Assembly: GCF_001570585.1 (NCBI RefSeq)
Contig: NZ_BBXF01000002.1
Span: forward strand, 372,001-436,000
Reading direction: 5' to 3'
Origin: Herbidospora daliensis
GTDB lineage: Bacteria > Actinomycetota > Actinomycetes > Streptosporangiales > Streptosporangiaceae
DNA length: 64,000 nucleotides
This document shows positions 1 through 64,000 of this stretch, one piece after another (the first letter of the stretch is position 1; every line of letters starts with the position of its first letter). Made by a program: the position numbers and the translations under genes. A model generated the notes under the pieces. It searched no databases and was not told the origin of the DNA. It saw nothing but the letters and a program-made list of their open reading frames with translations.

Positions 1-260
1 TCGACGATCGTGTAGCCGACCAGCACCTCCTGGGTCTCCGGGTAGGGGCCGTCGGTGACGACCGGGACCCCGCCCTGCAACGAGATCCGGCGCGTGTGGA
101 CGGGCGCCGACAGGCCCTTGGCGTCGACGAACTCGCCCGACTCGACCAGGTCGTTGTTCCACTTCTCCATGAACGCGTGCATCTCGGCCACTTCGGGGCC
201 GCCGGTCGCCATGGCGTCGAAGTCACGCTGTGAGCCGTACAGCATGATCATGTATTTCAT
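1..260 (-). CDS. YCII-related (DGPF) domain protein, partial
   Basis: The reverse strand reads MKYMIMLYGS from the ATG at 258-260 and stays open to the window edge, so about 86 N-terminal residues are visible and the C-terminus is missing. The N-terminal beta strand rich in M, I and Y, the segment VESGEFVDAKGL and the TDGPYPETQEVLVGY motif are typical of the small YCII/DGPF proteins (usually about 115-120 aa). These are dimeric alpha/beta-barrel proteins often found beside ECF sigma factors. The biochemical function of the family is unclear. It is divergent from the metallo-hydrolase at 342, leaving an 81-bp shared upstream region. Confidence 0.8.
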   Translation of the reverse strand, partial: MKYMIMLYGSQRDFDAMATGGPEVAEMHAFMEKWNNDLVESGEFVDAKGLSAPVHTRRISLQGGVPVVTDGPYPETQEVLVGYTIV

Positions 261-341
261 GATCCGATCTCCCTTCGCTCACCTGATACGTCGGAGCCGG
301 GGACTCCCGCCGGACATGCCCGGAACGCCAAAATACGGGGC

Positions 342-1088
342 ATGACGGAGGTTGCATTCACCCATGTCGGCGGCCCGACGTTACTCATCGAGTTCGAGGG
401 TCTCCGGTTGCTGACCGATCCGACCTTCGACGCGCCCGGCCGGAGGTACAACTTCGGCTTCGGCACCTCGTCGACCAAGGTCGCCGGACCGGCGCTCACG
501 CCCGACGAGATCGGGCCGGTCGACGCGGTGCTGCTCACCCACGACCACCACGACGACAACCTCGACGCCGCCGGACGCGCCTTCCTGAAGGACGTCCCGC
601 TGGTGATCACCACCCACTCGGGGGCGACCCGGATCGGCGGCACGGGCCTGCGTCCCGGCGAGAGCACCCGCCTGAACGACGTCAAGATCACCGCCACCCC
701 CTGCCGCCACGGGCCGCCGCTGAGCCACCCCATCGTCGGCGACGTCATCGGGTTCGCCCTCGAATGGCCCGGCCAGACCCACGGCCCGTTGTGGATCACG
801 GGAGACACCGTCCTGTACGCCCCCCTCCGGCAGACCGCCCGCACGCTGAAGCCCGGCACGGTCGTCTTCCACCTGGGCGGCGTGCGGTTCCCGATCACCG
901 GCCCGCTGCGCTACACGATGACGGGCCGCGACGCGGTGACCCTGCTCGGCGACATGGCGCCGGCCAACGTCTTCGCCGTCCACTGGGAGGGCTGGTCGCA
1001 CTTCCGGGACGGCCGGGAGGGCATCGTCCAGGCTCAGTTGCCCTTGACCTGGTTCCCCATGGGCGAGGGCCTGACGGCCCAGGTCTAG
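342..1088 (+). CDS. MBL-fold metallo-hydrolase (UlaG/RomA-like)
   Basis: A 248-residue protein of the metallo-beta-lactamase fold, probably cytoplasmic because no signal peptide is present. The metal-binding motif THDHHDDN lies near residues 67-74. Further conserved histidines occur in TPCRHGPPLSH (about 120-130), the aspartate in WITGDT (about 150) and the histidine in FAVHWEGW (about 210). The spacing resembles the short UlaG/NAPE-PLD-like branch (Lactamase_B_2). The substrate cannot be deduced. It stands alone, 33 bp upstream of the epimerase on the same strand, so the two may be co-transcribed. Confidence 0.85.
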   Translation: MTEVAFTHVGGPTLLIEFEGLRLLTDPTFDAPGRRYNFGFGTSSTKVAGPALTPDEIGPVDAVLLTHDHHDDNLDAAGRAFLKDVPLVITTHSGATRIGGTGLRPGESTRLNDVKITATPCRHGPPLSHPIVGDVIGFALEWPGQTHGPLWITGDTVLYAPLRQTARTLKPGTVVFHLGGVRFPITGPLRYTMTGRDAVTLLGDMAPANVFAVHWEGWSHFRDGREGIVQAQLPLTWFPMGEGLTAQV

Positions 1089-1121
1089 TTTCGGGTGCAT
1101 ACCCTGGGGCATTCGCCCGAT

Positions 1122-2150
1122 ATGCGAGTAATCGTGGTAGGTGCGACCGGAAACGTCGGCACGAGTGTCCTCGCGGCTCTGGAAGCGGATCCCGAGGTCA
1201 CCTCGATCGTGGGGGTGGCCCGTCGGCTGCCCGGGGCGATGGGAGGCAAGACCGTCTTCCGGGCGGCGGACATCTCCACCGACGACCTGGTGGAGATCTT
1301 CGCCGGGGCCGACGTGGTGATCCACCTCGCCTGGCTCTTCCAGCCCATGCGCAACCCGATCCTGACCTGGCGCAACAACGTCATCGGCGGCATCCGCGTC
1401 TTCAACGCCGTCGCCGAGGCGGGCGTGCCCGCGCTGGTGTACGCCTCCTCCGTCGGCGCCTACTCGCCCGGCGGCCTGGTCGACGAGACCTGGCCCACCC
1501 ACGGCTGGCCCGGGGCGCCCTACGGCCGCGAGAAGGCCTACCTGGAGCGGGTCCTGGACGTCTTCGAGCGCGACCACTCCGACGTCCGGGTGGTGCGGAT
1601 GCGCCCCGGGTTCATCTTCAAGCGCGAGGCCGCCACCCAGCAGCGGCGGCTCTTCGTCGGCCCGCTCGCGCCCCGGCCGGGCCGGATCCCGCTGGTCCCC
1701 GACATCCCGGGGCTCAAGCTGCAGATCCTGCACACCGACGACGCGGCCCAGGCCTACCGCCTGGCGGCGACCAAGCCGGTGCGCGGCGCGTTCAACATCG
1801 CCAGCGAGCCGGTGCTCGACATGCCCATGGTGGCCGAACTGCTCGACGCCCGGCTGGTGCCGGTGCCCGCCGGGCTGGCCCGCATCGCGGTCTCGGCGGC
1901 CTGGCGGCTGCGGCTGATCCCGACCATGCCCGGCATGCTGGACATCGCCCTGCACATCCCGGTCATGGACACCTCGCGGGCCCGCGAGGAGCTCGGCTGG
2001 ACGCCTGCGCACGACTCCCAGGAGGCGATCCTCGCCTTCCTGAAGGGCCTGCGCGAGGGCGCGGGAATGGACACGGCCCCGCTCAAGCCCGAGACGGGCC
2101 TGGAGGGACGCGCCCGCGAGATGGCGACGGGCATCGGCAGCCGCCCCTGA
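1122..2150 (+). CDS. NAD-dependent epimerase/dehydratase (extended SDR)
   Basis: A 342-residue extended short-chain dehydrogenase/reductase. The Rossmann motif VVGATGNVG follows directly after the start, which is why I chose the ATG at 1122 over the in-frame GTG nine codons upstream. The YASSVGAYSP segment and the YGREK active-site Tyr-x-x-x-Lys sit near residues 105-145. The C-terminal half is variable and should determine the substrate, which may be a nucleotide sugar or another small molecule. The stop is only 4 bp from the convergent stop of the MFS gene, leaving no room for a terminator between them. Confidence 0.85.
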   Translation: MRVIVVGATGNVGTSVLAALEADPEVTSIVGVARRLPGAMGGKTVFRAADISTDDLVEIFAGADVVIHLAWLFQPMRNPILTWRNNVIGGIRVFNAVAEAGVPALVYASSVGAYSPGGLVDETWPTHGWPGAPYGREKAYLERVLDVFERDHSDVRVVRMRPGFIFKREAATQQRRLFVGPLAPRPGRIPLVPDIPGLKLQILHTDDAAQAYRLAATKPVRGAFNIASEPVLDMPMVAELLDARLVPVPAGLARIAVSAAWRLRLIPTMPGMLDIALHIPVMDTSRAREELGWTPAHDSQEAILAFLKGLREGAGMDTAPLKPETGLEGRAREMATGIGSRP

Positions 2151-2154
2151 GCGG

Positions 2155-3600
2155 TCAGCTCACCCCGGCGGGGACGGGAGCGTCCTCCTTCTCCACGGTC
2201 TCGCGCAGCGGGGCCGGGCGGAAGAACAACGTCGCGACCACGCCCAGGGCGGCGATGGCGGCCGAGACCAGGAAGATGTGGCCGGTCGCGTCGGCGAACG
2301 CCACCGGGAGCGGGCTCTTCACCGCGTTCTCGGCGACCTGGTCGGCCAGGATTGCGCCGAGGACCGAGACGCCGATGGTGCCGCCGAGGGAGCGGAAGAA
2401 GGTGATCGCGCCGCTGGCGGCGCCCAGGTCGTGCAGGGCCACGGTGTTCTGCAGGGCCAGCACCAGGTTCTGCATCGACATGCCGACCCCGGCGCCGACC
2501 AGGACCATCGCCGGGATGATCCACCAGATCGAGGTGGTGTGGTCGATCCGGGAGAGGCCGAGGAAGCCGACGGTGAGGATGACCGAGCCCGAGATGATCC
2601 ACGGGCGGACCCGGCCGGTGCGGGAGATGATCTGGCCCGAGATCGCCGAGGAGAGCAGCACGCCGGCCATCATCGGGATCGTCATCAGCCCGGCCTCGGT
2701 GGGCGTGAAGCCCCGGCCGACCTGGTAGTACTGCCCGAGGAAGACGGCGCCGCCGAACATCGCCATGCCGACCGCGAGGCTGGCGAGGATGGCCAGGGCC
2801 GGCGTGCGCTGCTTGATGACGTGCAGCGGGACGACGGGGTCCTTGACCCGCGACTCCACGTAGGTGGCCAGGCCGAGCAGCACGAGCGAGCCGCCGACCA
2901 TGACGGCGCTCTGCCAGGAGATCCAGTCGAAGGAGTTGCCGACGAAGGTGATCCAGACGAGCAGCACGCTGACGCCGGCCGCGATGAGGCCCGCCCCGGC
3001 GTAGTCGACCTTCACGTCGCGGCGCACGGTCTCGACCTTGAGGGTCTTGAACAGCAGCGCCCACGCGACCAGGCAGAACGGCGCGGCGATCCAGAAGCAC
3101 CAGCGCCAGCCGAGCCACGAGGTGTCGGCGATGACGCCGCCCAGCAGCGGGCCGCCGACGGTCGCCACGGCCATCACGCCGCCGAGGTAGCCGTTGTACT
3201 TGCCGCGCTCCTTCGGCGGGATCATCGCCGCGATGATCACCTGGACGAGCACCTGCAGCGCCCCCATGCCGAGGCCCTGGACGGCCCGGAAGGCGATCAG
3301 CTGCCCGGTGTCCTGGGCGAACCCGCAGGCCAGCGAGCCGATGAGGAACAGGCCGACGGCGACCTGGAGAAGGGTCTTCTTGTTGTAGAGGTCGGCGAGG
3401 CGGCCCCAGATCGGGGTCGTCGCGGTCGCGGTCAGCAGAGAGGCGGTGACGACCCAGGTGTACTGCGACTGGGTGCCCTTCAGCGCGGTGATGATCTGCG
3501 GCAGCGCGACCGAGACGATCGTGCTGGAGATCATCGCGACGAACAGCACGAGCAGGAGGCCGCTGAGCGCCTCCAGGACTTGCCGAGAATTTTTGCTCAC
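2155..3600 (-). CDS. MFS drug-efflux transporter, DHA2 (EmrB/QacA) type
   Basis: A 481-residue integral membrane protein with about 14 hydrophobic segments. It has the MFS motif A region GRLADLYNKK (about residue 65-75) and the antiporter motif C-like stretch AVATVGGPLLGGVIAD (about 150-165), typical of the 14-helix DHA2 drug:H+ antiporters. It is divergent from the TetR gene at 3652, and the 51-bp gap carries an imperfect palindrome overlapping the likely promoters. This is the classical arrangement of a repressor controlling an exporter. The exported compound is not identifiable. Confidence 0.9.
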   Translation of the reverse strand: MSKNSRQVLEALSGLLLVLFVAMISSTIVSVALPQIITALKGTQSQYTWVVTASLLTATATTPIWGRLADLYNKKTLLQVAVGLFLIGSLACGFAQDTGQLIAFRAVQGLGMGALQVLVQVIIAAMIPPKERGKYNGYLGGVMAVATVGGPLLGGVIADTSWLGWRWCFWIAAPFCLVAWALLFKTLKVETVRRDVKVDYAGAGLIAAGVSVLLVWITFVGNSFDWISWQSAVMVGGSLVLLGLATYVESRVKDPVVPLHVIKQRTPALAILASLAVGMAMFGGAVFLGQYYQVGRGFTPTEAGLMTIPMMAGVLLSSAISGQIISRTGRVRPWIISGSVILTVGFLGLSRIDHTTSIWWIIPAMVLVGAGVGMSMQNLVLALQNTVALHDLGAASGAITFFRSLGGTIGVSVLGAILADQVAENAVKSPLPVAFADATGHIFLVSAAIAALGVVATLFFRPAPLRETVEKEDAPVPAGVS

Positions 3601-3618
3601 GAGGCAACTTTACCCATT

Positions 3619-3632
3619 GCGCAAATTTGTGC
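3619..3632. promoter_or_regulatory. candidate TetR operator between exporter and repressor
   Basis: The sequence GCGCAAATTTGTGC is a 14-bp inverted repeat with one mismatched pair. It sits 18 bp from the exporter start and about 19 bp from the TetR start, where both promoters would overlap. Position and symmetry fit an autoregulatory TetR operator; binding is inferred. Confidence 0.5.
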
Positions 3633-3651
3633 GGACAGTAGGGTGCCTGCT

Positions 3652-4239
3652 GTGGGACTGAGAGAGCGGAAGAAGGCCGAGACCAGGCAGGCGGTCCACG
3701 AGGCCGCGCTGCGGCTGACCGTCGAGCTGGGCTTCGACGCGGTGACCGTCGAGGCCGTCGCCGACGCCGCCAACATCTCCCGGCGCACGTTCTCCAACTA
3801 CTTCGCCGGCAAGGAGGACGCCGTCCTCTACGGCGAGGAGCAGCGCATCCAGGACCTCGTCGAGGGCATCCGCCGCCGCCCGGCCGGCGAACGCGCCTGG
3901 CCCGCGCTCTGCCGCGCCTCCGCCGAGCTCTACGCGGCCCAGGGCAAGGAGGCCGACCGCGAGTGGGCGATGCGCACCCGGCTGGCCCGCCGCCACCCGG
4001 CCCTGCTCGCCCGCCAGCTCGCCAACCAGGCCCTGCTCGAAACCGAGATCGCCGTCGAGGTCGCCGCCCGCGAGGGCCTGGCCGACCACACGCTCCGCCC
4101 GCGCGTGATGGCGGCGGCCTTCCTGGCGGCGCTGCGCGTCGCCATCGCCGTCTGGCTCGACGAGCGCGAGTCGCGCCCGCTGGGCGAGGTGCTCCAGGCC
4201 AGCCTCGCCGAGATGGGCGAGGACTTCACCGGGAGCTGA
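3652..4239 (+). CDS. TetR-family transcriptional regulator
   Basis: A 195-residue repressor. The N-terminal helix-turn-helix is clear: VTVEAVADAANISRRTFSNYF followed by KEDAV, the usual TetR signature at residues 25-55. The C-terminal domain is variable and would bind an effector. The GTG at 3652 gives the usual short arm before the HTH; an in-frame GTG at 3643 is equally possible. It probably represses the divergent DHA2 exporter. Its 3' end overlaps the antisense MgtC remnant by 14 bp. Confidence 0.9.
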   Translation: MGLRERKKAETRQAVHEAALRLTVELGFDAVTVEAVADAANISRRTFSNYFAGKEDAVLYGEEQRIQDLVEGIRRRPAGERAWPALCRASAELYAAQGKEADREWAMRTRLARRHPALLARQLANQALLETEIAVEVAAREGLADHTLRPRVMAAAFLAALRVAIAVWLDERESRPLGEVLQASLAEMGEDFTGS

Positions 4240-4577
4240 CGGCTACCTCGAGCACGCCGTCGAGGTCGGTCAGCTCCAGGGCCAGGCCGGAGATCGACCC
4301 TCCGCCCTGCAGCACCATCCGGATCGTGATCGTTCCGGGGCCCGAGCACGTCGGCGAAGCCGTACTTCGATACGATCATGAAGAGCGCCGCGCCCAGGCC
4401 GACCAGCGTGTGGGTGCGCAAGCCGGCCCCGTGCTGGCGGCGTTCGCGCTCCAGGCCGATCGCGGCCGACAACACCATCGCCAGTGCCAGTTCGCCGATC
4501 TGGACCCAGCCCTGCCCCTCCAGTTCCACCTCGCGGACATACCCCGGCAGTGTGAAAGTTTCGGCGTAACGGCTCAA
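4226..4577 (-). pseudogene. MgtC/SapB-family remnant with internal deletion and frameshift
   Basis: Read from a TTG at 4577, the first ~57 codons match the MgtC/SapB N-terminus: IGELALAMVLSAAIGLERE, then HGAGLRTHTLVGLGAALFM, then a KYGFADVLG segment. The frame then becomes nonsense. A different frame from about 4333 down to the TGA at 4226-4228 encodes an ACT-like C-terminal tail, including TITIRMVLQGG and GLALELTDLDGVLEVAVS. The middle of the protein (remaining helices and most of the cytoplasmic domain of a ~230-residue family) is absent. I read this as a large internal deletion plus frame change, so a non-functional gene. Confidence 0.7.
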
Positions 4578-4695
4578 ACATTTCTCTGTCGTTTCCCGCT
4601 GGCGTTGCCTATTCTGCCGATACGAGAAATTTCAGTGCTTGTCCTGCCTGGGCAAGTTGTCACTTTCCGTGCCCCCTGACCGGGTTCATGGTGGC

Positions 4696-4709
4696 TCGAA
4701 ATGTTTCGA
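4696..4709. promoter_or_regulatory. perfect inverted repeat before the NRPS operon
   Basis: TCGAAATGTTTCGA consists of two perfect 6-bp arms around TG. It ends 4-13 bp before the candidate GTG starts of the AMP ligase. A protein bound here would block the leader or ribosome-binding region of the NRPS operon. The binding factor is unknown. Confidence 0.35.
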
Positions 4710-4722
4710 AACGGTGGTAGCC

Positions 4723-6180
4723 GTGCGGGTTGACCGACACCTCACGCTTCCCGACCTGCTCGCCCGCCGGGCCGCCGAGCAGGCCGAGAAGACGGCGATC
4801 GTCGTCGCCGACGTCGGCGAGATCACGTTCGGCGACTGGGACCGCCGGGCCGACGCGACCGCCCGGTCCCTCGTGGAGCGCGGCCTCTCGCCCGGCGACC
4901 GCGTGGCGCTCGTCTTCGGGGAGCGCGACTGGATCGACTACGCCGTCGCCTGGTGCGGGGTGCTGCGCGCGGGCGGCGTGGCGGTGCCGCTCTCGGAGCG
5001 GTCGGCCCCGGCCGAACTCGAACACGCGATGGCCGACTGTGGGGTCGTACAGACGATCTCGAAGGACACCGCGGCCGAGCTGGCCGCCAACGACACCGCC
5101 CCCATGCGACGGTGCCTCGGGCCCGAGAAGCTGGCCCAGATCATCTACACCGCCGGCACGACCGGCCGGGCCAAGGGCGTCGGCGCGACCCACGCCAACC
5201 TGGCCTTCGGCGTCGATCCGCGCCATCGCAAGCTCGCCCATTCGCGGCACTTCCTGCACGCCTTCCCGATCGGCACCAACGCCGGGCAGACCATGCTGGT
5301 CAACGCGCTCGACGCCCGCCCGGCGGCGCTGACGACCCCGATGTTCACGCCGGGGCGCTTCGCCCGGCTCATCGAGCTCCACCAGGTGGGCACCGTGTTC
5401 GTGGTCCCGGCGCACGCCATCCAGCTGCTCAACGCGGGCGTGCACGAACGGCACGACTTCGGCTCGGTCAGGCTGCTCGGCTCGACGGCCGCGAGCCTGC
5501 CGCCGAGCGTGGCGGCCGGGATGGCCAGGGCGTTCCCGAAGGCGACGATCGTCAACTACTACACGTCGACCGAGGCCGCGCCCGCGCAGACGGTGATGAT
5601 CTTCGACCCGAACCGGCCCGGCTCGGCCGGCCGCCCCGCGCAGGGCGCCGAGCTGCGGATCCAGTCGCCCGACGGCGATCCGGTGAAGCCCGGGGAGACC
5701 GGCGAGGTCTGGTTGCGCTCGCCCGCCGGGACCCGCGTCTACTACGGCGACCCGGAGGCCACCGACCGGGTGTTCCGCGACGGCTGGGTGCGCATGGGCG
5801 ACCTCGGCTACCTCGACGACGACGGCTACCTCTACCTGGTCGACCGGGAGAGCGACGTCGTCGAGTCGGGCGCGCACAAGGTGTCGACGCTCCAGGTCGA
5901 GGCGGCGCTGCACGAGCACCCGGCGGTCGCCGAGGCGGCCGTCGCCGGGTTGCCGCACCCGGTGCTCGGCCAGGTGACCGGCGCGGCCGTGGTGACCCGC
6001 GCCCCGGTGACCCCCGCCGAACTGCGCGCCTTCCTGCTCGACCGGCTCGCGCCGCACGAACTGCCCGGCAGGCTCGTGTTCGTGGCCGAGTTGCCCAAGA
6101 ACCACCTCGGCAAGGTGGTGAAACCCCGCCTGCTCGACCTGATCGGGCCGGCCCGCACGCCCACCGGACGGACATCATGA
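4723..6180 (+). CDS. free-standing AMP-dependent acyl/aryl ligase (adenylation enzyme)
   Basis: About 485 residues, a full-length adenylate-forming enzyme. It has the phosphate-binding motif IIYTAGTTGRAKG (about 140-153), the YYTSTEA motif (about 280), MGDLGYLDDDGYLYLVDR (about 360) and the C-terminal catalytic lysine in NHLGKVVKPRL (about 468). All core residues appear intact, unlike the A domains of the next gene. It would activate a carboxylic acid as its adenylate for loading onto a carrier protein or CoA. GTG codons at 4714 and 4723 are both possible starts. The stop overlaps the NRPS ATG (ATGA), so the genes are translationally coupled. Substrate unknown. Confidence 0.85.
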   Translation: MRVDRHLTLPDLLARRAAEQAEKTAIVVADVGEITFGDWDRRADATARSLVERGLSPGDRVALVFGERDWIDYAVAWCGVLRAGGVAVPLSERSAPAELEHAMADCGVVQTISKDTAAELAANDTAPMRRCLGPEKLAQIIYTAGTTGRAKGVGATHANLAFGVDPRHRKLAHSRHFLHAFPIGTNAGQTMLVNALDARPAALTTPMFTPGRFARLIELHQVGTVFVVPAHAIQLLNAGVHERHDFGSVRLLGSTAASLPPSVAAGMARAFPKATIVNYYTSTEAAPAQTVMIFDPNRPGSAGRPAQGAELRIQSPDGDPVKPGETGEVWLRSPAGTRVYYGDPEATDRVFRDGWVRMGDLGYLDDDGYLYLVDRESDVVESGAHKVSTLQVEAALHEHPAVAEAAVAGLPHPVLGQVTGAAVVTRAPVTPAELRAFLLDRLAPHELPGRLVFVAELPKNHLGKVVKPRLLDLIGPARTPTGRTS

Positions 6181-9100
6181 AGCGGGCCCCCGGCCACTTA
6201 CCGGTCGCGATCTGGTTCGACGGCGACCTCGACGTGCCCGCCCTGTTCGCGGCCTGCACCGCCGTGGCGGCCCGGCACCGGGTGCTGTCGGCGCTGGTGA
6301 CCGAGTCGGGCGAGCTCGTCGACGGGCCCGCTCCGGCGGTGTCGGTCGCCGCCGGGGCGACGCCGGACATCGTCGCCGCCGAGATCGCGCGCCCCTTCGA
6401 CCTCGACCACGGGCCGCTCGCCCGCTTCACGCTCGCCCCCGCGGGCGAGGGCCGGCACCTGCTGCTCTTCGTGGCCCACCGGCTGGTGTTCGACGAACTC
6501 TCCAAGGACGTGCTCGTCCGCGACCTGGCCCGCCATTACGACGACCCCCGGACGTCATGGGAGCCGGTGGAGTTCGAGCCGCCGGCCGCGACGCCGCTCG
6601 ACGTCGAGGCGGCCGGATACACGCTGCCCGGTCAGCGCCGGTCGGCCCGGTTGGGCCCGGGGGAACGGGTCGAGGGCGACGACGCCGTGCTCGCGTCGGC
6701 CGCCGCCGTCGCGGCGGCGGCCGGGGTGACGACGTTCGAGGCGCTGCTGGCCGGCGTGCACGCCCTGCTGTTCCGGTACGGCGTCGAGACCCCCGCCGTC
6801 CTGGTCGACGTCACCACCCGGGGACCGCACACCCGCGACCACATCGGCCCCTACGTCAACGAGGTGCCGGTCGTCACCCGGCCGCACGACCCGCTGTCCT
6901 TCCACGACTTCACGCGGGAGGTGCGGGCCCAGGTCCGCGGCCTCGACCGCACGGCCCGGCCGGCCCGGCCGCCGTCGATCCCCGTCTCGCTGAGCTACCG
7001 CCGGGCGGGCGCGCCGCCCGAGTTCCGCGGCCTCGGCGTCACGGTCGACCACACGGTGTCGGCCGAAGGCGTACGCGGCCCGCTGCACCTCCAGGTCGTC
7101 GACGGGCTCGGCAGCTGGTCGCGGTTCGACCCCGAGGCGCTCGACCGGGAGACGGTGGTCCGGTTCCGCGACGCGCTCGGCACGCTCCTCGCGCACGCCG
7201 CCGCCGAGCCGGAGGTCACCGTCGGGGAGCTCGACGTCATCCCCGCCGCAGACCGGGAGAAACTGCTCGTCACCTGGAACGACACCCGGGTCGCCCACCC
7301 GCCGGTCACCCTGCCCGAGCTGTTCGCGGCCCAGGTGCGCACCACCCCCCACGCGGTCGCGGTCTGGTACGACGACCGCACGCTCACCTACGCCGAACTC
7401 GACATGGCCGCCGGGCGGCTGGCCGGACGGCTGCGCCGGCTCGGCGTCGGCCCCGGCGACCTGGTGGCGGTCCGGATCCCGCGCTCCGACGACCTGCTGA
7501 TCGCGCTGCTGGCCGTGGTGCGGACGGGGGCGGCGTACCTGCCGCTGGATCCCTGCCACCCGGCCGAGCGCCTCGACGCGATCGTGGACGACGCGCAGCC
7601 GAAGCTGGTGCTGACCGACGCGCGTGCCGACGACCACGAGGGCTACCTGCGGCTGATCGCCCCCGACGACCTCGCCTACGTGAGCTACGCCTCGACCGGG
7701 CAGCCGGCGGGCGTCGAGGTCACCCACGGGAACCTGGCGAACCTGTTGTCGTCGATGCGGGACCTGCTGGGGCCGGGCCCCGCCGACCGATGGCTCGCCC
7801 TCACCTCCCCGGCGGCCGACGCCGCCGCGCTGGAGCTCTTCCTGCCGCTGATCACCGGCGGCCGGGTGGTCATCGCGGGGGCGGGGGCCCTTCGCCGGCC
7901 GGAGGCTCTCGTCGCGCTCGCCAAGGCGCAGGACGTCACGTTCGTCCAGGCCACGCCATCGGTGTGGCGGCTGCTGCTGCCGAGCGGCCTCACCGGCGCG
8001 ACGGCGCTGAGCGGCGGTGAGGCGCTGCCCGCGCGCGAACTCAGGCGGCGTTTCGGCCGGGTGGTCAACGTCTACGGCTCGGCCGAGACGACGATCTGGA
8101 GCACCTTCTCCGAGGACGACTCCATCGGGCGGCCCATCGCCAACACCGTCGTCCGGCTGCTCGACGAGCGGTCGCGGCTGGTGCCGATCGGCGTGCCGGG
8201 CGAATTGTGCGTCGGCGGCGCGGGCCTGGCCGACGGCTATCGGTGGCGGCCCGCGCTGACCACCGAGCGGTTCGTGCCCGACCCGTTCGGCGCGCCGGGC
8301 GACCGGCTCTACCGGACCGGCGACCTGGCCCGTCACCGCGAGGACGGCACCCTCGAACGGACCGGGGTCGTGCCGCCGCTGACGCCCGCGCAGCAGCGGT
8401 TGTGGTTCCTGCACCGGTTCGATCCGGCCGATCCGTCGTACCACCTGCACCTCGCGCTCCGATTACGCGGGCCCCTCGACCGCGACCGGCTCCAGGCGGC
8501 GGTCGACGGGGTGGCGGCCCGGCACGAGAGCCTGCGGACGTCCTTCCACGAGGGCCCGGAGGCGCGGGTGCGCCCGCCCGGGCCGGTGCCGATCGAGTCG
8601 TCGCGTGACGTCGAGACGGTCGCCGAGCGCGTCGACGCCCCGTTCGACCTGACCGAACCGCCCTTCCGGGTGGTGCTGGCCGAACTCGGCCCCGACGACC
8701 ACGTGCTCTGCTTCGTGGTCCACCAGATCGTCGCCGACGAGTGGTCGCTCGGGGTGCTGCGCGCCGACCTGTTCGCCCTCTACGGCGACGAAGAGCCACC
8801 TGACCTGGCTCTTCGCTTCGCCGACGCGGCGGCGTGGCGGCCCGGCCCGTCGGTCGACTACTGGCGGGCGCACCTCGGCGGGGCGGCCCCGACGGAACTG
8901 CCCGCCGACCTGCCCGGGGACGGGCCGCCGGTCGGGGCCCGGCACCGGTTTTACGTACCGGAGAACGTCGTCGCCGGGCTCGAACGGCTCGACGCGCCGC
9001 TGTCCACCGTGCTGGCCGCCGCCTACCAGGTGTTCCTGGCCCGGCACTCGGGACAGCAGGACATCGTCGTCGGTACGCCCCGGCCCGCCCGCGACCACGC

Positions 9101-11090
9101 CGAGTTCGAGCCGATCATCGGCTGCCTCACCGACCTGCTGCTCCTGCGCGCCGACCTGACCGGCGATCCGACGTTCACCGGCCACCTGGCGGCGACCGCC
9201 GAGACCGCGCTGGCGGCGCGGGCCCACGGCGCGGTGCCGCTGGAGGAGGTCGGCGGCGACCTGCTCCAGACGACGGTGCTGCTGCACGACCGGCCGCACG
9301 ACCCGGCGGAGCGGGTCGGCGACCTGCGGGTGGAGCCGTTCGACGTCGGCTGCCGGCCGGCCGGGACCGGCCTCGCACTGGAGGCGTGGCGGCAGGACGA
9401 CGGCCTGCTCGCCGTCTTCGGCTACGACACGACCCGGTTCCGGGCCGAGACGGTCGGCGAACTCGCCCGGCGCTTCGGCCTGTTCTTGGACGGCATCGCG
9501 GCCGACCCTTCGACGCCGATCTCGAAGTTGCCGCTGGCGGCCGAAGACCCGATCACCGCCGAACCGGGGCAGGCCGAGCCTTTCTCGTTCACGCCCGGCC
9601 CGGCGACCGCGCTGGTCTGCGGCGACGAGGAGATCAGCTACGCCGAGCTCGACCGGCGCAGCGCTGAACTGGCCGGGGCGCTGCCGCGCGGCGGCGTCGT
9701 CGGGGTCTGTCTCGACCGGTCGGTCGAGGCGGTCGTGGCGCTGCTGGCCGTGTGGCGGGCGGGGGCGGCGTACCTGCCGATGGACCCCGGCCACCCGGGC
9801 GAGTGGCTCGCCCACCTGGCCGGGCACGCCGACGTGGTGATCACCGACCGGCCCGGACGGCTCCCCGAGGTCACCCGGGTCATCACGCCCGACGCCGTCG
9901 GCGATCCGGTCCCCTGGCCGGAGCTCGCGCCCGGCGACCCGGCCTACGTGATCTTCACCTCCGGGTCGTCCGGGGCGCCCAAGTGCGTGCTCACCGAGCA
10001 CGGCGCGGTGGGCGCGCGGATCCGGTGGATGCGGGAGCACTACGGGCTGACCCCGGCCGACCGCGTCGGGCAGTCGGCCTCGCTCGGCTCCGAGGCCCAC
10101 GTCGCCGAGATCTTCCCCGCGCTGTCGGCCGGGGCGACGGTCGTGTTGTCGCCTGACCTGCCGGTCACCGTGCTCCATCTGCCCACGGCCCGCTTCCACC
10201 GGCTCGTCGACGACGCCGCCGCCTGGCCGGAGAGCCTCCGGCTGGTGGTCGTCGGCGGTGCACAGGTGAACGCCGCCGCGGTGACCCGGTTCGGCGGCCG
10301 GGCCCGGCTGGTGAACGTCTACGGCCCGGCCGAGGCCACGGTGGTCGCCACGGCGGCCGACCTGGTGCCCGACGGCTCGCGGCCGCCGATCGGCCGTCCG
10401 GTCGCCGGGACCCTCGCCCGGGTGCTCGGGCCGTGGGGCGAGCCGGTGCCGCCGGGGTCGCCCGGCGAGCTGTACCTGGGCGGGATCGGGCTGGCGCGGG
10501 GTTACGTCCACGACCGGCCGGGGTTCACGCACGTGGACGGCGAGCGCCTCTTCCGTACCGGCGACCGGGTCAGGCGGCGGCCCGACGGGCAGCTGGAGTT
10601 CCTCGGCCGGTTCGACGACCCGGCCGGGCTGCGGGGCGTCCGGATCGAGGCCGCGCTCGACCGGCCCGCCGTGGTGACCGTCAGGGACGGCCGCCTGGTC
10701 GCCTACGTCACCGGCCCGGCCGAAATGACGCAGCCGGGCCCGGACGTCTGGGTGGGCGTCGAGACGCTGCCGCTGACCCTCGGCGGCCGGGTCGACCTGG
10801 CCGCCCTGCCCGACCCGCCGCCCGTGGTCGCGGCCGAGTTCGTCCGGCCCCGCACCGACGCCGAGACGCTGGTCGCCGACGTGTGGGCCGACCTGCTCGG
10901 GCTGCCGGAGGTGGGGGCCCTCGACGACTTCTTCGCACTCGGCGGACACTCGTTGCTGGCGCTGCGGGTGACCTCGCGACTGCGGGAGGCGCTGGAGTTG
11001 GACGTACCGATAAGAACGGTCTTCGAACGGCCGACCGTGGCCGGACTCGCACTGGCCGTCGAGGAACTGCTTGATCTGGAGATGGCATGA
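6177..11090 (+). CDS. aberrant non-ribosomal peptide synthetase, C-A(truncated)-C-A-T
   Basis: A 1637-residue protein. C domain 1 (about 1-370) lacks the N-terminal C1 motif, and its HHxxxDG site reads H101-R-L-V-F-D-E. A domain 1 (about 380-730) has a shortened A3 (YASTGQPAG, no lysine) and ends after YRTGDL (about 711-716). Motifs A8-A10 and a T domain are missing, and the chain runs straight into the next C1 motif LTPAQQRLWFL (about 735). In C domain 2 the site reads H849-Q-I-V-A-D-E. A domain 2 (about 1133-1545) has good A3 and A5 motifs, Glu1306 in place of the usual A4 aspartate, a shortened C-subdomain and Arg1538 in place of the A10 lysine. The final T domain has the serine in LGGHSLL (Ser1592). 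It has no thioesterase. The reading frame is continuous. Confidence 0.85.
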   Translation: MKRAPGHLPVAIWFDGDLDVPALFAACTAVAARHRVLSALVTESGELVDGPAPAVSVAAGATPDIVAAEIARPFDLDHGPLARFTLAPAGEGRHLLLFVAHRLVFDELSKDVLVRDLARHYDDPRTSWEPVEFEPPAATPLDVEAAGYTLPGQRRSARLGPGERVEGDDAVLASAAAVAAAAGVTTFEALLAGVHALLFRYGVETPAVLVDVTTRGPHTRDHIGPYVNEVPVVTRPHDPLSFHDFTREVRAQVRGLDRTARPARPPSIPVSLSYRRAGAPPEFRGLGVTVDHTVSAEGVRGPLHLQVVDGLGSWSRFDPEALDRETVVRFRDALGTLLAHAAAEPEVTVGELDVIPAADREKLLVTWNDTRVAHPPVTLPELFAAQVRTTPHAVAVWYDDRTLTYAELDMAAGRLAGRLRRLGVGPGDLVAVRIPRSDDLLIALLAVVRTGAAYLPLDPCHPAERLDAIVDDAQPKLVLTDARADDHEGYLRLIAPDDLAYVSYASTGQPAGVEVTHGNLANLLSSMRDLLGPGPADRWLALTSPAADAAALELFLPLITGGRVVIAGAGALRRPEALVALAKAQDVTFVQATPSVWRLLLPSGLTGATALSGGEALPARELRRRFGRVVNVYGSAETTIWSTFSEDDSIGRPIANTVVRLLDERSRLVPIGVPGELCVGGAGLADGYRWRPALTTERFVPDPFGAPGDRLYRTGDLARHREDGTLERTGVVPPLTPAQQRLWFLHRFDPADPSYHLHLALRLRGPLDRDRLQAAVDGVAARHESLRTSFHEGPEARVRPPGPVPIESSRDVETVAERVDAPFDLTEPPFRVVLAELGPDDHVLCFVVHQIVADEWSLGVLRADLFALYGDEEPPDLALRFADAAAWRPGPSVDYWRAHLGGAAPTELPADLPGDGPPVGARHRFYVPENVVAGLERLDAPLSTVLAAAYQVFLARHSGQQDIVVGTPRPARDHAEFEPIIGCLTDLLLLRADLTGDPTFTGHLAATAETALAARAHGAVPLEEVGGDLLQTTVLLHDRPHDPAERVGDLRVEPFDVGCRPAGTGLALEAWRQDDGLLAVFGYDTTRFRAETVGELARRFGLFLDGIAADPSTPISKLPLAAEDPITAEPGQAEPFSFTPGPATALVCGDEEISYAELDRRSAELAGALPRGGVVGVCLDRSVEAVVALLAVWRAGAAYLPMDPGHPGEWLAHLAGHADVVITDRPGRLPEVTRVITPDAVGDPVPWPELAPGDPAYVIFTSGSSGAPKCVLTEHGAVGARIRWMREHYGLTPADRVGQSASLGSEAHVAEIFPALSAGATVVLSPDLPVTVLHLPTARFHRLVDDAAAWPESLRLVVVGGAQVNAAAVTRFGGRARLVNVYGPAEATVVATAADLVPDGSRPPIGRPVAGTLARVLGPWGEPVPPGSPGELYLGGIGLARGYVHDRPGFTHVDGERLFRTGDRVRRRPDGQLEFLGRFDDPAGLRGVRIEAALDRPAVVTVRDGRLVAYVTGPAEMTQPGPDVWVGVETLPLTLGGRVDLAALPDPPPVVAAEFVRPRTDAETLVADVWADLLGLPEVGALDDFFALGGHSLLALRVTSRLREALELDVPIRTVFERPTVAGLALAVEELLDLEMA

Positions 11091-11323
11091 CCGAAGAGCT
11101 CAGGGTCCGGCTGGCGGGCATGATCGCGGACGCCTCCAACGGCGTGATCAGCCCCGATGAGGTGCTGTCCGGACGGCACACGCTGTCGGCCCTCGGATTG
11201 ACCTCGCTGGCCAGGATCAGCCTCATCGACACGATCGAGGACGTCTTCGGCCTGGAGATCGACCTCAGCGGCGACCTGTCGTCGTTCGAGGACGTCGACA
11301 CCCTCGTCGCGGCGCTCAAATGA
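11087..11323 (+). CDS. free-standing acyl/peptidyl carrier protein
   Basis: A 78-residue carrier protein with the phosphopantetheine attachment motif LGLTSLA (Ser40), an acidic helix II (IDTIEDVFG) and the usual four-helix length. It overlaps the NRPS stop and the next gene start by ATGA, so all are produced together. It probably holds the acid activated by the free-standing ligase, or an intermediate offered to the free C-domain protein. The intact serine suggests a working carrier. Confidence 0.85.
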   Translation: MTEELRVRLAGMIADASNGVISPDEVLSGRHTLSALGLTSLARISLIDTIEDVFGLEIDLSGDLSSFEDVDTLVAALK

Positions 11324-12585
11324 AGATCGAGTTCGTCGGCGCCACAGCGGGGGAGGCGCCGATGACGTGGGGGCAGCGGCTCATGTGGCGGGCCGTGCAC
11401 CTCATGGGCGCCAGCCAGAACTACCTGAACTGCCCCTTCGTCTTCCCCGTCTACGGCCGTCGCGAGTTGTCCTTCGTGCTCGACGCCCTGCGGGTGCTGA
11501 TCGAACGGCACGAGGCCCTGCGGACCACCTTCTCCGACGCCGGGCAGCGGGTCAGCCGCAGCGGCGTGCTGGAGATCGAGCTCGTCGAGGCGGGGGCCGA
11601 GCGCGGGCTCAGGGTGGCCGAGCGGGTGGCCACCGAGATGGCGCACGCCGTCTTCGACCACGGCTCCGAATGGCCGCTGCGCTGCACGGTCGTACTGAAG
11701 GACGGCCGCCCGTTCGCGCTGGCCTGCGTCTTCACCCACCTGGCGGTCGACTACGCCGCCCTCGCGCTGCTGGCCGAGGAGTGGAAGGCGCTGCTGCGCG
11801 GGGCCGTGCTGCCGCCGGTGGCGTGGCAGCCCCGCGACCAGGCCGGGCTGGAGTCGTCCGACCGCTGGCAGGCCCGGTCGGCGCGGTCGATCGCCTACTG
11901 GCGCGACGTGCTGCGCGACACCCCGCTCGACGTGTTCGACCATCCGCCGAGCGAGCCGGAGAACCCGCGGTTCATCGAGGTCACCATGGACTCGCCGGCG
12001 CTGGCGGTGGCCGCCACCCGGTTGTCGAACCGGCTCACGGTCAGCTCGACCAGCGTGATCCTGGCCGCCTGCTCCGAGGCGCTGGCCCAGGTCAGCGCGC
12101 GGTCGCGGGTGGTCATGCAGCTCGTGCACAACAACCGCCGCGACGCCAGGACCCGGGAGATGGTCGGCACGGTCGGCCAGGACGCCCTGATCGTCCTCGA
12201 CCCTCCCGGGCCCGACTTCGCCGAGTTCTGCCGCAACACCCACCGCGCCGCCCTGCAGGCCTACCGCAACGCCCACTACGACCCGGCCGCGATGACCGTG
12301 ATGCGCGAGCAGGCCGGCGGCCACGACCTCGACGCCTTCTTCAACGACCGGAGGGCCGCCCCCGGCTGGCCGGCCCTCCCGCCCGACACCGACCTTTCGG
12401 TGGCGAACACCCGGACGTACACGGAGAAGGCCTGGCCGGGGGTGCGGTTCAAGGTGTTCTTCACGGTCGGCGCCGACCCGGGCACCGGCCTGCTGAGCCT
12501 CATCGCCGACACCGCCTACCTCCCCCGGGCCACGGCGGAGTCGATGTTGCGCGGCGTCGAGGCCCGGCTGGTCGGGGCGGTCTAG
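11320..12585 (+). CDS. free-standing NRPS condensation-domain protein
   Basis: A 421-residue protein with the condensation/CoA-acyltransferase fold. It has the N-terminal TWGQRLMW (C1-like) and IERHEALRTTF (C2) motifs, and the active site THLAVDY with the catalytic second histidine (His140) and Asp144 retained. It is the only C domain in the operon that keeps this histidine. It probably joins the product on one carrier protein to an amine or alcohol acceptor. Its TAG stop shares a CTAG with the stop of the convergent AhpD-like gene. Confidence 0.8.
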   Translation: MKIEFVGATAGEAPMTWGQRLMWRAVHLMGASQNYLNCPFVFPVYGRRELSFVLDALRVLIERHEALRTTFSDAGQRVSRSGVLEIELVEAGAERGLRVAERVATEMAHAVFDHGSEWPLRCTVVLKDGRPFALACVFTHLAVDYAALALLAEEWKALLRGAVLPPVAWQPRDQAGLESSDRWQARSARSIAYWRDVLRDTPLDVFDHPPSEPENPRFIEVTMDSPALAVAATRLSNRLTVSSTSVILAACSEALAQVSARSRVVMQLVHNNRRDARTREMVGTVGQDALIVLDPPGPDFAEFCRNTHRAALQAYRNAHYDPAAMTVMREQAGGHDLDAFFNDRRAAPGWPALPPDTDLSVANTRTYTEKAWPGVRFKVFFTVGADPGTGLLSLIADTAYLPRATAESMLRGVEARLVGAV

Positions 12586-13151
12586 TCGGCGATCGGGCGG
12601 CCGAAGTCGACCGCCGCGAGGATGCCCTCGGGGGTGGCGGTCCGCAACTGCGCGTCCGGCCGCAGGCCCAGCGCGTCGTTCACGGTCGAGAAGGCGATGC
12701 GGAGCGCGACGAACGTCGTCATGTCGAAGATCTGCGCGTCGGTGAACCCGGCGTCCCGCAGTTCCTGTACGTCGTCCTCGGTCGTCGCGTGAGGCTTGCG
12801 GGTGACCTTGCGGGTCCACGCGGCGACGGCCCGCTCGGCCTCGGTCAGGCCGGCGTCGTCGCCCGTGAGCACCGAGGCCGCCGTCTCGGCGTCGGCCCAG
12901 GAGGCGAGCTTGTTGCCCCACGAGAGCGCGCAGTAGGAGTTGCCGTAGGCGACCGCGCACGCGGTCACCATGACGCCCCGCAGCCGCAGCGGGATCTCGC
13001 GGGTGACCTGGCGGGCCATGCCGAAGATGCCCTCGGCCACCTCGGGCCGGTAGCCCCAGAAGCGGGTGGCGTTCATGACGTACCCGAGCTCCTCGAGATC
13101 GACCTCGGCCTCCGCCGGGTCGGCCTCCATGTCGGCCAGGAAGCTGCTCAT
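12582..13151 (-). CDS. AhpD/carboxymuconolactone decarboxylase-like protein
   Basis: A 189-residue all-helical protein of the peroxidase-related/CMD superfamily. The segment ACAVAYGNSYCALSWGNKLA (about 75-95) corresponds to the AhpD active-site helix, but only one of the two cysteines of the CxxC motif is present in the usual place. Thiol peroxidase activity is therefore uncertain. The ATG follows a good AAGGAGG and overlaps the methyltransferase stop by one base (TGATG). It is the last gene of the three-gene SARP/methyltransferase operon. Confidence 0.75.
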   Translation of the reverse strand: MSSFLADMEADPAEAEVDLEELGYVMNATRFWGYRPEVAEGIFGMARQVTREIPLRLRGVMVTACAVAYGNSYCALSWGNKLASWADAETAASVLTGDDAGLTEAERAVAAWTRKVTRKPHATTEDDVQELRDAGFTDAQIFDMTTFVALRIAFSTVNDALGLRPDAQLRTATPEGILAAVDFGRPIAD

Positions 13152-13942
13152 CACGCCTCCTTCCGGGCCAGGTAGCCGACGACGTCGATGCTCGCCCGCA
13201 GCGGCAGGCCCGACCGCAGCCGTTCTTCCGCCCCCTTGATCGCGGCGGCGGTGAACGCGTCCTCGCCGATGTTCTGGATCGCCTCGTACGCCGGCCCGGT
13301 CGACGCCAGCGCCCGCGCGTAGGTCGCCGGGTCGGCGAACTCCCACGCGAACGGCACGCTCACCCGCCGGACCCCGGTGAACCCGTACTCCGCCAGCATC
13401 TGCTCGCCCGCTCCCGGACGCCCGAGGGCGACCATGTTGCGCTGGTTGTCCACCTTCGGCTCGGTGGCCAGCCGGAACGGCGCCAGCGCCCACGCGCCCG
13501 GCGACTTCTTGATGTGCCCCCACACGGTCAGCGCGACCCGGCCGCCGGGCTTCAGCACCCGGTGGATCTCCCGCAGCGCGACCGGCGTGGTGCCCCAGAC
13601 GCCGCGGAAGCTGGTCACGGCGTCGAACGACGCGTCGTCCCAGGGCAGGTCGTGCATGTCGCCGACGCGGACGTCCGCGCCGGGGTTGCGGTCGCGGGCC
13701 ACCGCGACCAGCCGGGCCGAGGCGTCGATGCCCGCCCCCTGAGCGCCCCGGGCGGCGGCCAGCTCCAGCGCCAGCCCCGCGCCGCAGGCGACGTCGAGGA
13801 TCCGGTCGCCGTCGCCGACGCCCAGGTGCTGGTGCATGGTGACGTATTCTCTGCAGTTCCCCGGTTCGCTGAGCGTCGCGAAGTCGACCGCGCGGCGGCC
13901 CCACCCCTCGTCGACCAGCGTCCAGGCCGTCGAATCGTACAT
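13151..13942 (-). CDS. class I SAM-dependent methyltransferase
   Basis: A 263-residue methyltransferase. Motif I ILDVACGAGLALE (about residues 47-60) is the SAM-binding loop, followed by the acidic GIDAS, the GDMHDLPW motif and the post-motif LKPGGRVALTVWG (about 125-138) of the UbiE/Methyltransf_11 group. No signal or membrane segment. It lies between the SARP regulator (12 bp upstream) and the AhpD-like gene (1-bp overlap), so it is probably co-transcribed. It may act as a tailoring enzyme for the convergent NRPS locus, but the substrate is unknown. Confidence 0.85.
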   Translation of the reverse strand: MYDSTAWTLVDEGWGRRAVDFATLSEPGNCREYVTMHQHLGVGDGDRILDVACGAGLALELAAARGAQGAGIDASARLVAVARDRNPGADVRVGDMHDLPWDDASFDAVTSFRGVWGTTPVALREIHRVLKPGGRVALTVWGHIKKSPGAWALAPFRLATEPKVDNQRNMVALGRPGAGEQMLAEYGFTGVRRVSVPFAWEFADPATYARALASTGPAYEAIQNIGEDAFTAAAIKGAEERLRSGLPLRASIDVVGYLARKEA

Positions 13943-13954
13943 TTCCCCTGTTTC

Positions 13955-15748
13955 CTATCGAAGCAGCGCGGCGAGGGCGGGATTGTCGATCCCCGCCCCG
14001 AGTGTCCGCGCGGAGGCGAGCGCCGTCGGGTCCCCGAGACGGGCGCGGTGCAGATGGGCGCGCACCACCCATTCGCGCATGTCGCAGCGGGCCGCGAGCG
14101 ACCCGAGCGTGGTGACGAGCGGGCGGGCCCGCTCGGTGTCGCCGGCGTCGAGCGCGCAGGCGATCGTCGCGTCGAGCACGTTGGCGTGCACCCACTGGTA
14201 GCGGTCGGGCAGCCGGTTGCAGCTGTCGGTGGCCTGGCCGAACCAGCGCAGCGCCGCCGCGTACTCGCCCAGGTTGCGGCTGAGCAGGCCGAGCCCCCGC
14301 GCGGCGGTGCCCTCCCAGCACGGGTCTTCGACCTGGCAGGCCAGCACCCACGCCCGTTCGAGGCCGTCGGCGGCGGCCTCGACGTCGCCCATGCGCAGGT
14401 CGATCTCGGCGCGCAGCGCGGTCGGCCACGGCAGGAACGCCATCCAGCGCTGCTCCTCGGTCAGCTCCAGCGAACGCCGCAGCACCTGGTGGGCCTGGGA
14501 ACGTTCGTCGCGCATCAGGTGGACGCGGCCGAGGATCGACAACGACCACGCGTGCTGCTTGTGGTGGCCGCCGCGGGCGGCCAGCTCGATCGACCGCTCC
14601 AGGTGCCCGATCGCGGCCCGGTAGTCGCCCTGGTCGGAGGTGTTCTGGCCGAGCACCCCGCAGATCGCCGCCGTCTCGGCGTCGGTCCGCGCCATCGCGG
14701 CGGCCTTGGTCAGCCACATCGTCGCGGCGGTCCGCCGGCCCGCCTTGACCTCGACGAAGCCGAGCTCCCGGTGGGCGGTCACCGCGACCGACCGGTCGCC
14801 CGCGGCCTCGGCGTGCAGGATCGCCTCGTGCAGCGCCAGCGAGCCCTCCTCGTCGCGTCCCTGCAGGGCGTGGACGAGCGCGCCGCCGAGCGCGCAGTAG
14901 GCCCGCGCCTTCAGCGCCGCGTCACCCGTCCGGGCCGCTTCGGCGACCGCCGTCCGCAGGCACTGGACGCCCGCCGCGACGGCCCCGGCCATGATCGCGG
15001 CCTGGCCCGCGTCGAGCTGGCTGACGGCGGCGGCCCGGCCGCTGAGCGGCGGCAACATCGGCGAGTCCGAGCCCACTTTGACCGCCTCCCGCAACGCCGG
15101 AGAGGTCTGCACGCCCAGCTCGCGCCGCATCAGGTCTTCGCACACGGCGACCTGCTTCAGCGCGGCGGGCCGGTCGCCGGCCATGGTGAGGCTGCGCACC
15201 AGCAGCTCGTGGTTGCCCTCGTCGAGCGGGTTGTGCTCGACCGCGCGGGCGGCGTACACGACCGCTTCTCTGGCCCGGCCGGCGGCGAGCAGCCGGGCGG
15301 CGGCCTGCCGGAGCCGGGCCTCGACCATGCCGGCGACCCGGTGGCGGGCCACCAGGAGCCAGGACTCGAACTCGAGGGAGGACGCCAGGTGCACACCCTC
15401 GAGCAGTTCTCCCCCGAGTTCGAGCAGCGGCGCCGGATCGGCGTCCTGGTCGAGCAGGACGTGCACGTCGACCGTGACGTCCTCCCCGAAGCCGGTGCGG
15501 ACCGGGTCGCCCGAGAGGGCTTCCCGCAGGCCCAGCGCGCGGCGCAGTTCGGCCAGCGTCCAGCGCAGCGCGCCCAGCGGGTCGTCGGCGTCGCCGAACA
15601 GCAGCTCGGCGAGGCGCTTGCGGCTGGGCGGCCGCTCGGCCAGCAGCAGATAGGCGAGCAGGGCCCACGCCTTCCGGCCGCGCGGCGGTTTCGCCGGTCC
15701 GCCGCCTATTTCGACGGCGGGCGGCCCGAGCAGCCGGATCGACACCAT
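13955..15748 (-). CDS. SARP-like BTAD/TPR transcriptional activator
   Basis: A 597-residue regulator. The N-terminal ~85 residues are an OmpR-type winged helix (RGRKAWALLAYLLLAERPPS, KRLAELLFGD, LRWTLAELRRAL), followed by a bacterial transcriptional activation domain (about 95-240). The remainder is a long TPR-like helical array (about 250-590). It lacks an NB-ARC ATPase, unlike the SARP at 62417. Such proteins commonly activate secondary-metabolite operons. Its place beside the NRPS genes suggests it controls them and the two genes downstream; this is inferred from context. Confidence 0.8.
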   Translation of the reverse strand: MVSIRLLGPPAVEIGGGPAKPPRGRKAWALLAYLLLAERPPSRKRLAELLFGDADDPLGALRWTLAELRRALGLREALSGDPVRTGFGEDVTVDVHVLLDQDADPAPLLELGGELLEGVHLASSLEFESWLLVARHRVAGMVEARLRQAAARLLAAGRAREAVVYAARAVEHNPLDEGNHELLVRSLTMAGDRPAALKQVAVCEDLMRRELGVQTSPALREAVKVGSDSPMLPPLSGRAAAVSQLDAGQAAIMAGAVAAGVQCLRTAVAEAARTGDAALKARAYCALGGALVHALQGRDEEGSLALHEAILHAEAAGDRSVAVTAHRELGFVEVKAGRRTAATMWLTKAAAMARTDAETAAICGVLGQNTSDQGDYRAAIGHLERSIELAARGGHHKQHAWSLSILGRVHLMRDERSQAHQVLRRSLELTEEQRWMAFLPWPTALRAEIDLRMGDVEAAADGLERAWVLACQVEDPCWEGTAARGLGLLSRNLGEYAAALRWFGQATDSCNRLPDRYQWVHANVLDATIACALDAGDTERARPLVTTLGSLAARCDMREWVVRAHLHRARLGDPTALASARTLGAGIDNPALAALLR

Positions 15749-15793
15749 GAGCCCACTCTCACATCGGTCGGGGGCGTCGGCCCAGATCCACTT

Positions 15794-16180
15794 TCAGTTC
15801 TCGTGAGTGGTGGGACGCCCGGCGTCCTTCCACGCCTTCAGCCCGCCGTCGAGGTGGGCGACGTCGCGGTAGCCGAGCGACTGGAGCGTGCGCGCGGCCA
15901 GCGCCGACCGACCGCCCGAGGCGCAGAACAGGATCACGGTCCCGGCCGGGTCGAACTCGGCGCGGTGGTAGGGGCTGGCCGGGTCGGCGTAGAACTCCAG
16001 CATCCCCCTGGGAGCGAGGACGGCCCCCGGGATGGTGCCCTCCTTCTCGACCTCGCCCGGCTCCCGCAGGTCGACCAGCGTGACGCCGCCGGCCTCGACC
16101 GCCTTCGCGACCTGCTCGACCGGCAGGTTGTCGATCTGCGCGCGCGCCTGGGCGATCAGATCCTTCACGGACTCGCTCAT
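15794..16180 (-). CDS. single-domain rhodanese-like protein
   Basis: A 128-residue single-domain rhodanese. The VTLVDLREPGEVEKEGTIPGA segment (about 34-55) and the catalytic cysteine loop FCASGGRSA (about 84-92) are intact, so it could carry a persulfide. No transmembrane helix is seen. I chose the ATG at 16180 because a GAGGGGG stretch lies just upstream; an in-frame ATG five codons earlier lacks one. It is monocistronic and divergent from the WD40 kinase. Confidence 0.88.
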   Translation of the reverse strand: MSESVKDLIAQARAQIDNLPVEQVAKAVEAGGVTLVDLREPGEVEKEGTIPGAVLAPRGMLEFYADPASPYHRAEFDPAGTVILFCASGGRSALAARTLQSLGYRDVAHLDGGLKAWKDAGRPTTHEN

Positions 16181-16281
16181 GGTTGTCCCCCTCATTGGAC
16201 GTCGTCGTGTGACGAACCCCGACTATCCGGGCCCACCGTGTGAGGAGGCGTGTGCGCGTGGACCGCTCCTATCATGAGGTC

Positions 16282-18204
16282 GTGAACGCGGAGCCTGGCA
16301 TACCGGCGTCGATCGACAGCTATCGCATCCTCCACCGCATCGGCCACGGCGGCCAGGGCGCGGTCTACCGCGCCGAAGGCCCCGACGGCGCCCCGGTCGC
16401 CCTGAAGGTCCTCCACGACGAACTGTCGAAAGACGCCGACCACCGGCGGCGGTTCCTGCGCGAGGTCGAACTGGCCCGCCGGGTCGCCCCGTTCTGCACC
16501 GCCCGCGTGCTCGACATGGGCGTCTTCGGCGACCGGCCCTACATCGTCAGCGAGTTCGTGCCCGGCACCTCCCTCCACCACGTGGTGCAGCAGGAGGGCC
16601 CCCGCACGGGCGGCGGCCTCGAACGCCTGGCCGTGGCGACCGCGACCGCGCTGGCGGCCATCCACCGGGCCGGGATCGTGCACCGCGACTTCAAGCCCAG
16701 CAACGTGCTGATGGGCCCCGAGGGCCCGGTCGTCATCGACTTCGGCATCTCCCGCGCCCTCGACCACACCGCGACGATGTCGGGCTCGATCGGCACCCCC
16801 GGCTACATGGCCCCGGAACAGATCGAGAACGGCGAGATCACCCCCGCCGCCGACGTCTTCGCGTGGGCCGCCACCATGGCCTTCGCCGCGACCGGCAGAC
16901 GCGCCTTCCCCGGCACGACCGTGCCCCAGCTGATCAACGCCATCATGACCCGCGAACCCCGGCTCGACGGCGTGCCCCCGAACCTGCGCCCGCTGATCGA
17001 ACAGGCCCTGAACAAGGACCCGGCGCTCCGCCCCACCGCCCCCGACCTGGTCAAGGCGCTGACGGGCGACGACTTCGCGGTCGAGACGATGCCGCTCGCG
17101 CCCCCGGTGAAGAACCGCAGACCGGCCTGGCTGGCCGGCGCCCTGGCGGTCGTGGTGGCCGGCGGCGTGCTGACCTGGCAACTGTGGCCGAAGCCCGACA
17201 CCGGCACGACGGGAGAGGGCGCCCGCATGGGCACCACGCTCACCTTCGGCCAGCCGGTCGGAAACCCGGTGAACGTGCAGGAAGACGACGTCCGCAACAT
17301 CGGCTACATCACCGTCGGCGGCGTACCGACGGCGGTGAGCGGCGGCGACGACAACACCGTCCGCGCCGTCGACCTCACCACCGGCACGGAGCTCCACGCC
17401 ATGACGGGCCACGAGAAGTGGGTCAGAGACGTGGCCGTCGGCCTGCTCGACGGCACCGAGATCGCCGTCACCGCCGCCGACGACGGCTCCCTGCGCATCT
17501 GGGACCTGCGCAAGGGCACCCAGCTGAGCAACCCGATGCTCGGCCACGAGGGAGGGGTCAAAGGCGTCGACCTCGGGACGCTGAACGGCGACCCCATCGC
17601 GGTCAGCGGCGGCGTCGACGGCACCGTCCGCGTCTGGGACCTGCACAGCGGCGAGCAGATCGGCGACCCGATGACCGGCACCACGGGAGCCGTCTGGGCG
17701 GTCGCCCTGGCCGAGGCGAACGGCGTCCCGATCGTGGTCAGCACCGGCGACGAGGGCTGGGTCCGGGTCTGGGACCTGACCACGAGGCAGCAACTCGGCG
17801 ACCCGATGACCGGCCACATCGGCTGGGCCAGATCGATCGCGATCGGCGCCCTCGACGGCAAGCCCATCGCCGTCACGGGCGGCGAGGACAAGACCGCCCG
17901 CGTCTGGGACCTGACGACCCGAACGAGCCTCGGCACCCCGCTGACGGGGCACACGAGCTGGGTGTGGGGCGTGGCCCTGGGCGAGTCAGACGGCAAGACC
18001 ATCGCCGTCACCGCCAGTGAGGACAAGACCGCCCGCGTGTGGGACCTGGCGGCCGGGGCCGAAATCGGCGAGCCACTGGAGGGGCACACCGACCGGGTGT
18101 ATTGCGCGGCTTTCGGCACGGTCGACGGAAAACCGGTCGCCATCACAGGCGGCCGCGACGAGTCGATCCGCCTATGGGACCTGTCGCCCCCGCTACCCGG
18201 CTGA
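16282..18204 (+). CDS. Ser/Thr protein kinase fused to a WD40 propeller
   Basis: A 640-residue Hanks-type kinase. The glycine loop IGHGGQGAVY (20-29), VALK with Lys42, HRDFKPSN, DFG and the GTPGYMAPE activation segment are all present, so it should be active. A single transmembrane helix (AWLAGALAVVVAGGVLTW, about 290-307) places the C-terminal part outside the cell. That part holds seven repeats ending in (R)(V/I)WDL, enough for a complete seven-blade beta propeller, which probably binds a ligand or protein outside the cell. The GTG at 16282 has GAGG upstream; longer in-frame starts exist. Confidence 0.88.
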   Translation: MNAEPGIPASIDSYRILHRIGHGGQGAVYRAEGPDGAPVALKVLHDELSKDADHRRRFLREVELARRVAPFCTARVLDMGVFGDRPYIVSEFVPGTSLHHVVQQEGPRTGGGLERLAVATATALAAIHRAGIVHRDFKPSNVLMGPEGPVVIDFGISRALDHTATMSGSIGTPGYMAPEQIENGEITPAADVFAWAATMAFAATGRRAFPGTTVPQLINAIMTREPRLDGVPPNLRPLIEQALNKDPALRPTAPDLVKALTGDDFAVETMPLAPPVKNRRPAWLAGALAVVVAGGVLTWQLWPKPDTGTTGEGARMGTTLTFGQPVGNPVNVQEDDVRNIGYITVGGVPTAVSGGDDNTVRAVDLTTGTELHAMTGHEKWVRDVAVGLLDGTEIAVTAADDGSLRIWDLRKGTQLSNPMLGHEGGVKGVDLGTLNGDPIAVSGGVDGTVRVWDLHSGEQIGDPMTGTTGAVWAVALAEANGVPIVVSTGDEGWVRVWDLTTRQQLGDPMTGHIGWARSIAIGALDGKPIAVTGGEDKTARVWDLTTRTSLGTPLTGHTSWVWGVALGESDGKTIAVTASEDKTARVWDLAAGAEIGEPLEGHTDRVYCAAFGTVDGKPVAITGGRDESIRLWDLSPPLPG

Positions 18205-18259
18205 CAATACGATCTAGTGAATTCACAATCCGGGGTTCCAACAGAAATCACCAATTGCG

Positions 18260-18274
18260 TTTTCGATATTTTCG
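18260..18274. promoter_or_regulatory. TTTTCG direct repeat upstream of HTH/PIN genes
   Basis: Two TTTTCG hexamers separated by ATA lie in the locally AT-rich 120-bp gap before the HTH gene, about 50 bp from its start. Antitoxin-type HTH proteins usually bind such short repeats to repress their own operon. The assignment is by position only. Confidence 0.25.
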
Positions 18275-18324
18275 TTTCGGGGTAGAGTTCTGACTACGGC
18301 AACATGCGGCGAGGGAGGTCTCGG

Positions 18325-18831
18325 ATGGGCGACACATCGTTGGCCGCCGGTGACGCCAGGACATTCCTCCCGGAGGAAGATCCTGGAAACCAGGCCGCCA
18401 TAGTCGATCTGGCCGCGGAACTGCGAAGGCGACAACGCTCGGTCGCCGACCGCCCGGCCCTCCTGACCGGCCCAGACGGCTCCCCTCAACTGCCGCTGCC
18501 ACCTGCGCTCTATGACGCTCTCCTGAAAGTGGCCGAGGCGCTCTCCCAAGGCCTGGCCGTGACGGTCGCGCCGCAGCACACGACGTTGTCGACCTACCAG
18601 GCCGCCGAACTGCTCGGCATTTCCCGGCCGACATTCGTCAAACTTCTCGAAAGCCGGGAAATCCCCTACCAGCGAGCGACTGACCGGCCGGGAGCACACC
18701 GCCGCGTAAAACTCCGAGATGTCCTGATTTATCAGGAAAAGCGGCGCAGTGAACAACGCCGCATCTTGGATGAACTAACTCAGGAATCCGTAGATTCGGG
18801 CACATACGACAAGCCGTCAGACGATTTCTGA
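18325..18831 (+). CDS. excisionase-type HTH protein, likely antitoxin of a PIN pair
   Basis: A 168-residue protein. The central STYQAAELLGISRPTFVKLLE followed by IPYQRATDRPGAHRRVKLRDVL (about 95-140) is a MerR/excisionase-type DNA-binding domain (HTH_17). The N-terminal ~85 residues and the charged C-terminal tail (KRRSEQRRILDELTQE) are typical of antitoxins next to PIN-domain toxins. The ATG at 18325 follows GGGAGG at good spacing. It is followed after 33 bp by the PIN gene. Expected role: autorepression and neutralisation of the PIN protein. Confidence 0.75.
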   Translation: MGDTSLAAGDARTFLPEEDPGNQAAIVDLAAELRRRQRSVADRPALLTGPDGSPQLPLPPALYDALLKVAEALSQGLAVTVAPQHTTLSTYQAAELLGISRPTFVKLLESREIPYQRATDRPGAHRRVKLRDVLIYQEKRRSEQRRILDELTQESVDSGTYDKPSDDF

Positions 18832-18864
18832 GACGTTTTCCCGGAACGTACATATGCTGTCCGC

Positions 18865-19452
18865 GTGCCATTCTCCGCCGTCTTGGATGCATGCGTTCTG
18901 TTTCCGAACGCCCTGCGTGACACCCTTCTGCGGCTCGCGCAGGCCGGCACCTACCAGCCGTTATGGAGCGAGCGCATCCTGGCGGAGGTCCACGGCGCCC
19001 TGATTCGCAAAGGGCTGCCCGAATCGAATGTCACCCGCATGGTGTCCCTCGCCCGGCGCGCGTTCCCGGAAGCGACGGTGACTGGCTGGGAATCCCTGGA
19101 ACGTTCCATGACGAACGATCCCAAAGACCGCCATGTGCTCGCCGCCGCCGTTCGCGGGCACGCCCACGCGATCGTCACCTTCAACCTGCGCGACTTTCCC
19201 CTCACCGCCTGCGAACCCTGGGACATCGAGCCGCTGCACCCCGACACGTTCCTGCTCCATGAAGTGGAGTGCGCCCGGTCCGTGATCCTCAACGTGCTGA
19301 AGGAGCAGGCCGCGGCGACCGGTAAACCGCCGCGTCCTGCGATGACCCTCGAAGACGTCCTGTCGTCACTGGAGATATGCGGGTCCCCTGCTTCGTCGCC
19401 GAGGTTCGATCCCAACTCCACCGCGACTAGCGGGCCAGGCCCGGGGCGATGA
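18865..19452 (+). CDS. PIN-domain ribonuclease-like toxin with repeat-derived C-terminus
   Basis: A 195-residue PIN-domain protein. Acidic residues that would bind metal are visible: Asp8 in VLDACVL, Glu in LAEVHGAL (about 44), Asp in DPKDRHVLAAAV (about 85-90), and the TFNLRDFP motif (about 110). It is probably a VapC-like RNase toxin paired with the upstream HTH protein. There is no clear Shine-Dalgarno before the GTG, and CATATGCT about 8-16 bp upstream could serve as a -10 for a near-leaderless message. The last ~35 residues (from LEDVLSS) are encoded by the tandem repeat at 19347, an antisense copy of the dehydrogenase tail, so the native C-terminus has been replaced or extended. Confidence 0.75.
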   Translation: MPFSAVLDACVLFPNALRDTLLRLAQAGTYQPLWSERILAEVHGALIRKGLPESNVTRMVSLARRAFPEATVTGWESLERSMTNDPKDRHVLAAAVRGHAHAIVTFNLRDFPLTACEPWDIEPLHPDTFLLHEVECARSVILNVLKEQAAATGKPPRPAMTLEDVLSSLEICGSPASSPRFDPNSTATSGPGPGR

Positions 19453-19605
19453 CCAGGCGTTGGATCTGCTGGGTGCCCTCGAAGACGTCCTGTCGCCACT
19501 GGAGAAATGCGGTCCACCGCTCCGTCGCCGAGGTCCGATCCCAACTCCACCGCAATTAACGAGCGAGGCCCCGGGCGATGACCAGGCGCTGGATCTGGTT
19601 GGTGC
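19347..19605. repeat. two diverged tandem copies (~130 bp) of the acyl-CoA dehydrogenase 3' end
   Basis: Units start at 19347 and 19477 with the same CCTCGAAGACGTCCTGTCG opening; a third start at 19606 is inside the intact dehydrogenase gene. The two full units are about 85-90 percent identical by eye. On the minus strand the first unit still encodes FEGTQQIQRLVIAPGLAR followed by TAG, matching the true dehydrogenase tail EGTNQIQRLVIARGLAR. The duplication therefore includes the last ~17 codons plus ~70 bp of downstream flank. The divergence suggests it is not recent. Confidence 0.8.
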
Positions 19606-20689
19606 CCTCGAAGATCTGCATGATCTTCGCCTCGCGCATGTACCTCTCGACCGGGAACTCGCGCGTGTAGCCGTAGCCGCCGAACACCTGGACCGCGTCG
19701 GTCGTCACCTTCATCGCCGCGTCGGTGGCGACGAGCTTGGCCACCGACGCCTGCCGCGAGAACGGCAGGCCAGCGTCCTTGCGGCGGGCCGCGTCGACGT
19801 ACGTCGCCCGCGCCGAGTCGACGGCGGCGGCCATGTCGGCGAGGAGGAAACCGAGGCCCTGGTGGTCGATGATGCGCTTGCCGAAGGTGGTGCGTTCCTT
19901 CGCGTAGGCGACCGCCGCGTCGAGGGCGGCCTGAGCCAGGCCGGTCGCGCAGGCGGCGATGCCGAGGCGGCCCGAGTCGAGGGCGCTGAAGGCGATCTGG
20001 AGGCCCTGGCCCTCTGCGCCGATCAGGCGGTCGGCGGGCAGGATCGCGCCGTCCCAGTGGGCGCTGGTGGTGGGGACGGCGTGCAGGCCCATCTTCTCTT
20101 CCGGCTTGCCGAAGGTCAGGCCGTCGACCTGGCCCGGGGCGAGGAAACAGGAGATCGACTGCTCGCCCGTGCGGGCGAACAGTGCGTAGAAGTCGGCGCG
20201 GCCGCCGTGGGTGATCCACGCCTTCGCGCCGTTGATCTCGTAGCCGTCGGCGACGCGGGTCGCGCGGCAGGTCAGGGCGGCGGCGTCGGAGCCGGCCTGG
20301 GGTTCTGACAGGCTGTAGCCGCCGACGAGGTCGCCCGCGAGCATGTCGGGCAGCCAGCGTTCGATCTGTTCGGGGGTGCCGAAGGTGGCCAGCGGGTGGC
20401 ACGACAACGAGTGAACGCTCACCGCCACGGCGACGGACGCCCAGCGCGCGGCGAGTTCCTCGAGCACCTGGAGGTAGACCTCGTAGGGCTGGCCGCCGCC
20501 GCCGAACTCCTCCGGGTAGGGGAGGCTCAGCAGGCCGGCCGCGCCGAGAGTGGCGAAGAGGCCCTCGGGATAGGTCTCGGCACGTTCGTGCCGGTCCACA
20601 ATCGGCGACAGTTCCTTGTCGGCCACATTACGGGTGAGGTCGAGCAGGTCACGGGCCTCCGGGGTGGGGAGGAGCCGGTCGACGGCCAC
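19556..20689 (-). CDS. acyl-CoA dehydrogenase
   Basis: A 377-residue flavoprotein of the standard length and order: N-terminal helical domain (1-115), beta domain with the FAD/substrate motif GGYSLSEPQAGSD (about 124-136) and AWITHGG, and a C-terminal helical domain with RTTFGKRI, QVFGGYGYTREFP (about 335-347) and the catalytic glutamate in IFEGTNQIQR (about 362). It should catalyse alpha,beta-desaturation of an acyl-CoA with electron transfer to ETF. Chain-length preference cannot be told. Its 3' end has been copied twice downstream, outside the reading frame. Confidence 0.92.
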   Translation of the reverse strand: MAVDRLLPTPEARDLLDLTRNVADKELSPIVDRHERAETYPEGLFATLGAAGLLSLPYPEEFGGGGQPYEVYLQVLEELAARWASVAVAVSVHSLSCHPLATFGTPEQIERWLPDMLAGDLVGGYSLSEPQAGSDAAALTCRATRVADGYEINGAKAWITHGGRADFYALFARTGEQSISCFLAPGQVDGLTFGKPEEKMGLHAVPTTSAHWDGAILPADRLIGAEGQGLQIAFSALDSGRLGIAACATGLAQAALDAAVAYAKERTTFGKRIIDHQGLGFLLADMAAAVDSARATYVDAARRKDAGLPFSRQASVAKLVATDAAMKVTTDAVQVFGGYGYTREFPVERYMREAKIMQIFEGTNQIQRLVIARGLAR

Positions 20690-21422
20690 AGGGATCTCCT
20701 GACATCGGTCGTTGGTAACCCCGATGGTCTCAGAGCCGTGTCCACTCCTTCACGGTGGTCATCTGGTCAAGCGGGCGAGGCGGAAACGCCTGAGCCGGCA
20801 TACAAGTCGGAGAGTTCGGATGGCGGGCCCCATCCAGGTGGCCGAGGAAGGTGAGCCGGTATGTGTTGCCAGGGCCACGTTCGCGGCCCGGCCACAGCGT
20901 TCTTCTCGGCCTGCAAAACGGTCGTCGCCGAACTGTTCGGGTTACGGCCCAGGCCGGTTCGACACCCATCCGGGCTCGACCTCCAGCTTGATCCGCACGT
21001 CTCCGTCAGGCCACGTAGCCGGTGACCGCGTCGGAAAGGGTGCGGTGATCTCAGCGGACCCCGATAGGGGTCAGGCCGCTGCGTCGCCTGGCCATGCGAT
21101 GGCCCCTGAACAGGGCCTGCGCCGGGGCGACGCCGTATGCGTCGGTGGAATCGGGAAGAGGTGTTACTAGAAGCCATCTTCGAGCAGGGGGCTGTAGCGC
21201 GGCTCAGCCATGGCCACGCGTTCGCCCCACCCCTCGGCACCGGCCGGTCACTCGCGTGGGCGGCGAGAGGTCTCGACGCCGGACGCAGTGCGGAACGGGG
21301 CCACCGGCGGCATGGAGATGCGCCGGAGTTCGATTCCTCACGGGGAGAAAAGGTACCGCTGTGCCCCCGTTGATGGGGGCACGCCAATCGTGATCTCTTA
21401 TCGCGGTAGGTCTGATTCAGGC
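20690..21422. other. 733-bp region without a convincing gene
   Basis: Six-frame reading gives only low-complexity Arg/Pro-rich translations, with no domain and no consistent third-position G+C bias. On the minus strand the 33-bp ORF MTTVKEWTRL-stop (20762-20730) looks like the conserved opening of actinobacterial XRE-type HTH proteins, cut off after ten codons just before the dehydrogenase. I see no tRNA, IS or prophage gene. It may be decayed DNA. Confidence 0.5.
21361..21382 (-). terminator. hairpin downstream of the secreted protein gene
   Basis: GTGCCCCC, a six-base loop, then GGGGGCAC forms a perfect 8-bp G/C stem about 40 bp after the stop of the minus-strand gene at 21423. There is no T-run, as is usual in actinomycetes, so termination is only likely. 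Confidence 0.4.
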
Positions 21423-21797
21423 TCAGGTGTGAGGCGGTGCGCGGGCCCGGTGTCCGGGGGCGCCGGCGACGTGGGCGGAGGTTGGCAGCCGCCACGCGCT
21501 GTGCACCTGAACCGGCCGATTATCTCTGACCAGAATCACCGGCACGAATTCGACGAGCAGATAATTTCTCGTTTGTTTTATCGTTCGCGTCACCGTGGCA
21601 TCTCCGCCCGGCGCGAGATCGCCGGGCCACCACGGTAGATTGATGCGCCCGGTGATGGTCTCCTCAGCGTCGACCACCACGTCCGGCACCGGCGTCACCG
21701 ACAGGGCAAGAGCCGTACCTGCGGGAACGAACAATCCGATGACGGCGAAGGCGAGCGAGACGAGAATCGCCCATGTTCTGCCGATCAGCCTGCCCAC
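21423..21797 (-). CDS. small secreted protein of unknown function
   Basis: About 124 residues. From the GTG at 21797, which has GGGGG upstream, the N-terminus is a good Sec signal: basic VGRLIGRTW, hydrophobic ILVSLAFAVIGLFV, then AGTALALS with a plausible cleavage after ALA. The mature part starts VTPVPDVVVDAEETITG and contains a hydrophobic LLVEFVPVILV stretch. The last ~25 residues are Arg/Ala/Pro-rich. I recognise no family. A longer reading from a TTG at 21812 is possible but less likely. Confidence 0.5.
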   Translation of the reverse strand: MGRLIGRTWAILVSLAFAVIGLFVPAGTALALSVTPVPDVVVDAEETITGRINLPWWPGDLAPGGDATVTRTIKQTRNYLLVEFVPVILVRDNRPVQVHSAWRLPTSAHVAGAPGHRARAPPHT

Positions 21798-22115
21798 AAC
21801 ACACCCCCACAAATAGCGAGCTCATTTGATTTTCGCCCCGGGGGGTGGCGCCTTATTTAGTGACACCCCTGAACTACCCCCGGCGATCACGCCTGTAAAC
21901 AAACTTCCGAAGAAAAAATTCGAGCGCCGCGATGTGGGCTTGTGTCCCTTTTTTCGGCGTCGGTACGCTGACTAAATCCGGATATCCCGGCGAAGGGTCA
22001 GCCATTGTCGGCCCCGCCCGACAGGTGCGCCGTGTGCCGACAGATCAGGCTTTCTCGTACGGTCCGGCGACCAATAAAAAACAGACATGAGACCCATGAG
22101 TCCGAATCGGCTGAT

Positions 22116-22128
22116 CTGAACGTTTCAG
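22116..22128. promoter_or_regulatory. CTGAA-N3-TTCAG inverted repeat, with a related palindrome at the lyase start
   Basis: CTGAACGTTTCAG lies about 40 bp upstream of the -35 element. A related perfect palindrome, GAAACGTTTC, occurs at 22232-22241 in the first codons of the lyase gene. Two similar sites flanking a promoter suggest a LacI-type operator pair, which is common for plant-polysaccharide enzymes. No such regulator is encoded next to it. Confidence 0.35.
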
Positions 22129-22167
22129 TCACGACCTCGGATGACATTACGGCGATGTCGACGATGG

Positions 22168-22196
22168 TTGACCGGTTGAGTCTGGATTTCTACGTT
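22168..22196 (+). promoter_or_regulatory. candidate sigma-70-type promoter of the pectin lyase
   Basis: TTGACC at 22168-22173 and TACGTT at 22191-22196 are separated by exactly 17 bp, matching the actinomycete housekeeping consensus. Transcription would start about 22203, giving a short leader of roughly 27 bases. Confidence 0.5.
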
Positions 22197-22229
22197 CTGG
22201 GCCTGACGCTCCCCCAGATTGGACCGGCT

Positions 22230-24449
22230 ATGAAACGTTTCGCCCTCGTCGCGGCAGGGCTGCTGGTGGCCGCGGTCGCCCTGCAAGGTCCGGCCACGGC
22301 GGCCGTGGCCTGCCGGATCGACTATTCCGTCGGCAGTTCGTGGCCGGGCGGCTTCTCGACCACCGTCACCGTCAACAATCTGGGCGACCCGATCGACGGA
22401 TGGCGGCTGACCTGGTCGTTCACGGCCGGGCAGACGATCACCCAGGCGTGGAACACCGCCCTCACACAGAGCGGCGCGAACGTGACGGCCGACGACGCCG
22501 GCTACAACAAGCAGCTCGCGACGGGCGCCTCGACCGCGTTCGGCTTCAACGCCTCGATGAGCGGCACCAACAACCCCACGCCGACGAACTTCGCGCTCAA
22601 CGGCGTCACCTGCAACGGCTCCCAGCCCAGCCCGACGCCGACCCCGAGCCCGACGCCGACGCCCACTCCGTCGCCGACCCCCACGCCGTCGCCCACGCCG
22701 ACTCCGACGCCGAGCCCCACCCCGACGCCCACGCCCAGCGGCGCGAAGCAGGTCGAAGACCTCGACCGCGGGGTCATCTCGGTCCGCAGCGGCAGCGCGA
22801 ACCTCGTGTCGTGGCGGCTGCTCGGCACCGAGGCCAGGGACACCTCGTTCAACGTCTACCGGTCGGGCACGCGCGTGGCCACCGTCTCCAACTCGACGAA
22901 CTACCTGGACAGCGGGGCGTCGTCCGACGCGACGTACACGATCAGGGCGGTGAACGGCGGCGGGGAGGGGCCCAGCTCCGAGACGTCGTTGCGGTTCTCC
23001 AGCGGTTATCTGGACGTGCCGATCAGCCCGCCGAGCTCCAACTACACCGCCAACGACGCCAGCGTCGGCGACCTCGACGGTGACGGCCGCGTCGACCTGG
23101 TCCTCAAGTGGGAGCCGAACGACGCCAAGGACAACTCCCAGTCGGGCGTCACGTCACCGGTCTACGTCGACGGGGTCAAGCTCGACGGCACCCGCCTGTG
23201 GCGGATCAACCTGGGCCGCAACATCCGCGCCGGGGCGCACTACACCCAGTTCCAGGTGTACGACTACGACGGCGACGGCCGCGCCGAGGTCGCCATGAAG
23301 ACCGCCGACGGCACCGTCGACGGCCGAGGCGCCGTGATCGGCAACGGCTCGGCGAACTACGTGAACTCCGGCGGCTACATCCTGTCGGGCCCCGAGTACC
23401 TGACCATGTTCAACGGCCAGACGGGCGCCGCGATGTCGACCGTCGACTACGTCCCGGCCCGGGGCACCGTCTCGAACTGGGGCGACAACTACGGCAACCG
23501 GGTCGACCGGTTCCTGGCCGGTACGGCCTACCTCGACGGCCAGCGCCCCTCGCTGATCATGTCCCGGGGCTACTACACCCGGGCGGTCGTGGTGGCCTGG
23601 GACTTCCGCAACGGCACGCTGTCCCGCCGGTGGACCTTCGACTCCAACAACGCCACCTCCTACGCGGGCCAGGGCAACCACCAGCTGTCGATCGCCGACG
23701 TCGACGCCGACGGCCGGGACGAGATCGTTTTCGGCGCCGCCGTCATCAACGACAACGGCAGCGGCCTCTACAACACCGGCCTCGGCCACGGCGACGCGCT
23801 GCACGTCGGCGACCTGAACCCGGCACGGCAGGGCCTGGAGATCTTCAAGGTCAGCGAGGACTCCTCGAAGCCGGGCTCGTGGATGGCCGACGCGCGGACC
23901 GGCCAGATCCTCTGGCAGACCGCGTCGGGCGGCGACAACGGCCGCGGCGTCTCGGGCGACATCTGGGCCGGCAGCGCGGGCGCCGAGTCGTGGTCGGCGC
24001 GCGACACCACGCTCCGCTCGCCGACCGGCGCCTCGCTGGGCCGCGAACCTTCGTCCATCAACTTCCTGGCCTGGTGGGACGCCGACCCGGTCCGCGAGCT
24101 GCTCGACGACGTGCGCATCGACAAGTACGGCACCGGCGGCGACACCCGCCTGCTGACCGGCTCGAACGTGCACTCCAACAACGGCACCAAGGCGACCCCG
24201 TCGTTGTCGGGCGACATCCTCGGCGACTGGCGGGAAGAGGTGATCTGGCCGACCAGCGACAACCGGGCGCTGCGCATCTACTCGACCCCGATCGCCACCT
24301 CGGTCAAGATCCACACACTGATGCACGACCCGATGTACCGCGTCGCGCTGGCCTGGCAGAACACCGCCTACAACCAGCCACCCCACCCGAGCTTCTTCAT
24401 CGGCGACGGAATGGCGACCCCGGCCAGGCCGAACGTGTACGTGCGCTAG
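22230..24449 (+). CDS. secreted rhamnogalacturonan lyase (PL11) with N-terminal CBM2
   Basis: A 739-residue extracellular enzyme. The signal peptide ([19 protein letters not shown] ... ATAA) fixes the start at 22230. Next comes a ~100-residue CBM2-type cellulose-binding module ([29 protein letters not shown]), then a Pro-Thr-Ser linker of repeated PTPTPS (about 130-170). The PL11 catalytic domain (about 172-739) has a fibronectin-like beginning and calcium-loop-like motifs [20 protein letters not shown] and [10 protein letters not shown] of its beta-propeller. It should cleave the rhamnose-galacturonic acid backbone of pectin by beta-elimination while anchored to cellulose. Its TAG shares CTAG with the convergent gene. 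Confidence 0.92.
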
Positions 24450-24631
24450 TTGCCGATCTCGCCCTTGCGGTTGCAGCGGGGGCAGATCCGGTAGCGGCCT
24501 TCGAGGACGCTGGACGGGAGAGTGCCCTTGCCTCCACAGCGAGGGCACTTCCTGAGCGGGTTGTTGGTCGCCGCGACGTAGAACACGAAGACGACGGCGA
24601 GGATGAACAGGACGGGCATGAGCGAGGCCAC
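24446..24631 (-). CDS. small membrane protein with a DnaJ-type zinc ribbon
   Basis: 61 residues from the GTG at 24631 (GGGGAG upstream). One transmembrane helix (MPVLFILAVVFVFYVAAT) is followed by two CxxC pairs, RKCPRCGGKGTLP and YRICPRCNRKGE, which would bind one zinc ion as in the DnaJ cysteine-rich domain. The tail is probably cytoplasmic. Function unknown; such small proteins are widespread in actinomycetes. It ends by sharing CTAG with the pectin lyase stop. Confidence 0.65.
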   Translation of the reverse strand: MASLMPVLFILAVVFVFYVAATNNPLRKCPRCGGKGTLPSSVLEGRYRICPRCNRKGEIGN

Positions 24632-24730
24632 GGGACTCCCCTTTCGGGAGAGCTGCTGGACACCCAGCGTGCCGACCTGAGCCGCTTCTGTGCACTTCCC
24701 TGTTAGCCAGGACAGCACATAAATACCTTT

Positions 24731-25351
24731 TTAGTCGGCGATGTAACTCACCGAGTTCACGTAGTAGCCGGCCGCCTTCGTGCCCCGTACGTGCAGGAAC
24801 ATCGCGCCGCCCTCGTAGGAGTAGGCGCAGCTGTAGCCCTTGGGCTCCTTCGAGCAGCCCTGCCAGTAGTAGGGCACGCCGGTCGGGTCGTACTTGACGG
24901 CGAAGCGGGTCTTGATGGCCCCGGCCGTGGCGATCTCGCGGGCGCGGTTCTTGGCGCCGAGCTGCCAGTAGCGGTAGAAGGTCTTCGCGACCGTCGAGGG
25001 CGAGGTGACGTGCTGCGACGTGTAGACGGTGGTCACCCTGGAGTTCTTGACGACCATGAGGAAGCCGTTGAGGTCGCCCGGCACCTTCACGCTCGTGTGC
25101 ACGAATCGGCACGTTCCAGAAGCGGTGCAGCCGGCGAACTTGTCGGGGGCGCGGAACTTGTACGCGAGCAGCTTGTCGACGACGTCGGGGGCGGCCCACT
25201 TCAGCATCGCCTTCCGGTCCTTCTTGACGAAGCCCTTGAAGACGTTCTTGGCGACGGTGGCGGGAGCGGGCGCCGCGTTGGCGGGGGCGGCGACGGTGAG
25301 CAGGGCGGTCGCGGTCACCGCGGCGCCGGCTAACAGTGATCTTGAGGACAT
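24731..25351 (-). CDS. secreted protein of unknown function
   Basis: A 206-residue protein with a clear Sec signal (MSSRSLLAGAAVTATALLTV ending in ANAAPAPA). The mature part has four cysteines, two in GCTASGTC and two in GCSKEPKGYSC, likely forming disulfides, and many aromatic residues (FYRYWQLGAK, VPYYWQGC). The first ~60 mature residues (VAKNVFKGFVKKDRKAML) resemble a small helical NTF2/cystatin-like fold, but I do not recognise a named family. It is divergent from the oxidoreductase at 25418 with a 66-bp gap. Confidence 0.7.
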   Translation of the reverse strand: MSSRSLLAGAAVTATALLTVAAPANAAPAPATVAKNVFKGFVKKDRKAMLKWAAPDVVDKLLAYKFRAPDKFAGCTASGTCRFVHTSVKVPGDLNGFLMVVKNSRVTTVYTSQHVTSPSTVAKTFYRYWQLGAKNRAREIATAGAIKTRFAVKYDPTGVPYYWQGCSKEPKGYSCAYSYEGGAMFLHVRGTKAAGYYVNSVSYIAD

Positions 25352-25417
25352 GGGGCGAGCTTAGAGCCGTCCGCTTTACACCCGATAGCGGATGACTTGC
25401 CGGGGTAGTCGATAGAG

Positions 25418-26374
25418 ATGGCGATCTACGGCTTTCACGCCTCCCATGAGCAGGTTTCCCCCAGTGATCTTCTGGACGCCGTCCGTCTCGCCGACGAGGC
25501 CGGCTTCGCGATGGCGATGTGCTCCGACCACATCGCGCCCTGGAGCGCCCGGCAGGGCGAGTCGGGGTTCGCGTGGTCGTGGCTGGGCGCGGCGTTGCAG
25601 GCCACGACCTTGCGGTTCGGCGTGGTGAACGCGCCCGGCCAGCGTTACCACCCGGCGATCGTCGCGCAGGCGATCGGCACGCTCGCGGCGATGTTCCCGG
25701 GCCGTTTCTGGGCCGCGCTCGGCTCGGGCGAGGCGTCGAACGAGCACGTCACCGGCGACCGGTGGCCGCGCAAGGAGATCCGGCAGCAGCGGCTGCGCGA
25801 GTGCGTCGACGTCATGCGGGCCCTGCTGAACGGCGAGGAGGTCAGCCACGACGGGCTCGTCACCGTCGACCGGGCCCGGTTGTGGTCGCTCCCGGCGGAG
25901 CCGCCGAAGCTGGTCGGCGCGGCGGTCAGCGTGGAGACGGCCAGGTGGGTGGCCGAGTGGGCCGACGGGCTCATCACGGTGAACAGCCCCCACTCCAAGC
26001 AGGTCCTGGACGCCTACCGCGAGGCCGGCGGGCGGGGCCCCGCTGCCGTACAGGTGCATCTGAGCTGGGCGCCGACCGAAGACGAGGCGCTGGCGACCGC
26101 GCACGACCAGTGGCGGTCGAACGTGGTCGGACCGCCCGGCAGCTGGGACTTCGACAGCCCGGAGATGTTCGACAGCGTGGCGCGGTTCGTCACCCCGGAG
26201 GAAGTGCGCAAATCAGTCTTCGTCTCCGCCGACACCGCACAGCACGCCGAGTGGCTGCGGGGGTACGCCGACGCCGGTTTCGACGAGGTCTACCTGCACC
26301 ACGTGGGCAAGGAGCAGACCCGGTTCATCGAGACATTCGGCGCGAAAGTGCTGCCCGAGCTCACTACAGGGTGA
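25418..26374 (+). CDS. LLM-class flavin/F420-type oxidoreductase
   Basis: A 318-residue luciferase-like TIM-barrel protein. The N-terminal FHASHEQ, the MCSDHIAPWSARQGESGFAW segment (about 34-53), PGRFWAALGSGEASNEHVTG (about 88-107) and LRECVDVMRALL match the branch annotated as F420 or non-F420 flavin oxidoreductases (TIGR03557/TIGR03885-like). Which cofactor is used cannot be settled by eye. The substrate is unknown. It is monocistronic. Confidence 0.85.
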   Translation: MAIYGFHASHEQVSPSDLLDAVRLADEAGFAMAMCSDHIAPWSARQGESGFAWSWLGAALQATTLRFGVVNAPGQRYHPAIVAQAIGTLAAMFPGRFWAALGSGEASNEHVTGDRWPRKEIRQQRLRECVDVMRALLNGEEVSHDGLVTVDRARLWSLPAEPPKLVGAAVSVETARWVAEWADGLITVNSPHSKQVLDAYREAGGRGPAAVQVHLSWAPTEDEALATAHDQWRSNVVGPPGSWDFDSPEMFDSVARFVTPEEVRKSVFVSADTAQHAEWLRGYADAGFDEVYLHHVGKEQTRFIETFGAKVLPELTTG

Positions 26375-26445
26375 TCGACCAGGAGTGGCCCCGCAGATGG
26401 TCAAGATCTCCTCTGACCTGCGCGCGGAGCGCCGGGCTGCGAATC

Positions 26446-26470
26446 GTCAGCGATCTACGCTCGCGCTGAC
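26446..26470. terminator. weak hairpin between the oxidoreductase and the surface operon
   Basis: GTCAGCG (26446-26452) and CGCTGAC (26464-26470) can form a 7-bp stem about 70 bp after the oxidoreductase stop and about 40 bp before the WxL-like gene. It could be a terminator or a regulatory site. Confidence 0.25.
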
Positions 26471-26512
26471 TTGTTCGCATCCCGGTGTTTCCGGGCGATG
26501 TGAGGATGACCA

Positions 26513-27046
26513 ATGCGGTTTCTCAAATATGTGATCGGCATGGCCATGGCGCTACTGGTGGGTTCGGTCGCCCCGGCCCACGCGGCCGACACCATCGTCA
26601 CCTTCACGATCACGGGCGGCGCGCTCACCATCAGCGCTCCGGCAAGCGTCAACCTCGGCAACACCGCTGCGGGCGCGACCCTCCAAGGGACGATCGGCCC
26701 GGTCACGGTGAGCGACCTGCGTGGCACTTTGCTCGGCACCTGGACCGCCAGCGTCACTTCGACCGACTTCACCACTGGTGGCGGCACCGCGAACGAGACG
26801 ATCGCCAAGGCCAACGCCGCCTACGCCTCGGGCCCGGCCACCTCGACCAGCGGCGTCGGCACCTTCGTGCCCGGCCAGTTGACCGTCCTGCTGGCCCAGC
26901 CGCTCTCCGCCACGGTCACCGCGTTCACCGCGACCGCGCTGATCGGCAACAACACGGTCACCTGGAACCCGACCCTGCGCGTCACCATCCCGAACTCGGC
27001 CGTCGTCGGCACCTACACCGGGACGGTGACCCATTCGGTGGCGTAG
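26513..27046 (+). CDS. WxL-like secreted surface protein (copy 1)
   Basis: A 177-residue protein. A signal peptide (MRFLKYVIGMAMALLVGSVAPAHA) is followed by an all-beta Thr/Ser/Ala-rich domain: LGTWTASVTSTDF (about 80), SGPATSTSGVGTFVPGQLT (about 108-125), WNPTLRVTIP and the C-terminal YTGTVTHSVA. It is clearly paralogous to the protein encoded at 28034 (shared SGPAT, PGQLT, WNPT and a final GT-V/I-THSVA). Size, composition and the neighbouring DUF916-like gene resemble Firmicutes WxL cell-surface loci. The canonical C-terminal W-x-L pair is not clear, hence 'WxL-like'. GAGGATGACC precedes the ATG. Confidence 0.65.
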   Translation: MRFLKYVIGMAMALLVGSVAPAHAADTIVTFTITGGALTISAPASVNLGNTAAGATLQGTIGPVTVSDLRGTLLGTWTASVTSTDFTTGGGTANETIAKANAAYASGPATSTSGVGTFVPGQLTVLLAQPLSATVTAFTATALIGNNTVTWNPTLRVTIPNSAVVGTYTGTVTHSVA

Positions 27047-28037
27047 CCGCGCCGCTCTTCACCGGATCCTGATCTCGCCCCTCCTGGTTCTGCTTCCCGT
27101 CCTGGCCCTGACCGGCCGGGCGGACGCGGAGCAGGAGGGCCAGGTCGGGATCCGGCTCGTTGAGGCGCCACAGGACAGATCAGACGATCCGCGCGCGCGG
27201 GCCTACATCGTCGACCACGTGAAGCCGGGGACCGTGATCCACCGGCGTTTCGCCGTGAACAACACCTCCGCCAAGCCGCAGACGTTGTGGTTGTACGCGG
27301 CCGGAGCGGAGATCAAGAAGCGCAAGTTCGACTTCCTGCCGGAACAGACGGCCAACGAGTTGTCCTCGTGGATCGCGTTCGACCGCCCGGCGGTCACGCT
27401 GCCACCCGGCGGCGAACGTTTGCTCAAGGCCACCATCCGGGTGCCGCAGACGGCCTGGAAGGGCGAACGGTACGCCGTCATGTGGGCCGAGGCCCGCGCG
27501 CCGGCGACGAAGGAACGCAACGTCCAGATCCACAACCGGGTCGGCATCCGCGTCTACCTCGACGTGGGGAGCGGCGGCGAACCGCCGACCGACTTCCGCG
27601 TCGACAAGATCTGGGCCGGCCGCGACCAGGCCGGGAAGCCGCGCCTGGAGGCGCAGGTCAGCAACATCGGCATGCGGGCCGTCGACATGACGGGTGAGCT
27701 GCGGCTGTCGGAGGGACCGGGCGGCACGTCGGCCGGGCCGTTCGAGGTGACGACCGGCGTGACCATGGCGCCCAAGGACGTGGGACAGGTCGAGGTCCTC
27801 CTCGATCCCTCGCTTCCGGCGGGGCCGTGGAAGGCGGATCTGGAACTGACGAGCGGACGTACCACCAGAACCGCGAGCGGGACGGTCACGTTCCCCGCCG
27901 CCGTCAACACGACGGCCGCCGTGAAACTGAGCAGCACCGCCTTTCCCTCGCTGACCGCCCTGCTCACCACAGCCGGGGCGCTCGCAGTGGCGGGTGGTGG
28001 CTACCTCATCTGGCGACGGGCCCGGAGGACACCGTGA
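27033..28037 (+). CDS. DUF916-like (WxL-interacting type) membrane-anchored surface protein
   Basis: About 334 residues. The signal peptide RWRSRAALHRILISPLLVLL ... ALTGRADA|EQ has no ATG, GTG or TTG before it in frame after the upstream stop at 27027-27029. The best start is the ATT at 27033, preceded by GGGACGG and overlapping the end of the upstream gene. The first ordinary start (GTG, 27219) would delete the signal and part of the domain. The mature part VGIRLVEAPQDR ... AYIVDHVKPGTVIHRRFAVNN, WLYAAGAE and YAVMWAEARAP matches the DUF916/WxLIP pattern. A second beta domain follows (about 185-290), then a C-terminal helix (LTALLTTAGALAVAGGGYLI) and RRARR. Confidence 0.65.
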   Translation: MRWRSRAALHRILISPLLVLLPVLALTGRADAEQEGQVGIRLVEAPQDRSDDPRARAYIVDHVKPGTVIHRRFAVNNTSAKPQTLWLYAAGAEIKKRKFDFLPEQTANELSSWIAFDRPAVTLPPGGERLLKATIRVPQTAWKGERYAVMWAEARAPATKERNVQIHNRVGIRVYLDVGSGGEPPTDFRVDKIWAGRDQAGKPRLEAQVSNIGMRAVDMTGELRLSEGPGGTSAGPFEVTTGVTMAPKDVGQVEVLLDPSLPAGPWKADLELTSGRTTRTASGTVTFPAAVNTTAAVKLSSTAFPSLTALLTTAGALAVAGGGYLIWRRARRTP

Positions 28038-28684
28038 GACCACGCGTGACGGCGACCCTGGCGGCAGTGGTCGCCGCCGTCGTGACAGCCTTCCCCGCCA
28101 TCGCGGACGACCAGGCCGATCCGCCCGTGGACGACACCGTCGTCGTGGGCGGAACCTCGGGCGGCGTCCTGGATGGCACACAGGAGAAGTCCGCCCAAGG
28201 TGGCCCGGCCCGTCGCAAACCCCGCGCTCATCCGGCGAAACGGCTGGCTCTCGCCGGTCTGGCCATCACCGCCCCCACGTCCAGATCGCTCGGCAGCGGC
28301 ACGATCGGCGGCCAGTTCTCGTCCCAGCTCGGCGCGGTCACCGTGGTGGACGATCGCGGCCTGTTGATCCAGCTGAGCTACACGGCCACGGTGAGCACGA
28401 CCAACTTCACCACCACGATCAACGGCAACACCTCGACGATCTCGAGACCGAACATCTCCTACTGGTCGGGCCCGGCGACCGCCGCCTCTGGCGTCGGCGT
28501 GTTCACCCCCGGCCAGCTCACGGCCGCGAACGCGGTCGCCCTCACGGGTAACCACACGGCTTTCGCCGTGACATTGGCGGTGGGAAATACGTCGGTCAGC
28601 TGGAATCCGACAGTAATTGTCAGAGTTCCGTCATCAGCGGTCGCTGGTTCCTATTCGGGCACCATCACCCATTCGGTGGCGTGA
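28034..28684 (+). CDS. WxL-like secreted surface protein (copy 2)
   Basis: 216 residues, starting at a GTG that overlaps the DUF916-like stop (GTGA), so the two are translationally coupled. After a signal peptide (VTATLAAVVAAVVTAFPAIA) there is a ~50-residue basic, probably extended linker (QGGPARRKPRAHPAKRL). The beta domain that follows is homologous to copy 1 (TNFTTTINGNTSTIS, SGPATAASGVGVFTPGQLT, WNPTVIVRVP), ending in YSGTITHSVA at the stop. The linker makes it the longer member. It probably sits in the cell wall in contact with the DUF916-like protein. Confidence 0.65.
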   Translation: MRPRVTATLAAVVAAVVTAFPAIADDQADPPVDDTVVVGGTSGGVLDGTQEKSAQGGPARRKPRAHPAKRLALAGLAITAPTSRSLGSGTIGGQFSSQLGAVTVVDDRGLLIQLSYTATVSTTNFTTTINGNTSTISRPNISYWSGPATAASGVGVFTPGQLTAANAVALTGNHTAFAVTLAVGNTSVSWNPTVIVRVPSSAVAGSYSGTITHSVA

Positions 28685-28693
28685 CAGGAGAAA

Positions 28694-29059
28694 TTACAGG
28701 CTCATCTGCCGTTCGATGTTGCGCAGGTTGTGGCGGGCGAGCGCGAGGTTGGCGCGGTCGCGGTCGAGCACCAGGTAGAGGAACAGCTGTCCGCCGGGGG
28801 CCTTGAGCAGCCGGATGATGTGATATTGCCTGTTCAGCGTGATGAGAATGTCCTCGATCTCGTCGTCGAGGGCGAGCGAGGCCATGGTGCGCAGCTTGGC
28901 CCGCACGACCTCGGTGTTACCGGCTGCGGCGACTTCGAGGTCGAACTCGCGGCCGCCGCCGATCGTGCCGAGGCTCATGCCGCTGCCGTAGTCGACCAGC
29001 GCGGCGCCGATCGCCCCGTCGATGGCCATCGCCTCTTTTAGGGCGGTTTCGATGTTCAT
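28694..29059 (-). CDS. roadblock/LC7 domain protein (copy 1)
   Basis: A 121-residue single-domain roadblock/LC7 protein: IDGAIGAALVDYGSGMSLG (about 13-31), then AAGNTEVVRAKL, ILITLNRQYHIIRLL and GGQLFLYLVLDRDRANLALARH (about 87-108). Such MglB-like proteins dimerise and regulate small Ras-like GTPases. It is divergent from the DUF4388-like and second roadblock genes (77 bp to 29137). No GTPase, histidine kinase or DUF742 gene is nearby, so this is not a complete conservon. Confidence 0.8.
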   Translation of the reverse strand: MNIETALKEAMAIDGAIGAALVDYGSGMSLGTIGGGREFDLEVAAAGNTEVVRAKLRTMASLALDDEIEDILITLNRQYHIIRLLKAPGGQLFLYLVLDRDRANLALARHNLRNIERQMSL

Positions 29060-29136
29060 GCTGCCTTATCCAATGCTGTTGTGCGTGCAGGGACATAAGG
29101 TAACTCTTGCGGCCTCAGATAGTGAAGGGCACAAAA

Positions 29137-29964
29137 GTGTCATCGCACGACCTCGATCACCCCGTCGGTGTCGATTCCATGCTCCGGCTGGGCGAACCCA
29201 TCGACGGCTCTCATCTGCTGCGCGTCATGGGGAGCCCCGGCGGGATCGTCCACGTACGCGACGGGCTGGTCGTCGCGGCGACCACACCGGCGTCCCCCGG
29301 ACCGGAATCCCTGCTGATCCGTTCGGGACGGGTGAGCGAGACGGCCTGGAACGAGGCCTTCACCGCGGGCGCCCCCGACGACCGGCTGGCCGCCGAACTG
29401 GTCGCCCGGGGCAGCGTGGGGGAGGCGGGGCTGGAGGCCGTCTGCCTGTCGGCGGTGTTCGACGCGGTCTTCGCGATGGCCCTGTTCGGCGTGGAGGACA
29501 GCCAGCCCGAGCCGACGGACGACAACGACGTGCCGCCGCCTTTACCGGTCGTGCCCGGCATCGAGCGGGAGCGGCTGGCCAGGGAGACGGCCCGCCGGCT
29601 GGCGATCACCGAAGAGTGGCGTGAGCTGGGCATCACCCCGTTCATCCGGCCCACGGCGGTGCGGCCGATCCCCGCGCTGACGATCGCCGCCGATCACCTG
29701 CGCCACGAGATCCTCACCAAGGCCAACGGGCGGCGCACGCCCCGCGACATCGCGTTCGCCCTCGGCCAGGGCCTGTTCGTGGTGATCAAGGAGATCGCCG
29801 CCCTGGTCAGAGAGGGCCTGCTCACCATCACCCCGCCCGCTCCCCAGGTCGACGACCGCAAGGAGCAGTCCGGAGCACAGGAGGAGCGGCGGCAACCCCT
29901 GCTGCCGCGCCGCCGGCCGGGCACCAGCAAGATCGCCAAGTTAATGGGCGCCGACGAAAGTTAA
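29137..29964 (+). CDS. DUF4388 (PATAN)-like protein with C-terminal winged-helix-like segment
   Basis: A 275-residue cytoplasmic protein. The N-terminal part (IDGSHLLRVMGSPGGIVHVRDGLVVAA, about 22-50) resembles the DUF4388/PATAN domain found with roadblock proteins and response regulators. The C-terminal part (LRHEILTKANGRRTPRDIAFALGQG, then IKEIAALVREGLLTI, about 190-240) looks like a small winged helix. A basic, disordered tail follows. The GTG at 29137 has AAGGG upstream. It is 5 bp from the next roadblock gene, so they form an operon. The family call is tentative. Confidence 0.55.
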   Translation: MSSHDLDHPVGVDSMLRLGEPIDGSHLLRVMGSPGGIVHVRDGLVVAATTPASPGPESLLIRSGRVSETAWNEAFTAGAPDDRLAAELVARGSVGEAGLEAVCLSAVFDAVFAMALFGVEDSQPEPTDDNDVPPPLPVVPGIERERLARETARRLAITEEWRELGITPFIRPTAVRPIPALTIAADHLRHEILTKANGRRTPRDIAFALGQGLFVVIKEIAALVREGLLTITPPAPQVDDRKEQSGAQEERRQPLLPRRRPGTSKIAKLMGADES

Positions 29965-29969
29965 GAACC

Positions 29970-30350
29970 ATGGCACAGAACGCTCTGAAGGCAGAACTGC
30001 ACTCCCTGCGCGACCGCGTGACGGGGGTGATGGAGACGGCTGTCGCCACCGTTGACGGTCTGCTCGTCGTCGCCGACACCGACGGCGTCTCCCCCGAGAC
30101 CGTCTCGGCCCTGTCGGCCGCGACCCTCGGTCTCGGCAAGCGCTTCGGCTACGAAGTGGGCCTCCACGAACTGCGAGAGGTGGTCATCCGCTGCCGCGGC
30201 GGCTTCATCGTCGTGTACGCCGTGGGCTCCATCGCGCTGCTCGCGATCCTGGGCGACGAGGGACTCGACGTGGCCCGCCTGCACGTCGAGTCACGGCCGA
30301 CCGTCGAACGCCTGACCCACCTGCTCGTCGACGAACGGGCCCGCGCCTAG
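29970..30350 (+). CDS. roadblock/LC7 domain protein (copy 2)
   Basis: A 126-residue roadblock protein: VATVDGLLVVADTDGVSPETV (about 26-46), SALSAATLGLGKRFG and VVIRCRGGFIVVYAVGSIALLAILGDEGLDVARLH (about 70-105). It differs from copy 1 in sequence and probably forms its own or a mixed dimer. It is co-transcribed with the DUF4388-like protein. Its stop shares CTAG with the convergent DMT exporter. Confidence 0.75.
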   Translation: MAQNALKAELHSLRDRVTGVMETAVATVDGLLVVADTDGVSPETVSALSAATLGLGKRFGYEVGLHELREVVIRCRGGFIVVYAVGSIALLAILGDEGLDVARLHVESRPTVERLTHLLVDERARA

Positions 30351-31222
30351 GAGACAGCCGTCTTGCGCCGCGAGACGGCCACACCCGCCAGGCAGAGCGC
30401 GCCGCCCGCCAGGGCCAGCCAGGTCGGGGTCTCCCCCAGCAGCACCCACGCCATCACGATCACGATCGCCGGAACCACGTAGGTGGTGGCGCCCATCTTC
30501 CCCGCGGTCGTCCTGGCCAGGGCGTACGCCCAGGTCGTGAAGGCCAACGCTGTTGGGAAAACGCCGAGGTAGATCAGGTTCAGCGTGGCCGACAGCGGCG
30601 CGTCGGCGGCCTGGCCGATCAGCTGCCCGGCGAACGGCAGGCAGGTGACCGCGCCGATGAGGCAGCCGAAGGTGGTCACCTGCAACGCGGAGGCGTGCCG
30701 CAGCGCGGGCTTCTGCACGATGGTCGCGATCGCCCACGTCACCGCGGCGACCACACAGAGGGCCACGCCGAGCACCGAGGCCCCGCCGCCCTCGGACATC
30801 GAGTAGCCGACGACGACCGCGCCGGTGAACGACACGGCCATGCCGATGAGCAGCCGGCGGGGGAAGCCCTCGTTGAGGAACAGCCCCGACAACAGGGCGA
30901 TGATGATCGGCCCGATGTTGACGACCATGGCGGCCGTCCCGGCGTCGACCTCCTGCTCGCCCCAGTTGAGGGCGATCATGTAGATCCCGAACCAGAGCAC
31001 GCCGGAGATCGCGATCCCCGGCCAGGCGGCACGCGGCGGCAGCCCTTCACGCCGGGCCAGCAGGATGACCACGAGGGTCAGCGACCCGGCCAGCATCCGC
31101 CCGAGGGCGAGGGCTCCGGGGGAGTACGAGAGAACGGCGTGCCTGATGGCGACGAACGCGGACGCCCAGAGCACCACGGTCACCCCCGCGGCGATGAGGG
31201 CCCTGCGGTCGGTTTGTTCCAC
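30347..31222 (-). CDS. EamA/DMT-family transporter
   Basis: About 291 residues with ten predicted transmembrane helices in two EamA halves. The first half includes VTVVLWASAFVAIRHAV and GTAAMVVNIGPIIIALLSGLFLNE; the second includes VAAVTWAIATIVQKPAL and MGATTYVVPAIVIVMAWVLLGE. It probably exports a metabolite or amino acid. The GTG at 31222 was chosen because it leaves only a short polar stretch before helix 1; the ORF could begin 11 codons earlier. It is divergent from the wHTH gene at 31316. Confidence 0.85.
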   Translation of the reverse strand: MEQTDRRALIAAGVTVVLWASAFVAIRHAVLSYSPGALALGRMLAGSLTLVVILLARREGLPPRAAWPGIAISGVLWFGIYMIALNWGEQEVDAGTAAMVVNIGPIIIALLSGLFLNEGFPRRLLIGMAVSFTGAVVVGYSMSEGGGASVLGVALCVVAAVTWAIATIVQKPALRHASALQVTTFGCLIGAVTCLPFAGQLIGQAADAPLSATLNLIYLGVFPTALAFTTWAYALARTTAGKMGATTYVVPAIVIVMAWVLLGETPTWLALAGGALCLAGVAVSRRKTAVS

Positions 31223-31276
31223 GGTGGGCACTTTAGGGGGACACCTGGCCCCCACGCATCACGGTTTCGCGCCCTA

Positions 31277-31310
31277 TTGACAAGGAAGTTTTTTACGTAC
31301 AAACTTGTTT
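31277..31310 (+). promoter_or_regulatory. promoter and inverted repeat of the wHTH/SRPBCC operon
   Basis: A perfect -35 TTGACA (31277-31282) is followed after 17 bp by CAAACT (31300-31305), so the message would start about 4 bases before the ATG at 31316. AAGTTT (31286-31291) and AAACTT (31301-31306) form an inverted repeat, and AAACTTGTTT (31301-31310) another, both covering the -10. They suit autoregulation by the wHTH protein. Confidence 0.45.
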
Positions 31311-31315
31311 TTGCG

Positions 31316-31876
31316 ATGAGAGACGTCCTGTACCTGGAAGAGATCGAGCAGGCCGAGGCCCTGCTCAAGCCACAACGCATCGACGTGCTGCGGCAGCTCG
31401 CCGAGCCGCGCACCTGCGGCGAGGTGGGCGCGATCTTGGCGCAGACCCCCCAGCGGGTCTACTACCACGTGAAACGCCTGGTGGAGGCCGGGCTGGTCGA
31501 GCAGGTGTCCGAACGGAAGGTGCGTGGCATCTCCGAGGGCATCTACCAGGCCACCGCCCGCTCCTACTGGCTTTCACCCCGGCTCGTCGGCCACATCGGC
31601 CTCGGCCGGGCCCGCGACGAGCTCAGCCTTGGTCACCTCCTCGACCTGGTCGAAGAGGTCCAGGCCGACATCGCCGCACTCGACCGATCGGTTCCCGAGC
31701 TGCCGTCGATCGGCGTCTCGGGCGACATCCGCGTCCCACCGGAGCGCCGGCCGGAATTCCTGGCCGAGCTCCAGGCCGTCCTGCAGCGCCTGTTCACGAA
31801 GTACGGCGGAGCTGAGGGCGACCCTTTCAAGCTCGTCGTGGCCTGTTACCCCAACCAGCAAGGAGAAGAGTCATGA
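31316..31876 (+). CDS. ArsR-like winged-helix transcriptional regulator
   Basis: 186 residues. The N-terminal ~75 residues form a winged helix: LKPQRIDVLRQLAEPRTCGEV, AQTPQRVYYHVKRLVEAGLVEQVSE (recognition helix QRVYYHVKRL) and a wing at VRGISEGIYQATARSYWLSP. This is the HTH_20/ArsR pattern seen in regulators that precede SRPBCC (AHSA1) proteins. The C-terminal helices (LSLGHLLDLVEEVQADIAAL) probably dimerise. It overlaps the SRPBCC gene by ATGA. Confidence 0.82.
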   Translation: MRDVLYLEEIEQAEALLKPQRIDVLRQLAEPRTCGEVGAILAQTPQRVYYHVKRLVEAGLVEQVSERKVRGISEGIYQATARSYWLSPRLVGHIGLGRARDELSLGHLLDLVEEVQADIAALDRSVPELPSIGVSGDIRVPPERRPEFLAELQAVLQRLFTKYGGAEGDPFKLVVACYPNQQGEES

Positions 31877-32715
31877 CCCAGTCCCCCACCTCCGCCGTCC
31901 GGATCCAGGCCCCGCTCAAGACGGTGTTCCACGCCTTGACCGACCCCGCCGAGCTGCGCGTCTGGTTCGCCGAGCACGCCGAGGTCGACCTGCCGAACCG
32001 GTACGACTTCTGGGGCCGGCACACCCTGGAGGGCGACGCGCCCCACCAGCGGGTGCTGGAGGCGTCCGACGAGCACATCAAGTTCGCCTGGACGCTCGAC
32101 GGCACCGAGACCACCACCGAGATCCGGCTCACCGAGACCGACGGCGAGACCCTGGTCGCGGTGTACCAGTCCCACTTCGACCGCAACCTGCTCTTCTCCG
32201 GCAGCACCAGCCCGCTCGTCGCGCTGGAGACCTTCTGGGCGCTGGCGCTCGGCAACCTCGCCGACCATGTCGAGGGCCGCACGCTCGGCCCGAAGGTCGA
32301 CTACACGGCGAAGGTCGGCGAGTTCAGCGCGACGCTGACGGTCGACGCCCCGGCCGACCGCGTCCGCACCGCGCTGACCGACTCCGAGCAGGCCACCGCG
32401 TGGTTCGGCTACCCGATCGGGATCGAGCCCGAGGTCGGCGGCCGGTTCGCGATGGGCGGCCTCGAAGCGGCCGGCGACCACGCCGCGAGGTTCGTCTCGC
32501 TCGACGCCACGTCGGCGACGATCGACTGGGGCGGCATGGTGACCAGCTGGGAGCTCGAGGGCTCCGGCGGCCAGACCACGCTCACGTTCGTGACCAGCGG
32601 GTTCGACGCGGCCAACCCGCCCTACGCCGCCTGGGGCGGCTGGCTCAGCGGCCTGGTCGAGCTGCGTCGCTACCTGGAGCAGCCGAACTGGCGGTCGGTG
32701 TTCGTCCAGAACTGA
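31873..32715 (+). CDS. tandem SRPBCC (AHSA1-like) domain protein
   Basis: A 280-residue protein with two START/Bet v1-like domains. Domain 1 (about 5-135) begins VRIQAPLKTVFHALTDPAELRVWF; domain 2 (about 140-275) begins FSATLTVDAPADRVRTALTDSEQATAWF. Both carry the AHSA1 signature with a hydrophobic cavity. These proteins bind hydrophobic ligands or assist Hsp90-like partners. It is translationally coupled to the wHTH regulator, which may sense the same ligand. Its last 71 bp overlap the 3' end of the convergent MprF-like gene. Confidence 0.82.
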   Translation: MTQSPTSAVRIQAPLKTVFHALTDPAELRVWFAEHAEVDLPNRYDFWGRHTLEGDAPHQRVLEASDEHIKFAWTLDGTETTTEIRLTETDGETLVAVYQSHFDRNLLFSGSTSPLVALETFWALALGNLADHVEGRTLGPKVDYTAKVGEFSATLTVDAPADRVRTALTDSEQATAWFGYPIGIEPEVGGRFAMGGLEAAGDHAARFVSLDATSATIDWGGMVTSWELEGSGGQTTLTFVTSGFDAANPPYAAWGGWLSGLVELRRYLEQPNWRSVFVQN

Positions 32716-34405
32716 GCATCCGGGGCAGGCTCGGCGGCTTGAAGAAGCCTTCGGCGATGGCCGAGGCGATGCCCACCCTGACGAGGTCGCGGGTGTCCCC
32801 GTACGCGAGGAAGCGGGGCACCCACTCGGGGTGATACTTCACGTTGGCCCGGTAGAGCGCTTCGAGCTGCCACCAGCGCGACAGGAACAACAAGGTGCGC
32901 CGCCAGGCCCGGATCACCGGGCCGGCGCCCATCCTCGCGCCCTCCTCGAAGGCCGACCGGAAGACCGCGAAGTTGAGCGAGATCCGTTCGACCCCGAGCC
33001 AGCCGGCGTTCCGCACCAGCCCGGCGACCATGAACTCGACCAGGCCGTTCTCGGCCGTCCGGTCTCGGCGCATCAGGTCGAGCGAGAGCCCCCGGTCGCC
33101 CCACGGCACGAACGAGAGCAGTGCGGCCTCGTCGCCCTCCTTGCTGAGGCTCTCGACCAGCACGCAACCGGCGTCGAGCGGGTCGCCGAGACGGCCGAGG
33201 GCCATCGAGAAGCCGCGTTCGGTCTCGGTGTCGCGCCAGGCGTCGGCGCGTTCGCCGATCAGGGACATCTCCTCGGGGGCGATGTCGCCGTGGCGCCGGA
33301 CCCGCAGCTGGTAGCCGGCCCGTTCGACCCGGTTGGCGGCCTGGCGCACGCCGCGCATCTCCCGGCCCTGCAGGCTGAACTTCTTGACCTCGATGACGGC
33401 CTCGTCGCCGAGTTCGAGCACCTTCAGCCCGGCCCGCTGGTAGGCCCTGGCCCCTTCGGCGCCGCAGCCGATGGCAGCCGGGGTCCAGCCGAACTCCCGC
33501 GCCTGGCCGATCCACGCCCTGATCGCGTGGTCCCACGCCTCGGGGTCGCCGAGCGGGTCGCCGCCCGCCAGGGTCACCCCGTTCACCACCCGGAACGACA
33601 CGGCGGCCTTGCCGCTCGGCGAGAAGATGGCGCTGCGGTCGCGGCGGGTGGCGAAGTAGGCCAGCGAGTCGCGTTCGCCCAGCAGGGCCCGGAGCCGTTC
33701 CTCGTCGCCGGGCGCGAGCACGGCCCGCTGCCGCTGCGACCGGAACAGCACCCCGAAGGCCACCAGCAGCGCGATCGCGCTCATCAGCCCGATCAGGAAC
33801 GCGACCCAGGCCGGCGGATGGCCGTAGCCCTCGACCTCGATGACCCCGCCGAGCACCCGGCTCAGCACCCAGATCGCGCGGGCCGACCGGATCAGGTCGC
33901 CGGGGAAGAAGAAGGCGAGCAGGAAGCCCACGACGTAGGACAACCCGAGCAGCGCGATCAGGGTGCCGGTGGCCTTGCGGAACGAGCCCGCCTGCGTCCT
34001 GGCGAAGAACTCGCCCCGCCCCCACCACAGGTAGCCGATCAGGATCAGCGCGATCGCCCCCGAGACCAGCACCTCGCTGAACAACCGCCCCCGGTCGGGC
34101 ACCTCGGCCATCGGCGCGACCGCCACCAGCGGCGTGGAGATCACGCTGAGCAGCACCGAGAACGCCAGCAGCAGCACCAGCAGCCGCCAGGCCACCCGTT
34201 TGCGCCGCGCCAGCGCCCCCGCGAGCAGCCCGAGGAAGGCGGCGTAGGCCAGGTTGGGCGTGAGCGGCACGGCGTAGTCGTCGACCAGCGCGGTCAGCGG
34301 CCGCGCCATCTCCCGCAACGGCGGCACGATCGCGATGGCCGCCGAATAGACCGCCAGCACGGTCAGCACGATGGACGCCACCCGCGGCACGTCAGCCCGC
34401 GCCAT
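32645..34405 (-). CDS. MprF/LPG-synthase-like membrane protein (DUF2156)
   Basis: A 586-residue protein. The N-terminal ~220 residues hold about six transmembrane helices (VASIVLTVLAVYSAAIAI, LLVLLLAFSVLLSVI, AIALILIGYLWWG, LIALLGLSYVVGFLLAFFF, WVAFLIGLMSAIALLVAF). The C-terminal ~330 residues form the double-GNAT DUF2156 domain (RDRSAIFSPSGKAAVSFRV, LAGGDPLGDPEAW, ERGFSMALGRLGD, FVPWGDRGLSLDLMRRD). This is the layout of aminoacyl-phosphatidylglycerol synthases, so it may modify membrane lipids. The start at 34405 has GGGGGG upstream. The final ~23 residues lie in the SRPBCC overlap and look non-conserved. Confidence 0.8.
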   Translation of the reverse strand: MARADVPRVASIVLTVLAVYSAAIAIVPPLREMARPLTALVDDYAVPLTPNLAYAAFLGLLAGALARRKRVAWRLLVLLLAFSVLLSVISTPLVAVAPMAEVPDRGRLFSEVLVSGAIALILIGYLWWGRGEFFARTQAGSFRKATGTLIALLGLSYVVGFLLAFFFPGDLIRSARAIWVLSRVLGGVIEVEGYGHPPAWVAFLIGLMSAIALLVAFGVLFRSQRQRAVLAPGDEERLRALLGERDSLAYFATRRDRSAIFSPSGKAAVSFRVVNGVTLAGGDPLGDPEAWDHAIRAWIGQAREFGWTPAAIGCGAEGARAYQRAGLKVLELGDEAVIEVKKFSLQGREMRGVRQAANRVERAGYQLRVRRHGDIAPEEMSLIGERADAWRDTETERGFSMALGRLGDPLDAGCVLVESLSKEGDEAALLSFVPWGDRGLSLDLMRRDRTAENGLVEFMVAGLVRNAGWLGVERISLNFAVFRSAFEEGARMGAGPVIRAWRRTLLFLSRWWQLEALYRANVKYHPEWVPRFLAYGDTRDLVRVGIASAIAEGFFKPPSLPRMLSSGRTPTASSAAPGSDAARPGR

Positions 34406-35189
34406 CGTTTCCCCCCAAGACCGGCGACGAAGGGGACATACCCCATTTTCCCAGGTCAAAAGCGGGTGGTGGACGCGGCGGCGCGACCCGCAGGCAGATC
34501 AACGCGGCCGCCAGACCACAGGCGGTCGCCAGCGGATGCCCCAGATCCCACACGGTACGGCTGATCACGATCGGCGCCCCGACACCCACCGTCAACGCGA
34601 TGATCCAGGCCGCCCGCCACCGCCCGTGCATCAGCACCACGGCGGCCACCACCCCGGCGACCATGATGTAACTGACCCCGACGTCGGTGGACACGGCCAG
34701 CCGCGCCGGAGCCAGCCCGTTGGTGATGGCCCGATACTCCACGAGCGCCGTCAGCAGCGACCCGAACACGTGCCCGCAGAGCCCGATCACGATGATGCGC
34801 GGCGTGCCGTAACGCTGCTCGGCCCAGGCGACGACGGTGGCGTACACGATCACGTAGAAGGCCAGGAACGCCCCGCGATCCGACACCCAGAGCGCACTGT
34901 CGGCCAGCACCACCAGCGGATTGTCCGAGAGCCGCGCCAGATTGGTGCTCTGGAAGGTCGTCAGCACGTCGATCAGATCCGGCGGCCCGGTCCGCTGCAG
35001 AACCGTCGAACTCGTGAACACGACCACATAGGTGAACGTGGCCGGCGCCGACAGCACCCACTGATGCGCGAACCGCGTATAGGGCGCCCCGGCCGTAACC
35101 GCCCGCCGCGCCCAGGGGGACCACCGAGACACCCCCCGGAGGAGATACCAGCCCAGGGTGACCAGCACGAACACCAAACAAAAGATCAT
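34392..35189 (-). CDS. rhomboid-like membrane protein
   Basis: 265 residues with about six transmembrane helices (MIFCLVFVLVTLGWYLL, APATFTYVVVFTSSTVL, FLAFYVIVYATVVAWAE, VGVSYIMVAGVVAAVVLMHG, AAWIIALTVGVGAPIVIS, HPLATACGLAAALICL). The pattern GLCGHVFGSLLTAL, then STDVGVSYIM, matches actinobacterial 'rhomboid-like' proteins. The serine protease motif GxSG is not evident, so proteolysis is doubtful. It overlaps the MprF-like gene by 14 bp and is probably co-transcribed with it. Confidence 0.7.
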   Translation of the reverse strand: MIFCLVFVLVTLGWYLLRGVSRWSPWARRAVTAGAPYTRFAHQWVLSAPATFTYVVVFTSSTVLQRTGPPDLIDVLTTFQSTNLARLSDNPLVVLADSALWVSDRGAFLAFYVIVYATVVAWAEQRYGTPRIIVIGLCGHVFGSLLTALVEYRAITNGLAPARLAVSTDVGVSYIMVAGVVAAVVLMHGRWRAAWIIALTVGVGAPIVISRTVWDLGHPLATACGLAAALICLRVAPPRPPPAFDLGKWGMSPSSPVLGGNDGAG

Positions 35190-35323
35190 GCGGCACCTCG
35201 GCTTCCCCCTGTGGTCGGAGACATGTCCAACCCCCAGTCGGATACGCCGGACACACCCCGGTCTTTACCGTCAGAACGTGACCAAGAGGGGCCAAACCCA
35301 GTCGTAGCGCCGACCAGTCGTGG

Positions 35324-35471
35324 CTTGGCCGCGTCCGGGCCTGGACTGAGGAGCGCAGGAGAGCGAAGCGAACCGGAGCGACGAGGGAAGGCCCGGACTG
35401 GAAGCGGCCAAGCCCGCCGCGCCGGAGGCGCGGCAATAGACACAGCAAGCCCGCCGCGCCGGAGGCGCGGC
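35324..35471. repeat. structured intergenic element: long hairpin plus two 26-bp hairpin repeats
   Basis: The left arm at 35324-35342 (CTTGGCCGCGTCCGGGCCT) pairs over 19 bp with 35389-35412, interrupted by a 5-base TGGAA bulge and enclosing a purine-rich loop. Next come two exact 26-bp copies at 35409-35434 and 35446-35471, each holding CCGCGCCGGAGGCGCGG, a 7-bp stem with a GGA loop. No ORF is convincing in 35190-35490. It looks like a REP/MITE-type element or a structured RNA upstream of the DUF1772 gene. Confidence 0.65.
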
Positions 35472-35490
35472 CATTAAACAGGGAGGTCTC

Positions 35491-35991
35491 ATGTTCGTGC
35501 TCACCGTTGTCGTCGCCGGGCTCGCGTTGTTGCTGATGGGCAATGTCGCCGGGTTGTTCTACGCCTACTCCGTGTCGGTCATCCCCGGGCTCAACGCCAC
35601 GCGGGCCGATCATGCCGTCGCGGCGATGCAGCAGATCAACGTCAAGATCCTGAACCCCGTCTTCTTCGCCTCGTTCATCGGGGCGCCGATCGTCGCGGCC
35701 GTCGCCGGGGTGCTGCTGCTGAGTTCGGGGCAGCGGGGGGCCGCGATGTGGTTCTTCGCGGCGACGGCCGTCTACGTGCTCGGGTCGTTCGTGCCGACGG
35801 CGATCGTGAACGTCCCGTTGAACAACGCGCTGCTGGCGGTGGGGGAGATCACCGATCCGGCGCGGGCGGCGCAGGTCTGGGCCGAGTTCGCGCCGAAGTG
35901 GGCGCCCTGGAACCACCTGCGCGCCGTGGCCAGTTGCGCGGGGCTGCTGCTGACGGGGGCCGGGCTGTTCGTCTGGGCGGGGAACCGCTGA
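35491..35991 (+). CDS. DUF1772 (anthrone oxygenase-like) membrane protein
   Basis: A 166-residue protein with four transmembrane helices (MFVLTVVVAGLALLLMGNVAGLFYAYSV, FFASFIGAPIVAAVAGVLLL, MWFFAATAVYVLGSFV, ASCAGLLLTGAGLFVWAG). The motif FVPTAIVNVPLNNAL between helices 3 and 4, followed by WAEFAPKWAPWNHLR, is the DUF1772 signature. Family members include anthrone oxygenases, but most actinobacterial ones have no assigned role. A GGGAGG precedes the ATG just after the structured repeat. Confidence 0.82.
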   Translation: MFVLTVVVAGLALLLMGNVAGLFYAYSVSVIPGLNATRADHAVAAMQQINVKILNPVFFASFIGAPIVAAVAGVLLLSSGQRGAAMWFFAATAVYVLGSFVPTAIVNVPLNNALLAVGEITDPARAAQVWAEFAPKWAPWNHLRAVASCAGLLLTGAGLFVWAGNR

Positions 35992-36010
35992 CCCTCCCTA
36001 TGCTGGGGAG

Positions 36011-36232
36011 GTGCGCGAGACCTTTGAACTGGATGACGAGTTCATCCCGCTCTGTGACCTGCTGAAATATCTGTCCATCGCGGAGAGCGGCGGCGAGGCC
36101 AAATACCTGGTCGCCGAGGGCTACGTGCTGGTCGACGGCGAGGTCGAACTGCGCAAGCGGTTCAAGGTCCGGCCCGGCCACGTGGTGAGCGGCGACGGCT
36201 TCGAGATCGAGGTCGTCGCCGCCGCACACTAG
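36011..36232 (+). CDS. small S4-domain RNA-binding protein (YbcJ-like)
   Basis: 73 residues, a single S4 domain: IPLCDLLKYLSIAESGGEAKYLVAEGYVLVDGEVELRKRFKVRPGHVV, the alpha-L motif of YbcJ/RqcP-like RNA-binding proteins. It probably binds rRNA or ribosomes. The GTG start has GGGGAGG eight bases upstream. It is 18 bp downstream of the DUF1772 gene. Its TAG stop shares CTAG with the convergent manA. Confidence 0.82.
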   Translation: MRETFELDDEFIPLCDLLKYLSIAESGGEAKYLVAEGYVLVDGEVELRKRFKVRPGHVVSGDGFEIEVVAAAH

Positions 36233-37314
36233 TTCTGGCGCGGTTCGGCCACGAAGACGACGCCCTGGCCCGACACCTCGAAGGTGCCCGCCGAGGCGGC
36301 GTGGAAGGCCGAGTCGCCGGGCCGCAGCTTGGTCTCGCCGGCCAGCACGACCGCTCCCTCGACGCAGACCGCGATCCGGGGCACGCCGCCCGGCAGGGTG
36401 CGGCCCTCGCCGGGGACGATGCGGCGCAGCTGGAACTCGGGGCAGTGGGGCAGGTAGAGGTCGCCGACGGGCACGATCTCGGCGGGCTGCTCGTCGGCGT
36501 CGGTGATGCGCAGCAGCTCGTCGACGTCGATCGGCTTGGGGGTCAGCCCGGCCCGCAGCACGTTGTCGGAGCTGCCCATGATCTCCACGCCGAAGCCGCT
36601 CAGGTAGGCGTGCAGCACCCCGGCGCCCAGGTAGATGGCCTGGCCGGGAGCCAGTTCGTGCTGCCGCATGAGCAGCGGCGCGAGCACGGCCGGGTCGGCC
36701 GGGTAGCTCTCGGCGAGGGTCGCGACCAGCGGGTCGCAGGAGGCGCGCACCACGTCGGCGACCAGCGCGGGCCGCTCGTCGGCGGGCCATTCGAGCAGCA
36801 CCCGCAGCGCGCCGAGCACGTCGCCGGCGGCCAGCCGGTCGACCACCGGCCGCAGGGCGGGCAGTTCGAGCGCCCCGACCAGGGCCGCCGACTCGGGGCC
36901 GGGCCGGAAACCGGCCAGCGCGGAGAACGGGGTCAGCGCGACGATCATCTCGGGCTTCGGCCACGGGTCGGAGTAGTTGGCGTCGCCCCGGAGGAACCCC
37001 TCGGACGCCTGGTCGAGGGTGGGGTGGACCTGCATGGACAGGGCGGCGTCGACCGCGATGAGCTTCATGAGGTAGGGCAGCCGCTCGCCGAACCGCTCGA
37101 CGACCTCGGGCCCCAGCTCACCGGCGGGGTCGGCGGCGATGACCTCGGCGAGCGTGCGTTCGACGCCGTCACGCGTCAGCCGCGACGGGCCGGAGGGGTG
37201 GGCGCCGAGCCACATCTCCGCTTCGGGTCCGGTGGCGGTGCGGCCCGTCAGCGCGGCGATGGCCGTGCGGGAACCCCATCCGTAGTCCTTGATCGGGTTG
37301 GTGAGCAGGTCCAC
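36229..37314 (-). CDS. manA: mannose-6-phosphate isomerase, class I
   Basis: A 361-residue cupin enzyme converting mannose 6-phosphate to fructose 6-phosphate. The N-terminal YGWGSRTAIAALTG (about 11-24), the zinc ligands in SMQVHPT (Gln and His, about 92-98), the Glu in PWPKPEM (about 118-124) and the histidine in LGAGVLHAYLSG (about 228-239) are all present. It is the last gene of the manno-oligosaccharide operon, 46 bp after the ROK kinase, and supplies the step into glycolysis. Confidence 0.93.
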   Translation of the reverse strand: MDLLTNPIKDYGWGSRTAIAALTGRTATGPEAEMWLGAHPSGPSRLTRDGVERTLAEVIAADPAGELGPEVVERFGERLPYLMKLIAVDAALSMQVHPTLDQASEGFLRGDANYSDPWPKPEMIVALTPFSALAGFRPGPESAALVGALELPALRPVVDRLAAGDVLGALRVLLEWPADERPALVADVVRASCDPLVATLAESYPADPAVLAPLLMRQHELAPGQAIYLGAGVLHAYLSGFGVEIMGSSDNVLRAGLTPKPIDVDELLRITDADEQPAEIVPVGDLYLPHCPEFQLRRIVPGEGRTLPGGVPRIAVCVEGAVVLAGETKLRPGDSAFHAASAGTFEVSGQGVVFVAEPRQN

Positions 37315-37360
37315 GTCGTCTACGTCCTCAGGAATCGGGGTGTCGTTCCCGACCAGGATG

Positions 37361-38287
37361 TCAGGCGCGCCCGAGTGCCAGGGCCGCCGCTCCGAGCAGT
37401 CCGGCGTCGCGGCCGAGGCTGGTCGGCTCGACCTTCAGGCGGCGCAGGAACTTGAGCCCGGCCTGGTCGGCCACCGCGCGCCGCAGCGGCGTGAGCAGGG
37501 TCGTTCCGGCGGCGGCCACCCCGCCTCCCACGACGACATTGTCGACGTCGAACAGGGCCGCCGTCGTCAGGATCGCGGTCGCCAGCGCGCCCGCGGCCCG
37601 GTCGAACGCCTCCACGGCCACCGCGACGCCGCGTTTGGCGTCGGCGGCCAGCGCCCGGCTGTCGACCGGCCGGCCGGCCCAGAAGGTCGGCTCCACCGCC
37701 TGCTGCCAGCCGTTGGCCAGCGCCCACCGCACCATCGACGGCCCCGACGCGATCGTCTCCACGCACCCGACGGCCCCGCACCGGCACGGCTCCCAGCCCT
37801 CGCCGGCCCGGATGTGCCCGATGTGCCCGGCGTTCCCGGTCGGCCCGAGGTGCGGCTGCCCCTCGAACACCAGCCCGCCGCCGATGCCGCTCGACACGAC
37901 GATGCCGAGCAGCGCGCCCGCGTGGAACCGCCCTCTCCACCACTCGCCCAGCGCCATCAGCTGCCCGTCGCCCGCGAGGTGCACCGGCACCCCGGGCAGC
38001 AGCTGGGCCACCGTCTTGACCAGCGGGAAGTCACGCCAGACCGAGATGTTGGCCGGGCTCACCGTGCCCCGCACCGCGTCGAGCGGCCCGGCCGAGCCGA
38101 TGCCGACGCCGGTCAGGCCCTCTTCCGAGATGAGCCCCGGTACGACGATGCGCGCCACGATGTCCTTCAGCGTCGCCGTGGGGTCGGGGCCGACCGGCAT
38201 CTCCAGCTTGGCGGTGATCGCCCCGGAGGGTTCGACCGTCGCGGCGAAGAACTTCGTACCTCCGATGTCTATCGCCAAGACGGTCAT
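37361..38287 (-). CDS. ROK-family sugar kinase (probable hexokinase/mannokinase)
   Basis: A 308-residue kinase. The ATP-binding LAIDIGGTKFFAA (4-16), the catalytic aspartate in HLAGDGQLMALGE (about 105), SSGIGGGLVFEG (about 131), and the ROK zinc motif GHIGHIR plus PCRCGAVGCVE (about 152-176) are intact. The usual targets are glucose, mannose, fructose or N-acetyl sugars. Between beta-mannosidase and manA, mannose is the logical substrate; this is inferred from context. It lies 12 bp after the GH2 gene. Confidence 0.9.
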   Translation of the reverse strand: MTVLAIDIGGTKFFAATVEPSGAITAKLEMPVGPDPTATLKDIVARIVVPGLISEEGLTGVGIGSAGPLDAVRGTVSPANISVWRDFPLVKTVAQLLPGVPVHLAGDGQLMALGEWWRGRFHAGALLGIVVSSGIGGGLVFEGQPHLGPTGNAGHIGHIRAGEGWEPCRCGAVGCVETIASGPSMVRWALANGWQQAVEPTFWAGRPVDSRALAADAKRGVAVAVEAFDRAAGALATAILTTAALFDVDNVVVGGGVAAAGTTLLTPLRRAVADQAGLKFLRRLKVEPTSLGRDAGLLGAAALALGRA

Positions 38288-38299
38288 GGATTCCCCTGT

Positions 38300-40663
38300 C
38301 TATTCGTTGACGCAGCGGAGCACCGGGTAGGCCGTCAGGGCCTCCGGGCCGAGATCCTTCCCGGTCACGACGAAGGTCGCGGTCTCTCCGGGGAGCAGGG
38401 TGACGAGCATGTCGTCGACGACCGCGGCCGGGTCGAGGCGGTCGGGGAACAGAGCCAGGTCGCGGACCAGGGTGCGGGCGGTGACCTCAACCCGTACACC
38501 GTCGCTGAGCTGCTCTGTCGTCACGTCGTAGCTGGCCTGCGGCAGGTCGTCGGTGTGGAACCTGAGGGCCCGCAGGTCGCCGACCGAGGCGCTCACCAGC
38601 TCCTTCGACAGGTCGCCGGGCGTCATCGAGGCGGGCAGCGGGACGGTCATCGCCGAGCGCGGGGCCAGCCTGACCGGGAACCGTTCGCGGGCCAGTTCCT
38701 CGCCGTGGACGGTCAGCCGGACCACCGACAGGTCGGCCTGCCATTCATCGGATGTGTCGTTGACCACCGCGACGGTCTCGTTGTCCTGGAAGGTGACGAG
38801 ACGGTCGGCGAAGCTGCGGCGCATGGCGTACCAGAGCGGTTTTCTGCGGCCGTCGCCGTCGACGGCGGCCCACGACGTGACGGGCCAGCAGTCGTTGAGC
38901 TGCCAGACGATCGTGCCCATGCAGTAGGGCGTCAGCGAGCGGAACCGCTCGACGCCGAACGCCATCGCGTGGGCCTGGTTGAGCTGGGTGTAGTAGTGCC
39001 AGTCGTCGAAGTTCTCCGGCTGCGGCAGGTGGCCGCGGAGGCCGCGCAGCAGCTTCTTGTTGCCGTCGAGCGCCTTCTGGTGGTGCAGCACGCCCTTGGA
39101 CGTCGGCGTCAGCGGCTCGTCGGAGACGGCGCGGCGCAGCGTGGCGTACGTGGGCGGGCCCTGGAAGCCGAACTCGGCGACGAAGCGCGGGGTGTAGGTG
39201 CCGTAGAAGGTGTAGTCCTCGCGGTTCCAGACCGTCCAGATGTGGGTGGTGCCGCGTGACGGGTCGTTCGGCGGGGCGTCGGGGCTGCCCGAGTAGGGCG
39301 AGCCCGGCCAGTAGGGGCGCGTCGGGTCGAGCTCGGCGACGATCGCGGGCAGCAGGTCGAAGTAGAACCCGGCGCCCCAGCTCCGGCCGTCGAGGGTGTC
39401 CTGCCAGTTCCAGTCGGCGTGGCCCTCGATGTTCTCGTTGTTGCCGCACCACAACACCAGCGATGGATGGCTCGACAGGCGGGTGACCTGCTGGCGGGCC
39501 TCCGCCTCGACCTCGGCCCTGAACGGGCCCTCCTCGGGGTAGGCGGCGCAGGCGAACGGGAAGTCCTGCCAGACCAGCACCCCGAGGGCGTCGGCCTGGG
39601 CGTAGAAGTCCTCGCTCTCGTAGAGGCCGCCGCCCCACACCCGCAGCGTGTTGGCGCCGGTTTCCACAGCCTGTTGAAAACGTTCGGCGACGCGCTCACG
39701 GGTGACCCGGTTGGGGAAACAGTCGTCGGGGATCCAGTTGAAGCCCTTCATGAAGACCGGCTCGCCGTTCACGACCAGCCGGAACGCCTCGCGCTCCAGG
39801 ACCACCGACCGGAAGCCGATCTCACGCGCCCACACGCTGTCGCCCGCGGTCACGGTCAGCGTGTAGAGGGCCTGCTCGCCGTGGCCCCGGGGCCACCACA
39901 GGTCGGGCTCGGGCACGGTCAGGGTGATGACGGCGGTGCGCTCGCCGGGCGCCAGGCGTACCCGGTCTTCGACCCCGGCGACCGACGCGGTCACGGTGAG
40001 CGGCGCCTGGGCGGCGCGGTCGACGGTGACGTGGACGCGCACCTTCCCGTCGCGCCCGTCGAGCGTGACCAGGGGGCGGACCTCCGCGAGGCGCGCCGAC
40101 GACCAGGTCTCCAGGTAGATGGGCCGCCAGATGCCCGAGGTGACCACGGTCGGGCCCCAGTCCCAGCCGAAGTTGCAGGCCATCTTCCGGATGAACTGGT
40201 AGGGCTCGTCGTACGCGCCCGGCCGGTCGCCGAGCGCGGCCCGCTGCTTCTCGGCGTAGCCGTAGGGCGCCTCGAACAGCACCTTCAGCGTGTTGCGCCC
40301 CTCGCGCAGCAGGTGCCGGGCCGGGAAACGGTAGACGCGGTGCTGGTTGGCGGTCTGGCCGATCTGCACCCCGTTGAGGATCACCGTCGCGGCGGTGTCG
40401 AGGCCCTCGCAGACGAGGTCGGCCCGTTCGTCACCGGGGTCGGTCCAGTCGAAGGCGGTCTCATACGACCAGTCGGTGCGGCCGATCCACTTGAGCCGGT
40501 TCTCGTTGTCGTCAAGGTAGGGGTCGGGGATGACCCCCGCGTCGAGCAGGTCGGTGTGCACGCATCCCGGCACCGTCGCCGGCAGTCCCGCCACGACCGG
40601 GCGGGGTTGCCCGGTCGACGAAACTGCGGTGACGGTCCATCCTTCGTGCAGCGTCCTGATCAC
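38300..40663 (-). CDS. glycoside hydrolase family 2 beta-mannosidase
   Basis: A 787-residue intracellular enzyme without signal peptide. It has the GH2 sugar-binding domain (about 1-170, with VPGCVHTDLLDAGVIPDPY and FNWIPDD later), the immunoglobulin-like domain and the TIM barrel. The acid/base glutamate is in LWCGNNENIEG (about 410) and the nucleophile glutamate in FVAEFGFQGPPTY (about 500). The opening TVPGCVHTDL and FGWDWGP are characteristic of beta-mannosidases. It should release mannose from the non-reducing end of imported manno-oligosaccharides. The GTG at 40663 overlaps the upstream ABC stop (GTGA) and has GGAGG at good spacing. Confidence 0.9.
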   Translation of the reverse strand: MIRTLHEGWTVTAVSSTGQPRPVVAGLPATVPGCVHTDLLDAGVIPDPYLDDNENRLKWIGRTDWSYETAFDWTDPGDERADLVCEGLDTAATVILNGVQIGQTANQHRVYRFPARHLLREGRNTLKVLFEAPYGYAEKQRAALGDRPGAYDEPYQFIRKMACNFGWDWGPTVVTSGIWRPIYLETWSSARLAEVRPLVTLDGRDGKVRVHVTVDRAAQAPLTVTASVAGVEDRVRLAPGERTAVITLTVPEPDLWWPRGHGEQALYTLTVTAGDSVWAREIGFRSVVLEREAFRLVVNGEPVFMKGFNWIPDDCFPNRVTRERVAERFQQAVETGANTLRVWGGGLYESEDFYAQADALGVLVWQDFPFACAAYPEEGPFRAEVEAEARQQVTRLSSHPSLVLWCGNNENIEGHADWNWQDTLDGRSWGAGFYFDLLPAIVAELDPTRPYWPGSPYSGSPDAPPNDPSRGTTHIWTVWNREDYTFYGTYTPRFVAEFGFQGPPTYATLRRAVSDEPLTPTSKGVLHHQKALDGNKKLLRGLRGHLPQPENFDDWHYYTQLNQAHAMAFGVERFRSLTPYCMGTIVWQLNDCWPVTSWAAVDGDGRRKPLWYAMRRSFADRLVTFQDNETVAVVNDTSDEWQADLSVVRLTVHGEELARERFPVRLAPRSAMTVPLPASMTPGDLSKELVSASVGDLRALRFHTDDLPQASYDVTTEQLSDGVRVEVTARTLVRDLALFPDRLDPAAVVDDMLVTLLPGETATFVVTGKDLGPEALTAYPVLRCVNE

Positions 40664-41442
40664 GACGCGTCCTCCCATTTCGTGTGCAGTTGCGGCACCG
40701 ACGCCAGCAGCTTCCTCGTATAAGCGTGCTCCGGCTGCTCGAACACGGCGTCGGTGGGTCCGTACTCCACGATCCTTCCCTTGTGGAGCACGACGGTCCG
40801 CTCGCTGATGTAGTTGCCCAGCGCGAGGTCGTGGGTGATGAACAGCACCCCGAGGCCCCGCTGCTTGAGGTCGGCCAACAGGTTCAGCACGTCGATGCGG
40901 GTGGACGCGTCGAGCATCGAGATGATCTCGTCGGCGACCAGGTATTCGATGTCGAGCAGCAGCGCCCGCGCGATCAGGAGGCGCTGGAGCTGGCCGCCGG
41001 ACAGCTGGTGGGGGAACTTGTTCAGCACCGCCCCCGGGCTGAGCCGGACCGCGTCGAGGGCGGCCTCGATCTTCGCGGTCCACTCCTTGTCGGGAACCCC
41101 CTTGAAATAGACCTCGCGGATCATCGTGAAGACCCGGTCGGCCTTGAAGACCGGGTTGTAGGAGCTGAACGGGTCCTGGAAGACGCCCTGGACCTTGCGG
41201 TAGTAGTCGCGCTTGCCGATCTGGCGTACGTCGCGGCCGTCGATGGAGATCGTCCCGGAGGTCGGCGGGAGCAGCCGGAGCACCATCTTGCCGATCGTGC
41301 TCTTGCCCGAGCCGCTCTCGCCGATGAGCGAGACCACCTCGCCCGGCTTGATCTCGAAGCCGGCCTCGTCGACCGCCGTCATGGTCTGCCCGCCGAACGC
41401 GCCGATCCGGTAGACCTTGGTGACCCCGTCGAGTTTCAGCAT
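40660..41442 (-). CDS. oligopeptide/oligosaccharide ABC transporter ATPase (DppF-like)
   Basis: A 260-residue ATPase: Walker A GESGSGKST (about 41-49), Q-loop VFQDPFSSYNP, signature LSGGQLQR (about 150), Walker B YLVADEIIS and the H-loop THD. It lacks the long C-terminal Oligo_HPY cysteine cluster of its partner, ending shortly after HAYTRKLLASVP. It pairs with the ATPase at 41442 and overlaps it by one base. Within a sugar operon of beta-mannosidase it probably energises manno-oligosaccharide uptake rather than peptide uptake. Confidence 0.9.
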   Translation of the reverse strand: MLKLDGVTKVYRIGAFGGQTMTAVDEAGFEIKPGEVVSLIGESGSGKSTIGKMVLRLLPPTSGTISIDGRDVRQIGKRDYYRKVQGVFQDPFSSYNPVFKADRVFTMIREVYFKGVPDKEWTAKIEAALDAVRLSPGAVLNKFPHQLSGGQLQRLLIARALLLDIEYLVADEIISMLDASTRIDVLNLLADLKQRGLGVLFITHDLALGNYISERTVVLHKGRIVEYGPTDAVFEQPEHAYTRKLLASVPQLHTKWEDAS

Positions 41443-42386
41443 CAGGCGGCCTTCCAGCAGGCGACGACGTGGTCCTTCTCGACCTCGACCGGGGGCGGGT
41501 CCTCGGCGCACTTCTCGAACGCCAGCGGGCAGCGGGCCCTGAACCGGCAGCCGGGCTCGGGCTTGAGCAGCGACGGCGGGTTCCCGGGGATGCCGGTGAG
41601 GCGCTTGTCGGCGTACCGCACCCCGACCTCGGGCAACGAGGAGATCAGCAGTTGGGTGTACGGGTGCTTCGGCGCGTTCACCACGGTCGAGGCCGGGGCC
41701 TTCTCGGCCAGCTTCCCGGCGTACATGACCATGATCGTGTCGGCGAGCTGGTTGGTGAGCGAGATGTCGTGCGTGATGAAGATCATCGACTTCACGAAGC
41801 CGCGGTCACGGAAGCCCTTCAGCGTGGTGACGACGGCCTTCTGGGTGGAGACGTCGAGGGCCGAGGTGATCTCGTCGGCGATCAGCAGCGACGGGTTGAG
41901 CAGGGTCGAGATGACCATGACCATGCGCTGCTTCATGCCGCCCGACAACTCGATCGGGTACTTGCCGAGCACGTCCTTCGGCAGCTCCACGAGTTCGAGG
42001 CGTTTGTGCAGCTCGTCGAGGTCGAGCTTCTCGCGGCGCGATTCGAGCAGCTCCCTGACCATGCGGCCGATCTTGCGGGTCGGGTTCATCGCGCTCATCG
42101 AGTACTGCGGGATGAGGGAGACCTGCTTGAACCGGTAGGGGTTCATCTTGGCGTCCTCGCCGATCGGCAGCACCTGCCCGTCGAGGGTCACCGAGCCGCC
42201 GACGTGCTTCATCCGGCCGTCGAGCCGGATCAGCGCCTTGCCGAGGGTGGTCTTGCCGCAGCCCGACTCCCCCGCCAGGCCCAGGATCTCGCCGTCGCGC
42301 AGGCCGAACGAGACCCCGTCGAGGGCTTGGACGTCGCCCTTCAGGGTCCGGTAGTAGACCCTGAGGTCGTCCACTTCCAGGGTCAT
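41442..42386 (-). CDS. oligopeptide/oligosaccharide ABC transporter ATPase (DppD-like)
   Basis: A 314-residue ATPase: Walker A GESGCGKTT (about 38-46), Q-loop IPQYSMSAMNP, signature LSGGMKQR (about 148), Walker B LLIADEITSALD and H-loop THD. The C-terminal Oligo_HPY extension has GCRFRARCPLAFEKC and VACW, the four cysteines that bind an iron-sulfur cluster in DppD-type subunits. It is the heterodimer partner of the next gene. Confidence 0.92.
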   Translation of the reverse strand: MTLEVDDLRVYYRTLKGDVQALDGVSFGLRDGEILGLAGESGCGKTTLGKALIRLDGRMKHVGGSVTLDGQVLPIGEDAKMNPYRFKQVSLIPQYSMSAMNPTRKIGRMVRELLESRREKLDLDELHKRLELVELPKDVLGKYPIELSGGMKQRMVMVISTLLNPSLLIADEITSALDVSTQKAVVTTLKGFRDRGFVKSMIFITHDISLTNQLADTIMVMYAGKLAEKAPASTVVNAPKHPYTQLLISSLPEVGVRYADKRLTGIPGNPPSLLKPEPGCRFRARCPLAFEKCAEDPPPVEVEKDHVVACWKAA

Positions 42387-43229
42387 CTACAGCTCCCTCA
42401 GCTTGGGGTTGAACACCTCGTCGAGGCCGACGTTGGCGACGTACAGGGCGCCGACGATGAGGGTGATGCCGGCCCCGGGTGGGACGAACCACCACCAGAG
42501 GCCCAGATGCATCGCGCTCCACTGGTGGGCCTGTTGCAGCATCAGGCCGAGGGACACGGCGTCGGTCGGGCCGAGGCCGATGAAGTCGAGCGACGAGGCG
42601 ATCAGGATCGAGCCGCCGAACAGCAGGATGAACGTGAGCAGCAGGTAGGAGCTCATGTTCGGGGCGATCTCGCGGGCGATGATGCGGCCCGACCCCACCC
42701 CGCTGAGCCGGGCCAGGTCGACGAAGTCGCGTCCGCGCAGCGAGAAGGTCTGGGCGCGGATCGACCGGGCCGCCCACGGCCACTGCGTCAGCCCGATGAA
42801 CAGGGCCTGCATGCCCGCGCTGCGCACGCCGATGTAGGCGTTCAGGATGAACAGCACGGCCAGCGTCGGCAGCACCAGGACGATGTTGGTGAGCATGTTG
42901 AGGATCTCGTCGATCCAGCCGCCCTTGTAGCCGGCCAGGAACCCGACGACCATGCCGATGACCGCCGCGATGCCGCCGCCGAGCGCGCCGACCAGGAACG
43001 TCGTGCGCAGGCCGTGCACGAACTGGGCCCACAGGTCCTGCCCGAACGTGTTGGTGCCGAGCCAGAACTCCGCGCCGGGCGGCTGCATCTGCATGCCGAC
43101 GTACTCGCTCGGGGGTTTCTCGATGAAGAACGGGCCGATCACGCCGATGCCCAGCAGGACCAGGATGATCCCGGCCCCCACCAGCAGCTTCGTGTTGCGG
43201 ACCGCGAAGTAGAGCGCCTCCCACCTCAT
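42387..43229 (-). CDS. ABC transporter permease (DppC-like)
   Basis: A 280-residue permease with about six transmembrane helices, an N-terminal OppC-type first helix (LLVGAGIILVLLGIGVIGPFF), the conserved GTNTFGQDLWAQFVHGLRTT and the EAA-type coupling loop DFVDLARLSGVGSGRIIAREIAPN (about 172-195). ATGA overlaps with the DppB-like gene. It forms the channel with that protein. Confidence 0.9.
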   Translation of the reverse strand: MRWEALYFAVRNTKLLVGAGIILVLLGIGVIGPFFIEKPPSEYVGMQMQPPGAEFWLGTNTFGQDLWAQFVHGLRTTFLVGALGGGIAAVIGMVVGFLAGYKGGWIDEILNMLTNIVLVLPTLAVLFILNAYIGVRSAGMQALFIGLTQWPWAARSIRAQTFSLRGRDFVDLARLSGVGSGRIIAREIAPNMSSYLLLTFILLFGGSILIASSLDFIGLGPTDAVSLGLMLQQAHQWSAMHLGLWWWFVPPGAGITLIVGALYVANVGLDEVFNPKLREL

Positions 43230-44221
43230 GCCGCGGCACCCGCCATTCCGACTCGCGTCCGGGGATCGACGATCACGTAGACCACGTCGATGATGAAGTT
43301 GGCGATCAGCACGCCCAGCACGATGAACAGGAACGCGCCCTGGAGCAGGAAGAAGTCCTTGTTCTGGATGGCCGCCAGGATCAAAGACCCTAGTCCTGGG
43401 TACGAGAACACGATCTCCGTCACCAGCGCGCCGGCGACCAGCACGCCCAGTTGCAGCGCCAGACCGGTGATCTGCGGCAGCACCGCGTTGCGGAAGGCGT
43501 ACCGGCGGATGAGCTTCTGCGGGGCGCCGAGCGCCGACATGTAGTTGGCATAGTCGGATTCGAGCTCGTAGATGATCACGTTGCGCATGCCGATCGCCCA
43601 GCCGCCCAGCGCGACCAGGAACAACGACGAGAACGGCAACAACCAGTGCCAGAGCAGGTCGGCGAAGAAGTCCCACGTGAACGAGGGCGTCATCGAGAAG
43701 CTGTAGCCGCCGGCCACCGGGAAGATCCCCCACACGACGCCGAAGCCCCAGGCCATCAGAGCGGCCAGCCAGAGGTAGGGGGTGGCGGTGAGCACGTACG
43801 AGACCGGCAGGACGGTGTTGTCCAGCACCTTGCGGCGGGCGGCGAGCGCGCCGAGGCGGTTCCCGACCACCCAGCTGAGCAGGATCGACGGGACGAGCAG
43901 CGCCAGCGAGTAGGGCACCGCCCGGGTGAGCAGGTCGGCGACCGGCGTCGGGAACGCCCACAGGCTGATGCCGAAGTCGCCGCGGAACAGGGATCCCCAG
44001 GAGTTCAGGTACTGCTGCCACCAGGGGAGGTCGAAGCCGAACAGGTTGTTGTAGTAGACGCGCAGGGCTTCCTGGGCTTCGGGCTGCGCGACCCTGGCCC
44101 GGGCCAGCATGCTCGCGACGGGGTCACCCGGCATGAGGCGCGGCACCAGCCAGTTGACGGTCACGGCCATGAAGAAGGTCAGCCCGTAGATGAGCAGTTT
44201 CCTGCCGAAATAGCGACGCAA
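43226..44221 (-). CDS. ABC transporter permease (DppB-like)
   Basis: A 331-residue permease with six helices. The first (LLIYGLTFFMAVTVNWLVPRLMPGDP) and the long periplasmic loop before helix 2 are typical of OppB/DppB. The EAA loop is at ESDYANYMSALGAPQKLIRRYAFRNAVLPQ (about 220-250). It follows the binding-protein gene after 65 bp containing a stable hairpin. Confidence 0.9.
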   Translation of the reverse strand: MRRYFGRKLLIYGLTFFMAVTVNWLVPRLMPGDPVASMLARARVAQPEAQEALRVYYNNLFGFDLPWWQQYLNSWGSLFRGDFGISLWAFPTPVADLLTRAVPYSLALLVPSILLSWVVGNRLGALAARRKVLDNTVLPVSYVLTATPYLWLAALMAWGFGVVWGIFPVAGGYSFSMTPSFTWDFFADLLWHWLLPFSSLFLVALGGWAIGMRNVIIYELESDYANYMSALGAPQKLIRRYAFRNAVLPQITGLALQLGVLVAGALVTEIVFSYPGLGSLILAAIQNKDFFLLQGAFLFIVLGVLIANFIIDVVYVIVDPRTRVGMAGAAA

Positions 44222-44240
44222 GAGGGGTTCTCCCTAGGGT

Positions 44241-44274
44241 GGCCCTCCCCGGCTTCGCAGTGCCGGGGAGGGCC
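44241..44274. terminator. strong intercistronic hairpin between binding protein and permease genes
   Basis: GGCCCTCCCCGGC (44241-44253) pairs perfectly over 13 bp with 44262-44274 around an 8-base loop. It lies 12 bp after the binding-protein stop and 19 bp before the permease start. Without a T-run it may act as a partial terminator or a 3' stabiliser that keeps the binding protein more abundant than the membrane parts. Confidence 0.65.
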
Positions 44275-44286
44275 GAGACGGGTTGG

Positions 44287-46044
44287 CTAGGGAGCGACCG
44301 GCTGCAGCGACGCGAGCGACTCGAAGCCGCCGAGTTCGAGCCAGTTACGCCACATCGTGGGCGCCGACTTGGGCGCGCTGCCCTCGCTGGAGGGCCAGTT
44401 CTTCCAGACGCTGCTGCTGACCTGCGACCAGAGGCCGTTGTACCAGAGCGGGATCACCGGCATCTCGTCGAGCATGATGCCCTCGATCTGCGAGGCGACC
44501 TTCTTCATGCCCTCGACGTCGTCGGTCTTGACGCCGTCGAGCTGCTGCACCAGCTTCCAGGCTTCCTCGTTCTCGTACCGGCCGAAGTTCACGGTGTTCT
44601 GCTGGGCCTGGACGGGGAGCTGGAAGACGTACTCGAAGTAGGTGTACGGCGAGTTCGAGAGCTGCCGCTCGTTGTTGATGACCAGGTCGAACTTGCCGGA
44701 GTTGCGGGCCTCGACGAGGGCGTTGTAGTCGGGGAACTCGGCCTCGACGTTGATGCCCGCGGCCTTGGCGCCGGTGGCGATGACCCGGATGGCCTCCATC
44801 CAGTCGGTCCAGCCGGCCGGCACGATCAGCTTGAGCGAGATCGGCGAGCCGTCCTTGTTCTCGACCATGCCGTCGCCGTTGCCGTCCTTGTAACCGGCGG
44901 CGGCGAGCATCTGCTTGGCCTTGTCGGTGTCGAAGGCGAAGCCCTTCTGACCGACGACCGCCTGGTCGACGAACTGGTCCCACTGCGGCAGCAGGCCGGT
45001 CGGGCTGGCGGGCTTGACGAGGTTGCCGTACACACCCTCGACGATCTTCTTCACGTCGACCGAGGTCGCCAGCGCCTTGCGGAACGCCGCGTCGTTCAGC
45101 GGCTTCTTGGTGGTGTTGGGCACCAGCCAGGCGGTGTTGGCCGAGAGCATGTAGGGCGGCTCGGGGTAGAACGTGCTGATGCCGAAGGTGCCGGTGACCA
45201 GGTTGGCCGCGCCCGGCAGGAAGTTGTTGGAGAGGTCGAGGCCCTTCTGCAGCAGCAGGCCCATCGCCACCTCGTTGGAGGAGTTGACGATGTCGACGAT
45301 GTACTTCGGCTTCGGGTCGAGGTTCAGCTGGGCCTTGCCCCACCAGGCGTCGTTCTTCACCCACGCGACGCGGTCCTGGTCGTGGCTGTGGTACTTGTAC
45401 GCGCCGGTCCCGACGGGGTTCTCGTTGATCCCGTCGAGGACGTCCTTCTCGGCCCGGCCCTCCCAGATGTGCTTGGGCACGATCGACCGGCTGTAGATGT
45501 TGAAGTCCCACTGCTGGTAGTTGGCCTTGGAGAAGCTGAAGCGCACGGTCGACGCGTCGGGCGCCTCGACGCCCGAGAGCCAGTTCCACAGGTTGTGGTA
45601 GGGGACCGTCTCCATCTTGCCGAGCTCGAAGGTGAACTTCACGTCGTCGGCGGTGAACGGCTTGCCGTCCGACCAGGTGATGCCCTGCCGCAGTTTGACC
45701 TCGTACGTCGTGTCGTCGACCCACGAGCCGCTCTGGGCCAGCCACGGGGTGAGCTTCCCGGCGACCGGGTCGAAGTGGAACAGCGTCTCGTAGACCAGGC
45801 CCTTGGTGCCGGTCGCGGAGTCCCACTCACGAATGGGGTTGAAGTTCGCGGGCGGCCCCCACTGGGTGCCGCTGGTGTAAAGCGTCTCGTTCCGCGGGAA
45901 GGCGCCACCCTCGGCGGCCGGAGCCGGTGCGGCCGGCGCCGTCGCTTGCGGAGCCGGGGTGGGGGTGCCGCCACTCGTACACGCGGACGCGAGTAAGCCC
46001 GCGGCCACGATAGGGATCAGAAACCGGGTAGCGCGGTTCCGCAT
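44287..46044 (-). CDS. ABC transporter solute-binding lipoprotein, family 5
   Basis: A 585-residue extracytoplasmic lipoprotein. The lipobox LLASAC (about 16-21) follows a short signal sequence (RATRFLIPIVAAG), then a Pro/Ala/Thr-rich linker. The SBP_bac_5 domain shows the family signature KLRQGITWSDGKPFTADDVKFTFE (about 125-148). Family 5 proteins carry peptides, nickel or, in several thermophiles and actinomycetes, cello- and manno-oligosaccharides. The downstream beta-mannosidase suggests manno-oligosaccharides. GGAG lies 8 bases before the ATG. Confidence 0.92.
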   Translation of the reverse strand: MRNRATRFLIPIVAAGLLASACTSGGTPTPAPQATAPAAPAPAAEGGAFPRNETLYTSGTQWGPPANFNPIREWDSATGTKGLVYETLFHFDPVAGKLTPWLAQSGSWVDDTTYEVKLRQGITWSDGKPFTADDVKFTFELGKMETVPYHNLWNWLSGVEAPDASTVRFSFSKANYQQWDFNIYSRSIVPKHIWEGRAEKDVLDGINENPVGTGAYKYHSHDQDRVAWVKNDAWWGKAQLNLDPKPKYIVDIVNSSNEVAMGLLLQKGLDLSNNFLPGAANLVTGTFGISTFYPEPPYMLSANTAWLVPNTTKKPLNDAAFRKALATSVDVKKIVEGVYGNLVKPASPTGLLPQWDQFVDQAVVGQKGFAFDTDKAKQMLAAAGYKDGNGDGMVENKDGSPISLKLIVPAGWTDWMEAIRVIATGAKAAGINVEAEFPDYNALVEARNSGKFDLVINNERQLSNSPYTYFEYVFQLPVQAQQNTVNFGRYENEEAWKLVQQLDGVKTDDVEGMKKVASQIEGIMLDEMPVIPLWYNGLWSQVSSSVWKNWPSSEGSAPKSAPTMWRNWLELGGFESLASLQPVAP

Positions 46045-46120
46045 CGTCTCTTCTCCTTGCATCCACACACATACTGGCCAACCCCGATGGGTCGGCCGGT
46101 GGGAGCCCCCGGCCGACGTG

Positions 46121-46136
46121 TTGGGAGCGCTCCCAA
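46121..46136. promoter_or_regulatory. perfect LacI-type operator (CebR-like box)
   Basis: TTGGGAGCGCTCCCAA is a perfect 16-bp palindrome in the leader of the binding-protein gene, 77 bp before its ATG. Its core TGGGAGCGCTCCCA is the same as the box recognised by the cellobiose regulator CebR of Streptomyces (established for that family). The divergent LacI protein at 46262 is the likely ligand-responsive repressor. Confidence 0.8.
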
Positions 46137-46161
46137 GGGAGATCCCAATGCGTGATTCATG

Positions 46162-46242
46162 GCTGAACCGGATAAGTACCGAGACCGTAAATTCCGCATG
46201 ACGGGGGTGTCAATAGCCTGATATAAGCTGAACCAGTTAAGT
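46162..46242. repeat. 16-bp direct repeat flanking the operon promoter
   Basis: GCTGAACCGGATAAGT (46162-46177) and GCTGAACCAGTTAAGT (46227-46242) match at 14 of 16 positions. They lie 65 bp apart, one on each side of the TTGACA-bearing promoter region, and could bind a second regulator besides the LacI protein. Confidence 0.5.
46184..46213 (-). promoter_or_regulatory. candidate promoter of the manno-oligosaccharide operon
   Basis: On the minus strand TTGACA (46213-46208) and TACGGT (46189-46184) are separated by 18 bp. The transcript would begin near 46177 and run through the palindrome at 46121-46136, so a bound repressor could block elongation. Confidence 0.5.
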
Positions 46243-46261
46243 CGCACGGCGGGGTGGGTTC

Positions 46262-47281
46262 GTGAAAAGACCGACGATCTCTGATATCGCACGTCAGGCG
46301 GGGGTTTCGAAGGGTGCGGTGTCCTACGCGCTCAACGGGCAGCCCGGTGTATCGGAGTCCACCCGGCAGCGCATTCTTGCGATAGCCGATGAAATCGGCT
46401 GGCGGCCGAACAGCGCCGCCCGCGCCCTCAACGGCGCCCGCGCCAACGCGATCGGCCTCACGCTGTGCCGTCCGGCCCGCATCCTCGGCATGGAACCGTT
46501 CTTCATGGAGCTCATCAGCGGCCTGGAGGCCGAGTTGTCGGCGCGCGACTTCGCGCTCATGCTCCAGGTCGTCGGCGACCACGACGCCGAGATCGCCGTC
46601 CACCAGCGCTGGTGGGGCGAGGGCCGCATCGACGGCGCGTTCCTGGTCGACCTGCACGTCGACGACCCGCGCGTGCCGGTCATGGAGGAGCTCGGCATGC
46701 CGGTCGTCGTCATCGGCGACCCGTCGGGGGCCGGCACGCTCATGCCGGTCTGGTCCGACGAGGGCGCTCCCGTACGCGAGACCGTCGACTACCTCACCGC
46801 CCTCGGCCACCGGCGGATCGCCCGGATTGCGGGCCTGCCGAAACTCGTGCACACCACGCTGCGCGACCGCGAGTTCGCCCGCGCGTGCGCCGGGCTCGAC
46901 GACTGCCCGGTCGTGCACACCGACTACACCGGCGAGGAGGGCGCACGGGCCACCCGGCGGCTGCTGTCGTCGCGGGTCAGGCCCACCGCGATCGTCTACG
47001 ACAACGACATCATGGCCGTCGCCGGACTTTCGGTCGCCCAGGAGATGGGCCTGGCCGTGCCCGCCGACCTGTCGATCGTCGCCTGGGACGACTCGCCCCT
47101 CTCTCAGGTCGTACGCCCCCCGCTGACCGCCCTGACCAGGGATATCCCGGCCTATGGGGCACACGCCGCACGTATGCTGCTCGACCTGATCGACGGCTCC
47201 GAGACCGGTTCGTTCGAAGACCGGGCGGCCAGTCTGAATCCTCGCGGAAGCACCGGACCGCCGGTTTCGGCCGGGCATTAG
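46262..47281 (+). CDS. LacI-family transcriptional repressor
   Basis: A 339-residue regulator. The N-terminal HTH (TISDIARQAGVSKGAVSYALNG, 5-26) and hinge helix (SAARALNGARANAIGL) are standard, followed by a two-lobed periplasmic-binding-like sensor (about 62-330). The key SY-AL recognition residues agree with binding a GGAGCGCTCC-type palindrome. It is divergent from the sugar operon with the operator in between. The inducer is probably a manno-oligosaccharide or mannobiose. Confidence 0.92.
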   Translation: MKRPTISDIARQAGVSKGAVSYALNGQPGVSESTRQRILAIADEIGWRPNSAARALNGARANAIGLTLCRPARILGMEPFFMELISGLEAELSARDFALMLQVVGDHDAEIAVHQRWWGEGRIDGAFLVDLHVDDPRVPVMEELGMPVVVIGDPSGAGTLMPVWSDEGAPVRETVDYLTALGHRRIARIAGLPKLVHTTLRDREFARACAGLDDCPVVHTDYTGEEGARATRRLLSSRVRPTAIVYDNDIMAVAGLSVAQEMGLAVPADLSIVAWDDSPLSQVVRPPLTALTRDIPAYGAHAARMLLDLIDGSETGSFEDRAASLNPRGSTGPPVSAGH

Positions 47282-47350
47282 GGGATTCGTCGTTACACTT
47301 TGCAGCGGTGACCGGGGGGTGGCCCCGGGCGTTTCCCCGGGGGTAGGGCG

Positions 47351-48757
47351 TTGAGTCAGGTCGACGTGCGTCCAAAGCTGGTTCCGCCGCCACTGCCAGA
47401 ACGGCCCCGCCGCCTGTGGGTGGCGTGGGTGCAGGTGCTGATCGCGGCCGTGATGGGCGTCGTGGTCGGGGCGGTGAGCTTCGTGGTCACCGGTTATGTG
47501 AAGGTCACCACGAACGTCAAGCACGAGTCGATCCCCACAGCCGACCTCGGCCCTCGGCCCGACAAGATCAACCCGGCGCTGAACGTGCTCATCGTGGGCT
47601 CCGACCAGCGCAACGGCGCGAACGCCCGCTATGGCTCCTTCGCCGGAGAGCGCACCGACACGATCATCCTGGCCCACATCTCCCCCAAGCGCGACGGGGC
47701 CACGTTGATCAGCTTCCCGCGCGACTCCCTCGTCCAGTTGCCGGCCTGCCCGGCCAGGAAGGGCTTCCCTGGCCAGAACGCCCACGTCGGCATGATCAAC
47801 GAGTCGTTCAACTCGGGCGGCATCGGCTGCACGTGGAAGACGATCGAGACGCTCACCAAGATCCACATCGACCACTACGTGAAGGTCGACTTCACCGGCT
47901 TCAAGGCCATGGTCGACGCGCTGGGGGGCGTGCCGGTCTGCGTACCGGAACCCGGGATCAACGACAAGAAGGCCCTGCTCACGCTCGCGCCCGGCAAGCA
48001 GACCCTCAACGGGGAACAGAGCCTCGGTTACGTCCGCGCCCGCTACAGCCTCGGCGACGGCTCCGACATCGGCCGCATCCAGCGCCAGCAGATGTTCCTC
48101 GCGTCGATGGCGAAGAAGGCGATGAGCGGCGAGACCCTCACCAACCCCGGCGCGCTGCTCGCCCTGCTCGACGCGGTGACCAAGTCGATCACCACCGACC
48201 CCGAGCTGACCCCGTCGGTGCTCAAAGACCTGGCGCTGAGCGCCGAGGGCCTCAAGGCCGGCTCGATCAGGTTCATCACCACGCCGTGGCACTACTCGCT
48301 GACCAGCCCCGGCCGGGTCGAGTGGACGCAGCCCCAGGCCAAGGGCCTGTTCACGATGGTCGCCAAAGACCAGCTCACCTCGAAGCTCGAATCGGGCGAG
48401 CAGAAGATCCCCAAGAGCCAGATCCACGTTTTGGTCCAGAACGGCTCGGGCCGCTCGGGCCTGGCCACCAACGTGGCGGCGATCCTGGAACAGCGCGGCT
48501 ACCACATCCTCGGCGTCGAGGACGCGCCCAAGCCCTACGCGAAGACGTTCGTGAAGTACACCCCGAACGGCCAGACGCGCGCGGCGCGGGTGTTCCGCGA
48601 ACTGGAGAAGTCGACCACGTTCAACGTGAAGAACGGCACGACGCAGCAGGTCGTCCTGGTGCTCGGCGCCGACTACCAGGGCCTCAAGGAACCGAAGACC
48701 AGCATCGAGGACGTCGAGGGCTTCGACGCGACGCACGACACCTGCACGACACGTTAA
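47351..48757 (+). CDS. LytR-CpsA-Psr (LCP) family protein with LytR_C domain
   Basis: A 468-residue membrane-anchored enzyme. One N-terminal helix (VLIAAVMGVVVGAVSFVVTGYV, about 33-54) is followed by the LCP domain: NVLIVGSDQR, GERTDTIILAHISP, LISFPRDS (about 115-122), INESFNSGG and LTLAPGKQTLNGEQSLGYVRARYSLGDGSDIGRIQRQQ (about 215-255). The conserved Asp and Arg residues of phosphotransferases are intact. A LytR_C domain follows (about 355-455). LCP enzymes attach teichoic acids or arabinogalactan-like polymers to peptidoglycan. TTG start with GGGGGTAGGG upstream. Confidence 0.9.
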   Translation: MSQVDVRPKLVPPPLPERPRRLWVAWVQVLIAAVMGVVVGAVSFVVTGYVKVTTNVKHESIPTADLGPRPDKINPALNVLIVGSDQRNGANARYGSFAGERTDTIILAHISPKRDGATLISFPRDSLVQLPACPARKGFPGQNAHVGMINESFNSGGIGCTWKTIETLTKIHIDHYVKVDFTGFKAMVDALGGVPVCVPEPGINDKKALLTLAPGKQTLNGEQSLGYVRARYSLGDGSDIGRIQRQQMFLASMAKKAMSGETLTNPGALLALLDAVTKSITTDPELTPSVLKDLALSAEGLKAGSIRFITTPWHYSLTSPGRVEWTQPQAKGLFTMVAKDQLTSKLESGEQKIPKSQIHVLVQNGSGRSGLATNVAAILEQRGYHILGVEDAPKPYAKTFVKYTPNGQTRAARVFRELEKSTTFNVKNGTTQQVVLVLGADYQGLKEPKTSIEDVEGFDATHDTCTTR

Positions 48758-48787
48758 ACCTGTATCGAACAGGGCATACGGGACGTC

Positions 48788-50053
48788 ATGCGCGAAAACC
48801 GGAGCCTGCGCAGGGCCCTGACCCTGACGCTCGCTTCGGCGCTCATGTGGGGCGTCGCGCACATCTGGACCGGCCGGGTGCGCACGGGCCTGACCCTCGC
48901 CGCCGTGTGGCTGGCGCTGCTGTCGGCCGCGGCGACCGTCCTCGGCAACGCGCCGACCCTGCTGGTGCGGCGGCTCGACGTCGTCGTCGCCGCCGGGGCG
49001 GCACTGGCGATCGCGTGGGTGGCGGTCATCGTCTGGTCGTGGCTGGTCATCCGCCCCCGGCGGGTGCGCTTCGGCCTTCCCCTGCTCGCCGTCGCCGGGC
49101 TCTGCGTCATGGTGGCCGCGCCGCTGGGCTACGCGTCGCGGCTGGCGTACGTGTCGAACGAGGTCGTCAGCACGGTCTTCCTCGCCGACGACCCCGCGCC
49201 CCGCGTCGTGACCCCCGTGGTCGACCCGTGGGCGGGCCGCGAACGCCTGAACATCCTGCTCATAGGCGCCGACTCGGCCGCGAACCGCCCCGGCGCCCGC
49301 ACCGACAGCATGACCGTGGCCTCGGTCGACACCCGCACGGGCGAGTCGGTGCTGTTCTCCCTGCCGCGCAACCTGCAGAACGTGCCCGTCGACGACTATC
49401 CGCCGGCCGCGCTGCTGAACGAGGTCTTCCAGTGGGGCGAAGACCACGGGAAATCCGGGGCCGACCTGCTGAAGTCGACGGTCGGCGACATCCTCGGCCT
49501 CGACGTCGACTACTACGCGATGGTCGACATGCGAGGCTTCGCCCAGGTCATCAACGCGATGGGCGGCGTGACGGTGAAGGTGCCGCACGACATCGTGTTC
49601 GGCGCCTACCGCGAGGGCCTCATCAAGGCCGGCACCCACCACCTGAACGGCACCCAGGCCCTGTGGTTCGGCCGCTCCCGCACCGACAGCGACGACTACC
49701 AGCGCATGGGCCGGCAGAAGTGCCTGCTGAACGCGGTGGCCGAACAGGCCGACCCGCTGAAGGTGCTACGCGGCTTCGAACGCATCGCGGACGTGACCAA
49801 GCGCTACGTGTCGACGGACATCCCCCGCAGCCTGGTGCCCGACCTGATCGACCTGGCCCCGAAGGTCAAGGACGCCGACATCACCAGCCTCCAGTTCGTG
49901 CCGCCGCTGATCCGCACCGGCAACCCCGACTGGGACCTGATCAGAGACAAGGTCGGCGAGGCCCTGGGCTCACACACCCGCCCGGTGGCGGCCACCCCGG
50001 CCGCCAAACCAAAGGCCGACAAGCCGGTCAATCTGGACGAGTCCTGCGCCTGA
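48788..50053 (+). CDS. LCP family protein with several N-terminal helices
   Basis: 421 residues. Unlike its upstream neighbour it has about four N-terminal helices (ALTLTLASALMWGVAHIW, LTLAAVWLALLSAAATVL, VVVAAGAALAIAWVAVIVWSW, LPLLAVAGLCVMVAAPLGY). The LCP domain follows (about 150-385): NILLIGADSA, ARTDSMTVASVDT, LFSLPRNLQNVP, INAMGGVTVKVP and GTHHLNGTQALWFGRSRTDSDDYQRMGRQ. There is no LytR_C domain. It is 30 bp downstream of the other LCP gene, so the two probably act on the same or related wall polymers. Confidence 0.9.
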   Translation: MRENRSLRRALTLTLASALMWGVAHIWTGRVRTGLTLAAVWLALLSAAATVLGNAPTLLVRRLDVVVAAGAALAIAWVAVIVWSWLVIRPRRVRFGLPLLAVAGLCVMVAAPLGYASRLAYVSNEVVSTVFLADDPAPRVVTPVVDPWAGRERLNILLIGADSAANRPGARTDSMTVASVDTRTGESVLFSLPRNLQNVPVDDYPPAALLNEVFQWGEDHGKSGADLLKSTVGDILGLDVDYYAMVDMRGFAQVINAMGGVTVKVPHDIVFGAYREGLIKAGTHHLNGTQALWFGRSRTDSDDYQRMGRQKCLLNAVAEQADPLKVLRGFERIADVTKRYVSTDIPRSLVPDLIDLAPKVKDADITSLQFVPPLIRTGNPDWDLIRDKVGEALGSHTRPVAATPAAKPKADKPVNLDESCA

Positions 50054-50072
50054 ATCCGGGCGGCCGTTTGGC

Positions 50073-50672
50073 TCACGCCTCCAGGAGCACGGCCGGATCG
50101 AACTCGATCGGCACGGGCGTCTCAGACTTGAAGACCGCTCCGGCGAACACCCTTTCCCGCCGGTGATAGGTCAGATAGCCGGTCGCCAGGGAGTAGCGGG
50201 TGATGTTCATCGAGGGCAGGGTGTCGACGATCCAGTACTCCTGCACACCGGAAGCCGCATACTCGTCGGCCTTCTCGTATCGGTCGGTGCGCTCGCTTCC
50301 GCTGTTCCGCGAGATCACCTCGATGACCAGCTTGACGCTGTGCGGCGAATGGGCACGTTCGTCGTCTTCCAACCCCTGGCGCACGCTCGCCCAGTCGGCC
50401 ACCGCTATGTCGGGCACGCGAACACCTTTGACCGTGTACATGTCGACGGGGCCGTTGACATAAAGGTCGGCGCCGACGGCCTCGATCGCCGCGTCGAGGA
50501 TCCGCACGAGTCTCTTCACGACATAGTCGTGGCGGAGGCCGGGCCAGGGGGACATGACGATCCATCCGTTGACGAGTTCGTAGCGCGCGTCCCTTGGCAT
50601 GCGATCCAGATCCGCGATCCCGTGAGGGCCGTGGTTGAACGAGTGCTCACGATCCTCGTGCCCCGCACCCAC
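50073..50672 (-). CDS. Uma2-family (DUF820) nuclease-fold protein
   Basis: 199 residues from the GTG at 50672, which has a very good GGAGG at 8-base spacing; an upstream in-frame ATG at 50720 lacks this. DARYELVNGWIVMSPWPG, VRVPDIAVAD (catalytic Asp), VKLVIEVISRNSGSERTDRYEKADEYAASGVQEYWIVD (Glu and Lys) follow the PD-(D/E)XK order of the Uma2 family. Family members are abundant in actinomycetes and cyanobacteria, often near mobile DNA, with no established role. No transposase is nearby. Confidence 0.85.
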   Translation of the reverse strand: MGAGHEDREHSFNHGPHGIADLDRMPRDARYELVNGWIVMSPWPGLRHDYVVKRLVRILDAAIEAVGADLYVNGPVDMYTVKGVRVPDIAVADWASVRQGLEDDERAHSPHSVKLVIEVISRNSGSERTDRYEKADEYAASGVQEYWIVDTLPSMNITRYSLATGYLTYHRRERVFAGAVFKSETPVPIEFDPAVLLEA

Positions 50673-50839
50673 GCCCCTCACCTCCGATCGGGCGGTCTCC
50701 CGAAAGCTTATAAGGCTCACACGTCATCCCTTCAGAGTCACGGTAAGTATATAGACGTCTCATAGACGTTTGCTTGATGTCCGAAAACCTACCGGACTTG
50801 ACGGGAATCATGGGCCGCTCTTTAATACTCCCTAACCCG

Positions 50840-50850
50840 ACTTATTAAGT
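50840..50850. promoter_or_regulatory. ACTTA-T-TAAGT palindrome before the sulfonate-type ABC operon
   Basis: ACTTATTAAGT is a perfect palindrome around a central T, 19 bp upstream of the ATG at 50870 in an AT-rich leader. TTGACG is at about 50798 and TTTAATAC at about 50821. It could be the target of the Rrf2 regulator encoded at the end of the operon. Confidence 0.4.
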
Positions 50851-50869
50851 AGGAAACAGGGAGAAGCGT

Positions 50870-51952
50870 ATGAAGGCTCGCAGGGTTCGCGGGGTCGTCG
50901 CCGCGCTGGCCGCGGTGATGGTGACCTCGCTCGCGGCCGCCTGCGGCGGGGGCGGTACGACCGCCGATGGGGGCGCCTCCGCCCCCGCCGGCGGAGCACC
51001 TGCGGAGAAGAGCGAGCTCCGGCTCGGGTTCTTCCCCAACATCACCCACTCGACCGCCCTCGTCGGCGTCGAGAAGGGCTACTTCACCAAGGCTCTGGGC
51101 GACGACGTCACCCTCAAGACGAGCACCTTCAACGCCGGTCCCGCCGCCATCGAGGCGGTCTTCTCGGGGGCCATCGACGCCACGTACATCGGCCCGAACC
51201 CCGCGATCAACGCGTGGGAGAAGTCGAAGGGCCAGGCGATCAAGATCGTGGCCGGGGCGGCGTCGGGGGGCGTCTACCTGGTCGTGAAGCCCGAGATCAA
51301 CAGCATCGAGGACCTCAAGGGCAAGAAGGTCGCCACGCCGCAGCTCGGCAACACCCAGGACGTCGCGCTCCGCTACTACCTGGACGAGAAGGGCATCAAG
51401 ACCGACACCAAGGGCGGCGGCGAGGTGTCGATCGTGCCGCAGGAGAATTCGCTGACCCTGCAGACCTTCGCCACCGGTGACATCGACGCCGCCTGGGTGC
51501 CCGAGCCCTTCGCCAGCCGCCTGATCCAGGAGAGCGGCGGCAAGGTCCTGATCGACGAGCGCGACCTGTGGCCGAACAAGCAGTTCGTGATCACCCACCT
51601 GATCGTCCGGCAGGAGTGGGCCAAGGAGCACCCCGACCTGGTCAAGAAGCTGATCGAGGGCCACGTCGAGTCGACCGCCTTCATCAACTCCGACCCGGCC
51701 GGCGCGGCGACCGCGGTCAACGCCCAGCTGGAGAAGCTGACCGGCAAGCCGCTCAAGCCCGAGGTGCTCGACGCGGCGCTGAAGAACATCACGTTCACCA
51801 ACGACCCGATCGCCTCCTCTCTGGTCGGCAGCGCCGACCACGCCATCAAGGTGGGCCTGCTGAAGCCGCTCGACCTGAACGGCATCTACGACCTCACCAC
51901 GCTCAACGGGATCCTGTCCGCGAAGGGCGAGACGGCGGTGAGCGACAAGTGA
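50870..51952 (+). CDS. ABC transporter substrate-binding lipoprotein (SsuA/TauA-like)
   Basis: A 360-residue lipoprotein: signal VRGVVAALAAVMVTSLAAAC with the lipobox cysteine at about 25, then a Gly/Ala-rich linker. The NMT1/SsuA-like domain starts SELRLGFFPNITHSTALVGVEKGYF and contains TSTFNAGPAAIEAVFSGAIDATYIGPNPA (about 86-114) and TGDIDAAWVPEPFASRL. This class binds aliphatic sulfonates, taurine, nitrate or thiamine precursors; sulfonate is the best guess. GGGAGAAG precedes the ATG. First gene of a four-gene operon. Confidence 0.9.
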   Translation: MKARRVRGVVAALAAVMVTSLAAACGGGGTTADGGASAPAGGAPAEKSELRLGFFPNITHSTALVGVEKGYFTKALGDDVTLKTSTFNAGPAAIEAVFSGAIDATYIGPNPAINAWEKSKGQAIKIVAGAASGGVYLVVKPEINSIEDLKGKKVATPQLGNTQDVALRYYLDEKGIKTDTKGGGEVSIVPQENSLTLQTFATGDIDAAWVPEPFASRLIQESGGKVLIDERDLWPNKQFVITHLIVRQEWAKEHPDLVKKLIEGHVESTAFINSDPAGAATAVNAQLEKLTGKPLKPEVLDAALKNITFTNDPIASSLVGSADHAIKVGLLKPLDLNGIYDLTTLNGILSAKGETAVSDK

Positions 51953-52770
51953 CAGCTCCTACCCAGGAGCTCGGCCACGGCCGGACGGAGGGCCCCGCGC
52001 CCGCCGTCCGGCTGGACGCCGTCTCCAAGGTGTACGGCCGGGGCGCGACCAGCCTGCTCGCCCTCGACCAGGTCTCCCTGTCGGCCGCGCAGGGCGAGTT
52101 CGTCTGTCTCCTCGGCGCGTCGGGATGCGGCAAGAGCACCATGCTCAACCTCGTCGCCGGCCTCGACAGGCCGACCACCGGGACCATCGAGACCGGCGGC
52201 CGGCAGATCGCCATGATGTTCCAGGAACCGGCGCTGTTCCCCTGGCTCACCGTGACCGGCAACATCGAGCTGGCCCTGCGCAAGCTCGACCGCAAGCGGC
52301 GCAGGGAGCGGGCGGCCGAGCTGCTCGACGTCGTCCACCTCGGCGGCTTCGCCAAGAAGCGCCCCCACGAACTGTCCGGCGGCATGCGCCAGCGCGTCTC
52401 CCTCGCCCGCGCGCTCGCCCAGGAGGCCGACGTCCTCCTCATGGACGAGCCCTTCGGCGCCCTCGACGCGATGACCCGCGACCTGCTCCACGACGAACTC
52501 GAACGCATCTGGCGCGAGCGCAACCTCGCGATCCTGTTCGTCACCCACAACGTCCGCGAGGCGGTCCGCCTCGGCGACCGGGTGGTTCTCCTGTCCAGCC
52601 GCCCGGGCAAGGTCATCGAGGACTACCCGGTCGACCTCGAACGCCCGCGCCGCACCGAGTCGGCCGAAGTGGCGGGCCTGGCCGGGGAGATCACGGTCCG
52701 GCTGAAGGAAGAGGTCAGCCGGCACGCCGGCAAGAGCCGTCCGGAGACGGAGGCCGGGAATGTCGGTTGA
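51949..52770 (+). CDS. ABC transporter ATPase (SsuB/TauB-like)
   Basis: A 273-residue ATPase: Walker A LLGASGCGKST (about 55-65), Q-loop MMFQEPALFPWLTV, signature LSGGMRQR (about 142), Walker B VLLMDEPFGALD and H-loop VTHN. This is the nitrate/sulfonate/taurine subclass. The GTG start overlaps the binding-protein stop by GTGA, and its 3' end overlaps the permease start by 11 bp. Confidence 0.9.
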   Translation: MTAPTQELGHGRTEGPAPAVRLDAVSKVYGRGATSLLALDQVSLSAAQGEFVCLLGASGCGKSTMLNLVAGLDRPTTGTIETGGRQIAMMFQEPALFPWLTVTGNIELALRKLDRKRRRERAAELLDVVHLGGFAKKRPHELSGGMRQRVSLARALAQEADVLLMDEPFGALDAMTRDLLHDELERIWRERNLAILFVTHNVREAVRLGDRVVLLSSRPGKVIEDYPVDLERPRRTESAEVAGLAGEITVRLKEEVSRHAGKSRPETEAGNVG

Positions 52771-53629
52771 CGCACCTGACAAACTCAACGCGCAGATCGC
52801 CGGGCTCGACGCCCTGGAGATCCAGGTCAAGGCCAAGCGCAACATCCCCGCCGCGATCTGGGGCCGCCTGTGGCCCATGCTGCTGGCCGTCTCGATCGTG
52901 CTGGCCATCTGGGAAGCGGTCGTCCTGGCCGGGTTCTGGCCCGAATACGTCTTCGCCGGGCCGGTCACCGCCCTCGGCGAGCTCGGGAACCGCCTGGGCG
53001 AGGGCGAGTTCTGGCACGCCGTCGCCACCACGATGCGCCGGGCCGTCTCGGGCTTCCTGCTGGCGATCCTGGTCGGCGTCGCCATCGGCGCGGCCGTCTC
53101 CCGGATCAAACTGCTCCGGGCGGCGTTCGGCTCGCTGATCACCGGCCTGCAGACGATGCCGTCGATCGCCTGGTTCCCGCTCGCCATCCTGCTGTTCGGC
53201 CTCACCGAGAACGCGATCACCTTCGTGGTCGTGCTCGGCGCGGCCCCGTCGATCGCCAACGGCCTCATCACCGGCGTCGACTACACGCCCCCGATCCTGC
53301 TGCGCGCCGGGCACGTGCTCGGCCTGCGGCGGATCTCCCTCTATCGGCACCTGATCCTGCCCGCCTCGCTGCCGTCGTTCCTGGCGGGGCTGAAGCAGGG
53401 CTGGGCGTTCGCGTGGCGGTCGCTGATGGCGGGCGAGATCCTGGTGATCATCGCCAACCAGCCCTCACTGGGCGAGCAGCTCCACTACGCCCGAGAGCTG
53501 GCCGACTCGGCCCGCCTGCTGGCCACGATGATCATCATCTTGCTCATCGGCATCGTGGTCGACGTGCTCTTCGGCGCGGCGGACAACGCGCTGCGCCGCC
53601 GCTGGGGTCTGGACCAGCGGATCGGCTGA
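52760..53629 (+). CDS. ABC transporter permease (SsuC/TauC-like)
   Basis: A 289-residue permease with about six helices (LWPMLLAVSIVLAIWEAVVLAGF; VSGFLLAILVGVAIGAAVS; ITFVVVLGAAPSIANGLI; LATMIIILLIGIVVDVLF). The coupling loop GHVLGLRRISLYRHLILPASLPSFLAGLKQGWAFAWRSLMAGE (about 175-218) is the EAA motif of the sulfonate/nitrate permease family. It precedes the Rrf2 gene by 5 bp. Confidence 0.9.
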   Translation: MSVDAPDKLNAQIAGLDALEIQVKAKRNIPAAIWGRLWPMLLAVSIVLAIWEAVVLAGFWPEYVFAGPVTALGELGNRLGEGEFWHAVATTMRRAVSGFLLAILVGVAIGAAVSRIKLLRAAFGSLITGLQTMPSIAWFPLAILLFGLTENAITFVVVLGAAPSIANGLITGVDYTPPILLRAGHVLGLRRISLYRHLILPASLPSFLAGLKQGWAFAWRSLMAGEILVIIANQPSLGEQLHYARELADSARLLATMIIILLIGIVVDVLFGAADNALRRRWGLDQRIG

Positions 53630-53634
53630 CAGGC

Positions 53635-54027
53635 ATGCGCCTGTCGGCACGCACCCACTACGCGCTCCGGGCGGCGGCCGAACTCGCGGCCGCCCCTCCG
53701 GGGCCCGTCCCGGCGGAGAAGATCTCGACCGCCCAGCGCATCCCCCGCCGCTTCCTCGACAACATCCTGCTGCAACTGCGCCGCGCGGGCATCATCCACA
53801 GCCAGCGCGGCCCCGACGGCGGCTACTGGCTCGCCCGCCCCGCCGACCAGATCACCCTGGCCGAGGTCATCGTGGTGATCGAGGGCGTGCCACAGGACAA
53901 CGAGACGTTCTTCGGCGCTTCTGAACCCCTGGAGAAGGTCTGGGCGACGCTCCGCGAGAACGAGACCCGCGTCCTGACCGGAGTGACCCTGGCCCACCTC
54001 GCCGGTGGGTCTTTGCCGACCCTGTGA
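53635..54027 (+). CDS. Rrf2-family transcriptional regulator
   Basis: A 130-residue regulator. MRLSARTHYALRAAAELA (winged-helix start), PAEKISTAQRIPRRFLDNILLQLRRAGIIHSQRGPDGGYWLARP (recognition helix and wing, 28-70) are classic Rrf2. No cysteine is present, so it is not an iron-sulfur sensor like IscR or NsrR. It more likely senses a metabolite as CymR-type regulators do. It is the last gene of the sulfonate-type ABC operon and probably controls it. Confidence 0.9.
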   Translation: MRLSARTHYALRAAAELAAAPPGPVPAEKISTAQRIPRRFLDNILLQLRRAGIIHSQRGPDGGYWLARPADQITLAEVIVVIEGVPQDNETFFGASEPLEKVWATLRENETRVLTGVTLAHLAGGSLPTL

Positions 54028-54106
54028 CACATACCTCACCTACGCCCCATAGTTATGGAAGACTCCCACTCCAGGTGGTCGGGGCCGGTGCAGAGGGCAG
54101 GCTTTG

Positions 54107-55627
54107 ATGGGTAGTCCGGGGCAGCTCGTCGTCAAGCGTTATCGGCTCGTCCGGGCGCTCGGGCAGGGCAACACGGGCATCGTCTGGGAAGGCCACGACG
54201 ACCTGCTCGACCGCCCCGTCGCCGTCCGTGAGGTGCTGCTTCCCTCCGGGTTGCGGGAGAGCCGGTCGACCGCGTTGCAGCAGCGCATCGCGCGGGAGTC
54301 GCGGCAGGCCGAGCGGCTCCGGCATCCCGGCATCGCCGCCGTCTTCGACGTCGCCGAAGACGACGACACGCTCTTCGTCGTCATGGAGCTGGCCCGGTCG
54401 CGGTCGCTCGACGGGATCGTGGCCAGTGACGGGCCGCTGGAGGTGCCGAAGGCCGCGTACGTCATCAGGACCGCCCTCGCCGCCCTCACGGTGGCCCACG
54501 CGGCGGGGGTCAGGCACGGTGACGTGCGGCCGGCGAACATCCTGGTCGGGCATGACGGCCGCGTCGTGTTGGCCGACTTCGGCGTGGGAGCCGTGGCGGC
54601 CGACCCGGTGTTCGCCAAGCGGGTGGGCGAACGTTCGCCCGCACATGGGGAGTCGTGGAGTTCGGCGCGGTCGGCGGCCACGTTCCGGGCGCCGGAACGG
54701 ACCGATCCCGACGCGCCCGTCAGGGAGCCCGCCGACCTGTGGTCGCTGGGCGCCTCGCTCTACTTCGCCGTCACCGGCAAGCCGCCGGTGTTGCCGCAGG
54801 AGAAGCCGCGGACCCCGGCGAAGGACGTCGACGTGTCGGCCGCGCCCGAGGAGTTGCGGCCGGTGCTGGCGGCGCTGCTGGCGCGTGACCCGAAGCGGCG
54901 TCCGTCGCATGAGGCGGCCGACCAGTTGCTCGCGGCGTTCGAGCCGCCGCCGGCGCCGCCGGAGCCGAAGCCCGTGCGGGGCAGCGGGCGGATGCGGTTC
55001 ATCGCGGTCGGCACGGCGGTCGCCGTGGTGGCGGGGGCGGTCAGCGGATGGGCGCTGTTACGTCCCGAGTCGACCGTCATCACCACGCGCACGGCCGCGA
55101 CCGATCCGACCACCGCGCCCGTCGTGCTGCCCTCGCCGTCGCCCTCGCCGGTCGACACGCTGAGGTTCAAGCTCGTCCCGTACGACTCCCCGGCCGGCTG
55201 GCACGCGATGGCGCCGCGCACGTGGAAGCGGGTCGTCGGGGAGTACTCCGTCTGGTGGGTCGACCCCCGTAAGCGCGGCCACCTGTCGATAGAGGTGACG
55301 AACCAGGTCGGTACCGATCCGCTGGCCGCCCTCCACGAGGCCGAGGCGTTCCTCTATCCCAACGTGGAGGCGTACACGAAACTGCGCCTGAAGACCGTCG
55401 GGTCGAAGCTGGGGTCGGCGGCCGATTGGGAGTTCACCTGGCGCCAGGTTCGTAACGCCCGAGACACACACCTGGTGAAGGGGGAGACGTACCACCAATA
55501 TCGGCGCGTCATCTCCACCGAAACCACGACAACGGTTCTCACCTGGACGACCACCGTCGCCGAATGGGATCGCCTGCGGCCCACGTTGTTGCGGGTCTTC
55601 CGGGGCTATTCGCCGACGCAGACCTGA
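54107..55627 (+). CDS. transmembrane Hanks-type kinase homologue, probable pseudokinase
   Basis: 506 residues. The kinase domain (about 12-275) has a glycine loop (LGQGNTGIVWEG), but the beta-3 lysine is replaced: VAVREV with Arg41. The catalytic loop is HGDVRPANIL (Asp and Asn kept, Lys to Arg) and DFG is present. Loss of the lysine suggests weak or no phosphotransfer. A transmembrane helix (about 295-315) is followed by a Thr/Pro/Ser linker and a ~170-residue extracellular beta-rich domain (LRFKLVPYDSPAGWHAM, YSVWWVDPRKRGHLSIEV). I chose the ATG at 54107. Confidence 0.82.
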   Translation: MGSPGQLVVKRYRLVRALGQGNTGIVWEGHDDLLDRPVAVREVLLPSGLRESRSTALQQRIARESRQAERLRHPGIAAVFDVAEDDDTLFVVMELARSRSLDGIVASDGPLEVPKAAYVIRTALAALTVAHAAGVRHGDVRPANILVGHDGRVVLADFGVGAVAADPVFAKRVGERSPAHGESWSSARSAATFRAPERTDPDAPVREPADLWSLGASLYFAVTGKPPVLPQEKPRTPAKDVDVSAAPEELRPVLAALLARDPKRRPSHEAADQLLAAFEPPPAPPEPKPVRGSGRMRFIAVGTAVAVVAGAVSGWALLRPESTVITTRTAATDPTTAPVVLPSPSPSPVDTLRFKLVPYDSPAGWHAMAPRTWKRVVGEYSVWWVDPRKRGHLSIEVTNQVGTDPLAALHEAEAFLYPNVEAYTKLRLKTVGSKLGSAADWEFTWRQVRNARDTHLVKGETYHQYRRVISTETTTTVLTWTTTVAEWDRLRPTLLRVFRGYSPTQT

Positions 55628-55646
55628 GGTCCATGGCAAACTGATT

Positions 55647-55663
55647 ACGACAATCGTTTTCAT
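55647..55663. promoter_or_regulatory. Zur-like box upstream of the CooC/MinD-like ATPase
   Basis: ACGACAATCGTTTTCAT matches 15 of 17 positions of an idealised actinobacterial Zur palindrome, ATGAAAATCGTTTTCAT (recalled consensus, not searched). It lies 22 bp upstream of the GTG at 55686, where a bound repressor would cover the promoter. Confidence 0.4.
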
Positions 55664-55685
55664 CGTCGTGATCAGGAGACCACCC

Positions 55686-56612
55686 GTGCGTGTTGCCTTC
55701 GTCGGCAAGGGCGGCAGCGGCAAAACCACCCTTTCCTCACTGTTCGCCCGCTACGTGGCCACCCGCGCCCGGGTCGTGGCGATCGACGCCGACATCAACC
55801 AGCATCTGGCGCTCGTGCTCGGCGCGCGGCAGCCCCGCCCGCTCGGCGGCATGCTCACCGAGATCAAGGACCACCTGCGCGGCGACAACCCGCGCATCCC
55901 GTCGGCCTCGGTGATGGTCAAGACCACCCCGCCCGGCAAGGGCTCGCGCCTGCTCACCCTCGACGACGCGTTCTTCCCGTCGGTCGAGGTCGAGGGCCTG
56001 CGGCTGATGGCGACCGGCCCGTTCGGCGAGGACGACCTCGGCGTCGCCTGCTACCACTCGAAGGTCGGCGCGGTCGAGCTCTACCTGAACCACCTGGTCG
56101 ACGGCCCGGGAGAGTACGTCGTGGTCGACATGACCGCCGGGGCCGACTCGTTCGCCAGCGGCATGTTCACCAAGTTCGACGTCACCTTCCTCGTGGTCGA
56201 ACCCACCCGCCAGGGGGTCAGCGTCTACCGGCAGTACCAGGAGTACGCCGCCGAGTTCGACGTCACCGTCGCGGTGGTCGGCAACAAGGTCCAGACCGCC
56301 GACGACCGCGCGTTCCTGCGTGACCAGGTCGGCCCCGACCTGCTCACCTGCCTCGACCACAGCCCGGCCGTACGGGCCATGGAACAGGGCCGTGCCTTCA
56401 CCCTCGACGACCTGGAGCCCGGGAACCTCGCCGGTCTCCAGACCCTGCTCGACCGAGTCGACGCGGCCGAGAAGGACTGGGCGAAGTTCGGCCGTCAGGC
56501 GCACGAGTTCCATCTGCGCAACGCGCGCGCCTGGGCGGACAAGGCGACGGGTCACGATCTGGCCGACCAGATCGACCCCGACTTCATTTTCGGGAGCGTC
56601 GCTTTGACATAA
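55686..56612 (+). CDS. CooC/MinD-like P-loop ATPase
   Basis: A 308-residue ATPase with a deviant Walker A VGKGGSGKTT (about 5-14), switch I IDADINQHLA (about 34-43) and switch II VVVDMTAGADSF (about 140). This places it in the SIMIBI class with CooC, MinD and ArsA. CooC proteins help insert nickel into carbon monoxide dehydrogenase; here the cargo is unknown. The GTG at 55686 has AGGAG 7 bases upstream; an in-frame GTG at 55668 does not. It is followed after 35 bp by the small SCO5389-like gene. A Zur-like palindrome upstream hints at metal control. Confidence 0.82.
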   Translation: MRVAFVGKGGSGKTTLSSLFARYVATRARVVAIDADINQHLALVLGARQPRPLGGMLTEIKDHLRGDNPRIPSASVMVKTTPPGKGSRLLTLDDAFFPSVEVEGLRLMATGPFGEDDLGVACYHSKVGAVELYLNHLVDGPGEYVVVDMTAGADSFASGMFTKFDVTFLVVEPTRQGVSVYRQYQEYAAEFDVTVAVVGNKVQTADDRAFLRDQVGPDLLTCLDHSPAVRAMEQGRAFTLDDLEPGNLAGLQTLLDRVDAAEKDWAKFGRQAHEFHLRNARAWADKATGHDLADQIDPDFIFGSVALT

Positions 56613-56647
56613 CGTCGGAAATGCCCCAACCGAGAGGAGAAAGCCTC

Positions 56648-57034
56648 ATGTCGCTGACCGTTCCGAACGATCTGCTCGACCAGGCCAGGGCCGGTGACGT
56701 GGACGATGCGGCCTTCGTGGCCTGCGTCCGCGACTCGTTGCCGTACGCATGGGGGCTGATCAGTGAGCTGGTCAGAACCAGGACCGAGTCGGGCGCGACG
56801 TTCGCCGACAACCAGGTCCCGCCGCCCGACGAGGCGGCAAGGGGGCAGCTGCTGCGCTGCCTCGCCAGTGACGCCATGCGGGGCGCGCTGGAACGCCACT
56901 TCCAGGTGAAGCTGGCGTTCCAGAACTGCCACCGGGTGGCCGTGTTCGACCCGTCGGCGACCGCCGAACTGGCCGACTTCACCACCGCGCGCGCCCAGAT
57001 CCTCAACCAGCAGCCGGAGCTCGTCGACTGCTAG
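56648..57034 (+). CDS. SCO5389-like protein of unknown function
   Basis: 128 residues, cytoplasmic, mostly helical: VPNDLLDQARAGDVDDAAFVACVRDSLPYAWGLISELV, then LRCLASDAMRGALERHFQVKLAFQNCHRVAVF. It resembles the small actinobacterial proteins annotated as the SCO5389 family, recognised from memory, with no known activity. GAGAGGAG precedes the ATG. It is in an operon with the CooC/MinD-like ATPase and may be its partner. Confidence 0.6.
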   Translation: MSLTVPNDLLDQARAGDVDDAAFVACVRDSLPYAWGLISELVRTRTESGATFADNQVPPPDEAARGQLLRCLASDAMRGALERHFQVKLAFQNCHRVAVFDPSATAELADFTTARAQILNQQPELVDC

Positions 57035-57084
57035 TAGCGCGTTGACCAGGGCAAACCGATGACGCCCGCGTAGACTTGATCGCC

Positions 57085-57726
57085 ATGAGGGCCGAGTGGC
57101 GGTTGCTCGTCTTCGCGGGCGTCTTCCTGGTCGCGTACGCGACCCCGATCCTCTTCCCGCAGCTCCCCTACGACTGGAAGCTGACCTGCTGGCTCGCCCA
57201 GCTCGGCTGCTGGTTGTTGTTCCTGGCCGAATACGCCGTCAGATTCGCGCGGGCCGGCGACAAGAAGGCGTTCGCCAAAGAGAACCTGCTCGACCTGCTC
57301 GTCATCCTGCTGCCGCTGATGATGCCGCTGCGCATGCTGCAACGAAGGCTCGGCTTCCAGCGCAGGGTGCTGACCTTCACCGCCACGACCACGCTCGTGC
57401 TCGGCCTGGCCGCCAGCCTCGCGGTGCTGCGCGTCGAACGCGACGCCCCCGGCGCGACCATCCTGACCTTCGGCGACGCCACCTGGTGGGCGGTCACGAC
57501 GATGACGACCACCGGCTACGGCGACACCTATCCCGTCACCCCCGACGGCCGCCTCATCGGCGCGGCGCTGATGCTCGGCGGCGTGGCCCTGCTGGGCGTG
57601 GTGACGGCGACGCTGGCGTCGTGGTTCGGCCGCCGGTTCGACACCGGCGACGACACCGAGAGACTCCTGCGCGAGGCGCTGAAGGAGATCGGCGAGCTGA
57701 AGGAGATGCTCAGAACCCGAGGGTGA
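57085..57726 (+). CDS. potassium channel, voltage-gated type fold
   Basis: 213 residues. Three N-terminal helices ([52 protein letters not shown]) and a short basic stretch ([12 protein letters not shown]) resemble a reduced voltage-sensor domain. Next come an S5 helix ([21 protein letters not shown]), the pore with selectivity filter [12 protein letters not shown] (about 138-149), S6 ([20 protein letters not shown]) and a C-terminal coiled coil ([19 protein letters not shown]). It should conduct K+. The S4 arginine ladder is poor, so voltage gating is doubtful. Its 3' end overlaps rnhB by 17 bp. Confidence 0.87.
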
Positions 57727-58375
57727 GTTGTCCTTCTCCGGCCGCCGGGTCGCGATGGCGCTTCAGGTGCCGCCACTTCGGCAGGTCGTCGAGGTACGAC
57801 CACGACATCCGGTGGTGTTCGCCCGGCCCGTGTTCGGCCAACGCGGCCTGGTGGGCCGGCGAGGGGTATCCGGCGTTCTCGGCGAACCCGTAGACGTCGT
57901 CGCCGAGGGTGCCCATGAACAGGTCGCGCCGCACCTTGGCGAGCACCGACGCGGCCGCCACCGACACGCAGTTGAGGTCGCCCTTGATCTCGCAGCGCAC
58001 CGGCCAGGGCGCGCCGAGGTAGTCGTGTTTCCCGTCGAGGATGACGACGTCGGGCTTGACCGGCAGCGCTTCGAGCGCCCGTCGCGCGGCCCGGCGCAGC
58101 GCCTCGGTCATGCCGAGGGTGTCGATCTCCTCGACCGACGCCTCGCCGTGCCCGAAGCCGACCACCCACGACTCCAGCACCGACACCATCGCCTCCCGGC
58201 GGCCGGGCGCGAGCATCTTGGAGTCGGTCAGCCCCTCGGGCGGTTCGCTGAAGTCGGTCACCACGGCGCACACCGACACCGGCCCGGCCCAGGCGCCCCG
58301 GCCGACCTCGTCGACCCCGGCGACGATCTTGTTGCGGCCCGTGGTGAGCAGGCGTTCGAGTGTGTACGACGGCAC
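57710..58375 (-). CDS. rnhB: ribonuclease HII
   Basis: A 221-residue RNase HII that removes ribonucleotides from RNA-DNA hybrids. The catalytic residues are in [22 protein letters not shown] (Asp and Glu of DEVGRG, about 18-27), an aspartate in [10 protein letters not shown] and one at [24 protein letters not shown] (about 133-150). Length and motif order are normal. It overlaps the K+ channel 3' end and lies 9 bp downstream of the LysR gene on the same strand. Confidence 0.93.
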
Positions 58376-58384
58376 CGGCCAAAC

Positions 58385-59329
58385 CTAGTCGGCGAACCCG
58401 TTCGTGGTGGACAGATAGCCGAGATCACTGGCCAGATAGCGGGCCGCGACGTGCAGCGCCCGCAGTGAGGCGGCCACCGAGGCCCGGTGCACCGACGACT
58501 CGCGCGCCACGGCGGTGATGACCCGCTCGACCGGCTCCCCCGGGAACTCCCTGACCACGACGCCCCGCACCCCGGCGGCCAGGCACAGCGCGGGCACCGC
58601 GGCGATCCCGATCCCCTTGGCGACCAGGCTCAGGATCGTACCGAGACCCTCGAACTCCCAAGCCACGGGCGGCGCGCCGCCGACCTCGGTGAGCAGCCGG
58701 TCGACGGCGGTGCGGGACGGCTCGCCCTCGGGGGTGGCCATCCACGCCTCGTCGCGCAGTTCGGCCGGGTCGACCGGCTGGTCGAGGTTGGCGAGCCGGT
58801 GTTTGCGCGGCACGACGAGCACCAGCGGGTCGCGCAGCAGCGGGAAGACGGTGAGGGTCTCGCGCCGCCGCACCCGGCCCCACCAGTCGTCGACGAGCGC
58901 GATGTCGGCCTCGCCCGATTCGACCTCGCGCATGCCGCGTCCCGACCGGCTCTGCGACAACCGCAGCGCGAGTTGTTTGTGCCGCCGCAGCGACTGGGCG
59001 AGCGCGGGCGCGAAGGCGACGGCGGCGGTCGGGAACGCCGTGATGATGACCCGCCCGGTTGGAGTTCCAGCATGGGCCGACAGGTCGGACTCGGCCGTCT
59101 CGACCATCGCCAGGATGCGTTCGGCGTGCACGACCAGCCGCCGCCCCGCGTCGGTGAGCTCGGCGCTGTGGCTGGTGCGGTCGATGAGCGCCGCCCCGGC
59201 TTCCCGTTCCAGGGCGGCTAGCTGCTGCGATACCGCCGACGCGCTGTAGCCGAGGGACGCGGCCGTGGCGGCGATGCTGCCCCTTCGGGCGAACTCGCAG
59301 AACAACGTCAACCGCCGCAGATCCAGCAT
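58385..59329 (-). CDS. LysR-family transcriptional regulator
   Basis: A 314-residue regulator. The N-terminal HTH (LRRLTLFCEFARRGSIAATAASLGYSASAVSQQLAALEREAGAALIDR, 4-52) is standard for LysR, followed by a type 2 periplasmic-binding-like effector domain (about 90-295). It is divergent from the aminotransferase at 59427, with a 9-bp-arm inverted repeat between them. LysR proteins typically activate the divergent gene in the presence of its pathway product or substrate. Confidence 0.92.
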   Translation of the reverse strand: MLDLRRLTLFCEFARRGSIAATAASLGYSASAVSQQLAALEREAGAALIDRTSHSAELTDAGRRLVVHAERILAMVETAESDLSAHAGTPTGRVIITAFPTAAVAFAPALAQSLRRHKQLALRLSQSRSGRGMREVESGEADIALVDDWWGRVRRRETLTVFPLLRDPLVLVVPRKHRLANLDQPVDPAELRDEAWMATPEGEPSRTAVDRLLTEVGGAPPVAWEFEGLGTILSLVAKGIGIAAVPALCLAAGVRGVVVREFPGEPVERVITAVARESSVHRASVAASLRALHVAARYLASDLGYLSTTNGFAD

Positions 59330-59377
59330 CGGATCTCCTTATGCCCGGCACCGAAAAGCCTCGCTTGTCCTGATGCC

Positions 59378-59400
59378 CGTACCCACACAAGGTGGGTACG
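59378..59400. promoter_or_regulatory. LysR operator candidate (9-bp inverted repeat)
   Basis: CGTACCCAC (59378-59386), five bases, and GTGGGTACG (59392-59400) form a perfect inverted repeat 48 bp from the LysR start and 26 bp from the aminotransferase start. This is the expected position of a shared LysR binding site. Confidence 0.6.
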
Positions 59401-59426
59401 TTCCACAGCATTCAGGAGGAAACAGT

Positions 59427-60737
59427 ATGCACGTCACACTTTCGGCGACTCTGGCCGCGAACGAAGACATCGCCCGAAGACGGAGGTCCGGGGAGCGGGT
59501 CCTGCACCTGGCTTTCGGTGAGGCCGGGCTGCCCGTCCACCCCGCACTGCTGGCCCGGCTCGCCGACGCGGGCGGCAGCAACGGCTACGGCGAGGTCGCA
59601 GGCCTCGCCGCGCTGCGCGAGGCGGCGGCCGGCTACTGGTCGCGGCGCGAGCTGCCGACCGACCCCGACCTGGTGGTCTGCGGACCGGGCAGCAAGTCGC
59701 TGCTGTTCGGGCTGCTGGTCGCGATCGGCGCCGACCCGGGCGAGTGGAGGTCTCCCGGGGACATGGTGCTGCCGATGCCGAGCTGGGTGAGCTACGCCGC
59801 CCAGGCCGAGATCGTGGGGGTGCGCCCGATCCTGGTGCCGACCGCGCCCGGCGAGGGCGGGGTGCCCGACCCCGACCAGGTCAGGTCGGCGGTGCTGCAC
59901 GCCCGCTCGCAGGGCCGCACGGTCCGCTCGGTCCTTGTCACGCTCCCGGACAACCCCACCGGCCGCCTGGCCCGGCCGGAGACGGTCCGGCGGCTGGCCG
60001 AGGCCGCCCGCGAGCTCGACCTGGTCATCATCTCCGACGAGATCTACCGCGACCTCGTCCACGACCCGCAGGCCACCCCGTTCCTGAGCCCGGCCGACGT
60101 CGCGCCGGAACGCACGGTCATCACCAGCGGCCTGAGCAAGTCGCTCGCGCTGGGCGGCTGGCGGATCGGCGTGGCGCGGCTACCGCACACGCCCGACGGG
60201 TGGGCGCTGCGCCAGCGGCTGCTCGCGGTGGCCAGCGAGATCTGGTCGGCCCCGGCCGCGCCGGTGCAGCACGCCGCCGCGTACGCGTTCGCCGAGCCCG
60301 GGGAGATCGTGGAACGTATCGACGACTCGCGGCGGCTGCACGCCACCGTGGCCCGCGCGGTCGCCGACCGGTTCGCGCGCGCGGGCGCGAAGGTGGACGT
60401 GCCGCAGGGCGGCTTCTACCTCTATCCGCAGATCCCCGGTTTCGACAGCTCCGACGAGCTGGCCCGGACCCTGCTCGACCGCCACGGCGTCGGCGTCCTG
60501 CCGGGCACCGCCTTCGGCGACGAGCAACGTTCGGCACGGGTCCGCGTGGCCACCTCGTTGCTCTACGGCGAGACCGCCGAACAGCGTCTCGCGGCGCTGC
60601 ACGGATCGGATCCGCTGTCGCTCCCGTGGGTGGCCGAATCGCTCGACTACCTGGAGGAAGCCCTCGGCGGACTGACCACCAAGGAGCCGTCGAGAGCACG
60701 AAGGGGGATGTTCCTGGCACCCGCTCCGGCGCGTTGA
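59427..60737 (+). CDS. class I/II pyridoxal-phosphate aminotransferase
   Basis: A 436-residue fold-type I enzyme. GYGEVAGLAALREAAAGYW (substrate/arm region, about 52-70), PDNPTGRLA (about 173), DLVIISDEIYRDLV (PLP-binding Asp and Tyr, about 195-208) and the Schiff-base lysine in SGLSKSLALGGWRIG (about 232-246) are all present. This is the aspartate/aromatic aminotransferase subgroup. The last ~50 residues are more variable. AGGAGG lies 8 bases before the ATG. It is probably regulated by the divergent LysR protein. Confidence 0.9.
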   Translation: MHVTLSATLAANEDIARRRRSGERVLHLAFGEAGLPVHPALLARLADAGGSNGYGEVAGLAALREAAAGYWSRRELPTDPDLVVCGPGSKSLLFGLLVAIGADPGEWRSPGDMVLPMPSWVSYAAQAEIVGVRPILVPTAPGEGGVPDPDQVRSAVLHARSQGRTVRSVLVTLPDNPTGRLARPETVRRLAEAARELDLVIISDEIYRDLVHDPQATPFLSPADVAPERTVITSGLSKSLALGGWRIGVARLPHTPDGWALRQRLLAVASEIWSAPAAPVQHAAAYAFAEPGEIVERIDDSRRLHATVARAVADRFARAGAKVDVPQGGFYLYPQIPGFDSSDELARTLLDRHGVGVLPGTAFGDEQRSARVRVATSLLYGETAEQRLAALHGSDPLSLPWVAESLDYLEEALGGLTTKEPSRARRGMFLAPAPAR

Positions 60738-60899
60738 CGATCTTTGTCGAATCTTTACCCTGGACGGCCGTGGCAAAGCCGTAAAGAAACACCTCTGACC
60801 TGCGGTTTTATGGCTAGGGTGGGCGCTCAACCTGGGGTTCCACAAGATGTCGTGTGTCATTTGGCACCAGACATGTCGTCCAGACCCCATCATGTGCTC

Positions 60900-61544
60900 A
60901 TGCCCGCTTTTGTCACCCTGTCCGGGCGCTTCGTGCGCCTGGAACCGCTCACCCTCGCGGTCGTCGACGACCTGGTCGCCGCGGCGAGCGAGGACCGCGC
61001 GACGTACTCGTTTACTCGCGTTCCCGCAGGCCGGGAGGAGATGGTCTCGTACGTCGAGGCCGCTCTGGCTGAGCAGGCGGAGGGCCGCACGATGCCCTTC
61101 GCCATCCGGTGGCTGCACACCGACCGCGTGGTCGGTGCCACCCGTCTGATGCACCTGGAGTACTGGCAGGGCCCCATGCCCTGGCCGCCGGGTACCAAAG
61201 GCGTGGTGGGCGAGGTCCCGTCGGTCGCGGACATCGGTTACACCTGGCTGGGCGCCTCCGCCCAGGGCACGGGTGTCAACCGGGAGGCCAAGTATCTCTT
61301 GCTCTCCCACGCGTTCGAGACGTGGCAGGTCCACCGGATAACTCTCAAGGCAGACGTACGCAACAACCGATCCCGGGCCGCCATCGAGGCCCTCGGCGCA
61401 CACCTCGACGGTGTGCGGCGAGCGGACAGCCGAGGCGCCGACAACACGGTCCGAGATACGGCGTATTACTCGATCCTGCGCTCTGAATGGCCGGCGGTAC
61501 GAGAACGGATCCAAGCGCGTCTTGATTACGCGCACGCCGCCTGA
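60900..61544 (+). CDS. GNAT-family N-acetyltransferase (RimJ/RimL-like)
   Basis: About 214 residues. FVTLSGRFVRLEPLTLAVVDDLVAAA opens the domain; FAIRWLHTDRVVGATRL and IGYTWLGASAQGTGVNREAKYLLLSHAFETWQVHRITLKADVRNNRSRAAIEALGAHLDG match Acetyltransf_3, with the acetyl-CoA loop QGTGVN (about 117). This group acetylates protein N-termini, aminoglycosides or amino acids; the target here is unknown. The ATG at 60900 has no strong Shine-Dalgarno; an ATG at 60873 is also in frame. Confidence 0.85.
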   Translation: MPAFVTLSGRFVRLEPLTLAVVDDLVAAASEDRATYSFTRVPAGREEMVSYVEAALAEQAEGRTMPFAIRWLHTDRVVGATRLMHLEYWQGPMPWPPGTKGVVGEVPSVADIGYTWLGASAQGTGVNREAKYLLLSHAFETWQVHRITLKADVRNNRSRAAIEALGAHLDGVRRADSRGADNTVRDTAYYSILRSEWPAVRERIQARLDYAHAA

Positions 61545-61575
61545 CCAGCCATTACTTCGAGCCGAAACGGAACGA

Positions 61576-61607
61576 GCGGCCCGCCCCCATGCCGGAGGGC
61601 GGGCCGC
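61576..61607. terminator. bidirectional terminator between convergent genes
   Basis: GCGGCCCGCCC (61576-61586) and GGGCGGGCCGC (61597-61607) form a perfect 11-bp stem with a 10-base loop, 31 bp after the GNAT stop. It can serve both this gene and the convergent secreted-protein gene, although it is 130 bp from the latter. Confidence 0.65.
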
Positions 61608-61737
61608 CGCGTGTCCGGGTGACCATCGCCCGCACCGGCCGCTTTCGTGATTCGTCTGCTGCGGAAGTGCTGTCCAAGTGACGTGTCACCAGTCGCTTTG
61701 GAGCGATTGTCCCCTATCTATATGGATCGGTGGAAGA

Positions 61738-62253
61738 TCAGATGGTGTAGCCGAACTCGTCGTCCCACGCGTTGTAGATCTCGTGCCAGGAGCCGCACTT
61801 GGTCGCGAAGTTGTGGTGCAGGCCGACCTGGCAGACCTTCACCTCGACCTGGGCCACGTCGTGGCGGGTGAACTTGAAGTTCTTCCAGCCGTCGGTGCCG
61901 CACTGCTTGTAGGTCTTGTAGCTGGAAGCCCAGTCGTCCTCGTGGTCGTCCCACGAGGTGTAGCGGAAGGCGACGTAGCCGCACTTGCCGCCCTGGTGCT
62001 CGGTCCGGTAGTCGCGGTCGAAGAGCTTGCCGCCGATGCGGACGGTGTTCGACTCCTCGTCGTCGTACTCGACGTCGATCCAGCCCTTGGCCTTGGCCTT
62101 GCCGTTGTTGCTGTAGTAGTAGCCCCAGTCGTCGTCGTAGTCCCAGTCGTTCGACGAGAGCGGAGCGGCGTTGGCGGCGGAGGCGACGACGCCCATGCCG
62201 AGGGTGAGGGCGGAGGCGGTGGCGACGACGCCGAGCACGTTGCGGATGCGCAT
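61738..62253 (-). CDS. secreted acidic/aromatic protein of unknown function
   Basis: 171 residues with a clear signal peptide (RIRNVLGVVATASALTLGMGVVASAANA). The mature part is rich in Asp, Tyr and Trp (DWDYDDDWGYYYSNN) and has four cysteines (GKCGYVAF, KQCGTDG, VKVCQVGL, TKCGSW) that could form two disulfides. Strand-like segments KAKAKGWIDVEYDDEESNTVRIGG and VEVKVCQVG suggest a compact beta domain. I recognise no named family. It is divergent from the SARP at 62417. Confidence 0.7.
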   Translation of the reverse strand: MRIRNVLGVVATASALTLGMGVVASAANAAPLSSNDWDYDDDWGYYYSNNGKAKAKGWIDVEYDDEESNTVRIGGKLFDRDYRTEHQGGKCGYVAFRYTSWDDHEDDWASSYKTYKQCGTDGWKNFKFTRHDVAQVEVKVCQVGLHHNFATKCGSWHEIYNAWDDEFGYTI

Positions 62254-62416
62254 TGGATACTCCAGGGTTTTGAGGACGACCCCGTTTCCGGGTACGCCTC
62301 ATTGATAGGTCGCCCTGCCTGCACGGGACTTTCACCGTCCTTGAGACCTCATTGCGAGCGACCTGACGTCGTATCATTCGGAGCGAAACTTCCGATTGGT
62401 ACAAAGAGGGCTTCTG

Positions 62417-64000
62417 ATGGCAGGTCAGCTGCGCTTCGCGGTACTTGGACCCGTCAGAGCCTGGCGAGACGACGCCGAGCTCGATCTCGGCACTCCGCTC
62501 CAGCGGTCCATCCTGGCGATGCTGCTGCTGCGCGAGGGCCGCGCGGTCACCCCCAACGAGCTCATCGACGCCGTCTGGGGTGAGGAGGCGCCGCCCCGGG
62601 CGCTGGGCGCGCTGCGCACCTACGTCTCCCGGTTGCGCACGGCGCTGGAGCCCGACCGCTCTCCGCGTACACCACCGCAGTTGCTGACCTCGGTCGGCAA
62701 GGGCTACGCGCTGCGGCTGCCCGACGGCGCCTTCGACCTGGCCAGGTTCGAGAAGGCGGCGCACGCCTGCGACTCGGCCCGCAAGGCGGGCGAGCTCGAC
62801 CGGGCCGCCGAGACGTTACGCGAGGCCCTCGCCTGGTGGAGCGGCGAACCGCTCGCGGGCGCGGTCGGGCCCTACGCCGAGTCGCAGCGCGAACGGCTGC
62901 TCGAACGCCGCATATCCGCCGTCGAGACGCTGATGGGCCTCGACCTCGACCTCGGTCGGCACGCCGAGATCATCTCCGAGCTGATGGTGCTCACCGCCGA
63001 CCACCCGCTGCGCGAGCGCCTGCGCGCCCAGCTCATGCTCGCCTACTACCGCTGCGGGCGGCAGGCCGAGGCGCTCAACGTCTTCACCGACACCCGCAAC
63101 GCCCTCATCGAGGAACTCGGCATCGACCCGGGCACGGAACTGACCGACCTGCACCGCCGTGTGCTGGCCGCCGACCCGACGCTGACCTTCGTACAACAGC
63201 AGGCTTCTGTACGGCTCACGCCGGACGAGCCGGCCGAACCCCAGCCCGTCATAGAGATGCCGAAACCCGCGCAGCTCCCGGCCGCCGTGACCGACTTCAC
63301 CGGCCGCAAGGCCCTGGTGAACCGGCTGCTCAACCAGCTGGGCGCGACCGACGGCGTGCCGATAGCGGCCATCTGCGGCATCGGCGGCGTCGGCAAGACC
63401 ACCCTCGCCGTGCACGTCGCCCACCTGCTGCACGACACCTTCCCCGACGGCCAGCTCTACGCCGACCTGCGCGGCTACGGCCGCGAACCGACGTCGCCGG
63501 AGACCGCGCTGGCGGCGTTCCTGCGGGCGCTCGGCATCCCGGTCGACGTCATCCCCGACGGCCTGGCCGACCGCGCCGCGCTGTTCCGCTCGCTGCTGGG
63601 CGACCGCCGCATGCTGGTGCTGCTCGACAACGCGCGCGACGCCGACCAGGTCGAGCACCTGCTGCCGGGCGCCCCGGGCTGCGCCGCGCTCATCACCAGC
63701 CGGGGCAAACTGGCCGACCTGCCGGCCGCGAAGCTGCTCGACCTCGACGTGATGGAACCCGACGAGGCGCTGGCCCTGTTCTCGGCCGTCGCCGGTCCCG
63801 AACGTGTCGCCGCCGAACGCGCCGCCGCCATGGACGTCGTCGCGGCCTGCGGCTTCCTGCCGCTGGCGGTCCGGATCGTGGCCGCCCGGCTGGCCTCCCG
63901 CCCGTCGTGGACGGTCGCCTCGCTGGTCCCCCGGCTGGCCGACGAGAGACGCCGCCTCGACGAGCTGAAGATCGGCAACCTGGCCGTGTCGGCCACCTTC
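62417..64000 (+). CDS. AfsR-type SARP regulator with NB-ARC ATPase, 3' truncated by window end
   Basis: Open from the ATG at 62417 (GAGGG upstream) to the last base, 528 codons, with no stop. Order: winged-helix DNA-binding domain (RFAVLGPVRAWRDDAELDLG ... ALRTYVSRLRTAL, about 4-90), BTAD (FDLARFEKAAHACDSARKAG ... EELGIDPGTEL, about 98-245), linker, then NB-ARC with P-loop ICGIGGVGKTTLA (about 318-330), RMLVLLDNARD (Walker B) and LITSRG. A TPR region would follow outside the window. This is the AfsR/DnrI-like class that activates antibiotic or morphological genes. Its target cannot be told; no biosynthetic cluster adjoins it here. Confidence 0.9.
   Translation, partial: MAGQLRFAVLGPVRAWRDDAELDLGTPLQRSILAMLLLREGRAVTPNELIDAVWGEEAPPRALGALRTYVSRLRTALEPDRSPRTPPQLLTSVGKGYALRLPDGAFDLARFEKAAHACDSARKAGELDRAAETLREALAWWSGEPLAGAVGPYAESQRERLLERRISAVETLMGLDLDLGRHAEIISELMVLTADHPLRERLRAQLMLAYYRCGRQAEALNVFTDTRNALIEELGIDPGTELTDLHRRVLAADPTLTFVQQQASVRLTPDEPAEPQPVIEMPKPAQLPAAVTDFTGRKALVNRLLNQLGATDGVPIAAICGIGGVGKTTLAVHVAHLLHDTFPDGQLYADLRGYGREPTSPETALAAFLRALGIPVDVIPDGLADRAALFRSLLGDRRMLVLLDNARDADQVEHLLPGAPGCAALITSRGKLADLPAAKLLDLDVMEPDEALALFSAVAGPERVAAERAAAMDVVAACGFLPLAVRIVAARLASRPSWTVASLVPRLADERRRLDELKIGNLAVSATF

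Follow-up and report, generated by a model that had tools for sequence, protein, structure and literature searches.

A window of 64,000 nucleotides from Herbidospora daliensis (contig NZ_BBXF01000002.1, positions 372,001 to 436,000) harbours the gene of a nonribosomal peptide synthetase (NRPS1) which is probably dead and being eroded while a constraint preserves its reading frame, most likely the translational coupling to a retained downstream gene pair for a standalone acyl carrier protein (ACP) and a standalone condensation protein (C). Judged by the sequences of the syntenic loci, NRPS1 is whittled in Herbidospora by mostly lineage-specific, frame-preserving deletions; its catalytic residues are lost independently, lineage by lineage, and the substitutions in the window are not conserved features. 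This pattern suggests that the remnant gene now mainly carries ribosomes to the two intact downstream genes.

The window locus and its operon

The synthetase of the window is a homologue of NRPS1, being syntenic between the acyl-AMP ligase (AAL) and the ACP-C pair and similar over its whole length (Table 1). The initial annotation had described an intact frame of 4.9 kb, five substituted key residues and a first adenylation domain devoid of both the A8-A10 subdomain and a carrier domain. The uninterrupted frame was recovered, R102, Q850, A511, E1306 and R1538 are found at the claimed positions, and a Pfam search detected AMP-binding and Condensation domains together with a single PP-binding stretch; a threshold as loose as E 0.1 still gave no AMP-binding_C (PF13193). 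In L065, an intact relative, there are two AMP-binding_C and two PP-binding stretches. Measured against a functional NRPS, both C domains of the window lack the second histidine of HHxxxDG, A1 ends past YRTGDL and A2 lacks the A10 lysine, and a single carrier, its serine kept, stands behind A2 instead of one behind each A domain. The loss in A1 had been termed precise; the A1-C2 junction is in fact ragged and varies among the species which keep C2. Smaller changes comprise a 48-nt in-frame deletion at the N-terminus of C1 relative to G004 and an A3 loop of A1 that is 6 nt shorter than in G002 and G004. The GC contents at the three codon positions of the gene are 0.80/0.52/0.95.

Table 1. Features of the NRPS1 locus in window coordinates
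Feature	Position	Strand	Characteristics
MFS transporter, syntenic flank	2155..3600	-	Pfam
TetR-type regulator, syntenic flank	3652..4239	+	Pfam
Acyl-AMP ligase (AAL), 488 aa, first gene of the operon	4714..6180	+	Pfam AMP-binding and AMP-binding_C
Eroded NRPS1, C1 - A1 core - C2 - A2 - T	6177..11090	+	1637 aa, uninterrupted ORF
C1	6177..7241	+	second His of HHxxxDG replaced by Arg102
A1 core, up to YRTGDL	7242..8348	+	Ala511 for Lys
Ragged A1-C2 junction, A8-A10 and first carrier domain missing	8349..8372	+	no PF13193
C2	8370..9596	+	catalytic His replaced by Gln850
A2, numerous small in-frame gaps	9624..10811	+	Glu1306 for Asp; Arg1538 for A10 Lys
Carrier (T)	10839..11087	+	Ser kept (GGHSLL)
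GGAG ribosome site and ATGA stop/start overlap into ACP	11078..11090	+	
Standalone ACP, 78 aa	11087..11323	+	Pfam PP-binding
Standalone C, 421 aa	11320..12585	+	xHxxxD kept; ATGA overlap with ACP stop

The stop/start overlaps (ATGA/GTGA) typical of coupled gene pairs are present at three junctions of the operon, each of -4 nt (6177-6180, 11087-11090 and 11320-11323). ACP and C are retained at full length in all seven Herbidospora species, and the ω value of the standalone C is 0.37, some ordinary neighbours being as low or lower. AAL is full length in the window; only a stub is left in G005 and G001. At the ACP start, TGGAGATGGCATGA is conserved in 7/7 species; in G003, G005, G006 and G001 it does not serve as the stop of an upstream reading frame because the frame there is that of ACP itself. 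ACP also has a Shine-Dalgarno-like site of its own at the start, with -6.4 kcal/mol against a random mean of -3.3 and a 5% quantile of -7.3, which speaks against taking a dependence on coupling as proven. A service of the ACP-C pair to the paralogous NRPS cluster C4 of the same genome (G000) was considered as well; a need for the pair is not evident there since this cluster has a 978-aa AAL with ACP and C domains of its own.

Full-length relatives, shrunken forms and selection strength

Sister-genus clusters are built up of an acyl-AMP ligase, NRPS1 (C-A-T-C-A-T), NRPS2 (C-A-T-TE-MFS), often MbtH (confirmed by Pfam in L081), ACP and the standalone C. Full-length NRPS1 reading frames with catalytic motifs are found at nine of these loci, and the segments compared are 46-59% identical to them. 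The HHLVFDG motif of C1 is present in all eight full-length relatives with C1 covered, and GSTGxPKG and the A10 lysine of A2 as well as the T serine in 9/9. NRPS2 is absent at the locus in Herbidospora. The ACP-condensation pair also occurs in some sister-genus genomes without such an NRPS nearby.

Across Herbidospora, where the genes flanking the syntenic loci are 72-98% identical, NRPS1 takes the forms C-A-C-A-T (window), C'-A-C-T, C-A-T, a C-A-C::ACP fusion (two species) and an A::ACP fusion, or is absent. The series of sizes in the genus is 1637, 1228, 1189, 1086, 815 and 536 codons and none. The sole part common to the six NRPS-bearing species is the A1 core; there is none among C1, C2, A2 and T that all sister species keep whole, and no NRPS domain remains in G001. 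Several deletions lie within domains, namely in C1 and A2 of G002, A1 of G004 and C2 of G006. HHLVFDG of C1 is retained in H. galbida (G004) and in G006, which also keeps HHIVADG of C2 and GSTGQPKG of A1, and the carrier serine is lost in G004 (GGHALL).

The ω medians of the remnants, calculated for clean segments of C1, A1, C2 and T only, range from 0.46 to 0.52; these segments were used in place of the whole-NRPS value of 0.556, which includes misaligned shredded regions. Two paralogues with intact motifs gave 0.265 and 0.269 (copy A from five genomes; copy B from six of seven, G000 being left out since its frame, taken from the beginning of the match, met a stop), so that selection on the remnants is relaxed in comparison with intact copies, as found in pseudogenes. 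The HH motif, A10 lysine and carrier serine were verified in 12/12 of the paralogues and the strict A3 motif TSGSTGxPKG in 10/12. Neutral simulations yielded ω values of 0.86 or 2.17; the remnant values are lower and therefore indicate some protein-level constraint, present or recent. For C2 of the G000/G002 pair ω amounts to 0.36, although the histidine is missing in both.

These data bear on the possibility that the remnant protein has a selected function of its own, as an ACP-binding A1 core, as an ACP/C scaffold or as a shortened non-canonical condensing enzyme. Such a function is compatible with ω values under neutral, with the A1 core in all six NRPS-bearing species, with the remnant lying in frame with ACP in three species and with the intact catalytic motifs of C1, A1 and C2 in G006. 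Nevertheless, we consider it unlikely in view of the cuts within domains, the independent losses of catalytic residues, the absence of any NRPS domain from G001 and ω values about twice those of the paralogues with intact motifs. On the same grounds, scaffolding or a non-canonical condensation, offered by the initial annotation as the reason for the intact frame, is not supported.

Preservation of the reading frame

An indel was counted as the net change in length from one aligned block to the next, where a block had to span 24 nt or more at an identity of 66% or more. By this measure, all net indels are multiples of three in the comparison G000/G002 (12/12), in G003/G006 (6/6) and among those specific to G004 (4/4), amounting to 22/22 on disjoint branches with a chance expectation of (1/3)^22; two of the 22 are composite (468 nt = 124 + 344 around an 11-nt match; 465 = 291 + 174). 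Non-multiples in other pairs correspond to joins which fuse AAL with NRPS or NRPS with ACP in an open frame. A nucleotide count with cheap gap extension listed 86 non-multiples of three among 155 gaps in six pairs and was set aside, as most of them occur in compensating pairs and are thus read as alignment artefacts. For comparison, only 12 of 48 gap lengths in the TetR-AAL intergenic region are multiples of three in the noisy alignments of four pairs (5/15, 0/13, 4/6 and 3/14). No stop codon has been gained in the six remnants, compared with 9.5 or 40.6 expected from two crude neutral models, and the frame loss by stops or frameshifts which marks pseudogenes is not seen. The coding bias, described earlier as normal, is retained with a GC3 of 0.91-0.96 in the remnants.

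An unbroken translation path leads from the first gene to ACP in 7/7 species; depending on the species, it stops at the ATGA overlap, fuses into ACP or hops via a GTGA overlap. In G001, the AAL frame stops 194 nt before ACP and the path is restored only by the GTGA hop, which is likely enough by chance. Since the path to ACP survives in 22-56% of random-deletion trials, the count of seven out of seven is weak by itself.

Ordinary recent decay, proceeding independently in each species with frames left open by chance or shortness of time, would account for the full-length relatives, the relaxed ω, the independent motif losses and the total loss in G001. It appears rather improbable against the in-frame net indels, set beside the intergenic gaps in their noisy alignments, the zero stops where 9-41 are expected and the still high GC3. 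The same three observations substantiate the selection which the initial annotation had deduced from the intact frame. It had also named full C-A-T-C-A-T relatives together with relaxed selection as pointing to simple decay; such relatives exist and ω is relaxed, so that this argument largely holds, but the preserved frame renders decay alone insufficient as a full account.

A short-read assembly collapse of repeated A and C domains is conceivable for repetitive NRPS modules in draft assemblies, and in G004 a 2241-nt join at equivalent A1/A2 sites might be such a case, but as a general explanation it is highly improbable because the junctions differ between genomes of NBRC and NEAU strains, microhomology is limited to 0-2 nt at 30 of 31 gap junctions (random mean 0.93) and thus gives no slippage signal, and the many small gaps come with intact flanks and open frames.

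Mechanistic scenario and comparison with known systems

Consistent with these data, we propose a scenario for the frame-kept erosion of NRPS1. The gene derives from a two-module synthetase (C-A-T-C-A-T) of a lipopeptide-type operon, the peptide assembly line of which is presumably dead. Selection would keep the distal ACP and condensation genes translated, via coupling and protection from polarity of the Rho type, and because of this selection only those deletions and substitutions would survive which let ribosomes run on into ACP. The coupling step itself is one that we infer from the gene arrangement. The remnant protein would be a passenger; what constraint is left would act on folding and codon usage and not on catalysis.

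More tentatively, and with slightly less than even confidence, we suggest that frame-kept erosion is a separate way in which bacteria lose genes. Within a coupled operon, a dead gene would shrink deletion by deletion, largely independently per species, until it is just a leader or is joined to its downstream neighbour, since expression of the ACP-condensation pair tolerates no cut that breaks the frame. In Herbidospora, the sizes would be snapshots of this process and a 6-codon reading frame, kept in front of ACP at three NRPS-less sister-genus loci, its end point. At G060, G185 and G198, which lack MbtH, NRPS2 continues in frame through a tail of 13, 11 and 16 codons, respectively, to an RTGA overlap with ACP, the first of these tails being similar to the start of MbtH; these tails and the 6-codon frames count in favour of the frame-keeping reading. 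For g68, ACP was recognised in only four of nine loci, which is a point against the frame-keeping reading.

If the proposal holds true, neither an intact frame nor normal codon bias proves that a bacterial megasynthase is a working enzyme, and pipelines for annotation and genome mining would credit dead synthetases with products. It would become measurable what the breaking of an operon gene costs, as the seven related species provide replicate outcomes of one loss, and the retained ACP-condensation pair would become a target, probably with a function of its own. Our literature search revealed no report of a frame-kept erosion of operon genes or of the present Herbidospora locus.

Canonical modular synthetases of the C-A-T-C-A-T type with an acyl-AMP ligase/ACP starter are known from actinomycete lipopeptide clusters, e.g. 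that of daptomycin with DptE and DptF. The window locus shares with them homologous domains in identical order and the combination of AAL and ACP within one operon, but in A1 the C-terminal subdomain and the carrier are missing, C1, C2, A1 and A2 have all had key residues replaced, and the locus has no second synthetase carrying TE and MFS. Functional deletion of NRPS modules, an in-frame loss leading to shorter products, resembles the Herbidospora case in its internal in-frame module deletions; a working shortened line is however unlikely in the window species because of the cuts within domains and the lost catalytic residues. Relaxed selection, independent catalytic losses, progressive deletion and one complete loss correspond to bacterial pseudogenes and decaying clusters, whereas the survival of frame and codon bias in six species despite many deletions, and junctions leading into an intact downstream ACP, do not. 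Termination-reinitiation coupling at ATGA/GTGA overlaps is described for ordinary gene pairs in PMC12548453 and PMC10666635. Unlike in the coupled pairs presented there, the upstream partner in Herbidospora would be a dying enzyme and its coupling is deduced; as in such pairs, the overlaps are of -4 nt, and the part kept is the end of the upstream gene together with the overlap.

The synthetase remnant and its operon

The synthetase remnant (NRPS1) occupies second place in a compact operon whose four genes are connected by three ATGA overlaps, and its domains are arranged in the order C1, A1, C2, A2 and a single carrier domain (T). The absence of the C-terminal part of A1 and of the first carrier domain, as described in the initial annotation, is borne out. 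A1 stops shortly after YRTGDL, and Pfam assigned AMP-binding, Condensation and one PP-binding stretch to the window NRPS but no AMP-binding_C even at E 0.1, in contrast to two AMP-binding_C and two PP-binding stretches in NRPS1 of the sister-genus locus L065. The deviating residues R102, Q850, A511, E1306 and R1538 were likewise found at the positions reported for them, as was the intact frame of 1637 residues with GC contents of 0.80, 0.52 and 0.95 at codon positions 1, 2 and 3. With A1 incomplete, key residues missing from A1, A2, C1 and C2, and no NRPS2 (the second synthetase of full sister-genus clusters) at the locus, the sequence indicates that the window species very likely no longer has a working peptide assembly line here.

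Coordinates of the operon, its surroundings and related loci
Feature	Sequence	Position	Strand	Remark
Acyl-AMP ligase (AAL)	window	4714-6180		operon gene 1
NRPS remnant	window	6177-11090		operon gene 2
Acyl carrier protein (ACP)	window	11087-11323		operon gene 3
Standalone condensation protein (C)	window	11320-12585		operon gene 4
Adjoining gene set	window	12582-15748	-	opposite strand to operon; conserved in 7/7 species
BTAD/TPR protein of this set	window	13955-15748	-	
Ser/Thr protein kinase with WD40 repeats	window	16252-18204	+	one protein; syntenic in 7/7 species
Second related cluster (L031)	G000:C4	~240298-255373		window genome
Second ACP and C pair	G000:C9	200448-201943		window genome
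NRPS2-MFS fusion	L065	4141-9735	-	sister genus
NRPS2-MFS fusion	L064	9603-15404	+	sister genus
C-A-T synthetase	L072	4381-8406		Sphaerimonospora mesophila

The adjoining set also encodes a methyltransferase and a protein weakly resembling peroxidase-related enzymes (under the curated cut-off). NRPS ORFs of 967 and 961 aa lie in the L031 cluster together with a DUF6875 protein, a FAD monooxygenase, a C-A-T protein with a NAD_binding_4 reductase at its end and, in divergent orientation, a single protein combining AAL, ACP and C.

Full-length relatives and the Herbidospora series

The C protein, used as marker for relatives, was matched at E <= 1e-20 in 140 of 341 family genomes searched, including all seven of Herbidospora. 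Comparison with related synthetases, as envisaged in the initial annotation, is possible in sister genera, where nine of 20 long stretches taken from outside Herbidospora contain a full NRPS1 ORF of ~2067-2288 aa as called (the called start of L033 lies too far in). L063, L069 and L080 are interrupted by contig ends, L066, L067, L068 and L070 gave no NRPS1 match above 38% identity, and L076-L078 are more distant clusters. NRPS1 of L065 and L073, the two run through Pfam, has two A, two carrier and at least two condensation stretches. According to the alignment, HHLVFDG of C1 is present in all eight relatives covered there, and GSTGxPKG and the A10 lysine of A2 as well as the T serine in all nine.

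In NRPS2 of L065 and L064, Pfam places an MFS domain behind C-A-T-TE, which unites synthetase and transporter in a single polypeptide. MbtH (a Pfam hit in L081, assigned by resemblance in others), ACP and C come after NRPS2 in several relatives; most of the MbtH-ACP junctions and several of the ACP-C ones are RTGA overlaps. In L072, a single C-A-T synthetase (1341 aa) replaces the two-module NRPS1 before the C gene and is possibly another reduced form of it. Within the C1 domain of the L079 synthetase (genome G179), the motif GAGSR is tandemly repeated.

Across the Herbidospora loci the flanking genes share 72-98% identity in unchanged order and the NRPS varies by species; NRPS2 was not found between remnant and ACP in any of the seven loci.

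Forms of the NRPS in Herbidospora
Genome	Composition	Codons
H. daliensis (G000, window)	C1-A1-C2-A2-T	1637
H. sakaeratensis (G002)	truncated C1, A1, C2, shredded A2, T	1086
H. galbida (G004)	C1-A1-T	815
H. cretacea (G003)	C1-A1-C2 fused in frame to ACP	1228, ACP included
Herbidospora G006	C1-A1-C2 fused in frame to ACP	1189, ACP included
H. solisilvae (G005)	AAL stub, A1 core and ACP in a single frame	536
H. yilanensis (G001)	AAL stub; NRPS gone except scraps of T end	

In a tree from six neighbouring genes, ((G003,G006),((G001,G005),(G004,(G000,G002)))), support is full for G003/G006, G000/G002 and the five-versus-two split, and weaker elsewhere. Catalytic losses are scattered over the species: the C1 motif reads HR in the window and G003 and HH in G004 and G006; in C2 the window and G002 have HQ, G003 has HR and G006 HH; the A1 lysine is absent in the window, G003, G004 and G005 and retained in G002 and G006; and the carrier serine of G004 is replaced by alanine. 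Since the four C2-keeping species share a ragged junction between A1 and C2, part of the loss at that junction may be ancestral.

Selection strength and reading-frame preservation

Median omega values (NG86, clean segments of the remnants) are 0.464 for C1 (10 pairs), 0.457 for A1 (15), 0.521 for C2 (6) and 0.524 for T (3); A2 gave 0.412 from one pair only. As these values exceed those of paralogous NRPS genes of the genus at similar dS (0.265, 15 pairs; 0.269, 10 pairs) and stay below neutral simulation (0.86 with K2P, 2.17 with the fourfold-site spectrum), constraint on the remnant is relaxed yet not absent; the dN/dS comparison suggested initially thus reveals relaxed selection, ~0.46-0.52 against ~0.27. 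HH, A10 lysine and carrier serine are intact in all 12 paralogous copies, and each of eleven pairs of these genes shows between one and three small indels. Omega is 0.335, 0.302 and 0.369 for the operon neighbours AAL, ACP and C, and 0.203, 0.263 and 0.192 for the flanking MFS, TetR and BTAD/TPR proteins. The below-neutral average could partly reflect time alive, because the time of death varies by lineage; however, C2 of the G000/G002 pair still has an omega of 0.36 although the histidine is absent in both.

Net length changes were counted between confidently aligned blocks from AAL-NRPS up to ACP in ten species pairs. On disjoint branches all 22 are multiples of three (G000/G002, 12/12; G003/G006, 6/6; G004 alone, 4/4, with 18, 66, 2241 and 195 nt), two of them being sums of adjoining gaps (465 = 291 + 174; 468 = 124 + 344 flanking an 11-nt match). 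Non-multiples occur once each in G000/G006 and G004/G006 and twice each in G004/G005 and G003/G005; all of them are joins which bring AAL in frame with NRPS or NRPS in frame with ACP. In the intergenic stretch upstream of AAL, a rough control with noisy alignments, 5/15, 0/13, 4/6 and 3/14 gaps are multiples of three (G000 versus G002, G004, G005 and G001). The multiple-of-three count is strong evidence. No stop was gained in the six remnants, compared with 9.5 or 40.6 expected on terminal branches under two crude models. The ribosome path, traced from the AAL start across stops overlapping a start, gets to ACP in all seven species, ending at its ATGA in G000, G002 and G004, running into it in G003, G005 and G006 and entering it via a GTGA hop in G001; this count is weak alone, as the path survives random deletions in 22-56% of trials. 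Judged from these frames, translation through the remnant is protected.

The retained ACP-condensation pair

Full-length ACP and C are present in all seven Herbidospora genomes, and TGGAGATGGCATGA, just ahead of and at the ACP start, is retained in each, G001 included. The [T/S]HLxVD motif of C is kept in all 27 compared sequences. In the sister genus g68, 15 genomes are among the listed matches, and 14 of them have a C orthologue (E < 1e-160). Near the four g68 loci with long flanks, neither AAL nor NRPS1 was matched above 38% identity, and three of these loci have ACP. C is the more persistent member of the pair, since ACP was recognised in only four of nine g68 loci (short flanks; L048 at a contig end).

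In six relatives a full MbtH-like ORF terminates at a GTGA overlap with ACP; in G060, G185 and G198, NRPS2 reads in frame into a tail of 13, 11 and 16 codons, respectively, with a similar overlap at its end, and the 13-codon tail resembles the MbtH start. Three g68 loci devoid of NRPS (L044, L045, L050) have a 6-codon ORF, MTGGAA, that is preceded by a ribosome site resembling GGAGG, overlaps the ACP start by ATGA and may be the vestige of an upstream gene; another g68 locus, L049, has just two codons before ACP. The second adjacent pair of ACP and standalone C in the window genome (41% and 35% identity) suggests a recurrent module.

The ACP-condensation pair is likely the object of selection. 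Its two genes, the last of the operon, would need ribosomes delivered from upstream, the simplest cause of protected translation. As the chief alternative, the remnant protein could retain some function of its own, most likely seated in the A1 core, which is common to all six NRPS-bearing species. A new kind of synthetase is rejected; the locus represents a replicated natural series of NRPS removal. Polarity through Rho and reinitiation after termination at ATGA overlaps are well-established in general (PMC12548453, PMC10666635). Both might act at the Herbidospora locus. The removal of an NRPS while its frame is protected is a new variant of gene decay.
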